IMG/VR virus record: IMGVR_UViG_3300032249_000146
Span: 1 to 32,563 of that record
Strand: one strand, 5' to 3'
DNA length: 32,563 bases
Origin: a virus
The notes beneath the pieces are model-generated. The model did not search any database, had not been told where the DNA came from, and saw nothing but the letters and a program-made list of their open reading frames with translations. Below are positions 1-32,563 of the stretch, piece after piece. The translations under genes and the position numbers were made by a program. Within the stretch, counting starts at the first letter, position 1. Every line of letters begins with the position of its first letter.

Positions 1-15
1 AATGTTAAGCCATGA
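1..15. repeat. Terminal direct repeat (left copy)
   Basis: The first 15 bases, AATGTTAAGCCATGA, are identical to the last 15 bases of the window (32549-32563). Collapsing the overlap joins an open reading frame without any frame change, so this is best read as the closure of a circular or circularly permuted phage map. It could instead be a short real terminal redundancy, but a gene crossing the join argues against a fixed physical end here. Confidence 0.85.
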
Positions 16-82
16 CAACAAAAAGCATTATATGTTTGGTGCGCTAGATGATGATATTTACCTTAATTGGAAAGCCCAATGA
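1..82 (+). CDS. C-terminal part of the gene spanning the sequence ends (hypothetical, 67 aa when joined)
   Basis: This is the 3' part of a small gene that begins at 32427 and continues here once the 15-base overlap is merged. Reading resumes at base 16, and the TGA at 80-82 is in frame. The C-terminal residues include HYMFGALDDDIYLNWKAQ. The stop overlaps the RusA start as ATGA (79-82), the usual coupling in this operon. No family recognised. It lies between a Ref-like HNH nuclease and a Holliday junction resolvase, so it probably belongs to the recombination module (inference). Confidence 0.75.
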   Translation, partial: MLSHDNKKHYMFGALDDDIYLNWKAQ

Positions 83-465
83 TTACATTAACCTTACCTT
101 GGCCTAGTTCTACTAATCACTCCCATCATTACGGCTCAGGTCGCAAATTCTTAAGCAAGTCTACTAAGTTATTTCGTGAAAAGGTGCAAGAAATTGTAAT
201 AGACGCAAAATGTGGCAAGATTGAGGGAAGGCTTGCTGTGTTTTACGCATTTTATCCACCAGACAAGCGTAGGCGTGATATTGGCAATTATGAAAAGCAG
301 GCTACAGATGCGTTAATGGAAGCAGGACTGTTTGATGACGATGAGCAGATAGACTTTATATGGTTAGTGCGTAGAGATGTAGTCAAGGGCGGCAAGTGCG
401 TAGTCGTGTTGGTCAAGCATGAAAACATAAGTGAGATACTTAATAACTATGAAGGGTATGTATGA
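79..465 (+). CDS. rusA: RusA-type Holliday junction resolvase
   Basis: A 128-residue protein of typical RusA length. The N terminus (ITLTLPWPSSTNH) matches the family's opening beta strand. The metal-binding core is visible as RRRDIGNYEKQATDAL (D67, N70, K73, D78) followed by an acidic DDDEQI stretch at 86-91, like the Asp cluster of RusA. RusA enzymes are dimeric endonucleases that resolve four-way DNA junctions, in phages often clearing branched DNA before packaging. A TTG lies in frame at 67, but the ATG at 79 overlaps the upstream stop (ATGA) and puts the conserved motif at the N terminus. It overlaps the next gene by 4 bp. The family assignment is strong; its in vivo role is inferred. 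Confidence 0.88.
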   Translation: MITLTLPWPSSTNHSHHYGSGRKFLSKSTKLFREKVQEIVIDAKCGKIEGRLAVFYAFYPPDKRRRDIGNYEKQATDALMEAGLFDDDEQIDFIWLVRRDVVKGGKCVVVLVKHENISEILNNYEGYV

Positions 466-791
466 TGGAAGCAGGCCGTGTTACCTATTACTTAGACCTG
501 TGGCGTGATTACATGCAACAAGATAGCCATAAGCTAGGATATAAATCAAAGTCTACAGGATTTAACACAGGTGGCATACACTCATTTGAGGACATGGCTG
601 ACGAAGTAGACCATGATGCAGCTAAAGTAGTTGACCAGGTAATAGATGACCTGCCTACAATGCAGAAGAACGCTTTGTACGTTGTTTACTTATCTCAGAA
701 GGCTACAATGGATACAAGAGTGCTAGAGTATTACTTTGATAGCGCATTGATGATGCTACAGAGAAAGCTGAAGGAAAAGAATTTGTATTAA
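462..791 (+). CDS. Antitermination protein Q-like regulator
   Basis: A 109-residue protein starting at tandem ATGs, overlapping the RusA stop. The opening (YYLDLWRDYMQQD) and the helical, acidic middle followed by LPTMQKNALYVVYL and a C-terminal LQRKLKEK helix resemble the short Q-like phage antiterminators, which have a sigma-region-4-like helix arrangement. Such proteins load on RNA polymerase paused at the late promoter so that it reads through the terminator downstream. The position supports this: the next rightward elements are a promoter (1384-1413) and a leader terminator (1482-1508) ahead of the packaging genes. Sequence similarity alone is weak, and a sigma-like or unrelated HTH protein is possible. 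Confidence 0.55.
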   Translation: MMEAGRVTYYLDLWRDYMQQDSHKLGYKSKSTGFNTGGIHSFEDMADEVDHDAAKVVDQVIDDLPTMQKNALYVVYLSQKATMDTRVLEYYFDSALMMLQRKLKEKNLY

Positions 792-1336
792 AATAAATAA
801 GCATACTGTTTCATATATTCAGCTATTTTTAATAACTCGGCTGGAGTTGCATCATTTTTAATTCTGTTTGCTCTCCAGCTAATTACTTGCACATTTCCTT
901 TTACGTATCCTTTAGATGGTACTATTTTATCAAAAGTAGGCCATCCATCTTTATGTCCAATATTAAAATAATCTAATTCGTTGCCAAGCATAGGGCAATG
1001 AGTAGGCCAATCAATCTCGCCAAATTCAACATCCCATTTAACGCCATTACGAACGCAATTAGCTTTTTTCATTCTAAACTTATGACGTTGCTCATGGTAA
1101 ATAGCAGAGCCATTTTTATCTCCCCATTTTAATTTCCATTTAACTTCTTTATCTACAGTTTGTTTCTTTTTGCCAATAAGTGTTTTATCAATATTAAGTT
1201 TTTTTAATATTTGTTCAATTCTTTGCTTGCTAACACCATAATGCTCTCCAATTTCACGCAAAGTTTTATATTTAGACCCCATTTTTAAAATATTTTCAAT
1301 TTCATTTTCCCACAATATCTTTGATTTAAAAGGCAT
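788..1336 (-). CDS. HNH-type (endonuclease VII-like) homing endonuclease with N-terminal HTH
   Basis: A 182-residue protein on the opposite strand from its neighbours, ending tail to tail with the Q-like gene (4 bp overlap). Residues 22-48 (YKTLREIGEHYGVSKQRIEQIL) form a helix-turn-helix. The nuclease part has C114-P-M-L-G, then FDKIVPSKGYVKGNV (135-149) and ISWRANRIK, a signature of free-standing phage HNH/endonuclease VII-like enzymes that cut DNA to spread their own gene. It has its own promoter (TTGACG, 17 bp, TACAAT) and an AGGAG ribosome site 8 bases before the ATG. It separates the antiterminator gene from its presumed target, which suggests a later insertion. The family is confident; homing is inferred. 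Confidence 0.85.
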   Translation of the reverse strand: MPFKSKILWENEIENILKMGSKYKTLREIGEHYGVSKQRIEQILKKLNIDKTLIGKKKQTVDKEVKWKLKWGDKNGSAIYHEQRHKFRMKKANCVRNGVKWDVEFGEIDWPTHCPMLGNELDYFNIGHKDGWPTFDKIVPSKGYVKGNVQVISWRANRIKNDATPAELLKIAEYMKQYAYLF

Positions 1337-1365
1337 TTTTATATTCTCCTAGACAATAATTTAAA

Positions 1366-1394
1366 ATTGTATCAGTTAGACAGTTGTGCGTCAA
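1366..1394 (-). promoter_or_regulatory. Leftward sigma70-type promoter for the HNH gene
   Basis: On the minus strand TTGACG is followed after exactly 17 bases by TACAAT, close to consensus. It lies 30 bases ahead of the HNH start codon and overlaps the rightward late promoter, so firing of the two could interfere. Confidence 0.65.
1370..1386. promoter_or_regulatory. Degenerate operator-like site in the divergent promoters
   Basis: The minus-strand reading CAACTGTCTAACTGATA matches 13 of 17 positions of the near-perfect palindrome at 27372-27388. It lies in the spacer of the HNH promoter and touches the -35 of the late promoter. It may bind the same repressor, or the similarity may be chance. 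Confidence 0.3.
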
Positions 1395-1413
1395 GATAGT
1401 TCTGTGGTAATAT
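1384..1413 (+). promoter_or_regulatory. Putative late promoter
   Basis: TTGTGC at 1384-1389 and TAATAT at 1408-1413 are separated by 18 bases. The -10 carries the extended TGG element directly upstream, which can compensate for a weak -35. It is followed by a leader of about 70 bases that ends in a terminator, then by the packaging and structural genes. This is the arrangement of a lambdoid late promoter that needs an antiterminator, here probably the product of 462-791. Confidence 0.6.
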
Positions 1414-1423
1414 ACGTCTTGCA

Positions 1424-1508
1424 GGTATAGTTGCGTCCAAAAGATTCATATACCGAGCTTCAACTCATCTCCGTGAGTCCTGGGTCACTTAAAACGTGGC
1501 CCTTTTTT
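1424..1508 (+). terminator. Structured late leader ending in an intrinsic terminator
   Basis: Three hairpins follow the late promoter: GGTATA/TATACC (1424-1429 with 1449-1454), ACTCA/TGAGT (1463-1467 with 1474-1478) and the terminator GGGTCAC-ttaaaac-GTGGCCC (1482-1502, one G-U pair) followed by six T. The first late gene has its AGGATA ribosome site only a few bases downstream, so late expression would need readthrough. The structure is read directly from the sequence; control by the Q-like protein is inferred. Confidence 0.75.
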
Positions 1509-1525
1509 ATTTATAGGATACGTAT

Positions 1526-1693
1526 ATGCCACCATACTCAGAAAGTCAGCATAAGCTCTTTGAAGCCGCTGCTCATTCGTCTGAAATAGCAAAGCGTGTA
1601 GGTATCCCACAAGAGCAAGCAAAGAAGATGGCATCAGAAGGTGTCAAGAAGAAAGACCCGAAGAAGCTAGCAATGGCTTTAATGAAATATTAA
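1526..1693 (+). CDS. Small basic hypothetical protein (55 aa)
   Basis: The first gene of the late operon, starting at an ATG preceded by AGGATACGTAT. The protein is lysine-rich and helical, with HKLFEAAAHSSEIAKRVGIP, then QAKKMASEGVKKKDPKKLA toward the C terminus. Small proteins of this general type with a KKDPKKLA-like tail are common next to phage terminase genes, but I know of no assigned function. DNA or terminase binding is possible from charge and position. Confidence 0.65.
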   Translation: MPPYSESQHKLFEAAAHSSEIAKRVGIPQEQAKKMASEGVKKKDPKKLAMALMKY

Positions 1694-1726
1694 CTATGGA
1701 GCGTAAGACAACTCTTATGTACATAT

Positions 1727-1975
1727 ATGGCAGAAGAAAAGAAACAAGCTGGTAGACCACTAGGAAGAAGACATCAAGATGACGTAAGAGCCAAGATACA
1801 GGCATCTCAAATCATCAATAGATTATATAGTGCGTTTGAAGGTAAAACAGAGCTTTCTGCTATACAAGTTAATATTGGTAAAACCTTACTAGACAAAGTG
1901 TTACCTGATTTGAAAGCTATTGAGCAAACAACAGAGCTATACGCTGAAGTGAATCAGTATTCATGGGAAGAATAG
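1727..1975 (+). CDS. Terminase small subunit-like protein
   Basis: An 82-residue protein directly upstream of, and overlapping by 13 bp, the terminase large subunit. The N-terminal AGRPLGRRHQDDVRAKI and the core SQIINRLYSAFEGKTELSAIQ, ending in LLDKVLPDLKAIE, match a family of short phage proteins found in front of TerL and treated as small terminase subunits, which recognise the packaging start site. It is short for a TerS and has no obvious separate HTH. No Shine-Dalgarno is visible near the ATG, so translation may depend on upstream coupling. The role is inferred from family resemblance and synteny. Confidence 0.65.
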   Translation: MAEEKKQAGRPLGRRHQDDVRAKIQASQIINRLYSAFEGKTELSAIQVNIGKTLLDKVLPDLKAIEQTTELYAEVNQYSWEE

Positions 1976-3294
1976 TAATCCCATATAAGCCACGTGAAGC
2001 CTTTGCCCCATTACATAATAGTAACAAGCGATGGAAGGTGGTAGTAGCGCATCGTAGAGCTGGCAAGACAGTAGCATGTATCAATCAGCTTATTAAAGAT
2101 GCAGTCACATCTAAACAGCTTAACTTTCGTGGTGCTTACATTGCACCTTTCTACAAGCAATCTAAATCAGTCGCATGGGATTACGTTAAACACTATACGA
2201 GGGTAATCGATGGCATTACAGTCAATGAGTCTGAGCTTCGTATCGACTTTAAGAACGGTGCTAGAATACAGTTGTTTGGTGCTGATAATGCCGATAGTCT
2301 GCGTGGCTTGTATTTTGATAGTATTATTTGTGACGAGTACGGTGATTGGAAGTCTACTGTTTTTCAGTATGTTGTACGCCCTGCTCTGGCTGACAGGCAA
2401 GGTAAAGCAATTATCATTGGTACTCCAAAAGGTAGGAATGGGTTTTGGGAAGTCTACGATAGAGCAACTCGCTCAGATGATTGGCTTGCGCTAAAGATAA
2501 CAGTAGATGAATCAGGCATATTGCCACAAGCTGAAATAGATTCACTAAAGCAAGAGCTATCAGAGGATGCGTGGCGACAAGAGATGGAGTGCGACTTTGA
2601 TGCTGCATTGCCTGGCGCTATATGGGGTCGTGAGCTTTATCAAGCAGAACAAGATGGTCGCATTACAGAGGTCGAGTACGATAGATATGCAGATGTTTAT
2701 ACTGCATGGGACTTGGGTTACTCAGACGATACAGCTATTTGGTTCTATCAAGTAGTACATGGTGAGGTTCACTTCATTGACTACTACAATGCTTCAGGCA
2801 AGTCTATTGACCATTACGCAGCACAAGTATTAAGCAAGCCTTACAAGTATAAGACACACTTCCTACCGCACGATGCTAGAGCTAAGACATTGGCCTCTGG
2901 TGGCAAATCTGTGATTGAGATGCTGGCTGAACACTTAAACATTAACAAGATGGCGATTACTCCTAGCTTGTCTATGCAAGATGGTATTCAAGCTACACGT
3001 CAGATGATGCCTAGAGCATGGTTTGATAAAGAGCGCTGTCATGATGGCATGGAAGCATTGAAACAGTATCAGCGTGAGTGGGATGACGATAAAAAGATGT
3101 TTAGAGATAAACCTAGACACGATTGGACATCACATGCTGCGGATGCTATGCGTTACGCTTCTATTAACTGGCGTGAAGAAGCCAAGCCTGTGGTAGAGGA
3201 AATACCAATTAGAGGCATATCAGTAGGACAGACAGATGTAACCCTTGACGAACTATGGGCATCTCAACCAAGAAAACAACCTAAGAGGATTTAA
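1963..3294 (+). CDS. terL: Terminase large subunit (TerL)
   Basis: A 443-residue DNA-packaging motor with both expected domains. ATPase: Walker A VVVAHRRAGKT (26-36), Walker B IICDE (121-125) and coupling motif IIIGTPKG (150-157). Nuclease (RNase H fold): acidic positions D250 in YTAWDLGYSDD, D304 in LPHDARAK and D394 in HAADAMRY. The protein pumps DNA into the prohead through the portal and cuts the concatemer. Its length and complete motif set suggest an intact gene. It overlaps TerS by 13 bp and is followed within 2 bp by the next gene. Confidence 0.96.
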   Translation: MGRIVIPYKPREAFAPLHNSNKRWKVVVAHRRAGKTVACINQLIKDAVTSKQLNFRGAYIAPFYKQSKSVAWDYVKHYTRVIDGITVNESELRIDFKNGARIQLFGADNADSLRGLYFDSIICDEYGDWKSTVFQYVVRPALADRQGKAIIIGTPKGRNGFWEVYDRATRSDDWLALKITVDESGILPQAEIDSLKQELSEDAWRQEMECDFDAALPGAIWGRELYQAEQDGRITEVEYDRYADVYTAWDLGYSDDTAIWFYQVVHGEVHFIDYYNASGKSIDHYAAQVLSKPYKYKTHFLPHDARAKTLASGGKSVIEMLAEHLNINKMAITPSLSMQDGIQATRQMMPRAWFDKERCHDGMEALKQYQREWDDDKKMFRDKPRHDWTSHAADAMRYASINWREEAKPVVEEIPIRGISVGQTDVTLDELWASQPRKQPKRI

Positions 3295-3295
3295 C

Positions 3296-3568
3296 ATGAA
3301 CTCAGTAATTACTGGTGGCTATAAGCTAATCACAGCAACAGGCAACGTAAGCCCTATCACTACAGACTTGCTAGGCATTTTTGTATCAGCAGCATCTAGC
3401 ACACCTACAATCACTATCTACGACTCAGCTACAACAACAACGACTGCTAAGGTAGTAGAAACATTTACACCTGTGGCTGCAACTTACTACACAATCCCTG
3501 CATCATTAGGTGCTGGCTTGTACATAGTAATTGGTGGAACTGTAAGCGCAACTGTATTCTTCGGTTAA
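3296..3568 (+). CDS. Hypothetical small structural protein (90 aa)
   Basis: The start is the ATG at 3296 after AAGAGGAT; a reading frame extends upstream into TerL but has no such ribosome site. The protein (MNSVITGGYKLITATG...) is rich in Thr, Ala, Val and Gly with an alternating pattern that suggests a beta-sandwich, ending VSATVFFG. It sits between terminase and portal, where small head decoration or connector-associated proteins occur. No family recognised, so any structural role is a guess. Confidence 0.65.
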   Translation: MNSVITGGYKLITATGNVSPITTDLLGIFVSAASSTPTITIYDSATTTTTAKVVETFTPVAATYYTIPASLGAGLYIVIGGTVSATVFFG

Positions 3569-3577
3569 GGATAACTC

Positions 3578-5758
3578 ATGGCTAAAGTATCAGAGGTGGC
3601 ATCAGAGGTACAAACGTACCTTGACATGTTTAGCCAATACGAGAAAGAGTTTGTTAAATGGGAAGGCCGTGTAGAAAAGATTGTTAGACGCTATCGTGAT
3701 GATAGAACAACAACGACTGCACAATCTCATTACAACATCTTATGGGCTAACGTACAAACACTTAAGTCTGCTACTTTTAGCCGTATGCCTAGACCTGACG
3801 TATCACGTAGACATAAAGACAATGACCCTGTAGCTCGTGTAGCATCAATGCTATTGGAACGTGCGCTAGACTTTGAGATTACACACACAACAGACTTTCA
3901 ACATGCGCTTGGTGCTTGTGTATCAGACCGCTTCTTAGGTGGTCGTGGCACGTCATGGATTCGCTATGAGCCTATCATTGAAACAGATGACCTGTTTGTA
4001 TCTGAAACAGAGATTGACTCTGATTCTGTATCTGAGTACCTAGACATTGAGCAAGCGCCTGTAGATTACGTTCATTGGCGTGACTTTGGACATCAATCAG
4101 CTCGCACATGGGATGAAGTAACTTGCGTATGGCGTAAAGTTTACATGACCCGTAAGATGCTACGTGAACGCTTTCCTGAAGATAAGTTTGGTGAGTTAGC
4201 TGACCGTATTCCATTAGATGCGTCACCAGATGAGCCACGTCAAAAGATGACTGAAGGCGTTACTAAACGTGCAATGATTTACGAAGTATGGGATAAAGAG
4301 GAAAAGTGCGTATATTGGATTAGCAAATCAATGGGCAAGATTCTTGATGAGCGTGATGACCCTCTAGAGCTAGAGGAGTTCTTCCCTTGTCCTAAGCCTA
4401 TGTATGCTACGCTAACTAACGAAACGCTAGTACCTGTACCTGATTACACATTGTATCAAGACCAGGCTAATGAGCTAGATGTATTGACTGACCGCATCAA
4501 AGGCTTGATTGACGCATTGAAGGTACGTGGCTTCTACGATGCTGCTAACCCTGACCTTAATCGTCTATTTACAGAGGGCGATAACAATACGCTTATTCCT
4601 GTCAAGAACTACGCAGCCTTCGCTGAAAAGGGTGGCTTGCAAGGTGCTGTAACATTCGTAGACTTAAACCCTATTGCATCAGCATTGAACGTAGCTTATC
4701 AAGCGATGGGTCAAGTTAAACAACAAATTTATGACATTACAGGCATCTCAGACATTATTCGTGGTGCGTCTGTGGCTTCTGAAACAGCTACTGCACAGCA
4801 AATCAAAGGTCAATACGCTACATTACGTCTAAAGACATACCAAGACGAAGTAGCTCGCTTTGCATCACAAATCCTACAAATTAAAGCACAGATTATCTGC
4901 CAACACTTTCAACCTGAAACCATCATTAAGATTGGTGGCGCAGAGTTATTGAGCCAAACAGACCAACAGTTAGTGCCACAAGCAATTGAGTTATTAAAAG
5001 ACAACCCTATGCGTACATTCCGTGTAGAAATTGCTACTGACTCTATGTTGTATGCTGACGAACAGCAAGAGAAGCAAGACCGTGTAGAGTTTATGCAAGC
5101 TACTGGTGCTTTCATTGAGAAGGCTATACAAGGCGCACAACAAGTTCCTGAGCTTACACCATTGCTTATGGATTTACTCAAGTTTGGGGTGCAAGGCTTC
5201 CGTGTAGGACGTACGCTTGAAGGTGAGTTTGATACGTTTGCTGACGCTGAGAAAGAAAAGCAAATGCAAAGGGCTTCACAACCACCAGCTCCACAACCAC
5301 CATCACCTGAAATGATTAAAGCGCAAGCTGACCAGCAGAAGATGCAGATGGAAGCGCAAATTAAGCAGATGGAAATGCAAGCAGAAGCTCAACGTGAAGC
5401 ACAACGCTTAGAGTTTGATAAATACAAGCTAGAGCTAGAAAACAACACTAAGGTGCTTATTGCTGAGATGGAAGCTAAAAAAGACCTTAAAACTACGTCA
5501 TTAAACATCAACTCTAAAAAGGTTGAAGACACGATGACAATGATTGATGAAAATGGTAATCAAGTAGCGCATCCTGCATTATCTGATTTAGTAGACGCTA
5601 TTAATCAAAATCTACAAATGATGACATCATCACAAATGCAAAATAATGAAATGTTATTGCAGCAACAAGAGATGGCGCATCAGCAATTGATTAACAATGT
5701 AAGCAGACCTAAACAAGTGGTTCGTGACGTTAATGGGAAGATTGTAGGAGTTCAATAA
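3578..5758 (+). CDS. Portal protein (P22-like, long form)
   Basis: A 726-residue protein immediately after TerL. The N terminus (YEKEFVKWEGRVEKIVRRYRDD, then HYNILWANVQTLKSATFSRMPRP) is typical of large podovirus portals, and a central ITGISDIIRGASVASETATAQQIKGQ-like region matches the portal stem and crown segment. Residues from about 570 onward are a Met/Gln/Glu-rich coiled coil, as in the barrel of P22-type portals. It forms the dodecameric ring through which DNA enters and leaves. The last ~60 residues, ending RDVNGKIVGVQ, are clearly repeated in the next gene. The start has the AAGGATAACTC site. TAATG overlap with the downstream gene. Confidence 0.92.
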   Translation: MAKVSEVASEVQTYLDMFSQYEKEFVKWEGRVEKIVRRYRDDRTTTTAQSHYNILWANVQTLKSATFSRMPRPDVSRRHKDNDPVARVASMLLERALDFEITHTTDFQHALGACVSDRFLGGRGTSWIRYEPIIETDDLFVSETEIDSDSVSEYLDIEQAPVDYVHWRDFGHQSARTWDEVTCVWRKVYMTRKMLRERFPEDKFGELADRIPLDASPDEPRQKMTEGVTKRAMIYEVWDKEEKCVYWISKSMGKILDERDDPLELEEFFPCPKPMYATLTNETLVPVPDYTLYQDQANELDVLTDRIKGLIDALKVRGFYDAANPDLNRLFTEGDNNTLIPVKNYAAFAEKGGLQGAVTFVDLNPIASALNVAYQAMGQVKQQIYDITGISDIIRGASVASETATAQQIKGQYATLRLKTYQDEVARFASQILQIKAQIICQHFQPETIIKIGGAELLSQTDQQLVPQAIELLKDNPMRTFRVEIATDSMLYADEQQEKQDRVEFMQATGAFIEKAIQGAQQVPELTPLLMDLLKFGVQGFRVGRTLEGEFDTFADAEKEKQMQRASQPPAPQPPSPEMIKAQADQQKMQMEAQIKQMEMQAEAQREAQRLEFDKYKLELENNTKVLIAEMEAKKDLKTTSLNINSKKVEDTMTMIDENGNQVAHPALSDLVDAINQNLQMMTSSQMQNNEMLLQQQEMAHQQLINNVSRPKQVVRDVNGKIVGVQ

Positions 5759-5946
5759 TGCACCCTTATGAAAGCTTAATTAATTCAGTTAATGAAAACA
5801 TGAGAGCAGCAATTGAAGCTCAACAGCAATCACATCAAAGTTTATTGGAACGTCAAGCTATGTTGCATAACAATCTAGTAGCTCATCTTAGCAAGCCTAA
5901 AGAGGTTATGCGTGATGATAACGGCAAAATAATTGGAGTTAAATAG
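5758..5946 (+). CDS. Paralogue of the portal C-terminal tail (62 aa)
   Basis: A small protein starting at the overlapping TAATG of the portal stop. Its 61 residues after Met align almost end to end with the portal's last 62 residues: both start with HP, carry a Gln-rich helix, then S[KR]PK[EQ]V.RD.NGKI.GV at the C terminus. This shows a tandem duplication of the portal tail that became a separate gene. It is predicted to be one amphipathic helix plus a short conserved C-terminal tail. It could add extra copies of a portal-tail element to the vertex or act as an assembly factor (inference). Confidence 0.75.
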   Translation: MHPYESLINSVNENMRAAIEAQQQSHQSLLERQAMLHNNLVAHLSKPKEVMRDDNGKIIGVK

Positions 5947-7257
5947 ATGGCATTAATTGTTAAAGACAGAGTATTAGAAAGCTCTACGACTAGTGGCACA
6001 GGTTCGTTTACGCTAACAGGCGCACAGACAGGCTATCAATCATTTGCTGCTATTGGTGACGGCAACGAAACTTATTACACTATTCAAGGCAAGAATCCTG
6101 ACGGCACGTTGACAGGCGAATGGGAAGTAGGCAGCGGCACTTATACAGCATCTGGCACGACACTATCTCGTGATTATGTATCGTCAAATAGTTTAGGCAC
6201 GTCAGGTTCTTTTGCTCAAATTGACTTTTCTTCTGGCGATAAAGATGTATTTGTTACCTATCCATCAGAATTCTCATTGCTTGGTTTTACAAGCTCAACT
6301 TCATCTACAGGCTCAGGTAGTGTTGTATTAAGCAGCAATTCATCATTTGATACAAACATTACAGTTAATGGAATAACATTAGGTAAAGGTTCAGGAACTG
6401 GTATTCGTAACGTAGCTTTTGGTAACTCAGCATTAAATGCAAACACAACGGGTGCTGATAACGTAGCCCTAGGTTACCAAGCAATGTTTTTAAATACTAC
6501 GGGAAACTATAACGTAGCTTTAGGTTTTGGAGCTATGGCGCAGACTACTACAGGAACAAATAATACTGCTGTAGGGCAAAGCACTTTACTCTATAACCGC
6601 ACTTGTATTGAAAACACAGCAGTAGGAGCTGGTGCGATTTACGCACTTACTAAAGGAACTAATCCACTACTTACTACAGGCAATTATAATTCAGCTTTGG
6701 GTGTAAATGCACTCTATGCAAACGCAGGTGATTACAATATTGGGGTTGGACATAGCGCAGGAAAAGAAATTACTACTGGCTCTTATAATGTTGTTATAGG
6801 TTCTTACGATGGTAATAGCGGTGGCTTAGATATTCGCACATCTAATAACAATGTTGTCTTATCAGATGGTCAAGGTAACATTAGACTGCGTATTAATTCT
6901 AGTGGTAATTTATCAGTAACAGGTGCAATTGTTAGCACTAGAATTACTCCTAGAGTATCAACAACAACGTCTAGCGCAACACCTACAATCAATACTGATA
7001 ACGTAGACCAATATGGCTTAACTGCACAAGCGGTTGACATTACATCATTTACTACAAATTTAAGTGGCACTCCTACAGATGGTCAAAAGTTATGGATTTA
7101 CATTGTAGGTACAGCAGCTAGAGCAATTACATGGGGTGCTTCTTTTGAATCATCTACAGCAACACTTCCAACAACAACAGTAACTACAAATCGTCTTGAT
7201 ATAGGCTTCGTATGGAACGTAGCTACATCTAAATGGCGATGCGTAGCGGTAGCATAG
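5947..7257 (+). CDS. Tail fibre / adhesin-like protein with YadA-head-type repeats
   Basis: A 436-residue protein. The N-terminal part (VKDRVLESSTTSGTGSFTLTGA, then GNETYYTIQG) is a common phage fibre opening that binds other virion parts. Residues about 150-290 carry repeated NVALG/NTAVG/NSALG motifs with TTG spacers, the left-handed beta-roll pattern of trimeric autotransporter adhesin heads (Hep_Hag type). The C-terminal ~100 residues form a beta-rich domain seen in other phage fibres (QKLWIYIVGTAARAITWG). It probably contributes to host binding. It lies unusually far forward, between portal and scaffold. ATG follows GGAGTTAAATAG. Confidence 0.8.
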   Translation: MALIVKDRVLESSTTSGTGSFTLTGAQTGYQSFAAIGDGNETYYTIQGKNPDGTLTGEWEVGSGTYTASGTTLSRDYVSSNSLGTSGSFAQIDFSSGDKDVFVTYPSEFSLLGFTSSTSSTGSGSVVLSSNSSFDTNITVNGITLGKGSGTGIRNVAFGNSALNANTTGADNVALGYQAMFLNTTGNYNVALGFGAMAQTTTGTNNTAVGQSTLLYNRTCIENTAVGAGAIYALTKGTNPLLTTGNYNSALGVNALYANAGDYNIGVGHSAGKEITTGSYNVVIGSYDGNSGGLDIRTSNNNVVLSDGQGNIRLRINSSGNLSVTGAIVSTRITPRVSTTTSSATPTINTDNVDQYGLTAQAVDITSFTTNLSGTPTDGQKLWIYIVGTAARAITWGASFESSTATLPTTTVTTNRLDIGFVWNVATSKWRCVAVA

Positions 7258-7265
7258 GATAAATC

Positions 7266-7430
7266 ATGGCAAATTGTGCAGTTATTCAAAATGGTGTATT
7301 GGTCAACATTATTGTGGCTGAAATCACAGATACTCCACCAGAAGGATGTATTTTAGTTGAGTTGCCTACTTACGATATTGGCTACACATGGGATGGTGTA
7401 CGCTTTAATCCACCAAAGGCTATTGAGTAA
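7266..7430 (+). CDS. Small fibre-associated protein (54 aa)
   Basis: The ATG follows AGGATAAATC, a 13-base start context (through ATG) identical to that of 21955-22119. The protein begins MANCAVIQNGVLVNIIVAE and ends GYTWDGVRFNPPKAIE. The C-terminal aromatic-W-[YD]-x-G-x-F-x-PP pattern is shared with the 54-residue protein after the second fibre and resembles the short W-Y-DG-F-P elements of phage fibre-assembly proteins. It sits between two fibre genes. It may be a fibre chaperone or tip subunit (inference). Confidence 0.7.
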   Translation: MANCAVIQNGVLVNIIVAEITDTPPEGCILVELPTYDIGYTWDGVRFNPPKAIE

Positions 7431-8608
7431 TGGCAACTAGATATTGGGTATTAGGCTCAGGAACTTGGGATGCTTCAACTACAACTAATTGGTCTGATAC
7501 ATCAAATGGTAGTGGTGGGTTTTCTGCACCAACATCTGCTGATAATGTTATTTTTGATGCAAATAGCGGTGTAGGCAGTTTAGTTACTATTGGCACAGGT
7601 GCTGTATGTTTAACAATTACAGGCAATGGCGGAGTTATATTTGATTTTGGCAGTAACTTTTTAACTGTTGGAAGTCAAAAGGTAACAATATTAACAACAG
7701 GCACTTCATTTACAACTCCTACTGACTGGAATAATGCTTCTAATAACATCTATTTAATTGGCGGTGGGGGCGGCAGCTCAGGAAGAGCAGTATCAGGAAC
7801 AAGAAGAGCTGGGGGCGCAGGTGGTGGTGGCGGTGGATTTACAAATCTTCCTAATCAAACAATAAGCGGTGCTATACCTTATACAATTGGCGCAGGTGGT
7901 ATTGCTGGTGCAAGCGGTGCTAGTACAGGCGGTACAGGTGGCTCTACTACATGGAACACAATTAATATTGCAACAGGTGGATTAGGTGGAGTGTCTACTA
8001 CTGTTCCCACTTCTGTAGGCGGTGTAGGCGGTACAGGAACATACACAGGTGGTACTGGTGGTAAAGGCTCTGAAACTATAGTAGCAAATAGTGGTTCAGG
8101 TGGTGGTGGCGGTGGCGGTGCTGCTGGGCTAAACGGCAATGGTGGTAATGGCGGTAATGGGTTTGGCTCTACAGTAATAAATAATAATGCTAATGGTGGT
8201 GGTGGTGGCAATGGCGGTGGTTCTGCTGGCGGGAACGCTTCATCTGCATTATCAGGTGCAGGCGGTAATAACTCATTAGGTTCGGGTGGCGGTGCTGCCG
8301 TAACATCTGGTGCAGGTATAGCAGGCACTAATGGTGGTGGCGGTTCAGGCTCTATTGCAGCAGCGAGCGGTGGTGGTGGTGATGGCTCACTTGGCGTAGA
8401 GATTCTTGGCGCATTTGGTTCAGGCGGAGGTAGAGGTGGTGGTTTAGGCTCAAGCACCTTTAATTATGGTGGCGGTGCTGGCGGTAGATTTGGCAATACA
8501 ACAGGCGCAATAGCACCAGGCAATGCAGGCGCAGATGGCGCAATCATCATTGTTTATACTGTAGGTGGCGCAGCAGTTAATAGTAACTTTTTCTTTTTGT
8601 TTGGATAA
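7430..8608 (+). CDS. Glycine-rich tail fibre / receptor-binding protein
   Basis: A 392-residue protein starting in a TAATG overlap. Residues 1-100 are a beta-rich head (ATRYWVLGSGTWDASTTTNWSD). From about residue 105 the sequence is dominated by glycine runs (GGGGGSSG, GGAGGGGGGF, TIGAGG, TGGTGG), the composition of polyglycine-II sandwich receptor-binding tips of phage adhesins. It ends ADGAIIIVYTVGG and a hydrophobic VNSNFFFLFG tail. A related glycine domain ends the fibre at 20614-21945. It probably makes the receptor contact. The reverse strand has a proline-rich open frame that is only a shadow of this coding. Confidence 0.78.
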   Translation: MATRYWVLGSGTWDASTTTNWSDTSNGSGGFSAPTSADNVIFDANSGVGSLVTIGTGAVCLTITGNGGVIFDFGSNFLTVGSQKVTILTTGTSFTTPTDWNNASNNIYLIGGGGGSSGRAVSGTRRAGGAGGGGGGFTNLPNQTISGAIPYTIGAGGIAGASGASTGGTGGSTTWNTINIATGGLGGVSTTVPTSVGGVGGTGTYTGGTGGKGSETIVANSGSGGGGGGGAAGLNGNGGNGGNGFGSTVINNNANGGGGGNGGGSAGGNASSALSGAGGNNSLGSGGGAAVTSGAGIAGTNGGGGSGSIAAASGGGGDGSLGVEILGAFGSGGGRGGGLGSSTFNYGGGAGGRFGNTTGAIAPGNAGADGAIIIVYTVGGAAVNSNFFFLFG

Positions 8609-8887
8609 ATGATGGAAAAAATATTTACACTATTTATGAAGCTATCAAGCCCTAAAATCCCTGTGCCATTGGATAAGCAAGCACACTTTTTTACAGGTGG
8701 CATATTGGCTTTAATTACATACTTAGTAATTGGCTATTGGTCTTTACTTTTAGTAACTGTAATAGCATTAGCTAAAGAGGGATACGATTATCTTCATAAG
8801 GATATTCACACGCCAGATGTTTGGGATTTTGTGGCTACAGTATTAGGCGGTGCTTTTGTTTTAGGAATAATTAATGTTTGGATTTAG
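8609..8887 (+). CDS. Small inner-membrane protein (YfiM-like), two to three TM helices
   Basis: A 92-residue protein with hydrophobic spans near 30-60 and 76-92. The conserved polar pattern is DKQAHFFTGG (first TM entry), AKEGYDYLHK and HTPDVWDFVATVLGG, which matches small phage and bacterial membrane proteins of YfiM type whose role is unclear. The conserved His, Glu and Asp inside or near membrane segments suggest more than a structural role. It lies within the fibre cassette, away from the endolysin, so a lysis role is not obvious. The first of two ATGs follows the previous stop without a gap, and it overlaps the next gene by 14 bp. Confidence 0.65.
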   Translation: MMEKIFTLFMKLSSPKIPVPLDKQAHFFTGGILALITYLVIGYWSLLLVTVIALAKEGYDYLHKDIHTPDVWDFVATVLGGAFVLGIINVWI

Positions 8888-9236
8888 TTCTTTTGCAGCG
8901 CTTCCATTTTCATCAATACAAAAGTACCTATCTAACGTCACGCCTATTGTATGGGGCGCAACTGGCGGTTTAGGTAAAAAGAAAAAAGAAAAGATACGTC
9001 AATCAGCTAGAGCTGAGTTAAAAGAATATTTAGCAACAGTATTTGATGAGCCAATAGCAGCAGAACTAAAAGAAGAAGTAGCAGAATACGTTAAGCCATC
9101 ACAAGGCTTATCAATCGACTCTATTGATTACGGCAAGTTAGCTAAGAACGTAGAGCTAGTGCAAAACATTATTGCTAAATTTCAAGAAATACAACAAGAG
9201 CAGGAGGATGAAGCATTACTACTAATGCTCATGTAA
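8874..9236 (+). CDS. Hypothetical protein (120 aa), helical
   Basis: The start overlaps the previous gene and has AGGAATAATTA upstream. The N-terminal ~30 residues (MFGFSSFAALPFSSIQKYL) are hydrophobic and glycine-rich, then a strongly basic KKKKEKIRQSARAELKEYL and long charged helices follow. The C terminus ends in EALLLMLM. Possibly membrane-associated by its N terminus. No family recognised. It lies between fibre and scaffold genes and may be a virion or assembly protein. Confidence 0.6.
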   Translation: MFGFSSFAALPFSSIQKYLSNVTPIVWGATGGLGKKKKEKIRQSARAELKEYLATVFDEPIAAELKEEVAEYVKPSQGLSIDSIDYGKLAKNVELVQNIIAKFQEIQQEQEDEALLLMLM

Positions 9237-9238
9237 CT

Positions 9239-9637
9239 ATGGCTATTAACGACATTACAGGCGATGTAATAGCAAGTCGCACAATTACAAAAGAGTTTCA
9301 AGAAGGTCATGAAAGAATATTTGGCAAGAAAGAGAAATCAGGCACTAAGCGTTGGATACAAGACCCTGTGACCTTTAAGCTAATACCTGTTGAAGAATAC
9401 TATCAGCCTACAGAGAACGCAGGGCCTTATATACAAGACGATGTAAAGCCATATCAGTCAATGATTGACGGGCGCATGATTGAGGGTAAGCGTGACCATC
9501 GTGAACATTTAAAGCGTAACAACTGTATTGAGGCAGCAGACATGCCTTTAAAGAATCCTGAGCGACCTAAGGATAATAGTTTGAAAGAGCGTTTAATTTA
9601 CGAAGTAATGGAACGTCATCGTGGTCAATGGAAATAA
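9239..9637 (+). CDS. Conserved phage head-region hypothetical protein (132 aa)
   Basis: A highly charged soluble protein. The segment DVKPYQSMIDGRMIEGKRDHREHLKRNNCIEAAD resembles a conserved motif of unnamed proteins found near portal and scaffold genes of short-tailed phages. It starts 2 bp after the preceding stop with no good Shine-Dalgarno, so it probably depends on translational coupling. An assembly role is inferred from position only. Confidence 0.62.
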   Translation: MAINDITGDVIASRTITKEFQEGHERIFGKKEKSGTKRWIQDPVTFKLIPVEEYYQPTENAGPYIQDDVKPYQSMIDGRMIEGKRDHREHLKRNNCIEAADMPLKNPERPKDNSLKERLIYEVMERHRGQWK

Positions 9638-9655
9638 TTTAACAAGGAGAATCAA

Positions 9656-10021
9656 ATGTCATTAAAGAACTTAATGGGAACAGGCGTACCTGGCGGCACA
9701 GCTCTTGCAATTAACGGCACAGTAGCAGTAAGCCAAACAGCATCAGGTGCAACGCAAGGCGCACAACCAATTGAAGCAGAAATTGTAGCTTACTCAGCAT
9801 CAACAGCATCTTATGGCCCTACATTGCCAGCAGGCGCAGCAGGTGATACTTTTTTTGTAGGTAACAATACTGCTAACACAATCAACGTATGGCCTCCTGT
9901 AGGCGGTGTTATTCAAGCAGGTGCAGTAGACGCAGCAGATACAATTTTAACAGCACGTTCAGCAATCTATATATGTCTTGGTGGCTTAAATTACATTCAC
10001 ACACAAGGTGCAGCAGCTTAA
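9656..10021 (+). CDS. Hypothetical head protein (121 aa)
   Basis: Preceded by a strong AAGGAGAATCAA site, so probably highly expressed. The composition is Ala/Gly/Thr/Val-rich without charged clusters (NLMGTGVPGGTALAINGTV, later ANTINVWPPVGGVIQAG), like a compact beta protein. Such proteins just upstream of scaffold and coat genes are often capsid decoration or cement proteins. I do not recognise the family. Confidence 0.6.
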   Translation: MSLKNLMGTGVPGGTALAINGTVAVSQTASGATQGAQPIEAEIVAYSASTASYGPTLPAGAAGDTFFVGNNTANTINVWPPVGGVIQAGAVDAADTILTARSAIYICLGGLNYIHTQGAAA

Positions 10022-10040
10022 TTAACTAAAGGAAAGCAAA

Positions 10041-11051
10041 ATGGAAAACCTGACTACTCAGGATGAGCCAATTAGCCTTCGAGATACAATCGAAAATGCT
10101 ATTGAAACAACAGATGTAGAAGTAACAGAAACGCCTTCACAGGAAGCCACAGAAAGCGTTAAATCAGAGAAGCCTAGAGATGAGCATGGAAAGTTTGCTA
10201 AAAGCTCTCAAAACGCTTCAGATGAGGTTACAGAGGCATTTGATGATAATAATGAGCAAGAAGTAGCAGTAAAGCCTAGACCTTCTTCATGGAAAAAGGA
10301 TTATGAGGAGCATTGGGGTAAATTAGACCCTACATTGCAAGATTATATCCAACAACGTGAAGCGGATTATGCTAAGGGCGTATCAACTTACAAAAACCAA
10401 TGGGATATGGCAGCTCCGATTATGGAGAGTATTCGCCAATTTGAACCTTTATTGCAACATCATGGTGTAGCACCTCAGCAATGGATTAGTCAGCTAGGTA
10501 ATGCTCATGCAAAATTAGTAATGGGTTCACCAGAACAGAAATTAGAAACATTTGCACAATTAGCAAACGACTATGGTGTTAATTTAGGTCAATTGACAGG
10601 TCAATCAGGATACGACCCTCAGTTTTCACAATTAGCACAAGAGTTGAATCAAATTAAGAATCAATGGTCAAGTTTTCAATCTCAACAAGAGATGGCAGAA
10701 CAGACCCAATTGCAAAGTGAGATAGCGTCATTCAAGGATGACAAACCTTACTTTGAAGAAGTGCGTGAAACTATGGCTGGATTACTCCAAAATGGCATGG
10801 CTAACGACCTTCAATCAGCTTATGACAAAGCTATCCGATTAAACGATGATGTATTTCAGAGGGTACAGTCACAACAGACTGGCAAATCAGAAGCAGCTCA
10901 ACGAGAAAAGGTAGCGGCAGCTAAAGCAAAGGTACTTTCACCCAAGTCTTCAACGCCTACAGCGTCTACAGGTAATGGTGGTAAGTCCGCAAGTTCCGCT
11001 AGAGAAGCTATCATGCAAGCTATGGAAGCCCATTCTAGTGGTTTAATCTGA
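10041..11051 (+). CDS. Capsid scaffolding protein
   Basis: A 336-residue, acidic, Gln- and Glu-rich helical protein directly upstream of the coat gene, where scaffolds of P22- and T7-like phages are encoded. The N-terminal 90 residues are low-complexity and acidic with the common scaffold segment KPRDEHGKFAKS. The middle (SSWKKDYEEHWGKLDPTLQDYI, then IMESIRQFEPLL) is conserved in podovirus scaffold-like proteins. The C terminus is basic (AQREKVAAAKAKVLSPKSS), as in scaffolds that bind coat through a basic end. It would direct prohead assembly and then leave. Strong AAAGGAAAG site. Confidence 0.82.
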   Translation: MENLTTQDEPISLRDTIENAIETTDVEVTETPSQEATESVKSEKPRDEHGKFAKSSQNASDEVTEAFDDNNEQEVAVKPRPSSWKKDYEEHWGKLDPTLQDYIQQREADYAKGVSTYKNQWDMAAPIMESIRQFEPLLQHHGVAPQQWISQLGNAHAKLVMGSPEQKLETFAQLANDYGVNLGQLTGQSGYDPQFSQLAQELNQIKNQWSSFQSQQEMAEQTQLQSEIASFKDDKPYFEEVRETMAGLLQNGMANDLQSAYDKAIRLNDDVFQRVQSQQTGKSEAAQREKVAAAKAKVLSPKSSTPTASTGNGGKSASSAREAIMQAMEAHSSGLI

Positions 11052-11072
11052 CGATAAATAAGGAGTGACATT

Positions 11073-12068
11073 ATGGCTTACGCCAATTCAACCGTGTCAG
11101 ACATTATTGCAACTACCATTCAATCACGTAGTGGCAAATTGGCTGATAACGTAACATTAAACAATGCGGTTCTAGACCGTTTACGTAAACGTGGTAACGT
11201 GCGCCCATTCTCAGGCGGTAACGTGATTTTAGAAGAAATCATGTACAACGATACTACAACTAACAACACTAACTCATATAGCGGTTACGAAACTCTGAAC
11301 ATTGCGCCTAACAGCCCAATCTCAGCAGCTCAATTCTCTATCGCTCAATATGCTTCAGCAGTTACAATCTCTGGCTTAGAAATGTTGCAAAACAGCTCTA
11401 AAGAAGCGATTATTGACTTGTTGGAAGGCCGTGTACAAGTAGCTGAAGGTCAATTGCTTAACCGTATCCAAACAGACATCTATGGTAACGGTACAGGTAA
11501 TGGCGGTAAGAACTTAACAGGTTTGGCTGCTGCTGTAGCTGATAGCCCAACATCAGGCACTTACGGTGGTATCAATCGTGCTACATGGGCTTTCTGGCAA
11601 AACCAAGCGTTCTCAGGCGTAACTAACGGTGGTGCTGCTGTTTCTGCTGCTAACATTCAAGCATACATGACACAATTGGCTATCAAGCTAGTTCGTGGTA
11701 ATGACAAGGCTGATTTGATTGTTGCTGATAACAACTACTACTCACTATATGTAAACTCATTGCAAGCTATCCAACGTGTAACTTCTGTAGAAGAAGGCGC
11801 TGCTGGTTTCGCTTCATTGAAGTTCTATGGTGGCGGTACATCTGCTGACGTAGTATTAGGTGGTGGTATTGGCTCACAAGCTACTGCTAACCACATGTGG
11901 TTCTTAAATACGAACTACATTTACTTCCGTCCACACGCAGACCGTAACTTTGCTCCTATCGGTGGCGAACGTCAATCTGTAAACCAAGACGCTGTAGTGA
12001 AATTGATTGGTTGGGCTGGTAACATGACAAGCTCAGGCCCACAATTCTCTGGCGTTCTAACTGCTTAA
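11073..12068 (+). CDS. Major capsid protein
   Basis: A 331-residue protein following the scaffold, with a very strong AAGGAGTGACATT site. The N-terminal half (LNNAVLDRLRKRGNVRPFSGGNVILEEI, YSGYETLNIAP, ISGLEMLQNSSKEAIIDLLEGR) is characteristic of coat proteins of a large group of short-tailed phages. The C-terminal part contains FYFRPHADRNFAPIGGERQS-like coat sequence. It would form the icosahedral shell (HK97-type fold expected). No N-terminal cleavage signal is obvious. A hairpin lies after the following gene and may shape expression of the coat block. Confidence 0.9.
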   Translation: MAYANSTVSDIIATTIQSRSGKLADNVTLNNAVLDRLRKRGNVRPFSGGNVILEEIMYNDTTTNNTNSYSGYETLNIAPNSPISAAQFSIAQYASAVTISGLEMLQNSSKEAIIDLLEGRVQVAEGQLLNRIQTDIYGNGTGNGGKNLTGLAAAVADSPTSGTYGGINRATWAFWQNQAFSGVTNGGAAVSAANIQAYMTQLAIKLVRGNDKADLIVADNNYYSLYVNSLQAIQRVTSVEEGAAGFASLKFYGGGTSADVVLGGGIGSQATANHMWFLNTNYIYFRPHADRNFAPIGGERQSVNQDAVVKLIGWAGNMTSSGPQFSGVLTA

Positions 12069-12080
12069 AGGGAAATTATC

Positions 12081-12371
12081 ATGGCATATTCAGTAACCCC
12101 TCTTGCAGGGATTGATTTAAACAACACAGTAACGGCAGCAGATATTGTACTTGGCGCACCTATCAACCAATTGCTTGGCCTTCAAGTATGGGGTAATGAT
12201 GGTTTACGTTATGTATTTGCTAAAGCAAACGCAACAATCACAGCATCAACAACAGTTTGTGACATCAACACTACTACTTTCTTGGTAGCGGCTACAGGTG
12301 GCACTTACAAATCTCCAGCATACGGCATGGTATCTGGTGACTACGGTTGGTTCAGCAAAGCATCAGTTTAA
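12081..12371 (+). CDS. Hypothetical head protein (96 aa)
   Basis: Starts after AAAGGGAAATTATC, 12 bp downstream of the coat gene. It is Ala/Thr-rich and beta-prone (YSVTPLAGIDLNNTVTAADI, then TYKSPAYGMVSGDYGWFS). The position right after the coat gene and before a hairpin suggests an abundant decoration or head-completion protein. No family recognised. Confidence 0.62.
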   Translation: MAYSVTPLAGIDLNNTVTAADIVLGAPINQLLGLQVWGNDGLRYVFAKANATITASTTVCDINTTTFLVAATGGTYKSPAYGMVSGDYGWFSKASV

Positions 12372-12384
12372 TCTGATTGATTCT

Positions 12385-12402
12385 CACCTCTTTCGGGAGG
12401 TG
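12385..12402 (+). terminator. Hairpin after the coat block (weak terminator or mRNA end)
   Basis: CACCTC-tttcgg-GAGGTG forms a 6-bp stem with a stable UUCG-containing loop. It is followed by GGTTTCTAGG rather than a clean T run, so termination would be partial. It lies in the 94-bp gap after the coat-proximal gene and may reduce downstream transcription or protect the 3' end of coat mRNA. Confidence 0.5.
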
Positions 12403-12465
12403 GGTTTCTAGGTAGTTTTTATTTCGAGAGCTATCTACAAACCCCAAACCACTTTGGAGATTCAA

Positions 12466-13053
12466 ATGTCAGATGTAAATAACCCAGACTCACGTCTAAG
12501 TGTCAAGTTTTACCAACGAGCAATTAACAACGAATTTAAGAGCAATTTAGAAGGCCGTCCTATTATGGAGATGCGTGACTTCATTATTATTGAAGTGCCA
12601 GGCGATAACCTAACAGTTATTGATACCTTCGCAGTAGACGAACACAAAAAACGCTTTCCTGTACAATGGGCAAGATACCAAAACGAAAAAACAGATGGCG
12701 ATGTAGAAGGCACGTTACTTCACGATTGGCCTATCTTAAACGCAGCAGTAGCCGCAGAACTAAAGCACTTCCGTTTCTACACAGTAGAGCAAATTGCAGA
12801 AGCCTCAGACGCACAATTAAACACGTTAGGCATGGCAGCAGGTATGTCACCTTTATCATTGCGTGACAAAGCAAAGGCTTTCTTATCTAGCGCAAAAGGT
12901 TCTGCATTAGTGCAACAACAAGCAGATGAGCTACGCAAGCGTGATGAAGAATTGTCAGCAATGAAAGCGCAATTAGCTGAGCTGACAAATATAATGAATC
13001 AACCTAAAGCTACGCCTAAAAAGGCTAAGGCTGAGGAAACTATCGAGGAATAA
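12466..13053 (+). CDS. Conserved phage protein with C-terminal coiled coil (195 aa)
   Basis: The ATG at 12466 follows TTGGAGATTCAA; an upstream in-frame TTG (12454) would overlap that site and is not preferred. Residues 1-95 (RLSVKFYQRAINNEFKSNLEGRPI, IIIEVPGDN) form a beta-rich domain. Residues 100-140 include FYTVEQIAEASDAQLNTLGM, a helical element recalling fingers that bind other head proteins. The last ~50 residues are a heptad-like coiled coil with a Lys/Glu tail. The position between coat and connector genes suggests a head-associated protein. Function unknown. Confidence 0.65.
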   Translation: MSDVNNPDSRLSVKFYQRAINNEFKSNLEGRPIMEMRDFIIIEVPGDNLTVIDTFAVDEHKKRFPVQWARYQNEKTDGDVEGTLLHDWPILNAAVAAELKHFRFYTVEQIAEASDAQLNTLGMAAGMSPLSLRDKAKAFLSSAKGSALVQQQADELRKRDEELSAMKAQLAELTNIMNQPKATPKKAKAEETIEE

Positions 13054-13056
13054 ACA

Positions 13057-13974
13057 ATGGCTTCAACGCTTCTCCAACTCGTTCAACAAGCAGCAGTAGA
13101 AATGGGCTTGGCGATACCTAATACGGTTGCTGGCAATACTGCGTATGATGTTACACAAATGTATTATTTAATTAATGCAGCAGGTAATGAATTAGCACGT
13201 GAATACCCTTGGGAAGCGTTGAATACTGAATATCGTTTCTACTCACAATACACACAATCAGATGGCGTGCTATTAGAAAACACTAGCGTCATTAATGGTG
13301 TAGACCCTGCTGCCGTAGCTTTTATTAACGCTAATGGCGCAACCAATTTTCAAGTGCAAGGTCTAGGTGTTATTCAAGACACTTACGTAGTATCAGCCCT
13401 TGGCACTACAGTAACAATTAGCGGTGTAGCAACAGGTGATGGCTCAGGTGAGTACATCTTTGGTCAGACTAAATACCCTTTACCTGCTGGCTATGACCGT
13501 ATCACAGACAGAACACAATACGACAAATCTAAGCGTTGGGAAATGCTTGGCCCTGAAACTGCACAACAATGGCAATGGCTCAAATCTAGTTACATTTCAA
13601 CAGGCCCTCGTATTAGATGGCGTATCATGGGGCAAACATTCCAAATATGGCCTTTAACATCTACTAACGAATATCTTGGTTTTGAGTATATCTCAGTCAA
13701 TTGGGCATTATCATCAGCAGGTGCAGGTCAAACACAATTCCTAGCTGATACTGATACTTGTATCTATCCTGATAGATTGATGGTATTAGCATTAAAGAAA
13801 AAATACTTTGAAGTTAAGGGCTTTGATACATCAGCCTTCCAACGTGATTATGATATGCAACTTAACATTGCTAAAGCTAACGACCAAGGCTCACCAACAC
13901 TATCACTTGCACCAAGAACAGACAACGTATTAATTGGTTGGGAAAATATACCTGACGCTAACTACGGAGCATAA
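13057..13974 (+). CDS. Head-to-tail adaptor / tail accessory protein
   Basis: A 305-residue protein. The start (LLQLVQQAAVEMGLAIPNTVAGN) and the segment MYYLINAAGNELAREYPWEAL are typical of podovirus adaptor (head completion) proteins, which have an N-terminal helical bundle that docks under the portal. A YDRITDRTQYDKSKRWEMLGP stretch and a late LMVLALKKKYFEVKG segment also fit this group. It would bridge portal and nozzle. It precedes the nozzle gene by 2 bp, and gene order (coat, adaptor, nozzle) agrees. Homology is judged by eye. Confidence 0.68.
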   Translation: MASTLLQLVQQAAVEMGLAIPNTVAGNTAYDVTQMYYLINAAGNELAREYPWEALNTEYRFYSQYTQSDGVLLENTSVINGVDPAAVAFINANGATNFQVQGLGVIQDTYVVSALGTTVTISGVATGDGSGEYIFGQTKYPLPAGYDRITDRTQYDKSKRWEMLGPETAQQWQWLKSSYISTGPRIRWRIMGQTFQIWPLTSTNEYLGFEYISVNWALSSAGAGQTQFLADTDTCIYPDRLMVLALKKKYFEVKGFDTSAFQRDYDMQLNIAKANDQGSPTLSLAPRTDNVLIGWENIPDANYGA

Positions 13975-13976
13975 TA

Positions 13977-15494
13977 ATGGCAAGAGCTAAAAGAGCTGTA
14001 TCACAGCCAATATCATTGCCAGCGCCTATAGGTGGATGGAACGCTAGAGATTCACTTACAGGTATGCAACCAACGGATGCTGTCATCCTAGAGAATTGGT
14101 TTCCATCACCAACCGAATGTACGTTACGCAATGGCTATACAAAGTACGCTACAGGCATTACAGGCCAAGTAGAAACTATCATGGCTTACTCAGGGGCTAA
14201 TGTTAATAAACTGTTTGCTATTGCAGGAACTATTGTTTATGACGTAACAGCAGGTGGCGCAGCAACATCATCATTGACAGGCTTAACTAACGCTAGATGG
14301 GGCTATTGCAACATTGCAACGTCTGGTGGCAACTTTTTATCAATGGCTAATGGTGTAGATGCCCCTCGTAACTATAACGGCACAGTATGGTCTACTCCTA
14401 CTATTACAGGCGTTACAGCCGCTAACTTACAAGACCCATTACTGTTTGCTCAACGTCAATTCTTTATCGAGAAAAACAGCCTTAAAGTATGGTATTTGCC
14501 TGTGCAATCAATTGCAGGCGCAGCTAACGCAGTAGACATTGCACCATTCATGACTAGAGGCGGTTACATTGTAGCGCATGGCACATGGACAATTGATGCA
14601 GGTGAAGGTGTAAACGACCATTACGTAATTATGACTAACAAAGGTCAAGTTATCGTATATCAAGGCACAGACCCTTCAGCTCCTGCAACTTGGGCCATGA
14701 AAGGCGTGTGGGATATTGGCGCTCCTATAGGCCGTAGAGCGCTTTACAAATACGCTGGTGATATGCTTATCATCTCTCAAGATGGCGTAGTGCCGTTATC
14801 AGGCGCTTTGCAATCATCACGTGTGCAACCAAGAGTAGCCATTACAGATAAGATTCAATACGCTATTTCAGAAGCAGTAACCAATTACGCAAGTAACTAT
14901 GGTTGGCAATTGATGTACGTTCCTACAATTAACCAATTGTGGCTAAATGTACCTGTGCAAGAAGGTCAAAACCAACAGCAATATGTAATGAATACGATTA
15001 CAGGCGCTTGGTGTAACTACACAGGTTGGGCTGCTAACTGTATGGAAATGTTTAACGATGAGCCTTACTTTGGTGGCAATGGATTCGTAGCAAGAGCTTA
15101 TTATGGCTTGGTTGATGACGTAAGCAATATCACAGCAACAGGTTTACAAGCATTTAACAACTTTAATAATGCAGGCGCATTAAAGCGCTTTACTATGTCA
15201 CGCCCTATCTTTAGAACTGACGGACAGCCTTCAATCTTTGCAGGTATTAACATTGACTTTAACATTGAAATCCCTGTTACATCACTAACCTACGCACCAA
15301 GCACTTATGCTGCTTGGGATACAGCTATTTGGGATGCTGCATTATGGGGTGGTGGCTTATCAGTATTGCAGAATTGGCAAGGTTTAAATGGTGTTGGCTA
15401 TTATGGCGCACCTATTGTTAAAACGGCTTCTTCAGGTATTCAAGTAAGATGGGTGTCAACAGATTTGGTAGTAGAGGGTGGCGCAATCCTATGA
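13977..15494 (+). CDS. Tail nozzle / packaged-DNA stabilisation protein (P22 gp10-like)
   Basis: A 505-residue protein with the recognisable opening ISLPAPIGGWNARDSLTGM followed by AVILENWFPSPTECTLRNGY, a signature of podovirus nozzle or DNA-stabilisation proteins. Repeated beta segments (IGRRALYKYAGDMLIISQDGVVPL, QLMYVPTINQLWLNV) fit a beta-propeller. It would form the hexameric tube closing the tail and retaining DNA. Its stop overlaps the acetyltransferase start (ATGA). Confidence 0.82.
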   Translation: MARAKRAVSQPISLPAPIGGWNARDSLTGMQPTDAVILENWFPSPTECTLRNGYTKYATGITGQVETIMAYSGANVNKLFAIAGTIVYDVTAGGAATSSLTGLTNARWGYCNIATSGGNFLSMANGVDAPRNYNGTVWSTPTITGVTAANLQDPLLFAQRQFFIEKNSLKVWYLPVQSIAGAANAVDIAPFMTRGGYIVAHGTWTIDAGEGVNDHYVIMTNKGQVIVYQGTDPSAPATWAMKGVWDIGAPIGRRALYKYAGDMLIISQDGVVPLSGALQSSRVQPRVAITDKIQYAISEAVTNYASNYGWQLMYVPTINQLWLNVPVQEGQNQQQYVMNTITGAWCNYTGWAANCMEMFNDEPYFGGNGFVARAYYGLVDDVSNITATGLQAFNNFNNAGALKRFTMSRPIFRTDGQPSIFAGINIDFNIEIPVTSLTYAPSTYAAWDTAIWDAALWGGGLSVLQNWQGLNGVGYYGAPIVKTASSGIQVRWVSTDLVVEGGAIL

Positions 15495-15886
15495 TTGTTC
15501 AAGGCGAACATGTTGCTCGCTGGGTTATGGCAAAGATTGGTGCTTTTACTGAAGGCATGACTGCTCTTGGATGGGAGGTAGATGGTGTTATTGTTGCTGG
15601 AACAGCGTTTGAGAATTACAACGGTAATAATATGTTTGGTCATCAACGCATTGATTCACCGCCTACGAGAGAGTATTGGTTTGCAGTAGCTAATTATATT
15701 TTTAATCAAACAAAGGTTAAACGTTTCACCGCTACCGTTGAAGCTGACAACCATAAAGCAATAAGACTTAATCACAAGATTGGGTTTGTAATAGAAACAA
15801 CATTAAAAGATGCAGGTCGCAATGGTGATTTATTAATTATGACGCTATGGCCTGAAAATTGCAAAATGCTTAACTGGAGTAAATAA
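15491..15886 (+). CDS. GNAT-family N-acetyltransferase-like protein
   Basis: The ATG at 15491 overlaps the nozzle stop; an earlier GTG-type start inside the nozzle is less likely. The protein (131 aa) has the C-terminal GNAT pattern: FTATVEADNHKAIRLNHKIGF, equivalent to the V.N..A...y.K.GF motif of acetyltransferases such as RimI, then LLIMTLW. The R/Q-x-x-G-x-A acetyl-CoA loop is not obvious, so cofactor binding may be altered. Acetyltransferase-like genes are frequent among podovirus tail genes, with unknown targets. It could modify a virion protein or a host factor (inference). Confidence 0.75.
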   Translation: MIVQGEHVARWVMAKIGAFTEGMTALGWEVDGVIVAGTAFENYNGNNMFGHQRIDSPPTREYWFAVANYIFNQTKVKRFTATVEADNHKAIRLNHKIGFVIETTLKDAGRNGDLLIMTLWPENCKMLNWSK

Positions 15887-16945
15887 ATGTTCAATAGTAA
15901 ATTTAGTTATGGTGTATTAAAGCATCCTGGTTACAACGGCAAATCAAGCCCTCCGCCTGCGCCTGATTATATTGGCGCTGCTAAGGAAACGGCTGCTGGC
16001 AATCTAGAAGCTGCAAGAGCAACTGCTGCTGCTAACCGTGTTAATCAAATAACGCCTTATGGTAACTTAACATATAACATTGGTGGTAAAGATAGCTTTG
16101 GCAATGATATGTACACGGCTACACAAACGCTAACACCTGCTCAACAAAGAATACTAGAGCAAAATCAAGGGTTAAGTTCAGGTTTATTGACTACAGCACA
16201 GCAAGGTTTAGATTACGCTGGTGGTTTATTGTCAAAGCCAGGCGTTGATTTATCGCAATTACCACAAATCGGCATCAATCCAGGCGAAACATATTCTGAC
16301 GCTATTATGCGTAGACTAGCACCTCAAATCGCTCAAGAAAGCCAAGCCTCTGACGCTGCTTTAGCTAATCAAGGTATTGCACAAGGCACACAAGCGTATG
16401 AAAACGCTAAACGTCAACTAGCTATGAGTCAAAACGACAGACAACTAGGTGCTATTACTAGCGGTATGAACGTAGGCATGGGCGCTAATCAACAAGCCTT
16501 CAATCAACAAGCATACAATCAAATGCAACCTATTAACGTGATTAATGCTTTGCGTACAGGCTCACAAGTTCAAAACCCTACTTATGCAAGCGTACCTCAG
16601 CAAGCTAACGTAGGCGGTGCTGATATTCTTGGCGCTACTTCAGCAGGCTATAATGCTGAATTAGCAAGAACTAATGCAGAAAACGCTGCTTCAGGTGGCT
16701 TTATGAGTGGGCTTATGGGGCTTGGCGGTGCAGCAATTACTAAATATTCTGACAGACGTTTAAAAACAAATATTGAGAAAATTGGCAAAATGGCTAATGG
16801 ACTTGCTGTATATGCTTATGATTATATTTGGGGTGAGCATGATATTGGCGTAATGGCTGATGAAGTTGAAAAGGTTATGCCTGAAGCTGTTATTACAATG
16901 CCTAATGGCTTTAAGGCCGTCAATTACTCATTGCTAGGAGCTTAA
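15887..16945 (+). CDS. Internal virion-type protein with C-terminal S74 autoprotease/chaperone domain
   Basis: A 352-residue protein. Residues 1-285 are Ala/Gln/Asn-rich and helical (ETAAGNLEAARATAAANRVNQ, then NQGIAQGTQAYENAKRQLAM) with a glycine hydrophobic stretch (GGFMSGLMGLGGAAI), as in ejection proteins. Residues 288-352 are an S74-type intramolecular chaperone: SDRRLKTNI, YDYIWGEHDIGVMADEVEKVMPEAV and a final YS motif. The Ser and Lys of SDRRLK (S288, K293) match the catalytic dyad that cleaves just before the Ser in endosialidase-type spikes. At about 65 residues the domain is short. S74 is usually fused to fibres or spikes, so its carrier here is noteworthy. Confidence 0.8.
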   Translation: MFNSKFSYGVLKHPGYNGKSSPPPAPDYIGAAKETAAGNLEAARATAAANRVNQITPYGNLTYNIGGKDSFGNDMYTATQTLTPAQQRILEQNQGLSSGLLTTAQQGLDYAGGLLSKPGVDLSQLPQIGINPGETYSDAIMRRLAPQIAQESQASDAALANQGIAQGTQAYENAKRQLAMSQNDRQLGAITSGMNVGMGANQQAFNQQAYNQMQPINVINALRTGSQVQNPTYASVPQQANVGGADILGATSAGYNAELARTNAENAASGGFMSGLMGLGGAAITKYSDRRLKTNIEKIGKMANGLAVYAYDYIWGEHDIGVMADEVEKVMPEAVITMPNGFKAVNYSLLGA

Positions 16946-16946
16946 C

Positions 16947-18293
16947 ATGGCTATTATGGATTATATGCCTACATTTGGTGGCAATACAGCACCTATGCAA
17001 GAAACGGCTTTACCTGCTGACGATACTGCAATGCAGTTAGAGTTAAAGCGCAGACTTAAAATGGCTGAAGCATTGCAACAACAAGAAACGCCTCAAGGTC
17101 AAATGGTATCAGGCATTTATGTAGCGCCATCATGGACACAATATTTGTCTAACGCTATTAACAAGTATCAGGGTGGCAAGCAAGAGCGTGAAGCGCTAGG
17201 TCAGTTTGGTGAATATCAAAAGACTAAACAGCAAAAGCAAGCTGACGCACTTAAGCAATTAACAGGCGACCTTACTGGTACAAAAGAAATTAATCAAGGT
17301 GCTTATCAAATTCAAGTGCCTAGTGGCAGACCTCCGCAAATGGATAACTTGGGTGGTATGCAGCCAATTGATACTGGCATGAAGTCTATTGACGTGCCAA
17401 TGGCTACAACGACTACACGTGCGCCTACATCGCCTGAGCGTTATGCAGCCCTTATGAGATATGGTGCAGCTATTAATGACCCACGTATGATGCAAGAAGC
17501 TATTACAGGCGGCATTGCTCAAGCTAACAAAGCTGAAGAAACTGCTAGTGAGCGTGCTTATCGTGAAAAACAAACGGCAAATGAGCAAGAGTTTCAACGT
17601 GTTCAAATGAAAGACCGTCAAGGTTTTGAACTTACACAAGGCGAAAAGAACTTTGCTAATCAAATGGCATTGCAAAAATCTAGTCAAGGCTTTCAAGCAG
17701 GTCAAAATGCGCTTTCACGTCAAACTGCTTTTAGAAATGAACCTCTTGTTACTGTTATGGGGCCAGATGGCAAGCCAGTTTACGCTCCACGAAGTCAAGC
17801 AATTGGTGCTTCACCTTATTCTGCTGCTCAAGAAGCTAAAGACGTTCTTAAAGTTCAACAAAAATCTCAAAATGAAATATCTGCTCAACAAGTTCTTGAC
17901 CAAGCTCAGTCATTGTTTAGTCATTCAGGTAGAAAAGCTGGAACAGGTTTAAGTAGTTGGATGGGAGCAATACCAGGCACAGATGCAAGAGATTTTTCTG
18001 CTAATTTAGCAACATTTAAAGCTCAGACATTTGTACCAATGGTATCAGCACTTAAAGGCATGGGCGCATTATCTGATGCTGAAGGTAAAAAACTTACTGA
18101 ATCTGTAGGCGCTTTAGACCCTAGTGTAAATGAAGCCGCTTTTGTTAAAAACTTGCAAGCAGCAACAAGAACTTTATATCAAAAAGCCAAATCTGCCGGG
18201 TTGAATGTTTCTGAGCCTGAATTTTTAAAACAACCTTCAGCTCCTCAGCAAAATAATGTACGCTCACAAGCTGATGCAATTTTAGGATTATAA
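16947..18293 (+). CDS. Putative internal virion (ejection) protein
   Basis: A 448-residue soluble helical protein rich in Gln, Ala and Lys (LELKRRLKMAEALQQQETPQGQMV, then YLSNAINKYQGGKQEREALGQF). The C-terminal region (GTGLSSWMGAIPGTDARDFSANLATFKAQTF, MGALSDAEGKKLTE) resembles a segment common in phage internal proteins and host-interaction proteins of podoviruses. It sits between two other ejection-type genes with no gap, each with an AGGA-type site, and is probably co-packaged and injected with the DNA. The role comes from composition and synteny. Confidence 0.62.
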   Translation: MAIMDYMPTFGGNTAPMQETALPADDTAMQLELKRRLKMAEALQQQETPQGQMVSGIYVAPSWTQYLSNAINKYQGGKQEREALGQFGEYQKTKQQKQADALKQLTGDLTGTKEINQGAYQIQVPSGRPPQMDNLGGMQPIDTGMKSIDVPMATTTTRAPTSPERYAALMRYGAAINDPRMMQEAITGGIAQANKAEETASERAYREKQTANEQEFQRVQMKDRQGFELTQGEKNFANQMALQKSSQGFQAGQNALSRQTAFRNEPLVTVMGPDGKPVYAPRSQAIGASPYSAAQEAKDVLKVQQKSQNEISAQQVLDQAQSLFSHSGRKAGTGLSSWMGAIPGTDARDFSANLATFKAQTFVPMVSALKGMGALSDAEGKKLTESVGALDPSVNEAAFVKNLQAATRTLYQKAKSAGLNVSEPEFLKQPSAPQQNNVRSQADAILGL

Positions 18294-18294
18294 T

Positions 18295-20613
18295 ATGGCA
18301 AATGCAGATGATTACGCACAATGGATTGTAGCAAATCAATCTAAAAAAGGTACGCCTGAATTTAATACAGTTTCTCAAGCCTATCAGCAAGCAAAAGCTG
18401 AAGATTCTGGCGCTATTGATTACAATAAACTTTATAAACAAAAAGCTCAAGATGATGCTTTACGTCAACGCTTGCAAGGTCAAAGTTTTTTATCTCGCAA
18501 TGTTGAAGGCTTTATGACTGCACCATCCAATCTAATTGAAGGTGTAAAACAAGGCGCTTATGAGCTTTTTAATGCTAAAAATCCATTAGATGTATCTACT
18601 CGTGGCGTACCTCAACAAGGCTATGATACAACTAAAATACGTCAAAATCGTGTAATTGCTAGTGAAGCTCCTGTAGGCGCTATTGCAGGCAATATTGCTA
18701 CAGCGCTTCCATTGGCTTTTGCGCCTGGTGGTACTAGAGCTTTAGGTGGCATGGGTTATGGCACGTTATATGGAGCTGCTTTACCTACGCTTGATGGCGA
18801 AAGCAGAATGGAAAATGCTATATCAACAGGTTTAATGGGTGGTGTTGTTCCTGCTGTTTCTGGAACTGCAAAAACTGTACAAGCTATTATTGAGCCTTTA
18901 ACTGAAAGCGGTAAACAACGTATTGTTGGGCGTACGCTTCAATCAGCATCTGGAAAAGAAGCGCCAGAAGTTGCACAGCGATTAAGAATGGCCCAAGAGC
19001 TTGTTGCTGGTAGCAAACCTACTGCTGCTGAAGTTGCTGAAAGTGGTGGCATATCAGCATTGCAACGCTCTGCAAAATCAGCTTTTCCATCAGACTATAC
19101 AACAAGAGAATTAGAGCAAAAAGCAGCTAGAATGGGCGCTTTAGAAAGCATAGCTAAAGATTCAGCAGCATTGGCATCATCTAAAAAAGCTAGAGAAACT
19201 GTTACAGAGCCTATGTATAAAGCTTTTAGCGAAACTCATGTTATTGGCGGTAATGAATTAAATGATTTGCTAGTAAGAATGAACGCTTCAGGCGCTTTAC
19301 AAGAAGCTCAAAAAATTGCAAAAATCCGTGGAACTAAATTTGATATTCCTGTAATTGAAGCTCCTCAATATGGTCAAGTTGCAGAAAATGAAATTCCATC
19401 ATTAATTAAAACAGTAAAAGCTATGCCTACAAAGGTAGGTCTTGAAAAAGAGCCTATGGGCATTACTGGTTACCTTAAGAAAACTGGTGGCATTAATACT
19501 GAGCATATTTTAGATGTAACAGGGGAAAAAGTGCCTCGCAAGTCTGGTGCAACGGTAGGCTTGTTTACTAAAAAAGGCCGTGGTTTAGATGATGCTGTTC
19601 AAATAGCTGTAGAAGGTGGATATTTGCCTCCAACAGCTTTAGACGAAGTAGATGGTGGAATTGAAACTTTAACTAATCTTATTAGTAATGAAATTAGTGG
19701 TAGCAAAGCATTTCCATTAAATTATAACGCTTTTGAGCAATCACAATTAAAGCAATATAATAGAACGCCACAAGAATTTGGCGAGTTAATTGGCGAGTTA
19801 AATGTAGGTGAAGTGCCAAGACCTGCTGAAACTGTTGTAGGTAGACGCATTAAAGGTGACGATTTATTAAACCTTAAAAAAGGCCTTGATGAGCAAATTA
19901 AAAACGCTGTGCCTGGCAGCCCTTTGCAAGCAGAGCTAATGAGTTTGAAAAAAGATTACATGGGATGGCTAGACAATCAAAGCGCTGGATTTTTAGAGGC
20001 TAATAATAAATTTGCTGAAATGAGTAAGCCTATTAATCAAATGGAAGTCGGTCAAAATTTGCTTAATAAAATTGAACCTGCTTTGAGTAGTTTTGGTGCT
20101 TTAGGACAGGAAACTGCTGCTAGATATGCAAAAGCATTAAGAGATTCATTGCAAACAGTTAAAGAAGCTACAGGCTTTAAGCAACCAATTGAAAAATTAA
20201 TGACTCCACAACAAATGGAAACATTGACTAATGTTGGTAAAGATTTAGCTAGAAAATCAAATGCAGATGTGCTTGGCAAAGGTGTTGGTTCTAATACTTT
20301 TCAAAATTTAGCGATGAATAGTTTAATTAATCAATCAGCAACGCCTAGATTAACAAATGCAACAATTAAAACAATAGATGCTCTTTTAAATAAAGCGCCT
20401 TTTGGTGTTAATTTACTTGCACCAAGCAATTTAATGAAAGGTGAAAACCAAGCATTGCAACAAAAACTTGCTGAAGCCTTATTAAATCCACAAGACGCAG
20501 CTAGGTTGATGGATTTGGCTAACAAATTGCCGGCAGCTAAAGGTCAAATGCTGAAAAAATTAATTCAAGGTGGAATGTTGTCAGTTCCAGCACAAAATCA
20601 AGGAGAGCAATAA
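18295..20613 (+). CDS. Large internal virion (ejection) protein
   Basis: At 772 residues this is the largest protein of the window. The N terminus has YAQWIVANQSKKGTPEFNTV followed by SQAYQQAK, a motif seen in internal virion proteins of short-tailed phages. Residues about 120-190 are hydrophobic and glycine-rich (GAIAGNIATALPLAFAPGG, GLMGGVVPAVSG), suitable for membrane insertion on injection. The rest is charged helices, ending NKLPAAKGQMLKKLIQGGM. It would help form the trans-envelope channel for DNA entry. No lytic transglycosylase motif was seen. Confidence 0.72.
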   Translation: MANADDYAQWIVANQSKKGTPEFNTVSQAYQQAKAEDSGAIDYNKLYKQKAQDDALRQRLQGQSFLSRNVEGFMTAPSNLIEGVKQGAYELFNAKNPLDVSTRGVPQQGYDTTKIRQNRVIASEAPVGAIAGNIATALPLAFAPGGTRALGGMGYGTLYGAALPTLDGESRMENAISTGLMGGVVPAVSGTAKTVQAIIEPLTESGKQRIVGRTLQSASGKEAPEVAQRLRMAQELVAGSKPTAAEVAESGGISALQRSAKSAFPSDYTTRELEQKAARMGALESIAKDSAALASSKKARETVTEPMYKAFSETHVIGGNELNDLLVRMNASGALQEAQKIAKIRGTKFDIPVIEAPQYGQVAENEIPSLIKTVKAMPTKVGLEKEPMGITGYLKKTGGINTEHILDVTGEKVPRKSGATVGLFTKKGRGLDDAVQIAVEGGYLPPTALDEVDGGIETLTNLISNEISGSKAFPLNYNAFEQSQLKQYNRTPQEFGELIGELNVGEVPRPAETVVGRRIKGDDLLNLKKGLDEQIKNAVPGSPLQAELMSLKKDYMGWLDNQSAGFLEANNKFAEMSKPINQMEVGQNLLNKIEPALSSFGALGQETAARYAKALRDSLQTVKEATGFKQPIEKLMTPQQMETLTNVGKDLARKSNADVLGKGVGSNTFQNLAMNSLINQSATPRLTNATIKTIDALLNKAPFGVNLLAPSNLMKGENQALQQKLAEALLNPQDAARLMDLANKLPAAKGQMLKKLIQGGMLSVPAQNQGEQ

Positions 20614-21945
20614 ATGGCACGTAACGGTTCAGGCACATATACCCTGCCAGCAGGTAATCCTGTAGTCACAGGCTCTACCATATCATCAACATGGGCTAAC
20701 AATACACTAGGCGATATTGGCACAGCTCTTACAGGCTCTATTGCTAAAGATGGTCAGACAACACCGACAGCTAACTTGCCTATGGGTACTTATGCTCATA
20801 CGAACGTAGGCAATGCTAGTTTACGCACAATGTATGGTTCAGCAGCGCAAGTGCAAGATAACACATTTCAATATTTAACATCTGTAGCAGGAACTAACAC
20901 TATTACAGCCACAGCGCCTTTTGGTATGACTGCTTATGCTACAGGTCAACGCTTTACATTTATTGCTGCTGGTGCAAACACAGGCGCTACAACGCTTAAT
21001 CTAAACTCTATTGGTGCTAAAGCTATTACTAAAAATGGTACGACTGCTTTGGTTGCTAGTGACATTGCATCAGGGCAAGCAATTGAAGTCGTTTACGATG
21101 GCACACAGTTTCAGTTAATTAACGTATCTGCATTGACAGGCGTAAGTTCATTTAGCGCAGGCTCTACAGGCTTAACTCCATCTACAGCAACAACAGGCGC
21201 AGTAACGCTTGCAGGTACGCTTGCAGTAGCTAATGGTGGTACAAATAACGCTTCGTTAGCAGTAACGGCTGGCGGCACTTTATATACAGATGGCTCAAAA
21301 GTTGTAAACGTAGGCGCAGGAACATCAGGTCAAGTTTTAACATCAGCAGGAGCAAGCGCACCAACTTGGTCAACATTAGCTGTTAGTGGAACATTACTTG
21401 ATATTAGATACTTTACTACAGCAGGCACATCAACATATACGCCAACGGCAGGCACTACATTTGTAGTAGTTGAAGTTGTTGGTGGTGGCGGTGGCGGTTC
21501 TGGAAGTGCTGCTTCTCAAGGTACAACTGGTGGTGGCGGTGGTGGATATGCTAAAGAAAAAATAACATCATCATTTAGTGGTGTAACTATAACTGTAGGT
21601 GCGGCTGGAACTGCTGGCGGTACTGGTTCTGGTGGCAATGGTGGTACATCATCTTTTGGGGCTTTAGTAAGTGCAACAGGAGGCGCTGGAGTAGGTGCAA
21701 CAGGAGGTACTGGCTCTGGTGGCGATTTAAATTTAACCGGCTCAAAAGGATTTGTTATTAGTACTTCATTATCCATGGGTGGAAACTCACCAATTTATTC
21801 AACAGTTTCTGTAAATCAAACCGCAACTGGTGTTGCTGGTAATGGATATGGTGGTGGCGGTAGTGGAAGTGTAGCAAACTTTACTGGAGTTTGTACTGGA
21901 GCGGCAGGCACTCAAGGTCTTGTTATTGTTTACGAATACAAATAA
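20614..21945 (+). CDS. Tail fibre with glycine-rich receptor-binding tip
   Basis: A 443-residue protein with a very common phage fibre N terminus (NGSGTYTLPAGNPVVTGSTI, SSTWANNTLGDIGTALT). The middle is Thr/Ala-rich with LANGGTN-like fibre motifs (TLAVANGGTNNASLA) and GQVLTSAGASAPTW. The C terminus (from about 275) begins FTTAGTSTYTPTAGTTFVVVE, then GGGGGG runs and ends TQGLVIVYEY, a polyglycine tip related to that of 7430-8608. It probably binds a surface glycan or outer-membrane protein. Strong AAGGAGAGCAATAA site. Confidence 0.85.
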   Translation: MARNGSGTYTLPAGNPVVTGSTISSTWANNTLGDIGTALTGSIAKDGQTTPTANLPMGTYAHTNVGNASLRTMYGSAAQVQDNTFQYLTSVAGTNTITATAPFGMTAYATGQRFTFIAAGANTGATTLNLNSIGAKAITKNGTTALVASDIASGQAIEVVYDGTQFQLINVSALTGVSSFSAGSTGLTPSTATTGAVTLAGTLAVANGGTNNASLAVTAGGTLYTDGSKVVNVGAGTSGQVLTSAGASAPTWSTLAVSGTLLDIRYFTTAGTSTYTPTAGTTFVVVEVVGGGGGGSGSAASQGTTGGGGGGYAKEKITSSFSGVTITVGAAGTAGGTGSGGNGGTSSFGALVSATGGAGVGATGGTGSGGDLNLTGSKGFVISTSLSMGGNSPIYSTVSVNQTATGVAGNGYGGGGSGSVANFTGVCTGAAGTQGLVIVYEYK

Positions 21946-21954
21946 GGATAAATC

Positions 21955-22119
21955 ATGCAAGCATTAATAGACCCAAGATTTAATAGAGTATGTCAGATTG
22001 AACCAGATGACCAAACATTTCCAGTAGCAGAGCCTTTATTTTGGACTGCCTGTCCTGATAATTGCACAACGGAGTGGACTTATGTTGATGGTCAATTTGT
22101 ACCACCTGCGGTAAACTAA
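21955..22119 (+). CDS. Small fibre-associated protein (54 aa), paralogous in context to 7266-7430
   Basis: Starts after AGGATAAATC, the same 13-base start context as 7266-7430, and has the same length and position (directly after a fibre gene). The protein begins MQALIDPRFNRVCQIE and ends TEWTYVDGQFVPPAVN. The C-terminal W-x-Y-x-DG-x-F-x-PP element is shared with the other small protein; the N-terminal halves differ, as expected if they bind different fibres. It may be a fibre chaperone or tip adaptor. Confidence 0.7.
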   Translation: MQALIDPRFNRVCQIEPDDQTFPVAEPLFWTACPDNCTTEWTYVDGQFVPPAVN

Positions 22120-22120
22120 T

Positions 22121-22354
22121 ATGACTGACCAAGCCATCATCAATTTAATCATCGGTGCAGTCTTATCTGTTCTAGGCTGGTTTGCTAGACAGTTATGGGA
22201 TGCAGTTCAAGAACTTAAACAAGATGTTAAACAAATTGAAGTGGATTTACCTACACACTATGTCCGTAAAGAAGATTTAGAGAGTAGACTAGACAGAATA
22301 GAAGCATCACTTAATCGTATTTTTGAGAAATTAGACCACAAGGCTGACAAATGA
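22121..22354 (+). CDS. Membrane-anchored coiled-coil protein (77 aa)
   Basis: An N-in, single TM segment (residues 5-22, INLIIGAVLSVLGWFARQLW) is followed by a charged coiled coil (VQELKQDVKQIEVDLP, YVRKEDLESRLDRIEASLNR). Proteins of this layout occur in phage lysis regions as holin-like or spanin-like accessories, but no cysteine pair or lipobox is present. The reading ends in an ATGA overlap with the next gene. A lysis or superinfection role is possible, not shown. Confidence 0.65.
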   Translation: MTDQAIINLIIGAVLSVLGWFARQLWDAVQELKQDVKQIEVDLPTHYVRKEDLESRLDRIEASLNRIFEKLDHKADK

Positions 22355-22530
22355 ACGATGAGCAAGAAGCGGTAGAGTCATTAATAGAACGTATTGTAGG
22401 TCAAGAAATTGTTGAGGCAGGTATTGACAACGATGAGTTTTTCATGTATCTAGAGGATGGTACTAAAATAGTGCTATTTTCTGATGAGGATTTGCAACTT
22501 TATTATGAGCTACCCGACCAGCCCCACTAG
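22351..22530 (+). CDS. Acidic hypothetical protein (59 aa)
   Basis: Starts in an ATGA overlap. A very acidic small protein (MNDEQEAVESLIERIVGQEI, then EAGIDNDEFFMYLEDGTKIV) with a compact alpha-beta look, ending YYELPDQPH. It overlaps the phosphoesterase start by 26 bp, so the two are probably coupled. No family recognised. Confidence 0.6.
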   Translation: MNDEQEAVESLIERIVGQEIVEAGIDNDEFFMYLEDGTKIVLFSDEDLQLYYELPDQPH

Positions 22531-23284
22531 AACGCATTTCGTTTTACCTGATGTCCAGGCTAAAGACGGCAATGATTTTACATTCTTAACCTGTATCGGC
22601 AAATACATTGTCGATAAGAAACCTGATGTAATTATCTGTATTGGCGATTTTGCTGATATGGAGTCTTTAAGCTCTTATGACGTAGGCAAAAAATCGTTTG
22701 AGGGTAGGAGTTACCAAAAAGATATTTGGGCGGCACGTCAAGCTATGGATGCCTTGCTGACCCCTATGTATGATTACAACGACAAGCGTAGGAAGTTAAA
22801 AGAAAAGACTTATCGTCCTCGCATGGTATTAACGCTTGGCAATCACGAAGCACGTATCAATACAGCAATTAACAACGATAGGAAGCTAGATGGCCTTATC
22901 TCTACCGATGACCTGCCGTATCAAGACTGGGAAGTTTATCCTTTTCTCGAAGTTGTTGTTATTGATGGCATTGCCTATTCTCATTACTTTACTTCTGGCC
23001 CCATGGGTCGTCCTGTTTGTAGCGCTCAAGCACTCCTTACAAAAAAGCACATGAGTTGTTTTGCAGGTCACCAGCAAGGCAGGCAAGTAGCTTACGGTAT
23101 GCGAGCTGATGGAACTGAAATGACAGCCATTATTTCAGGTAGCTGTTATGAGCATAAAGAGGATTATCTAGGCGCACAGGGCAACAATCATTTTAGAGGC
23201 GCTTATATGCTTTACGATGTAGAGGATGGCAGATTTGACGAATTGCCATTGACGTTGAAATACTTAAAAAATAGATATGCCTAA
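22505..23284 (+). CDS. Calcineurin-like metallophosphoesterase
   Basis: A 259-residue protein from the ATG at 22505; an earlier TTG in frame is less likely because the family motif starts right after this ATG. Metal motifs in order: FVLPDVQ (D16, with Gln where D-x-H has His), IGDFADME (D48), LGNHE (N113, H114), AYSHYF (H160) and FAGHQQG (H189). This is the calcineurin-like fold with two metals, active on phosphomono- or diesters; a DNA-, nucleotide- or RNA-directed role in phages is unresolved. The change at Q18 could lower or alter metal binding. It ends tail to tail with the HNH/AP2 gene. Confidence 0.85.
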   Translation: MSYPTSPTRTHFVLPDVQAKDGNDFTFLTCIGKYIVDKKPDVIICIGDFADMESLSSYDVGKKSFEGRSYQKDIWAARQAMDALLTPMYDYNDKRRKLKEKTYRPRMVLTLGNHEARINTAINNDRKLDGLISTDDLPYQDWEVYPFLEVVVIDGIAYSHYFTSGPMGRPVCSAQALLTKKHMSCFAGHQQGRQVAYGMRADGTEMTAIISGSCYEHKEDYLGAQGNNHFRGAYMLYDVEDGRFDELPLTLKYLKNRYA

Positions 23285-23748
23285 TAATTACTAGCAAAAT
23301 TACCATGAAACTTATGTCTAGTAACAAATGAAATGCAGCATGCTTCAAAAAAATCTGCAAAATAGCCAATATGATATTTTTTGCTATTTAAAGTTATTTG
23401 AACTTGCCATTTTTTAGCATTTTTATTCCACATAACTCCTTTAATTCCTGTGGTATTGTTTGTAGGAATTTTAGAGTTAAAAGCATTTTGCTGATTGGTT
23501 GCTTCTCTTAAATTACATAGTCTATTATCGGATTTGTTTCCGTTAATATGGTCTACGTATTTAGGGAAGTAGCCATAAGCATAAAGCCAAGCTAAACGAT
23601 GGCCATAATATAATTTATCGCCAATTCCAATTTGAGAGTATTTATTTTTTGGATAATATCCAGCTTGTTTGTTTAATTTAATCCAGGTGAAAATGCCTGT
23701 ATCTAAATCGTAATGTAATTGTGCTTTTAATTCTGCTTGTGTAAGCAT
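23281..23748 (-). CDS. HNH homing endonuclease with AP2 DNA-binding domain
   Basis: A 155-residue protein on the opposite strand to the late genes, overlapping the phosphoesterase stop by 4 bp. HNH_3 core: H50 in YYGHRLAWLYAYGYFP, D66-H67 in YVDHINGNKSDNRLCNLREAT, and a final Asn. Residues 100-130 (TGIKGVMWNKNAKKWQVQI, then KYHIGYF) form an AP2/ERF-type DNA-binding domain, usual in free-standing phage homing endonucleases. It has its own promoter and a structured 5' leader that can hide its ribosome site. The gene probably inserted between late genes as a selfish element. Confidence 0.92.
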   Translation of the reverse strand: MLTQAELKAQLHYDLDTGIFTWIKLNKQAGYYPKNKYSQIGIGDKLYYGHRLAWLYAYGYFPKYVDHINGNKSDNRLCNLREATNQQNAFNSKIPTNNTTGIKGVMWNKNAKKWQVQITLNSKKYHIGYFADFFEACCISFVTRHKFHGNFASNY

Positions 23749-23755
23749 GATAGTT

Positions 23756-23808
23756 CCCTTTTAACATTGAGTGAGTGTGTCGGCTATTAAATGAAAAGGG
23801 CATTTAAT
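23756..23808 (-). promoter_or_regulatory. Leader hairpin with loop complementary to the HNH ribosome site
   Basis: On the minus strand ATTAAATG-CCCTTTT-CATTTAAT forms a perfect 8-bp stem (23786-23808). All seven loop bases are complementary to AAAAGGG at 23756-23762, the Shine-Dalgarno of the endonuclease, 7 bases before its ATG. The pairing would make a pseudoknot that blocks translation. The complementarity is seen directly; the control is inferred. Confidence 0.6.
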
Positions 23809-23839
23809 ACTTACCTGCTCTCCAGCAACCGACAACGTA

Positions 23840-23868
23840 ATGCTAACAGATTTGAACATAAAAGTCAA
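23840..23868 (-). promoter_or_regulatory. Putative promoter of the HNH/AP2 gene
   Basis: On the minus strand TTGACT is followed after 17 bases by TAGCAT. It lies about 90 bases ahead of the start codon, so the leader hairpin would be transcribed. It overlaps the region just upstream of the rightward zinc-ribbon gene. Confidence 0.45.
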
Positions 23869-23879
23869 GGAATAATTGT

Positions 23880-24020
23880 ATGATGAAGATAGAATTATGC
23901 AAATGCTGTGGAGATGCCATTGAAATAGATACAGCAGATGAATGGGATGGGAATTGCCATGAATGCAACCCTTTTGACGAAGATTTAATTGGAATTTATG
24001 AAACAGAGGATGAGAAATGA
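23880..24020 (+). CDS. Small zinc-ribbon-like protein (46 aa)
   Basis: Starts at tandem ATGs (23880, 23883) after CAAGGAATAATTGT. The protein has C-x-x-C-type pairs: LCKCCG near the N terminus and CHECN about 20 residues later, then an acidic tail (FDEDLIGIYETEDEK). This looks like a one-zinc mini-ribbon that could bind nucleic acid or a host protein. It ends in an ATGA overlap with the next gene, so the two are probably co-translated. No named family. Confidence 0.65.
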   Translation: MMKIELCKCCGDAIEIDTADEWDGNCHECNPFDEDLIGIYETEDEK

Positions 24021-24379
24021 TTAACGAATTTATAGCAACAATATTCCTAGCACGTGACGTAGCACACAGAGAGCATTTACGCAGCAAAAGCTATTCACAG
24101 CATAAAGCCCTTGGTCATTTTTACGAGGACATTGCAGAGCTTGCAGATAAGCTTACAGAGGCATATCAAGGTCGCTACGGCATCATTAAAGACATTCCTA
24201 TCCTTACGGAAAAAGAGAAGTATAAAGAGCCAATTTATTGCTTTGTTGAGAAGCTATCATACATCGAGAAAAACCGTTACAAGTGCATCCCTAAAGAAGA
24301 TTCTGCGTTACAGAACATCGTGGACGAAGTTGTTGGTGAGTTCTTGTCACTAATCTACAAACTTGAAAATCTAAAATGA
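24017..24379 (+). CDS. Conserved helical phage protein (DUF5856/ferritin-like candidate, 120 aa)
   Basis: All-helical sequence with the conserved opening FLARDVAHREHLRSKSYSQHKALGHFYEDIAELADKLTEAYQGRYG, a pattern I know from unnamed phage proteins with a Dps/ferritin-like four-helix appearance. His and Glu residues in helices 1 and 2 (H17, H20, H29, H34, Y36, E37) could bind metal, but this is inference. It overlaps both neighbours (ATGA at the start, 4 bp with the endolysin). Confidence 0.65.
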   Translation: MINEFIATIFLARDVAHREHLRSKSYSQHKALGHFYEDIAELADKLTEAYQGRYGIIKDIPILTEKEKYKEPIYCFVEKLSYIEKNRYKCIPKEDSALQNIVDEVVGEFLSLIYKLENLK

Positions 24380-24789
24380 TTAACAGTCGTAACCTTTCTG
24401 ACTTACATCCTAAGGTTAAAGCGCTGTGCGAACAGTTTATTGCATCATGCGCTAAACAAAATATAGACGTGCTGATTACATCTACTTACCGTGATGCTGA
24501 GAGCCAAAACGCTTTGTATGCTCAAGGCAGGACTGCGCCAGGCAAGAAGGTAACTAACGCTAAAGGCGGTCAATCATTCCATAATTGGCGTGTAGCCTTT
24601 GATTTTGTGCCTATCGTCAATGGCAAAGCTATGTGGGCTGATACTGCATTGTTTACTAAGTGTGGCGAGATAGCAGAAAGTGTTGGCCTTGAATGGGCTG
24701 GGCGTTGGAAAACATTTAAAGAACTAGCACATTGTCAGCAGACTTTTGGATTAACACTTGCAGACTTCCAAGCAGGTAAAACAATTTAA
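24376..24789 (+). CDS. Endolysin, M15-family peptidase (L-Ala-D-Glu type)
   Basis: A 137-residue soluble enzyme without signal peptide, so it needs a holin. It has the VanY/T5-endolysin pattern: STYRDAESQNALYAQGRT (R39), the zinc site SFHNWRVAFDF (H69, D76) and the final KELAHCQ, with E116 and H119 in place of the usual D-x-P-H. The enzyme would cut the peptide part of peptidoglycan. The next gene is a 3-TM holin. The length is normal and the motifs complete. Confidence 0.9.
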   Translation: MINSRNLSDLHPKVKALCEQFIASCAKQNIDVLITSTYRDAESQNALYAQGRTAPGKKVTNAKGGQSFHNWRVAFDFVPIVNGKAMWADTALFTKCGEIAESVGLEWAGRWKTFKELAHCQQTFGLTLADFQAGKTI

Positions 24790-24800
24790 GGAGTAGCATC

Positions 24801-25175
24801 ATTGACCCGATTACAATCCTAGCGGCACTTGGCCCTGTAGCAGTAGACTTAGGCAAATCTCTTATTAATCGCTTTATTGCGCCTGACCAATTTAAACCTG
24901 CAACCATTGAGCAGTACGCTCAAATGAAGCAAATAGACTTAGAGTTCTTTAAGGTGATGAACGAAGCTGGGGGTGGCAATCCTAGCTATCCGTGGGTAGA
25001 AGCTATTATCCGCTTAATGCGCCCTACAATTGGTATCCTAGTATTGGGAACGTGGGCTTATCTAGCTTTGGTTGGTAGCGGTGAAGTAAACGAGCAAGTA
25101 TCTAACTTTGCCTCTGTTGTAGGTTTCTACTTGTTTGGTGAGCGCAGTTTATTTTATGTTAAGAATAAGAAATAG
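24801..25175 (+). CDS. Holin of the 3-TM (gene-transfer-agent holin-like) type with apparent ATT start
   Basis: The reading frame is open from the endolysin stop, and the conserved sequence starts right after AAGGAGTAGC: IDPITILAALGPVAVDLGKS, then FIAPDQFKPATIEQY. No ATG, GTG or TTG occurs in frame until M42, which lies inside the conserved domain. ATT at 24801 is 7 bases after AAGGAG (ATC at 24798 is 4 bases), so translation probably begins at a rare ATT or ATC codon; a one-base read error for ATG at 24798 is also possible. The rest has hydrophobic helices (GILVLGTWAYLALVG, SNFASVVGFYLFG) and the holin-family segment PWVEAIIRLMRP. 124 residues. It would form the lysis lesion. Confidence 0.8.
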   Translation: MDPITILAALGPVAVDLGKSLINRFIAPDQFKPATIEQYAQMKQIDLEFFKVMNEAGGGNPSYPWVEAIIRLMRPTIGILVLGTWAYLALVGSGEVNEQVSNFASVVGFYLFGERSLFYVKNKK

Positions 25176-25183
25176 GGGCAGAT

Positions 25184-25561
25184 ATGGCAGATTTACAAAA
25201 AAAATTAGCAAATGCTTTAATGCAATACGCACCAGATTCTAATAAGTTGCAAGATTTTTTAAGCAATTTACAATTGTCTGGCAACATTGGTTCATCTTCT
25301 GGTCAAGGCTCAGATACATTGTATGGTCAAGGCCGTGTTGGTTATAATTTTCCTATGGGCGAAGGTAATTTAAACGCTGGAATTGGATTGGGTGGATATA
25401 AAACTGATATTAATGTTCCAGGATATAAAAACACACTCAGCGACTTTGGCGTAAATAGATTAGACGCTACATATCAAAAAGGCGCTAATACTTTTGGTGG
25501 TAATGTTTCAATGAATCCACAAGGAAACGATTATTATATGTATTACAAACGTGATTTTTAA
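25184..25561 (+). CDS. Beta-rich, outer-membrane-like hypothetical protein (125 aa)
   Basis: After a helical N terminus (LQKKLANALMQYAPDS) the rest has alternating polar and nonpolar strands with glycines (LYGQGRVGYNFPMGEGNLNA, ATYQKGANTFGGNVSMNP) and ends YYMYYKRDF. A terminal Phe after alternating aromatics recalls the C-terminal signal of outer-membrane beta-barrels. There is no signal peptide. It is last in the lysis block, so it might act on the outer membrane at lysis or protect the host surface, but no function is known to me. Site AGGGGCAGAT before the ATG. Confidence 0.65.
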   Translation: MADLQKKLANALMQYAPDSNKLQDFLSNLQLSGNIGSSSGQGSDTLYGQGRVGYNFPMGEGNLNAGIGLGGYKTDINVPGYKNTLSDFGVNRLDATYQKGANTFGGNVSMNPQGNDYYMYYKRDF

Positions 25562-25618
25562 TTAAATTCACTACTAGCAATACATGATTGTCCCGATGCG
25601 TCAAAACTGCATTTCTGT

Positions 25619-25676
25619 TAATATGTAATACATTCAATGCAAAATTCGTTGTGTTGAATATATTTGACATTATTAC
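25619..25676 (+). promoter_or_regulatory. Possible promoter(s) of the pqqA-like gene
   Basis: Two candidates precede the gene: an extended -10 TGTTAATAT (TAATAT at 25619-25624, no good -35) and TTGTGT (25649-25654) followed after 16 bases by TATTAC (25671-25676). Neither is strong. The 132-bp gap after the previous gene is large for this genome, which favours a separate transcript. The region holds no other feature that I can see. Confidence 0.35.
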
Positions 25677-25693
25677 ACACAAAGGAAATTATC

Positions 25694-25765
25694 ATGTGGA
25701 CTAAACCAGCTGCTACAGAAATGCGTTTTGGCTTTGAAGTGACAATGTACGTAATGAATAAATAA
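25694..25765 (+). CDS. pqqA: PqqA-like precursor peptide of pyrroloquinoline quinone
   Basis: A 23-codon gene with a good ribosome site (AAAGGAAATTATC before ATG). The peptide starts MWTKPA and continues to R11-x-G13-x-E15-V16-T17-x-Y19 and N22-K23. This matches PqqA in length (23 aa), N terminus (MW-K-PA), the R-x-G-x-EVT-x-Y core and the N-[RK] end; I count 12 of 23 identities with the Klebsiella PqqA as I recall it. E15 and Y19 are the two side chains that PqqE joins to build PQQ. No pqqB, C, D or E is in the window, so the peptide could only work with host enzymes. It is flanked by non-coding DNA, separate from the lysis operon, and probably has its own transcript. Function inferred. Confidence 0.82.
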   Translation: MWTKPAATEMRFGFEVTMYVMNK

Positions 25766-25780
25766 TGTTTACTGGCGGTT

Positions 25781-25841
25781 AAGCCGACAACAGAGGATAT
25801 AGCAAGTAACGAGTTTTTCGGCTTTCTGCGTTACATGTAAC
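25781..25841. terminator. Inverted-repeat cluster between convergent operons
   Basis: AAGCCGA (25781-25787) pairs perfectly with TCGGCTT (25818-25824), GTAACG (25806-25811) with CGTTAC (25829-25834), and GTTACATGTAAC (25830-25841) is a 12-bp palindrome. The site lies between the rightward pqqA-like gene and the end of the leftward operon, so a bidirectional terminator is likely, although no long T run follows. A protein-binding site is the alternative. Confidence 0.4.
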
Positions 25842-25846
25842 AGCTA

Positions 25847-25957
25847 TCAAATCTGCGCCAACTTCGTATAAACATAAACCAGCGTCAATGCAGTACAGAA
25901 GCCTAATGCAAAGGCGCTGGCGTAACAAATCACATACTCTATAATGACACTAATCAT
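25847..25957 (-). CDS. Single-TM microprotein (36 aa)
   Basis: The last gene of the leftward operon. It has a clear AAAGGAAAAAACGC site before the ATG. The peptide is one hydrophobic helix (IIEYVICYASAFALGFCTAL, with two Cys) followed by VYTKLAQI. Very small membrane proteins are common in phage early regions, where some inhibit host functions or exclude other phages. No family can be assigned. Confidence 0.5.
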   Translation of the reverse strand: MISVIIEYVICYASAFALGFCTALTLVYVYTKLAQI

Positions 25958-26027
25958 GCGTTTTTTCCTTTATACTGGACATAATGTTAGATTTTACCGA
26001 CATATCATCCATTACAATACATAAAAG

Positions 26028-26231
26028 TTATGTGTTCTTTTCCTTTATTACCCTGCGTTTCTGTGCTGTTGATTTATTGTTTCGCACTGCTGACATAAAC
26101 AACTTTCCATCTTCAATTAAAAACACTATGTCATGCACAAGGCTACAATCACAGCAAACTAAACGATACTTTTCACCAATTGGCACTTCAAAAGGCTCGT
26201 AATCATAACGCTGTGTGATTTTACTTTTCAT
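26028..26231 (-). CDS. Small conserved early protein with Cys-Cys motif (67 aa)
   Basis: The protein has YEPFEVPIGEKYRLVCCDCSLVHDIVF, with VCCDC and a following His, then MSAVRNNKSTAQKRR. This looks like a short beta protein with a possible metal site, similar to unnamed proteins in other phage early regions. Its start overlaps the upstream gene by 11 bp. Function unknown. Confidence 0.65.
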   Translation of the reverse strand: MKSKITQRYDYEPFEVPIGEKYRLVCCDCSLVHDIVFLIEDGKLFMSAVRNNKSTAQKRRVIKEKNT

Positions 26232-26649
26232 TCTTTTCCTTTAGCTTGGCTTCAATAGCGCGGGCAAAATCAATAACATCAATGTATTCACAAGCATATT
26301 CAATATTATCAATAGTATCCGCTACATTATGTATCTCATCCTCCGTTAATCCTTGCCATTGATGAGGGTGGGTGTAGAGTTCTCTTGCTTCTAATGCGTC
26401 ATATACTGCTAGCACCTGTGCGTTAAAGTTAATTAGCTTACCTTCCGTTGTTTTGATGTTCATAATAGCAATCACGGCATCCTCAACTGAATCGTTATTG
26501 CCTGTACTTTGTTGTTTGATGTCGCAATTTGCGATTTCAAGTGCTTCTTTTTCTATTACATCATCAAGCATTATTTTTACCATGCGAATTTTATGTTCTG
26601 CTGAGTTTTTATAATCCAACATTTTTCTAATCTCTTTTATATCAGGCAT
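26221..26649 (-). CDS. Hypothetical acidic helical protein (142 aa)
   Basis: Helical, acidic, with a first half of charged helices (IRKMLDYKNSAEHKIRMVKIML) and a C-terminal region (LTEDEIHNVADTIDNIEYA, IDFARAIEAKLKEKNEK). The D-F-ARAIE-x-KL ending is frequent in short unnamed phage proteins. It overlaps both neighbouring genes. No function assigned. Confidence 0.62.
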   Translation of the reverse strand: MPDIKEIRKMLDYKNSAEHKIRMVKIMLDDVIEKEALEIANCDIKQQSTGNNDSVEDAVIAIMNIKTTEGKLINFNAQVLAVYDALEARELYTHPHQWQGLTEDEIHNVADTIDNIEYACEYIDVIDFARAIEAKLKEKNEK

Positions 26650-26749
26650 ATAGCCTCCAAATAATAACTAATAAAATAAATCCATAAAGCCACAAAATTT
26701 TTTCCATCCTTTCAATCGCCATCTTTAATGCTTCGTCTTTTTTATTCAC
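26642..26749 (-). CDS. Membrane microprotein (35 aa) with duplicated N terminus
   Basis: GTG start preceded by AGGAGAAAAGGATT; the stop overlaps the next gene. The first half is KKDEALKMAIERMEK, nearly identical to the N terminus of the 63-aa protein encoded just upstream because of a 30-bp direct repeat. The second half is a new TM helix (LWLYGFILLVIIWRLY). It looks like a gene made by copying another gene's start and joining it to a membrane segment. Confidence 0.5.
   Translation of the reverse strand: MNKKDEALKMAIERMEKILWLYGFILLVIIWRLYA
26711..26740. repeat. 30-bp direct repeat, copy 1
   Basis: These 30 bases, starting TTCAATCGCCATC, are identical to 26895-26924. Both lie at the 5' end of a coding region in the same frame and encode KDEALKMAIE. 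The flanks differ, so the copy is short and exact and the duplication may be recent. Confidence 0.85.
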
Positions 26750-26933
26750 AATCCTTTTCTCCTAGCCTACATAACCCTTTTGGCAGTCCATGTTTACAGA
26801 ATGAATTATCTGCTAGTACTTCTTTACAAGCGTTTTGAATTACATTTATCTCAAACCAATTTGTTTGTCCTGTTGATTTTAGTTTATCAATATATTCAAT
26901 CGCCATCTTTAATGCTTCGTCTTTAGTCATCAT
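26742..26933 (-). CDS. Hypothetical protein (63 aa) with TKDEALKMAIE start
   Basis: Starts at tandem ATGs (26933/26930) after GGGGAAAG; a longer frame upstream is part of the neighbour. It has MTKDEALKMAIEYIDKLKST and a Cys/His tail (CKHGLPKGLCRLGEKDC) that could bind a metal. Proteins with this K-x-EAL N terminus and CxHG..C tail are common in phages and have no known role. It shares a 30-bp repeat with the next gene. Confidence 0.62.
   Translation of the reverse strand: MMTKDEALKMAIEYIDKLKSTGQTNWFEINVIQNACKEVLADNSFCKHGLPKGLCRLGEKDCE
26895..26924. repeat. 30-bp direct repeat, copy 2
   Basis: Second copy of the repeat at 26711-26740, located in the N-terminal coding region of the 63-residue protein. 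Perfect identity over 30 bases. Confidence 0.85.
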
Positions 26934-27129
26934 CTTTCCCCGTGTAATAATCCAACAACACCCGACATGCATCAATGTTAGCTTGGTTCATGCGCTTATC
27001 TTCTTCGTTATATGTAGCTACTAAAAACTCTTTGCTATCTCTTAACTGACGTTTCAGTAACGAAACAAAAACACCATCTATCACATCGTGAATAATGCTG
27101 TCATCTTCCATATCAAATTCAATCTTCAT
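26923..27129 (-). CDS. Hypothetical acidic protein (68 aa)
   Basis: MKIEFDMEDDSIIHDVIDGVF followed by LKRQLRDSKEFLVATYNEE and an acidic end (YYTGKDDD). Helical, soluble, no family recognised. The start overlaps the upstream stop as ATGA, so it is translationally coupled. Confidence 0.62.
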   Translation of the reverse strand: MKIEFDMEDDSIIHDVIDGVFVSLLKRQLRDSKEFLVATYNEEDKRMNQANIDACRVLLDYYTGKDDD

Positions 27130-27305
27130 TTTATTCTCACAAGCGATTTAACGAAGTTATTTGGGTGCAGACGATACTTACTATCAAGTTCAAATTTTAT
27201 GCGCTCTACGGTGGCATAGTGTTCGTTTAATGATGCTTCTGAAGGTGCTTTTAATGCAATAAAGTTATTAATTGTTGCTAATGGTTCACTAAATGTTGAA
27301 TACAT
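27126..27305 (-). CDS. Hypothetical protein (59 aa)
   Basis: ATG preceded by TTAGGAGTAAGTT. The sequence is MYSTFSEPLATINNFIALKA, then ATVERIKFELDSKYRLHPN and a basic end. It is the first gene after the operator at 27372-27388 and therefore the first gene of a possible separate transcript. Ends in an ATGA overlap. Function unknown. Confidence 0.6.
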   Translation of the reverse strand: MYSTFSEPLATINNFIALKAPSEASLNEHYATVERIKFELDSKYRLHPNNFVKSLVRIK

Positions 27306-27371
27306 AACTTACTCCTAAAATTGGTGGGCTACTCACGCTAGTTGATAGATTTTGCACAATATATCATGGTC

Positions 27372-27388
27372 TAACTGTCAGACAGTTA
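27372..27388. promoter_or_regulatory. Palindromic operator candidate
   Basis: TAACTGTC-A-GACAGTTA is a perfect 8+1+8 palindrome in the 108-bp gap before gene 27126-27305. On the minus strand TTAACT lies 18 bases from GATATA, with the palindrome in between, so a weak promoter could be controlled here. A degenerate copy occurs at 1370-1386. The binding protein is unknown. Confidence 0.55.
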
Positions 27389-27413
27389 AAGATTGCGCTT
27401 TCGCCCATTTTCG

Positions 27414-27671
27414 TTAAAAAGGAATTAAATCTTCGTCTGGCTCGCTAATATAAGCGTTAGCTTTAGCTGGCTCACCTGCTTCTTTTACGTATGGCTCACT
27501 AAATGAGAAGCTAAAGAACTTACCTGATTTACCTTCTTTAATCCATGCTGACATACGCATCTCTTTACCATTGACCATACAGTTACCTGTGTAGTCAGGA
27601 TGTGTATCTTTTTCCTTCTTGTTGTTTTTGAAAAGAGAACCTGAGTTATCTCGTTGTTCGTATTGTGCCAT
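27414..27671 (-). CDS. Single-stranded DNA-binding-like protein with SSB C-terminal tip
   Basis: An 85-residue protein. The core ([40 protein letters not shown]) is known from many phages and looks like a compact beta (OB-like) domain. The last nine residues, EPDEDLIPF, are the hallmark acidic tip of bacterial SSB, which recruits partner proteins. It starts 3 bp after the annealing-protein stop, as SSB and recombinase genes often do. It is too short for a classical SSB, so the fold is inferred, but the tip is clear. Confidence 0.72.
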
Positions 27672-27674
27672 TTT

Positions 27675-28286
27675 TTAACCCTTCTTCATCGTTGAACGTG
27701 TTTTACTATCTAATAAAGACCATAATGCAGTCTTTTCATGACTTTCTAAACTACCTGCTACTTCTAATGCTTGCGCTACATCATCATTTTTAACAAAGAA
27801 TGTAACTTCTTCTGCTAACATACTTAATGAATCTTTTTCTGCTGCTGTAAATCCATCTAATGCACCAGCTAACGGTGTTATAGATTGCTTAGGTGGTTCT
27901 ACAGCGCTAGGCTTTTTTACTGATTCGGCTTTCTCTGGCATATCTTCACCAGCGTAAATATAAAGACCTAATCCATGTAATGCAATTGCTTTAGCTAAAC
28001 AGCGTTGCATAGCTGTATTAACGCTCATTGCATCTGGATTAACAATAGCTTTATTTCTAAAGTCCATTACGGGCAATTGAGCTGTTCTTGATTTTCCAAA
28101 GGCTTCGACTGTACAGAACACCATGAGGGTTTCTCCGAACTTGACTGGCTCACCGTATGACCATGTAGCCGTAGAATCGAGTTGAAGTAGTTGGTCGACA
28201 GCCCATGCCCAGGAGAGGTAGTTAAGTCCGTTTTTTTGCTCGATGTGTTCATTTACGTTTACCTTTCTGATTTCAGCGTAGTTCAT
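27675..28286 (-). CDS. Single-strand annealing protein, DUF1071/Sak3 type
   Basis: A 203-residue protein with the family signature: GLNYLSWAWAVDQLLQLD (20-37), LPVMDFRNKAIVNPDAMSVN (71-90) and CLAKAIALHGLGLYIYAGED (96-115). These proteins anneal complementary single strands in phage recombination. The C-terminal third (DGFTAAEKDSLSMLAEEV) is variable. The partner SSB-like gene follows. No exonuclease gene was recognised nearby, though the RusA and NinB-like proteins may act in the same pathway. The ATG overlaps the previous stop. Confidence 0.9.
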   Translation of the reverse strand: MNYAEIRKVNVNEHIEQKNGLNYLSWAWAVDQLLQLDSTATWSYGEPVKFGETLMVFCTVEAFGKSRTAQLPVMDFRNKAIVNPDAMSVNTAMQRCLAKAIALHGLGLYIYAGEDMPEKAESVKKPSAVEPPKQSITPLAGALDGFTAAEKDSLSMLAEEVTFFVKNDDVAQALEVAGSLESHEKTALWSLLDSKTRSTMKKG

Positions 28287-28501
28287 TGTATGTCCTCAAA
28301 TCTATCACGAATAATTAATTTAAGCGTTTCTACACCTTCTAGCGCATGAATAAGTGGCAGTACATCGTTACCCATCCACATAATCTTGTTAATGTTAATT
28401 TCTACGTATTCTGATTCTAAATCGCCAAAAAATACTGCGCTAATGTCTAGGTCGTATTCTACTGTTATTTCTACTCCATTTACTGCTAGATTTGTAATCA
28501 T
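28283..28501 (-). CDS. Hypothetical protein (72 aa)
   Basis: The ATG at 28501 follows TTGGAGGCTTGGAA; a TTG further upstream is in frame but lies inside the HTH gene. The protein is MITNLAVNGVEITVEYDLDI with many beta-prone residues and an acidic character, ending LKLIIRDRFEDIQ. It overlaps both neighbours in ATGA fashion, in the recombination cluster. No family recognised. Confidence 0.62.
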   Translation of the reverse strand: MITNLAVNGVEITVEYDLDISAVFFGDLESEYVEININKIMWMGNDVLPLIHALEGVETLKLIIRDRFEDIQ

Positions 28502-28629
28502 TTCCAAGCCTCCAAAATTATCCAAACATTTCCGTGTTTAACTGCGTTTAATTTACCGCTATTGCATAAGTATCTAACCCACCTGCCTGATTTGCCCATC
28601 TGTGCTGCTATTTCTTCTACTGTAAACAT
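28498..28629 (-). CDS. Small MerR/excisionase-type HTH protein (43 aa)
   Basis: A 43-residue protein with a strong GGAGGTTAA site. MFTVEEIAAQMGKSGRWVRY and LCNSGKLNAVKHGNVWIIL fit a minimal winged-helix HTH, as in Xis/MerR-like DNA-binding proteins. The promoter in front carries a perfect palindrome (28640-28653) that recurs in the main leftward promoter, so this protein could be the autoregulator of the early operon (inference). It could also be an orphan excisionase-like architectural protein. Confidence 0.62.
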   Translation of the reverse strand: MFTVEEIAAQMGKSGRWVRYLCNSGKLNAVKHGNVWIILEAWK

Positions 28630-28639
28630 TTAACCTCCG

Positions 28640-28680
28640 TTCCAAGATTGGAATTATACATCATTCTTCCATCTCTGCAA
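28640..28680 (-). promoter_or_regulatory. Second leftward promoter with palindromic operator
   Basis: On the minus strand TTGCAG and a consensus TATAAT are 16 bases apart (28675-28680 and 28653-28658). Directly downstream is TTCCAAGATTGGAA (28640-28653), a perfect 6+2+6 palindrome where a bound protein would block the start. It drives the HTH, hypothetical, annealing-protein and SSB-like genes. Confidence 0.65.
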
Positions 28681-28816
28681 AGTGATTTTCACCACAACAG
28701 CTTAACCAATCACCTTTAGGCTCGCCACAATACACACAACCTATGTATGTATCTTTTTCAATCTCTAAAATCTGTAACTCTGACATGACCTGCGCTTCAA
28801 ACATTGCCTGGCACAT
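28661..28816 (-). CDS. Small zinc-ribbon-like protein (51 aa)
   Basis: Starts in a TAATG overlap with the upstream gene. MCQAMFEAQVMSELQILEIE is followed by GCVYCGEPKGDWLSCCGENH: two Cys pairs spaced like a zinc ribbon, with one pair adjacent (CC). An RNA- or protein-binding role is plausible. No family recognised. Confidence 0.62.
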   Translation of the reverse strand: MCQAMFEAQVMSELQILEIEKDTYIGCVYCGEPKGDWLSCCGENHFAEMEE

Positions 28817-29151
28817 TATTCATTCCTTCCATCAATAATATTGCCAGCGGCATCATACATAGCTGCCATAAGTGATTTAGTAAACAACAACAAGTCTGCA
28901 TCTGCTTTGTCTTTAGCATCTTGCTTTGTAGCGTTCATTCTATTTAAGTATGCTTTGAACATAGCACGCAATGTAGCGTTAGATAAATCAAAATCAACGT
29001 ATTGGTCTGCAATCAAATCGTAAACAAAGTTTTCTTCATCTGCTGCTTCCTCAATCTCATTCTCACGATTTTCATCCATTGCTGTAATATAGCTTTCTAT
29101 AAATTTTTTTTCGTATGGGTTATTCATATAATATTCGTAATAATCGCTCAT
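28816..29151 (-). CDS. Hypothetical acidic helical protein (111 aa)
   Basis: The ATG at 29151 follows GGAAATAAC. The protein opens MSDYYEYYMNNPYEKKFIES, then is strongly acidic (ENEIEEAADEENFVYD) and helical, ending YDAAGNIIDGRNE. No domain recognised. Acidic early proteins of this kind can be DNA mimics that inhibit host nucleases, but nothing here proves it. Confidence 0.6.
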   Translation of the reverse strand: MSDYYEYYMNNPYEKKFIESYITAMDENRENEIEEAADEENFVYDLIADQYVDFDLSNATLRAMFKAYLNRMNATKQDAKDKADADLLLFTKSLMAAMYDAAGNIIDGRNE

Positions 29152-29152
29152 G

Positions 29153-29251
29153 TTATTTCCAATCAAAATATTCAGCTAATACTCCAGCTATTACAAAAAG
29201 TGCCATAACTGCTGCACCGCCAAAACATAATATTGCTAAGTCATCTAACAT
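29153..29251 (-). CDS. Single-TM microprotein (32 aa)
   Basis: First gene after the main leftward promoter. The ATG follows CGGAGATACAAA. It is one hydrophobic helix (LAILCFGGAAVMALFVIAGV) with a short charged end (LAEYFDWK). As the first-expressed product it may act at the membrane early in infection (speculative). Confidence 0.55.
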   Translation of the reverse strand: MLDDLAILCFGGAAVMALFVIAGVLAEYFDWK

Positions 29252-29283
29252 TTTGTATCTCCGTTTGCATTGTTGATGTGTGT

Positions 29284-29312
29284 ATATTATTCCGAGATTG
29301 GAACTGTGTCAA
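29284..29312 (-). promoter_or_regulatory. Main leftward early promoter with operator in the spacer
   Basis: On the minus strand a perfect -35 TTGACA is 17 bases from TAATAT. The spacer holds TTCCGAGATTGGAA (29290-29303), the one-mismatch copy of the palindrome at 28640-28653. A bound protein would cover the promoter core, so this promoter is probably repressible. It is the strongest promoter seen in the window. Confidence 0.8.
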
Positions 29313-29313
29313 C

Positions 29314-29366
29314 ATTTATTTGCATTTATTTTTAAATTGATTATGCAAAGTTGATAAGTAAAACTA
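29314..29366. other. Very AT-rich segment between divergent promoters (origin candidate)
   Basis: About 50 bases, almost all A and T, lie between the leftward and rightward promoters. TTTGCATT occurs at 29318-29325 and, just outside, at 29264-29271, and an inverted ATGCAAAG near 29344; GTTGAT follows two of them. Together with the initiator and helicase genes next door this could be a replication origin, but the repeats are short. Confidence 0.25.
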
Positions 29367-29367
29367 A

Positions 29368-29397
29368 TTGGACTTTTAAAGCTAGATATGCTAAACT
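29368..29397 (+). promoter_or_regulatory. Rightward early promoter
   Basis: TTGGAC (29368-29373) and TAAACT (29392-29397) are 18 bases apart, and TGC directly before the -10 gives an extended -10. It would transcribe the structured leader and the replication genes. Confidence 0.55.
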
Positions 29398-29404
29398 GTT
29401 TTAA

Positions 29405-29513
29405 ATCGCTTGGAGGCGATATAGAGTAAGCCTTGAATAGACTCCTGCACCGACTCGGTGTCCTCCAACTGCCTTAAAAAGCAGAGGGGTCTACTCAGGG
29501 CTTTTTGTTTTTT
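29405..29513 (+). ncRNA. Structured early leader RNA: pseudoknot, three-way-junction terminator and anti-SD strand
   Basis: Hairpin 1 is ATCGC/GCGAT (29405-29420) with loop TTGGAG. An outer 18-position helix pairs 29429-29446 with 29485-29502 (15 Watson-Crick, 2 G-U, 1 mismatch). It encloses hairpins CACCG-act-CGGTG (29448-29460) and CTGC/GCAG (29469-29484) and ends in T-rich DNA, like a terminator. The loop of hairpin 1 is fully complementary to the joining strand CTCCAA (29463-29468), so a pseudoknot is possible. The 5' strand AGACTCCT (29439-29446) is also complementary to the ribosome site AGGAGTCT (29514-29521) of the next gene, giving a mutually exclusive fold. Structures are read by eye; function inferred. 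Confidence 0.6.
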
Positions 29514-29525
29514 AGGAGTCTGAAA

Positions 29526-29720
29526 ATGGCACGATACCTTAGAAGTCAAGATACAGTCAAAGTTTTTATTGATGAAGATGGTGATTTACTTATTACTCAA
29601 TATTCAATGTCTGGTGAAGATACTATCTTAATAAATATAGGAAACATTCAGTATTTTGTAGACATTATTGAAAATGCAGTTGAAGATGGTTATCAAGGAG
29701 CTGATGATGAAATGGTTTAA
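29526..29720 (+). CDS. Hypothetical early protein (64 aa)
   Basis: First gene of the rightward early operon. The ATG follows AGGAGTCTGAAA, which can be hidden by the leader RNA; a TTG in the terminator T run is in frame but unlikely. The protein is MARYLRSQDTVKVFIDEDGD with alternating beta strands and an acidic end (GYQGADDEMV). No family. It overlaps the start of the next gene, so control of its translation could affect the initiator protein too. Confidence 0.65.
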   Translation: MARYLRSQDTVKVFIDEDGDLLITQYSMSGEDTILINIGNIQYFVDIIENAVEDGYQGADDEMV

Positions 29721-30363
29721 ACATGATTCAGATGCCAGTAATGATGCCAAGCTAAAAAAACTACGTTTAAAATATGGCGCTCAAGGTTACGGCATATATT
29801 GGTATTGCTTAGAGTTAATATCCCGAAACGTAGATAAGCATAATCTTACTTTTGAACTTGAACATGATGCAGAATTGATTGCAGATGATTTTAAATTAAG
29901 TAGCGATTTGGTTCAGCATATTATGACTTATATGGTTGAATTAGAGCTTTTTGAGAACACTAATAATATTATAACTTGTTTAAAAATGGCAACTAGAACA
30001 GATGAATACACACAGAAGTTAATTCAAAGTGCTAGTAAATGTCCCGACAAACTCCCGACACTATCGGTACATAATCCGAAAAAGTCCGTTCTAATAGAAG
30101 AGAAGAGAACAGAAGAGAATATATTAGAAGATAAAACAAAACGTGAAACTACTATCCCTAAAGATTTTAAGATTAGCGATAAAGTAATTTTGTGGGCAGA
30201 AAAGAACAATCATACAAATCTGCAAAAACACTTTGACAATTTTGTATTGTCATGCCAAGCTAGGAACTACAAATACACAAATTGGGATGCAGCGTTTATG
30301 AAAGCTATTAGAGATAACTGGGCTAGTGTGCCGGTTGAAAGAAAAAACAAGGTTGTACTATGA
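29707..30363 (+). CDS. Replication initiator / helicase-loader-like protein (DUF4373-type N terminus)
   Basis: The ATG at 29707 lies 6 bases after AAGGAG and opens MKWFKHDSDASNDAKLKKLR, the usual start of the Lin1244/Lin1753-like (DUF4373) domain, followed by YGAQGYGIYWYCLELI. The C-terminal part (KHFDNFVLSCQARNYKYTNWDAAFMKAIRDNW) resembles the end of phage O/DnaD-like replication proteins. A Lys/Glu-rich linker joins the two. It would bind the origin or load the helicase encoded next, with which it overlaps by 4 bp. 218 residues. The family is clear by eye; the role is inferred from synteny. Confidence 0.75.
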   Translation: MKWFKHDSDASNDAKLKKLRLKYGAQGYGIYWYCLELISRNVDKHNLTFELEHDAELIADDFKLSSDLVQHIMTYMVELELFENTNNIITCLKMATRTDEYTQKLIQSASKCPDKLPTLSVHNPKKSVLIEEKRTEENILEDKTKRETTIPKDFKISDKVILWAEKNNHTNLQKHFDNFVLSCQARNYKYTNWDAAFMKAIRDNWASVPVERKNKVVL

Positions 30364-31214
30364 TAATTAACCCTAGAAGTTTACTTACAGAAATAGATGC
30401 ACTATACGATGGAGGCATTGCACGTGGACACACAACTGGTTGGGCTAATGTGGACGAGTTTTTTACTGTTAAGCACGGTGAGTTTACTGTTATTACTGGT
30501 ATGCCTAGTCACGGAAAGAGTGAGTGGTTGGATGCTTTGTGCGTTAATCTCGCCATACATCACAATTACCGTATTGCTATGTTTTCTCCTGAAAATCACC
30601 CATTAGAGATGCACGCTAAAAAGATTATTGAGAAGTATGCTGCAAAGCCGTTTTTTGGTAACAATCGCATGAAGCAAGATGAAATGTACGATGCGCTAGA
30701 CAGAATGAACAAGAACTTTTCGTTTATCAAGCCAATTGAAACTGAGTTTACGCCTATGCACATTATCAACGAGGCGTTACCGTGGCTAGACCAATCATTG
30801 ACACAGCCAAGAGCTTTGGTGATTGACCCTTGGAACGAGATGGACCATTACAGACCAGCAGGATTAAGCGAAACTGAATACATTAGCCGTATCCTTACAG
30901 AACTGCGTAGAGCTGCAAGAGAATATAAATGTCACCTATTTCTAGTAGCGCATCCATCTAAAATGGCTAAAGACAAGGATGGTAATTATCCTGTGCCAAG
31001 ACCTTACGACATTAGTGGCTCTGCTCATTGGTATAACAAAGCTGACAATTGTATTGCTATTTGGCGTGACGTAGCGAATAATCCACAGGAAACACAGGTA
31101 CACATACAAAAGGTGCGATTTAACAGCACAGGGAAGCCTGGCATGGCTGAGTTGTTATACGATTACAACAAGGCTACATATATACATGAGCAAGCACATT
31201 ACAGGAGTTTGTGA
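30360..31214 (+). CDS. DnaB/Twinkle-type replicative helicase core
   Basis: A 284-residue RecA-fold ATPase. Walker A is GMPSHGKS (47-54), Walker B ALVIDPWNE (152-160) and the H3-like motif LFLVAHP (193-199). ARGHTTGWANVDEFFTVKHGE before Walker A is typical for Twinkle/T7 gp4-like helicase domains. The N-terminal DnaB or primase domain is missing, so it is a helicase-only core and priming must come from the host or another gene. It would unwind the fork with the loader-like protein encoded upstream. No phage DNA polymerase was found, so host polymerase is probably used. Confidence 0.87.
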   Translation: MIINPRSLLTEIDALYDGGIARGHTTGWANVDEFFTVKHGEFTVITGMPSHGKSEWLDALCVNLAIHHNYRIAMFSPENHPLEMHAKKIIEKYAAKPFFGNNRMKQDEMYDALDRMNKNFSFIKPIETEFTPMHIINEALPWLDQSLTQPRALVIDPWNEMDHYRPAGLSETEYISRILTELRRAAREYKCHLFLVAHPSKMAKDKDGNYPVPRPYDISGSAHWYNKADNCIAIWRDVANNPQETQVHIQKVRFNSTGKPGMAELLYDYNKATYIHEQAHYRSL

Positions 31215-31417
31215 TGGATTTTAAAGAAACCGATTTTTACAAACAGTTTGGCGATGCCGAATGGAAAGTAACTACAGTCGATGGTAAGATACATAAAAGC
31301 CGCAAATGGTTACTGCGCTACGAAGATGTGCTTTATAAGGAGATAACACCTCATGTCAATATTAAAATGCCCAACGTGCAATCAAACGCCAAGAAGAAGT
31401 CTACCTCAAAACGCTAG
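31214..31417 (+). CDS. Hypothetical protein (67 aa)
   Basis: The ATG at 31214 overlaps the helicase stop (TGATG) after AGGAGTTTG. The protein starts MDFKETDFYKQFGDAEWKVT and ends in a very basic tail (AKKKSTSKR). Its 3' end overlaps the NinB-like gene by 65 bp in another frame, a long overlap for this genome. Function unknown; the basic end may contact DNA. Confidence 0.6.
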   Translation: MDFKETDFYKQFGDAEWKVTTVDGKIHKSRKWLLRYEDVLYKEITPHVNIKMPNVQSNAKKKSTSKR

Positions 31418-31664
31418 ACTGCATTTATTGTTTGGTGCTATTGCTGAAAAGGTCAAGGCATCAGATGGATTATTGCATCATGCTATGTGGTGGAAAACCG
31501 TCATGAAAGATAGATGGCTAGGTTACAACGAAACAGTTGCAAGTAATGGAAAAGTGATTTATAGTTTGCGTGGTACTGCCGATTTAACAATAGAAGAACT
31601 TAACAACTTCATGGAACGAGTAGAACGATACGCTGCCGAGCATGAAATATTTTTACAAGACTAA
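31353..31664 (+). CDS. NinB/Orf-like recombination protein with N-terminal Cys pair
   Basis: A 103-residue protein. RRSLPQNARLHLLFGAIA, then WKTVMKDRWLG and LTIEELNNFMERVERYAAEHEIFL, matches the NinB (lambda Orf) pattern of RSL-QN near the start and a helical end. The N terminus carries CPTC (C6, C9), not usual for NinB, so half a zinc ribbon may have been added. NinB proteins help the phage recombinase load on SSB-coated DNA, which agrees with the SSAP and SSB-like genes here. It starts 65 bp inside the previous gene after AAGGAGATAACACCTC. Confidence 0.72.
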   Translation: MSILKCPTCNQTPRRSLPQNARLHLLFGAIAEKVKASDGLLHHAMWWKTVMKDRWLGYNETVASNGKVIYSLRGTADLTIEELNNFMERVERYAAEHEIFLQD

Positions 31665-31677
31665 CGGAGATTGAATT

Positions 31678-32154
31678 ATGAGAAAAGAAAACTCACACAA
31701 CAAAAAGATTAAAGAAGTCGTAGCTTTTAATCATGCAATAGCGTTTCAGCATATTATTGATGGCCCTAAAAGCGTAGAAGAATTAGCTAAAGCTATGTTT
31801 ATGACTGAAATATCAGCATGGGATTATCTTGTATGGCTTGAACGAAGCGGCTTTGCAACTGTGACAAAGGCTAAAAGAGTTCGGTTGGTTAAAGTTTATG
31901 CAGCAGCCAACATTGACAAATACAAATGGCCTAAAGCGTACACAGAGTCTAAAGACCCACAGCGTGATTACTTTGATAAGATGATTTATCCTGACATCAC
32001 TAAAGAGCTACGAGATGCAATTTATGAAGGCCGTATTAGCCCAGACGTTGTTAAAACTTACAACAGGACAGATACAGTTGCATGGGAACTAAACTACAAG
32101 CCTGATTATCATGGTGGCTTTCAATCATCTATGAATGGCGAGTATTTTGTCTAA
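31678..32154 (+). CDS. Winged-helix-like hypothetical protein (158 aa)
   Basis: The ATG follows CGGAGATTGAATT. Residues 15-75 (IIDGPKSVEELAKAMFMTEI, then SAWDYLVWLERSGFATVTKA) look like a winged helix-turn-helix. The rest (YTESKDPQRDYFDKMIYPDI, KPDYHGG) is unassigned. It could be a DNA-binding regulator or replication accessory. It overlaps the HNH gene by 20 bp. Confidence 0.65.
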   Translation: MRKENSHNKKIKEVVAFNHAIAFQHIIDGPKSVEELAKAMFMTEISAWDYLVWLERSGFATVTKAKRVRLVKVYAAANIDKYKWPKAYTESKDPQRDYFDKMIYPDITKELRDAIYEGRISPDVVKTYNRTDTVAWELNYKPDYHGGFQSSMNGEYFV

Positions 32155-32437
32155 AAAACAGGAGAAAGCGCATTATGCTAAACTGTCTGAACTTGGCTGT
32201 ATTGTGTGTCACAATTTGGGTTATGGTTACTCTGCACCGCACATTCATCACATACGTCATGGAGCAGGAATGGGGCAAAAAAGCTCTTGGCAAGATGCTA
32301 TCCCTCTATGTCCTAACCATCATACTAACGGTGGCTACTCTATTGCGCTGCATGCTGGCATAAAAGCATGGGAAAGCAATTTTGGTACAGAAGAAAGTTT
32401 GCGTGACCAAGTATGGAAGATGCTAAATGAAATTTAA
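32135..32437 (+). CDS. Ref-like HNH nuclease
   Basis: A 100-residue protein with the motif pattern CIVC (C22, C25), IHHIRHG (H38, H39) and IPLCPNHH (C59, H62, H63), typical of Ref family/HNH nucleases. P1 Ref cuts at RecA-coated single strands and aids recombination, which fits the neighbouring NinB-like and RusA genes. Two Cys pairs probably hold a zinc. It overlaps the next gene by 11 bp. The gene runs with the operon, so it is a working part of the phage rather than a homing element. Confidence 0.85.
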   Translation: MASILSKKQEKAHYAKLSELGCIVCHNLGYGYSAPHIHHIRHGAGMGQKSSWQDAIPLCPNHHTNGGYSIALHAGIKAWESNFGTEESLRDQVWKMLNEI

Positions 32438-32563
32438 AGACTTACGCAAAGGGATGGCTATTACATTTATTGATGGCGATAAACTGACAATTGTGGATAC
32501 TGAAACTAAAAAACATCCAGGAGCGTTAGATGAATCGTGTCATATAACAATGTTAAGCCATGA
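32427..32563 (+). CDS. N-terminal part of the gene spanning the sequence ends
   Basis: Starts at an ATG overlapping the Ref-like stop and runs open to the end: MKFKDLRKGMAITFIDGDKL, then DTETKKHPGALDESCHITML. After merging the 15-base overlap it continues from base 16 to the TGA at 80-82, giving 67 residues. The start could be a small beta (SH3/KOW-like) domain. No family recognised. Confidence 0.75.
   Translation, partial: MKFKDLRKGMAITFIDGDKLTIVDTETKKHPGALDESCHITMLSH
32549..32563. repeat. Terminal direct repeat (right copy)
   Basis: Identical to bases 1-15. It marks where the sequence closes on itself. Confidence 0.85.

Follow-up and report, generated by a model that had tools for sequence, protein, structure and literature searches.

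The viral DNA analyzed here, a stretch of 32,563 nucleotides (the window), carries a gene for PqqA, the precursor peptide of the cofactor PQQ. Genes of this kind were found in many unrelated phage lineages as stand-alone copies, and most of them share an upstream operator with the pqq genes of methylotrophic bacteria. We consider it highly probable that phage pqqA is a one-gene metabolic add-on, expressed from a promoter with the host's operator, processed by the host, and yielding PQQ for methanol dehydrogenases. This suggests that phages maintain the cofactor supply for methanol oxidation of their hosts during infection.

The pqqA gene of the window (positions 25694 to 25765, + strand) encodes the 23-residue PqqA precursor MWTKPAATEMRFGFEVTMYVMNK, followed by a TAA stop. 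It is preceded by a ribosome-binding site, AAAGGAA, at positions 25681 to 25687 (+), with a spacing of 6 nt to the ATG. A first-pass annotation of this DNA had described a 23-codon gene with a good ribosome site, and both were recovered here; the ORF appears to have a proper translation start and falls within the range of 22 to 24 residues used for PqqA peptides. All hallmark residues named in that annotation are present (MW at the start, K4, P5, A6, R11, G13, E15, V16, T17, Y19, and N22), including the Glu-x-x-x-Tyr motif with a Gly two positions and an Arg four positions before the Glu (R11, G13, E15, and Y19). The proposed identity was borne out by profile searches, in which the peptide scored 40 to 42 bits (42.4 at best) with PF08042 (cut-off, 21.1) and 40.4 bits with TIGR02107, the NCBIfam equivalog model for PqqA (cut-off, 20), i.e., about 20 bits above the cut-off of either profile. 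A loose DNA pattern for PqqA matched once in the window, with 0.00 matches expected from 100 dinucleotide shuffles. On sequence grounds, the ORF is confirmed as a genuine member of the PqqA family. Searches by tblastn with PqqB, PqqC, PqqD, and PqqE gave no homologs in the window, and the earlier statement that the genome carries no other pqq gene therefore holds for these 32.6 kb.

The window is the genome of a tailed phage, with genes for a terminase, a portal protein, a major head protein, an endolysin, a Sak-type annealing protein, and a helicase. The terminases closest to that of the window (42 to 45% identity) come from Pelagibacter phages, Methylophilales phage Venkman, and Rhodoferax phage P26218. 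Bacterial contamination as the source of the gene was rejected on account of the terminase, portal, major head protein, and endolysin genes in the window; pqqA is likewise present in sequenced phage isolates. Besides pqqA, the window harbors a gene for an acyl-CoA N-acyltransferase (15449 to 15883, +) that overlaps the 3' end of the preceding gene and belongs to PHROG 4470, a family classed as "moron, auxiliary metabolic gene and host takeover." Two genes of the HNH/endonuclease VII type (788 to 1333 and 23281 to 23745, both on the - strand) are oriented opposite to their neighbors and probably encode homing endonucleases.

Alignment with three related contigs (L325, L026, and L327) delimited a mobile cassette consisting of promoter and pqqA at positions 25571 to 25765 (+), flanked by lysis and late genes on the + strand and recombination genes on the - strand. 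Close relatives hold other cargo or another pqqA allele at this position. In L325, whose endolysin is 98% identical to that of the window, a longer, unrelated ORF replaces pqqA at about positions 1820 to 2700 between unchanged flanks, and the locus can therefore be regarded as a cargo slot. L026 has the same promoter as the window with a different PqqA allele, MWKKPVATEIRLGMEITAYVMNR, and the 100 to 150 bases 5' of pqqA are nearly 100% conserved in L026, L128, L251, and L327. The cassette is not universal among the window's own relatives, as it was found nearby in 5 of 19 contigs selected for an endolysin identity of at least 85% and an extension of 2 kb or more. Its 3' border is formed by a block at positions 25766 to 25960 that is near-invariant in L325, L026, L327, and L291, even where the cargo differs; this block contains a short membrane-type ORF of about 36 amino acids on the - strand, read by eye, and a GTTACATGTAAC palindrome. 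No clear terminator was detected after pqqA of the window, and folding of the downstream RNA gave no significant structure.

Genomes of Methylotenera, Methylophilus, and "Ca. Methylopumilus" encode a PqqA identical to the window peptide, and the host of the window phage is probably a methylotroph. At the DNA level, the gene is identical in 71 of 72 positions, with 47 bases in a row, to one copy of an uncultured proteobacterium and in 70 of 72 positions to a copy in a Methylotenera metagenome-assembled genome (MAG). Comparison with host pqqA genes and their surroundings, which had been proposed as a check, thus gave 71 of 72 matches at best within the gene and flanks unlike those of the hosts. 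All 120 Methylophilaceae genomes sampled contain pqqA, and 114 have at least two copies (median, 4; range, 1 to 12). Such hosts have been described to possess many pqqA genes and a single pqqBCDE set (PMC4109929), and strong expression from only some of the pqqA copies was reported for a PQQ-producing methylotroph (PMC9851590); the biosynthesis pathway is also given in PMC12997753. PqqB to PqqE matches in host loci, including a pqqB gene 3' of the shared operator in Methylophilus methylotrophus, indicate that the likely hosts supply pqqBCDE, and support the view that the would-be hosts possess the rest of the PQQ pathway.

The distribution of pqqA among phages was analyzed by tblastn of the window peptide against 50,697 phage records. 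Nine records of Methylophilales or Methylophilaceae phages matched (Venkman, P19250A, MEP301, MEP401, MEP402, and four of Melnitz), and any statement on all such phages covers these nine records, with taxonomy entries such as HIM624-A, MEP431-434, and MG-MTP1 lying outside the matches. The environmental phage genome ctXG6705 encodes a peptide 100% identical to that of the window. Two "Acinetobacter phage" records also matched. One of them, "Acinetobacter phage MD-2021a" (L008, CAKLQF020000010.1), was rejected as bacterial DNA filed as phage; the record contains pqqA-B-C-D-E at positions 3501 to 6755 as well as polyphosphate kinase and further bacterial genes. Apart from a misfiled Acinetobacter record, no PqqA was found with two queries in phages of Klebsiella, Pseudomonas, and other PQQ users; the second query, a Klebsiella-type peptide, returned the same set of records. 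The first-pass annotation had warned that gene callers easily miss a gene this short, and in all six annotated phage records inspected pqqA was indeed unannotated or covered by an antisense hypothetical ORF. Two of these antisense "hypothetical proteins," in ctXG6705 (L002, 2067 to 2195) and Melnitz (L007, 3461 to 3556), are probably false genes.

A strict DNA pattern identified at least 120 contigs in IMG/VR, and the matches listed were all 23-codon ORFs with a ribosome site. A second scan added 33 loci, bringing the total to at least 150 contigs with a stand-alone pqqA; ribosome sites of the GGAG/AAGGA type precede nearly all phage copies. Exactly one pqqA per record was present in each of 36 phage records searched as a whole, none of which (0/36) had a PqqE match above the cut-off. 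The 356,312-base viral contig L025 carries a single pqqA at positions 684 to 740 (-), and the trait therefore extends to genomes of jumbo size. Among 152 phage loci, we counted 117 distinct pairs of neighboring gene families, and both neighbors were on the opposite strand in 43 loci. Intrinsic terminators were found 3' of 55 of 148 phage copies, compared to 0 to 3 in shuffled sequence. When the contigs were grouped by shared genes, the number of groups ranged from 21 to 46 with the threshold applied, and Melnitz, MEP301, MEP402, P19250A, and Venkman were placed apart in the strictest grouping; these counts are based on share-based thresholds, as single linkage was too loose for counting lineages. 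Thus, pqqA is carried by many unrelated phage lineages, as a separate unit and alone.

The phage peptide might also lead to PQQ that is used for something other than methanol oxidation, e.g., as a redox protectant, for another quinoprotein, or to replace PQQ that is lost once host transcription ceases. Such a benefit would fit the fact that the sequence itself names no PQQ-using enzyme, with no PQQ alcohol dehydrogenase detected in any of 46 phage records. However, among phage records pqqA is limited to phages that infect methylotrophs, and the central pathway of these hosts begins with a PQQ-dependent methanol dehydrogenase; moreover, a phage from Lake Baikal pairs PqqA with a methanol dehydrogenase (PMC7678222). 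We therefore consider a benefit outside methanol oxidation to be improbable.

The phage copies are clearly under constraint. For 113 distinct phage pqqA DNA sequences, a pN/pS of 0.20 was calculated. R11, which was left free in the first search pattern, is present in 113 of 113 copies and is encoded by five different codons. Residues fixed by the first pattern were left out as evidence of conservation, and the scan was repeated with the codons for E15 and Y19 free. E15, Y19, and the stop after codon 23 were found in 130 of 130 copies matching the freer pattern, a set that includes loci first obtained with the stricter pattern and in which the 33 new loci all agree; positions 6 to 8 show four to eight different residues each in these 130 copies. 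In 24 further copies, located via neighboring genes, E15, T17, and Y19 are present throughout, and K4, V16, and M18 may vary. With this pN/pS and invariant catalytic residues, the gene is kept by selection. Loss of the reading frame or of E15 and Y19 in related phages had been named in advance as evidence against a functional gene; both the frame and the two residues proved to be conserved.

These data also bear on the suggestion, made along with the initial identification, that the phage peptide may act as a decoy or inhibitor by occupying PqqE/PqqD, with the result that host PQQ falls. The binding surface of the peptide should indeed be that of a substrate, as expected for the same sequence. 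Yet the window peptide matches a host substrate in every residue and so cannot behave otherwise than that substrate does. A decoy should moreover lose E15 and Y19, but both are retained in every copy found while synonymous sites vary freely, which argues for a working substrate and makes a decoy very unlikely. We attach equally little weight to the possibility that the sequence serves as an attachment or recombination site or is functionless DNA carried by accident. The close match to a single host copy (71 of 72 bases, 47 of them contiguous) and the exchange of cargo at the pqqA locus would agree with such an origin, but the flanks of the window differ from those of the host, the peptide is held despite synonymous divergence, and the context differs in nearly every lineage. 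In addition, a PHROGs scan revealed no integrase among 20 larger window proteins, and no integration junction at a host pqqA was seen. Constraint, flanks, and diversity of contexts thus speak against both an attachment site and accidental DNA, and for a gene that provides PqqA.

Motif discovery in 113 dissimilar phage upstream regions yielded the motif WYTMATGATTWTCnnTAK, and a separate analysis of 117 upstream regions of host pqqA genes yielded YTMAKGAAAATCMTGAG. Both represent one palindrome read on opposite strands (correlation of position weight matrices, 0.81; maximum of 500 column shuffles, 0.71), with the ideal form CTMATGA-TTT-TCATKAG, here named PQQ box, for which we found no earlier description in the open-access literature searched. 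In a 2-fold cross-validation, the box was detected in 68 to 79% of phage and 81 to 85% of host pqqA upstream regions compared to 0.7 to 1.7% of those of other genes; overall, it precedes about 80% of phage and host pqqA copies versus about 1% of other upstream regions. It was also present in 19 of 23 later phage loci unlike the training sequences (controls, 0.7%) and in 98% of 41 pqqA copies of Methylophaga-type hosts. The best site of the window (17.0 bits) is the candidate operator ATACATGATTGTCCCGATGC at positions 25580 to 25599 (+), followed by a site of 14.4 bits at position 2353 that lies within a gene. Scores above 12 bits were obtained for the window and for 6 of 6 annotated phage genomes tested. 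Of 15 box sites with at most one mismatch in five host genomes, 13 are located 105 to 142 bases 5' of pqqA, and the other two lie before pqqB and at a position unrelated to pqq genes. In M. methylotrophus, a box without mismatch (L406, G006:C1:182165-182181) lies directly 5' of pqqB-pqqC, and the box may therefore control the whole PQQ pathway beyond orphan pqqA genes. Strain LSUCC0135 has a perfect box (L423, G003:C14:24703-24719) away from any pqqA, between genes for a leucyl-aminopeptidase-like protein and a glycine-zipper protein, possibly a further member of the regulon.

The hexamer TATAAT was found upstream of 39% of phage pqqA genes, 3% of host pqqA genes, and 12% of other phage genes. 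Where phage copies have a TATAAT-like -10 element, it starts 28 to 33 nt past the box center in 32 of 56 cases. This spacing puts the box near position -41.5, the position of class II activators, and we infer that the phage box acts at such a site; it is also from this position that activation rather than repression appears to be the mode of control. The window has a candidate extended -10, TGT-TAATAT, at positions 25616 to 25624 (+), 29 nt after the box center, which is weak with 4 of 6 matches to the -10 consensus. A scan of the window for consensus sigma-70 promoters gave nothing beyond chance; one candidate at positions 25664 to 25692 was dropped due to its overlap with the ribosome site. 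An upstream palindrome, TGTAAT...ATTACA, was also rejected, as it occurs in just 2 to 3% of the loci. As a class, with a PQQ box promoter and the terminators and varied neighbors described above, phage pqqA resembles a moron-like independent transcription unit; the window shows the box and the weak -10 of such a unit, but no terminator was detected there. That phage genomes merely soak up the host regulator with many PQQ boxes, the peptide being incidental, is the least credible of all explanations. Retention of the box in about 80% of the phage copies would agree with it, but no box is recognizable in about 20%, and the frame and the catalytic pair are kept although they would be free to decay.

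Taken together, the data fit a mechanism in which the phage supplies PqqA to the pathway of its host. During infection, the phage would transcribe its own pqqA from a promoter bearing the operator of the host's pqq genes, and the host regulator would switch on the gene via the PQQ box at the class II activator position, probably aided by a -10 element that is usually better than that of the host copies. Host PqqD/PqqE would accept the phage peptide and cross-link Glu15 and Tyr19, and trimming and maturation to PQQ would be carried out by PqqF/G, PqqB, and PqqC of the host. The cofactor would then be loaded into methanol dehydrogenases of the XoxF and MxaF types, through which carbon and energy enter the metabolism of these obligate or nearly obligate methylotrophs, and the enzymes would stay supplied with it during the shutdown or degradation of the host's own genes, presumably to the benefit of phage yield. 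The first-pass annotation had likewise proposed that the phage feeds the host pathway, and this is in agreement with the identity of the peptide to host PqqA, the invariant E15 and Y19, the remaining pathway in the hosts, and the host pqq box that is usually found upstream. PqqA is consumed in PQQ synthesis, and the enzymes are not. Since one peptide is used per PQQ and the enzymes are catalytic and persistent, pqqA alone should suffice for the phage; the host possibly meets the same supply problem with its 1 to 12 pqqA copies.

We slightly favor a broader interpretation, according to which unrelated methylotroph phages have converged on the pqqA cassette, with the operator of the host's pqq genes and a core promoter stronger than that of the host, PqqA supply limits methanol-driven energy, and phages read the methanol or PQQ state of the host by way of its PQQ regulator. 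If so, the limiting step in infected cells would be the supply of PqqA and not any enzyme. A gene of 72 bases, overlooked in those public phage records that were examined here, appears to be among the most constant features of methylotroph phages in fresh water and seawater, and it offers a clear and cheap test of what limits the growth of phages in these very abundant methylotrophs. The PQQ box, in turn, provides a new handle on the control of PQQ in methylotrophs, and the boxes of orphan pqqA genes offer a route to the regulator.

Phage-encoded PqqA as such is already known. In 2020, PqqA of the methylotroph phage VP_266 from Lake Baikal was proposed to boost methanol oxidation (PMC7678222); in contrast to the phages described here, VP_266 represents one T4-like population that also encodes a methanol dehydrogenase, whereas we observed pqqA alone, in many unrelated lineages including cultured phages, and with an operator shared with the host. 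A 2026 survey of reservoir sediments counted viral contigs with pqqA, pqqD, or pqqE under phosphate solubilization, and its passages on these contigs contain no analysis of sequence, context, or regulation (PMC13188868). A paper on Methylophilales phages names PQQ solely as a medium additive (PMC9004378), and PMC8024684, PMC10580990, and PMC8163748 do not mention phage pqqA. New in the open-access literature searched are therefore the stand-alone pqqA in the cultured Methylophilales phages seen and in many uncultured lineages, its having been overlooked in the records of isolates, and a regulatory element common to phage pqqA and host pqq genes.

Compared to bacterial PqqA of the Methylophilaceae, the phage gene has the same 23 amino acids, the catalytic Glu and Tyr, the ribosome site, and the upstream PQQ box, and the hosts, too, keep stand-alone pqqA copies far from pqqBCDE. 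It differs in that no other pqq gene lies beside it and in the more frequent TATAAT in its promoter. Phages are known to carry other host genes that support a key pathway of the host during infection, such as psbA, pmoC, and phoH. Unlike these genes, which encode proteins of multiple turnover, pqqA encodes a consumed precursor of the RiPP type in 72 bases, a size below the reach of most gene callers, and indicates that RiPP-type precursor peptides can serve alone as auxiliary genes.
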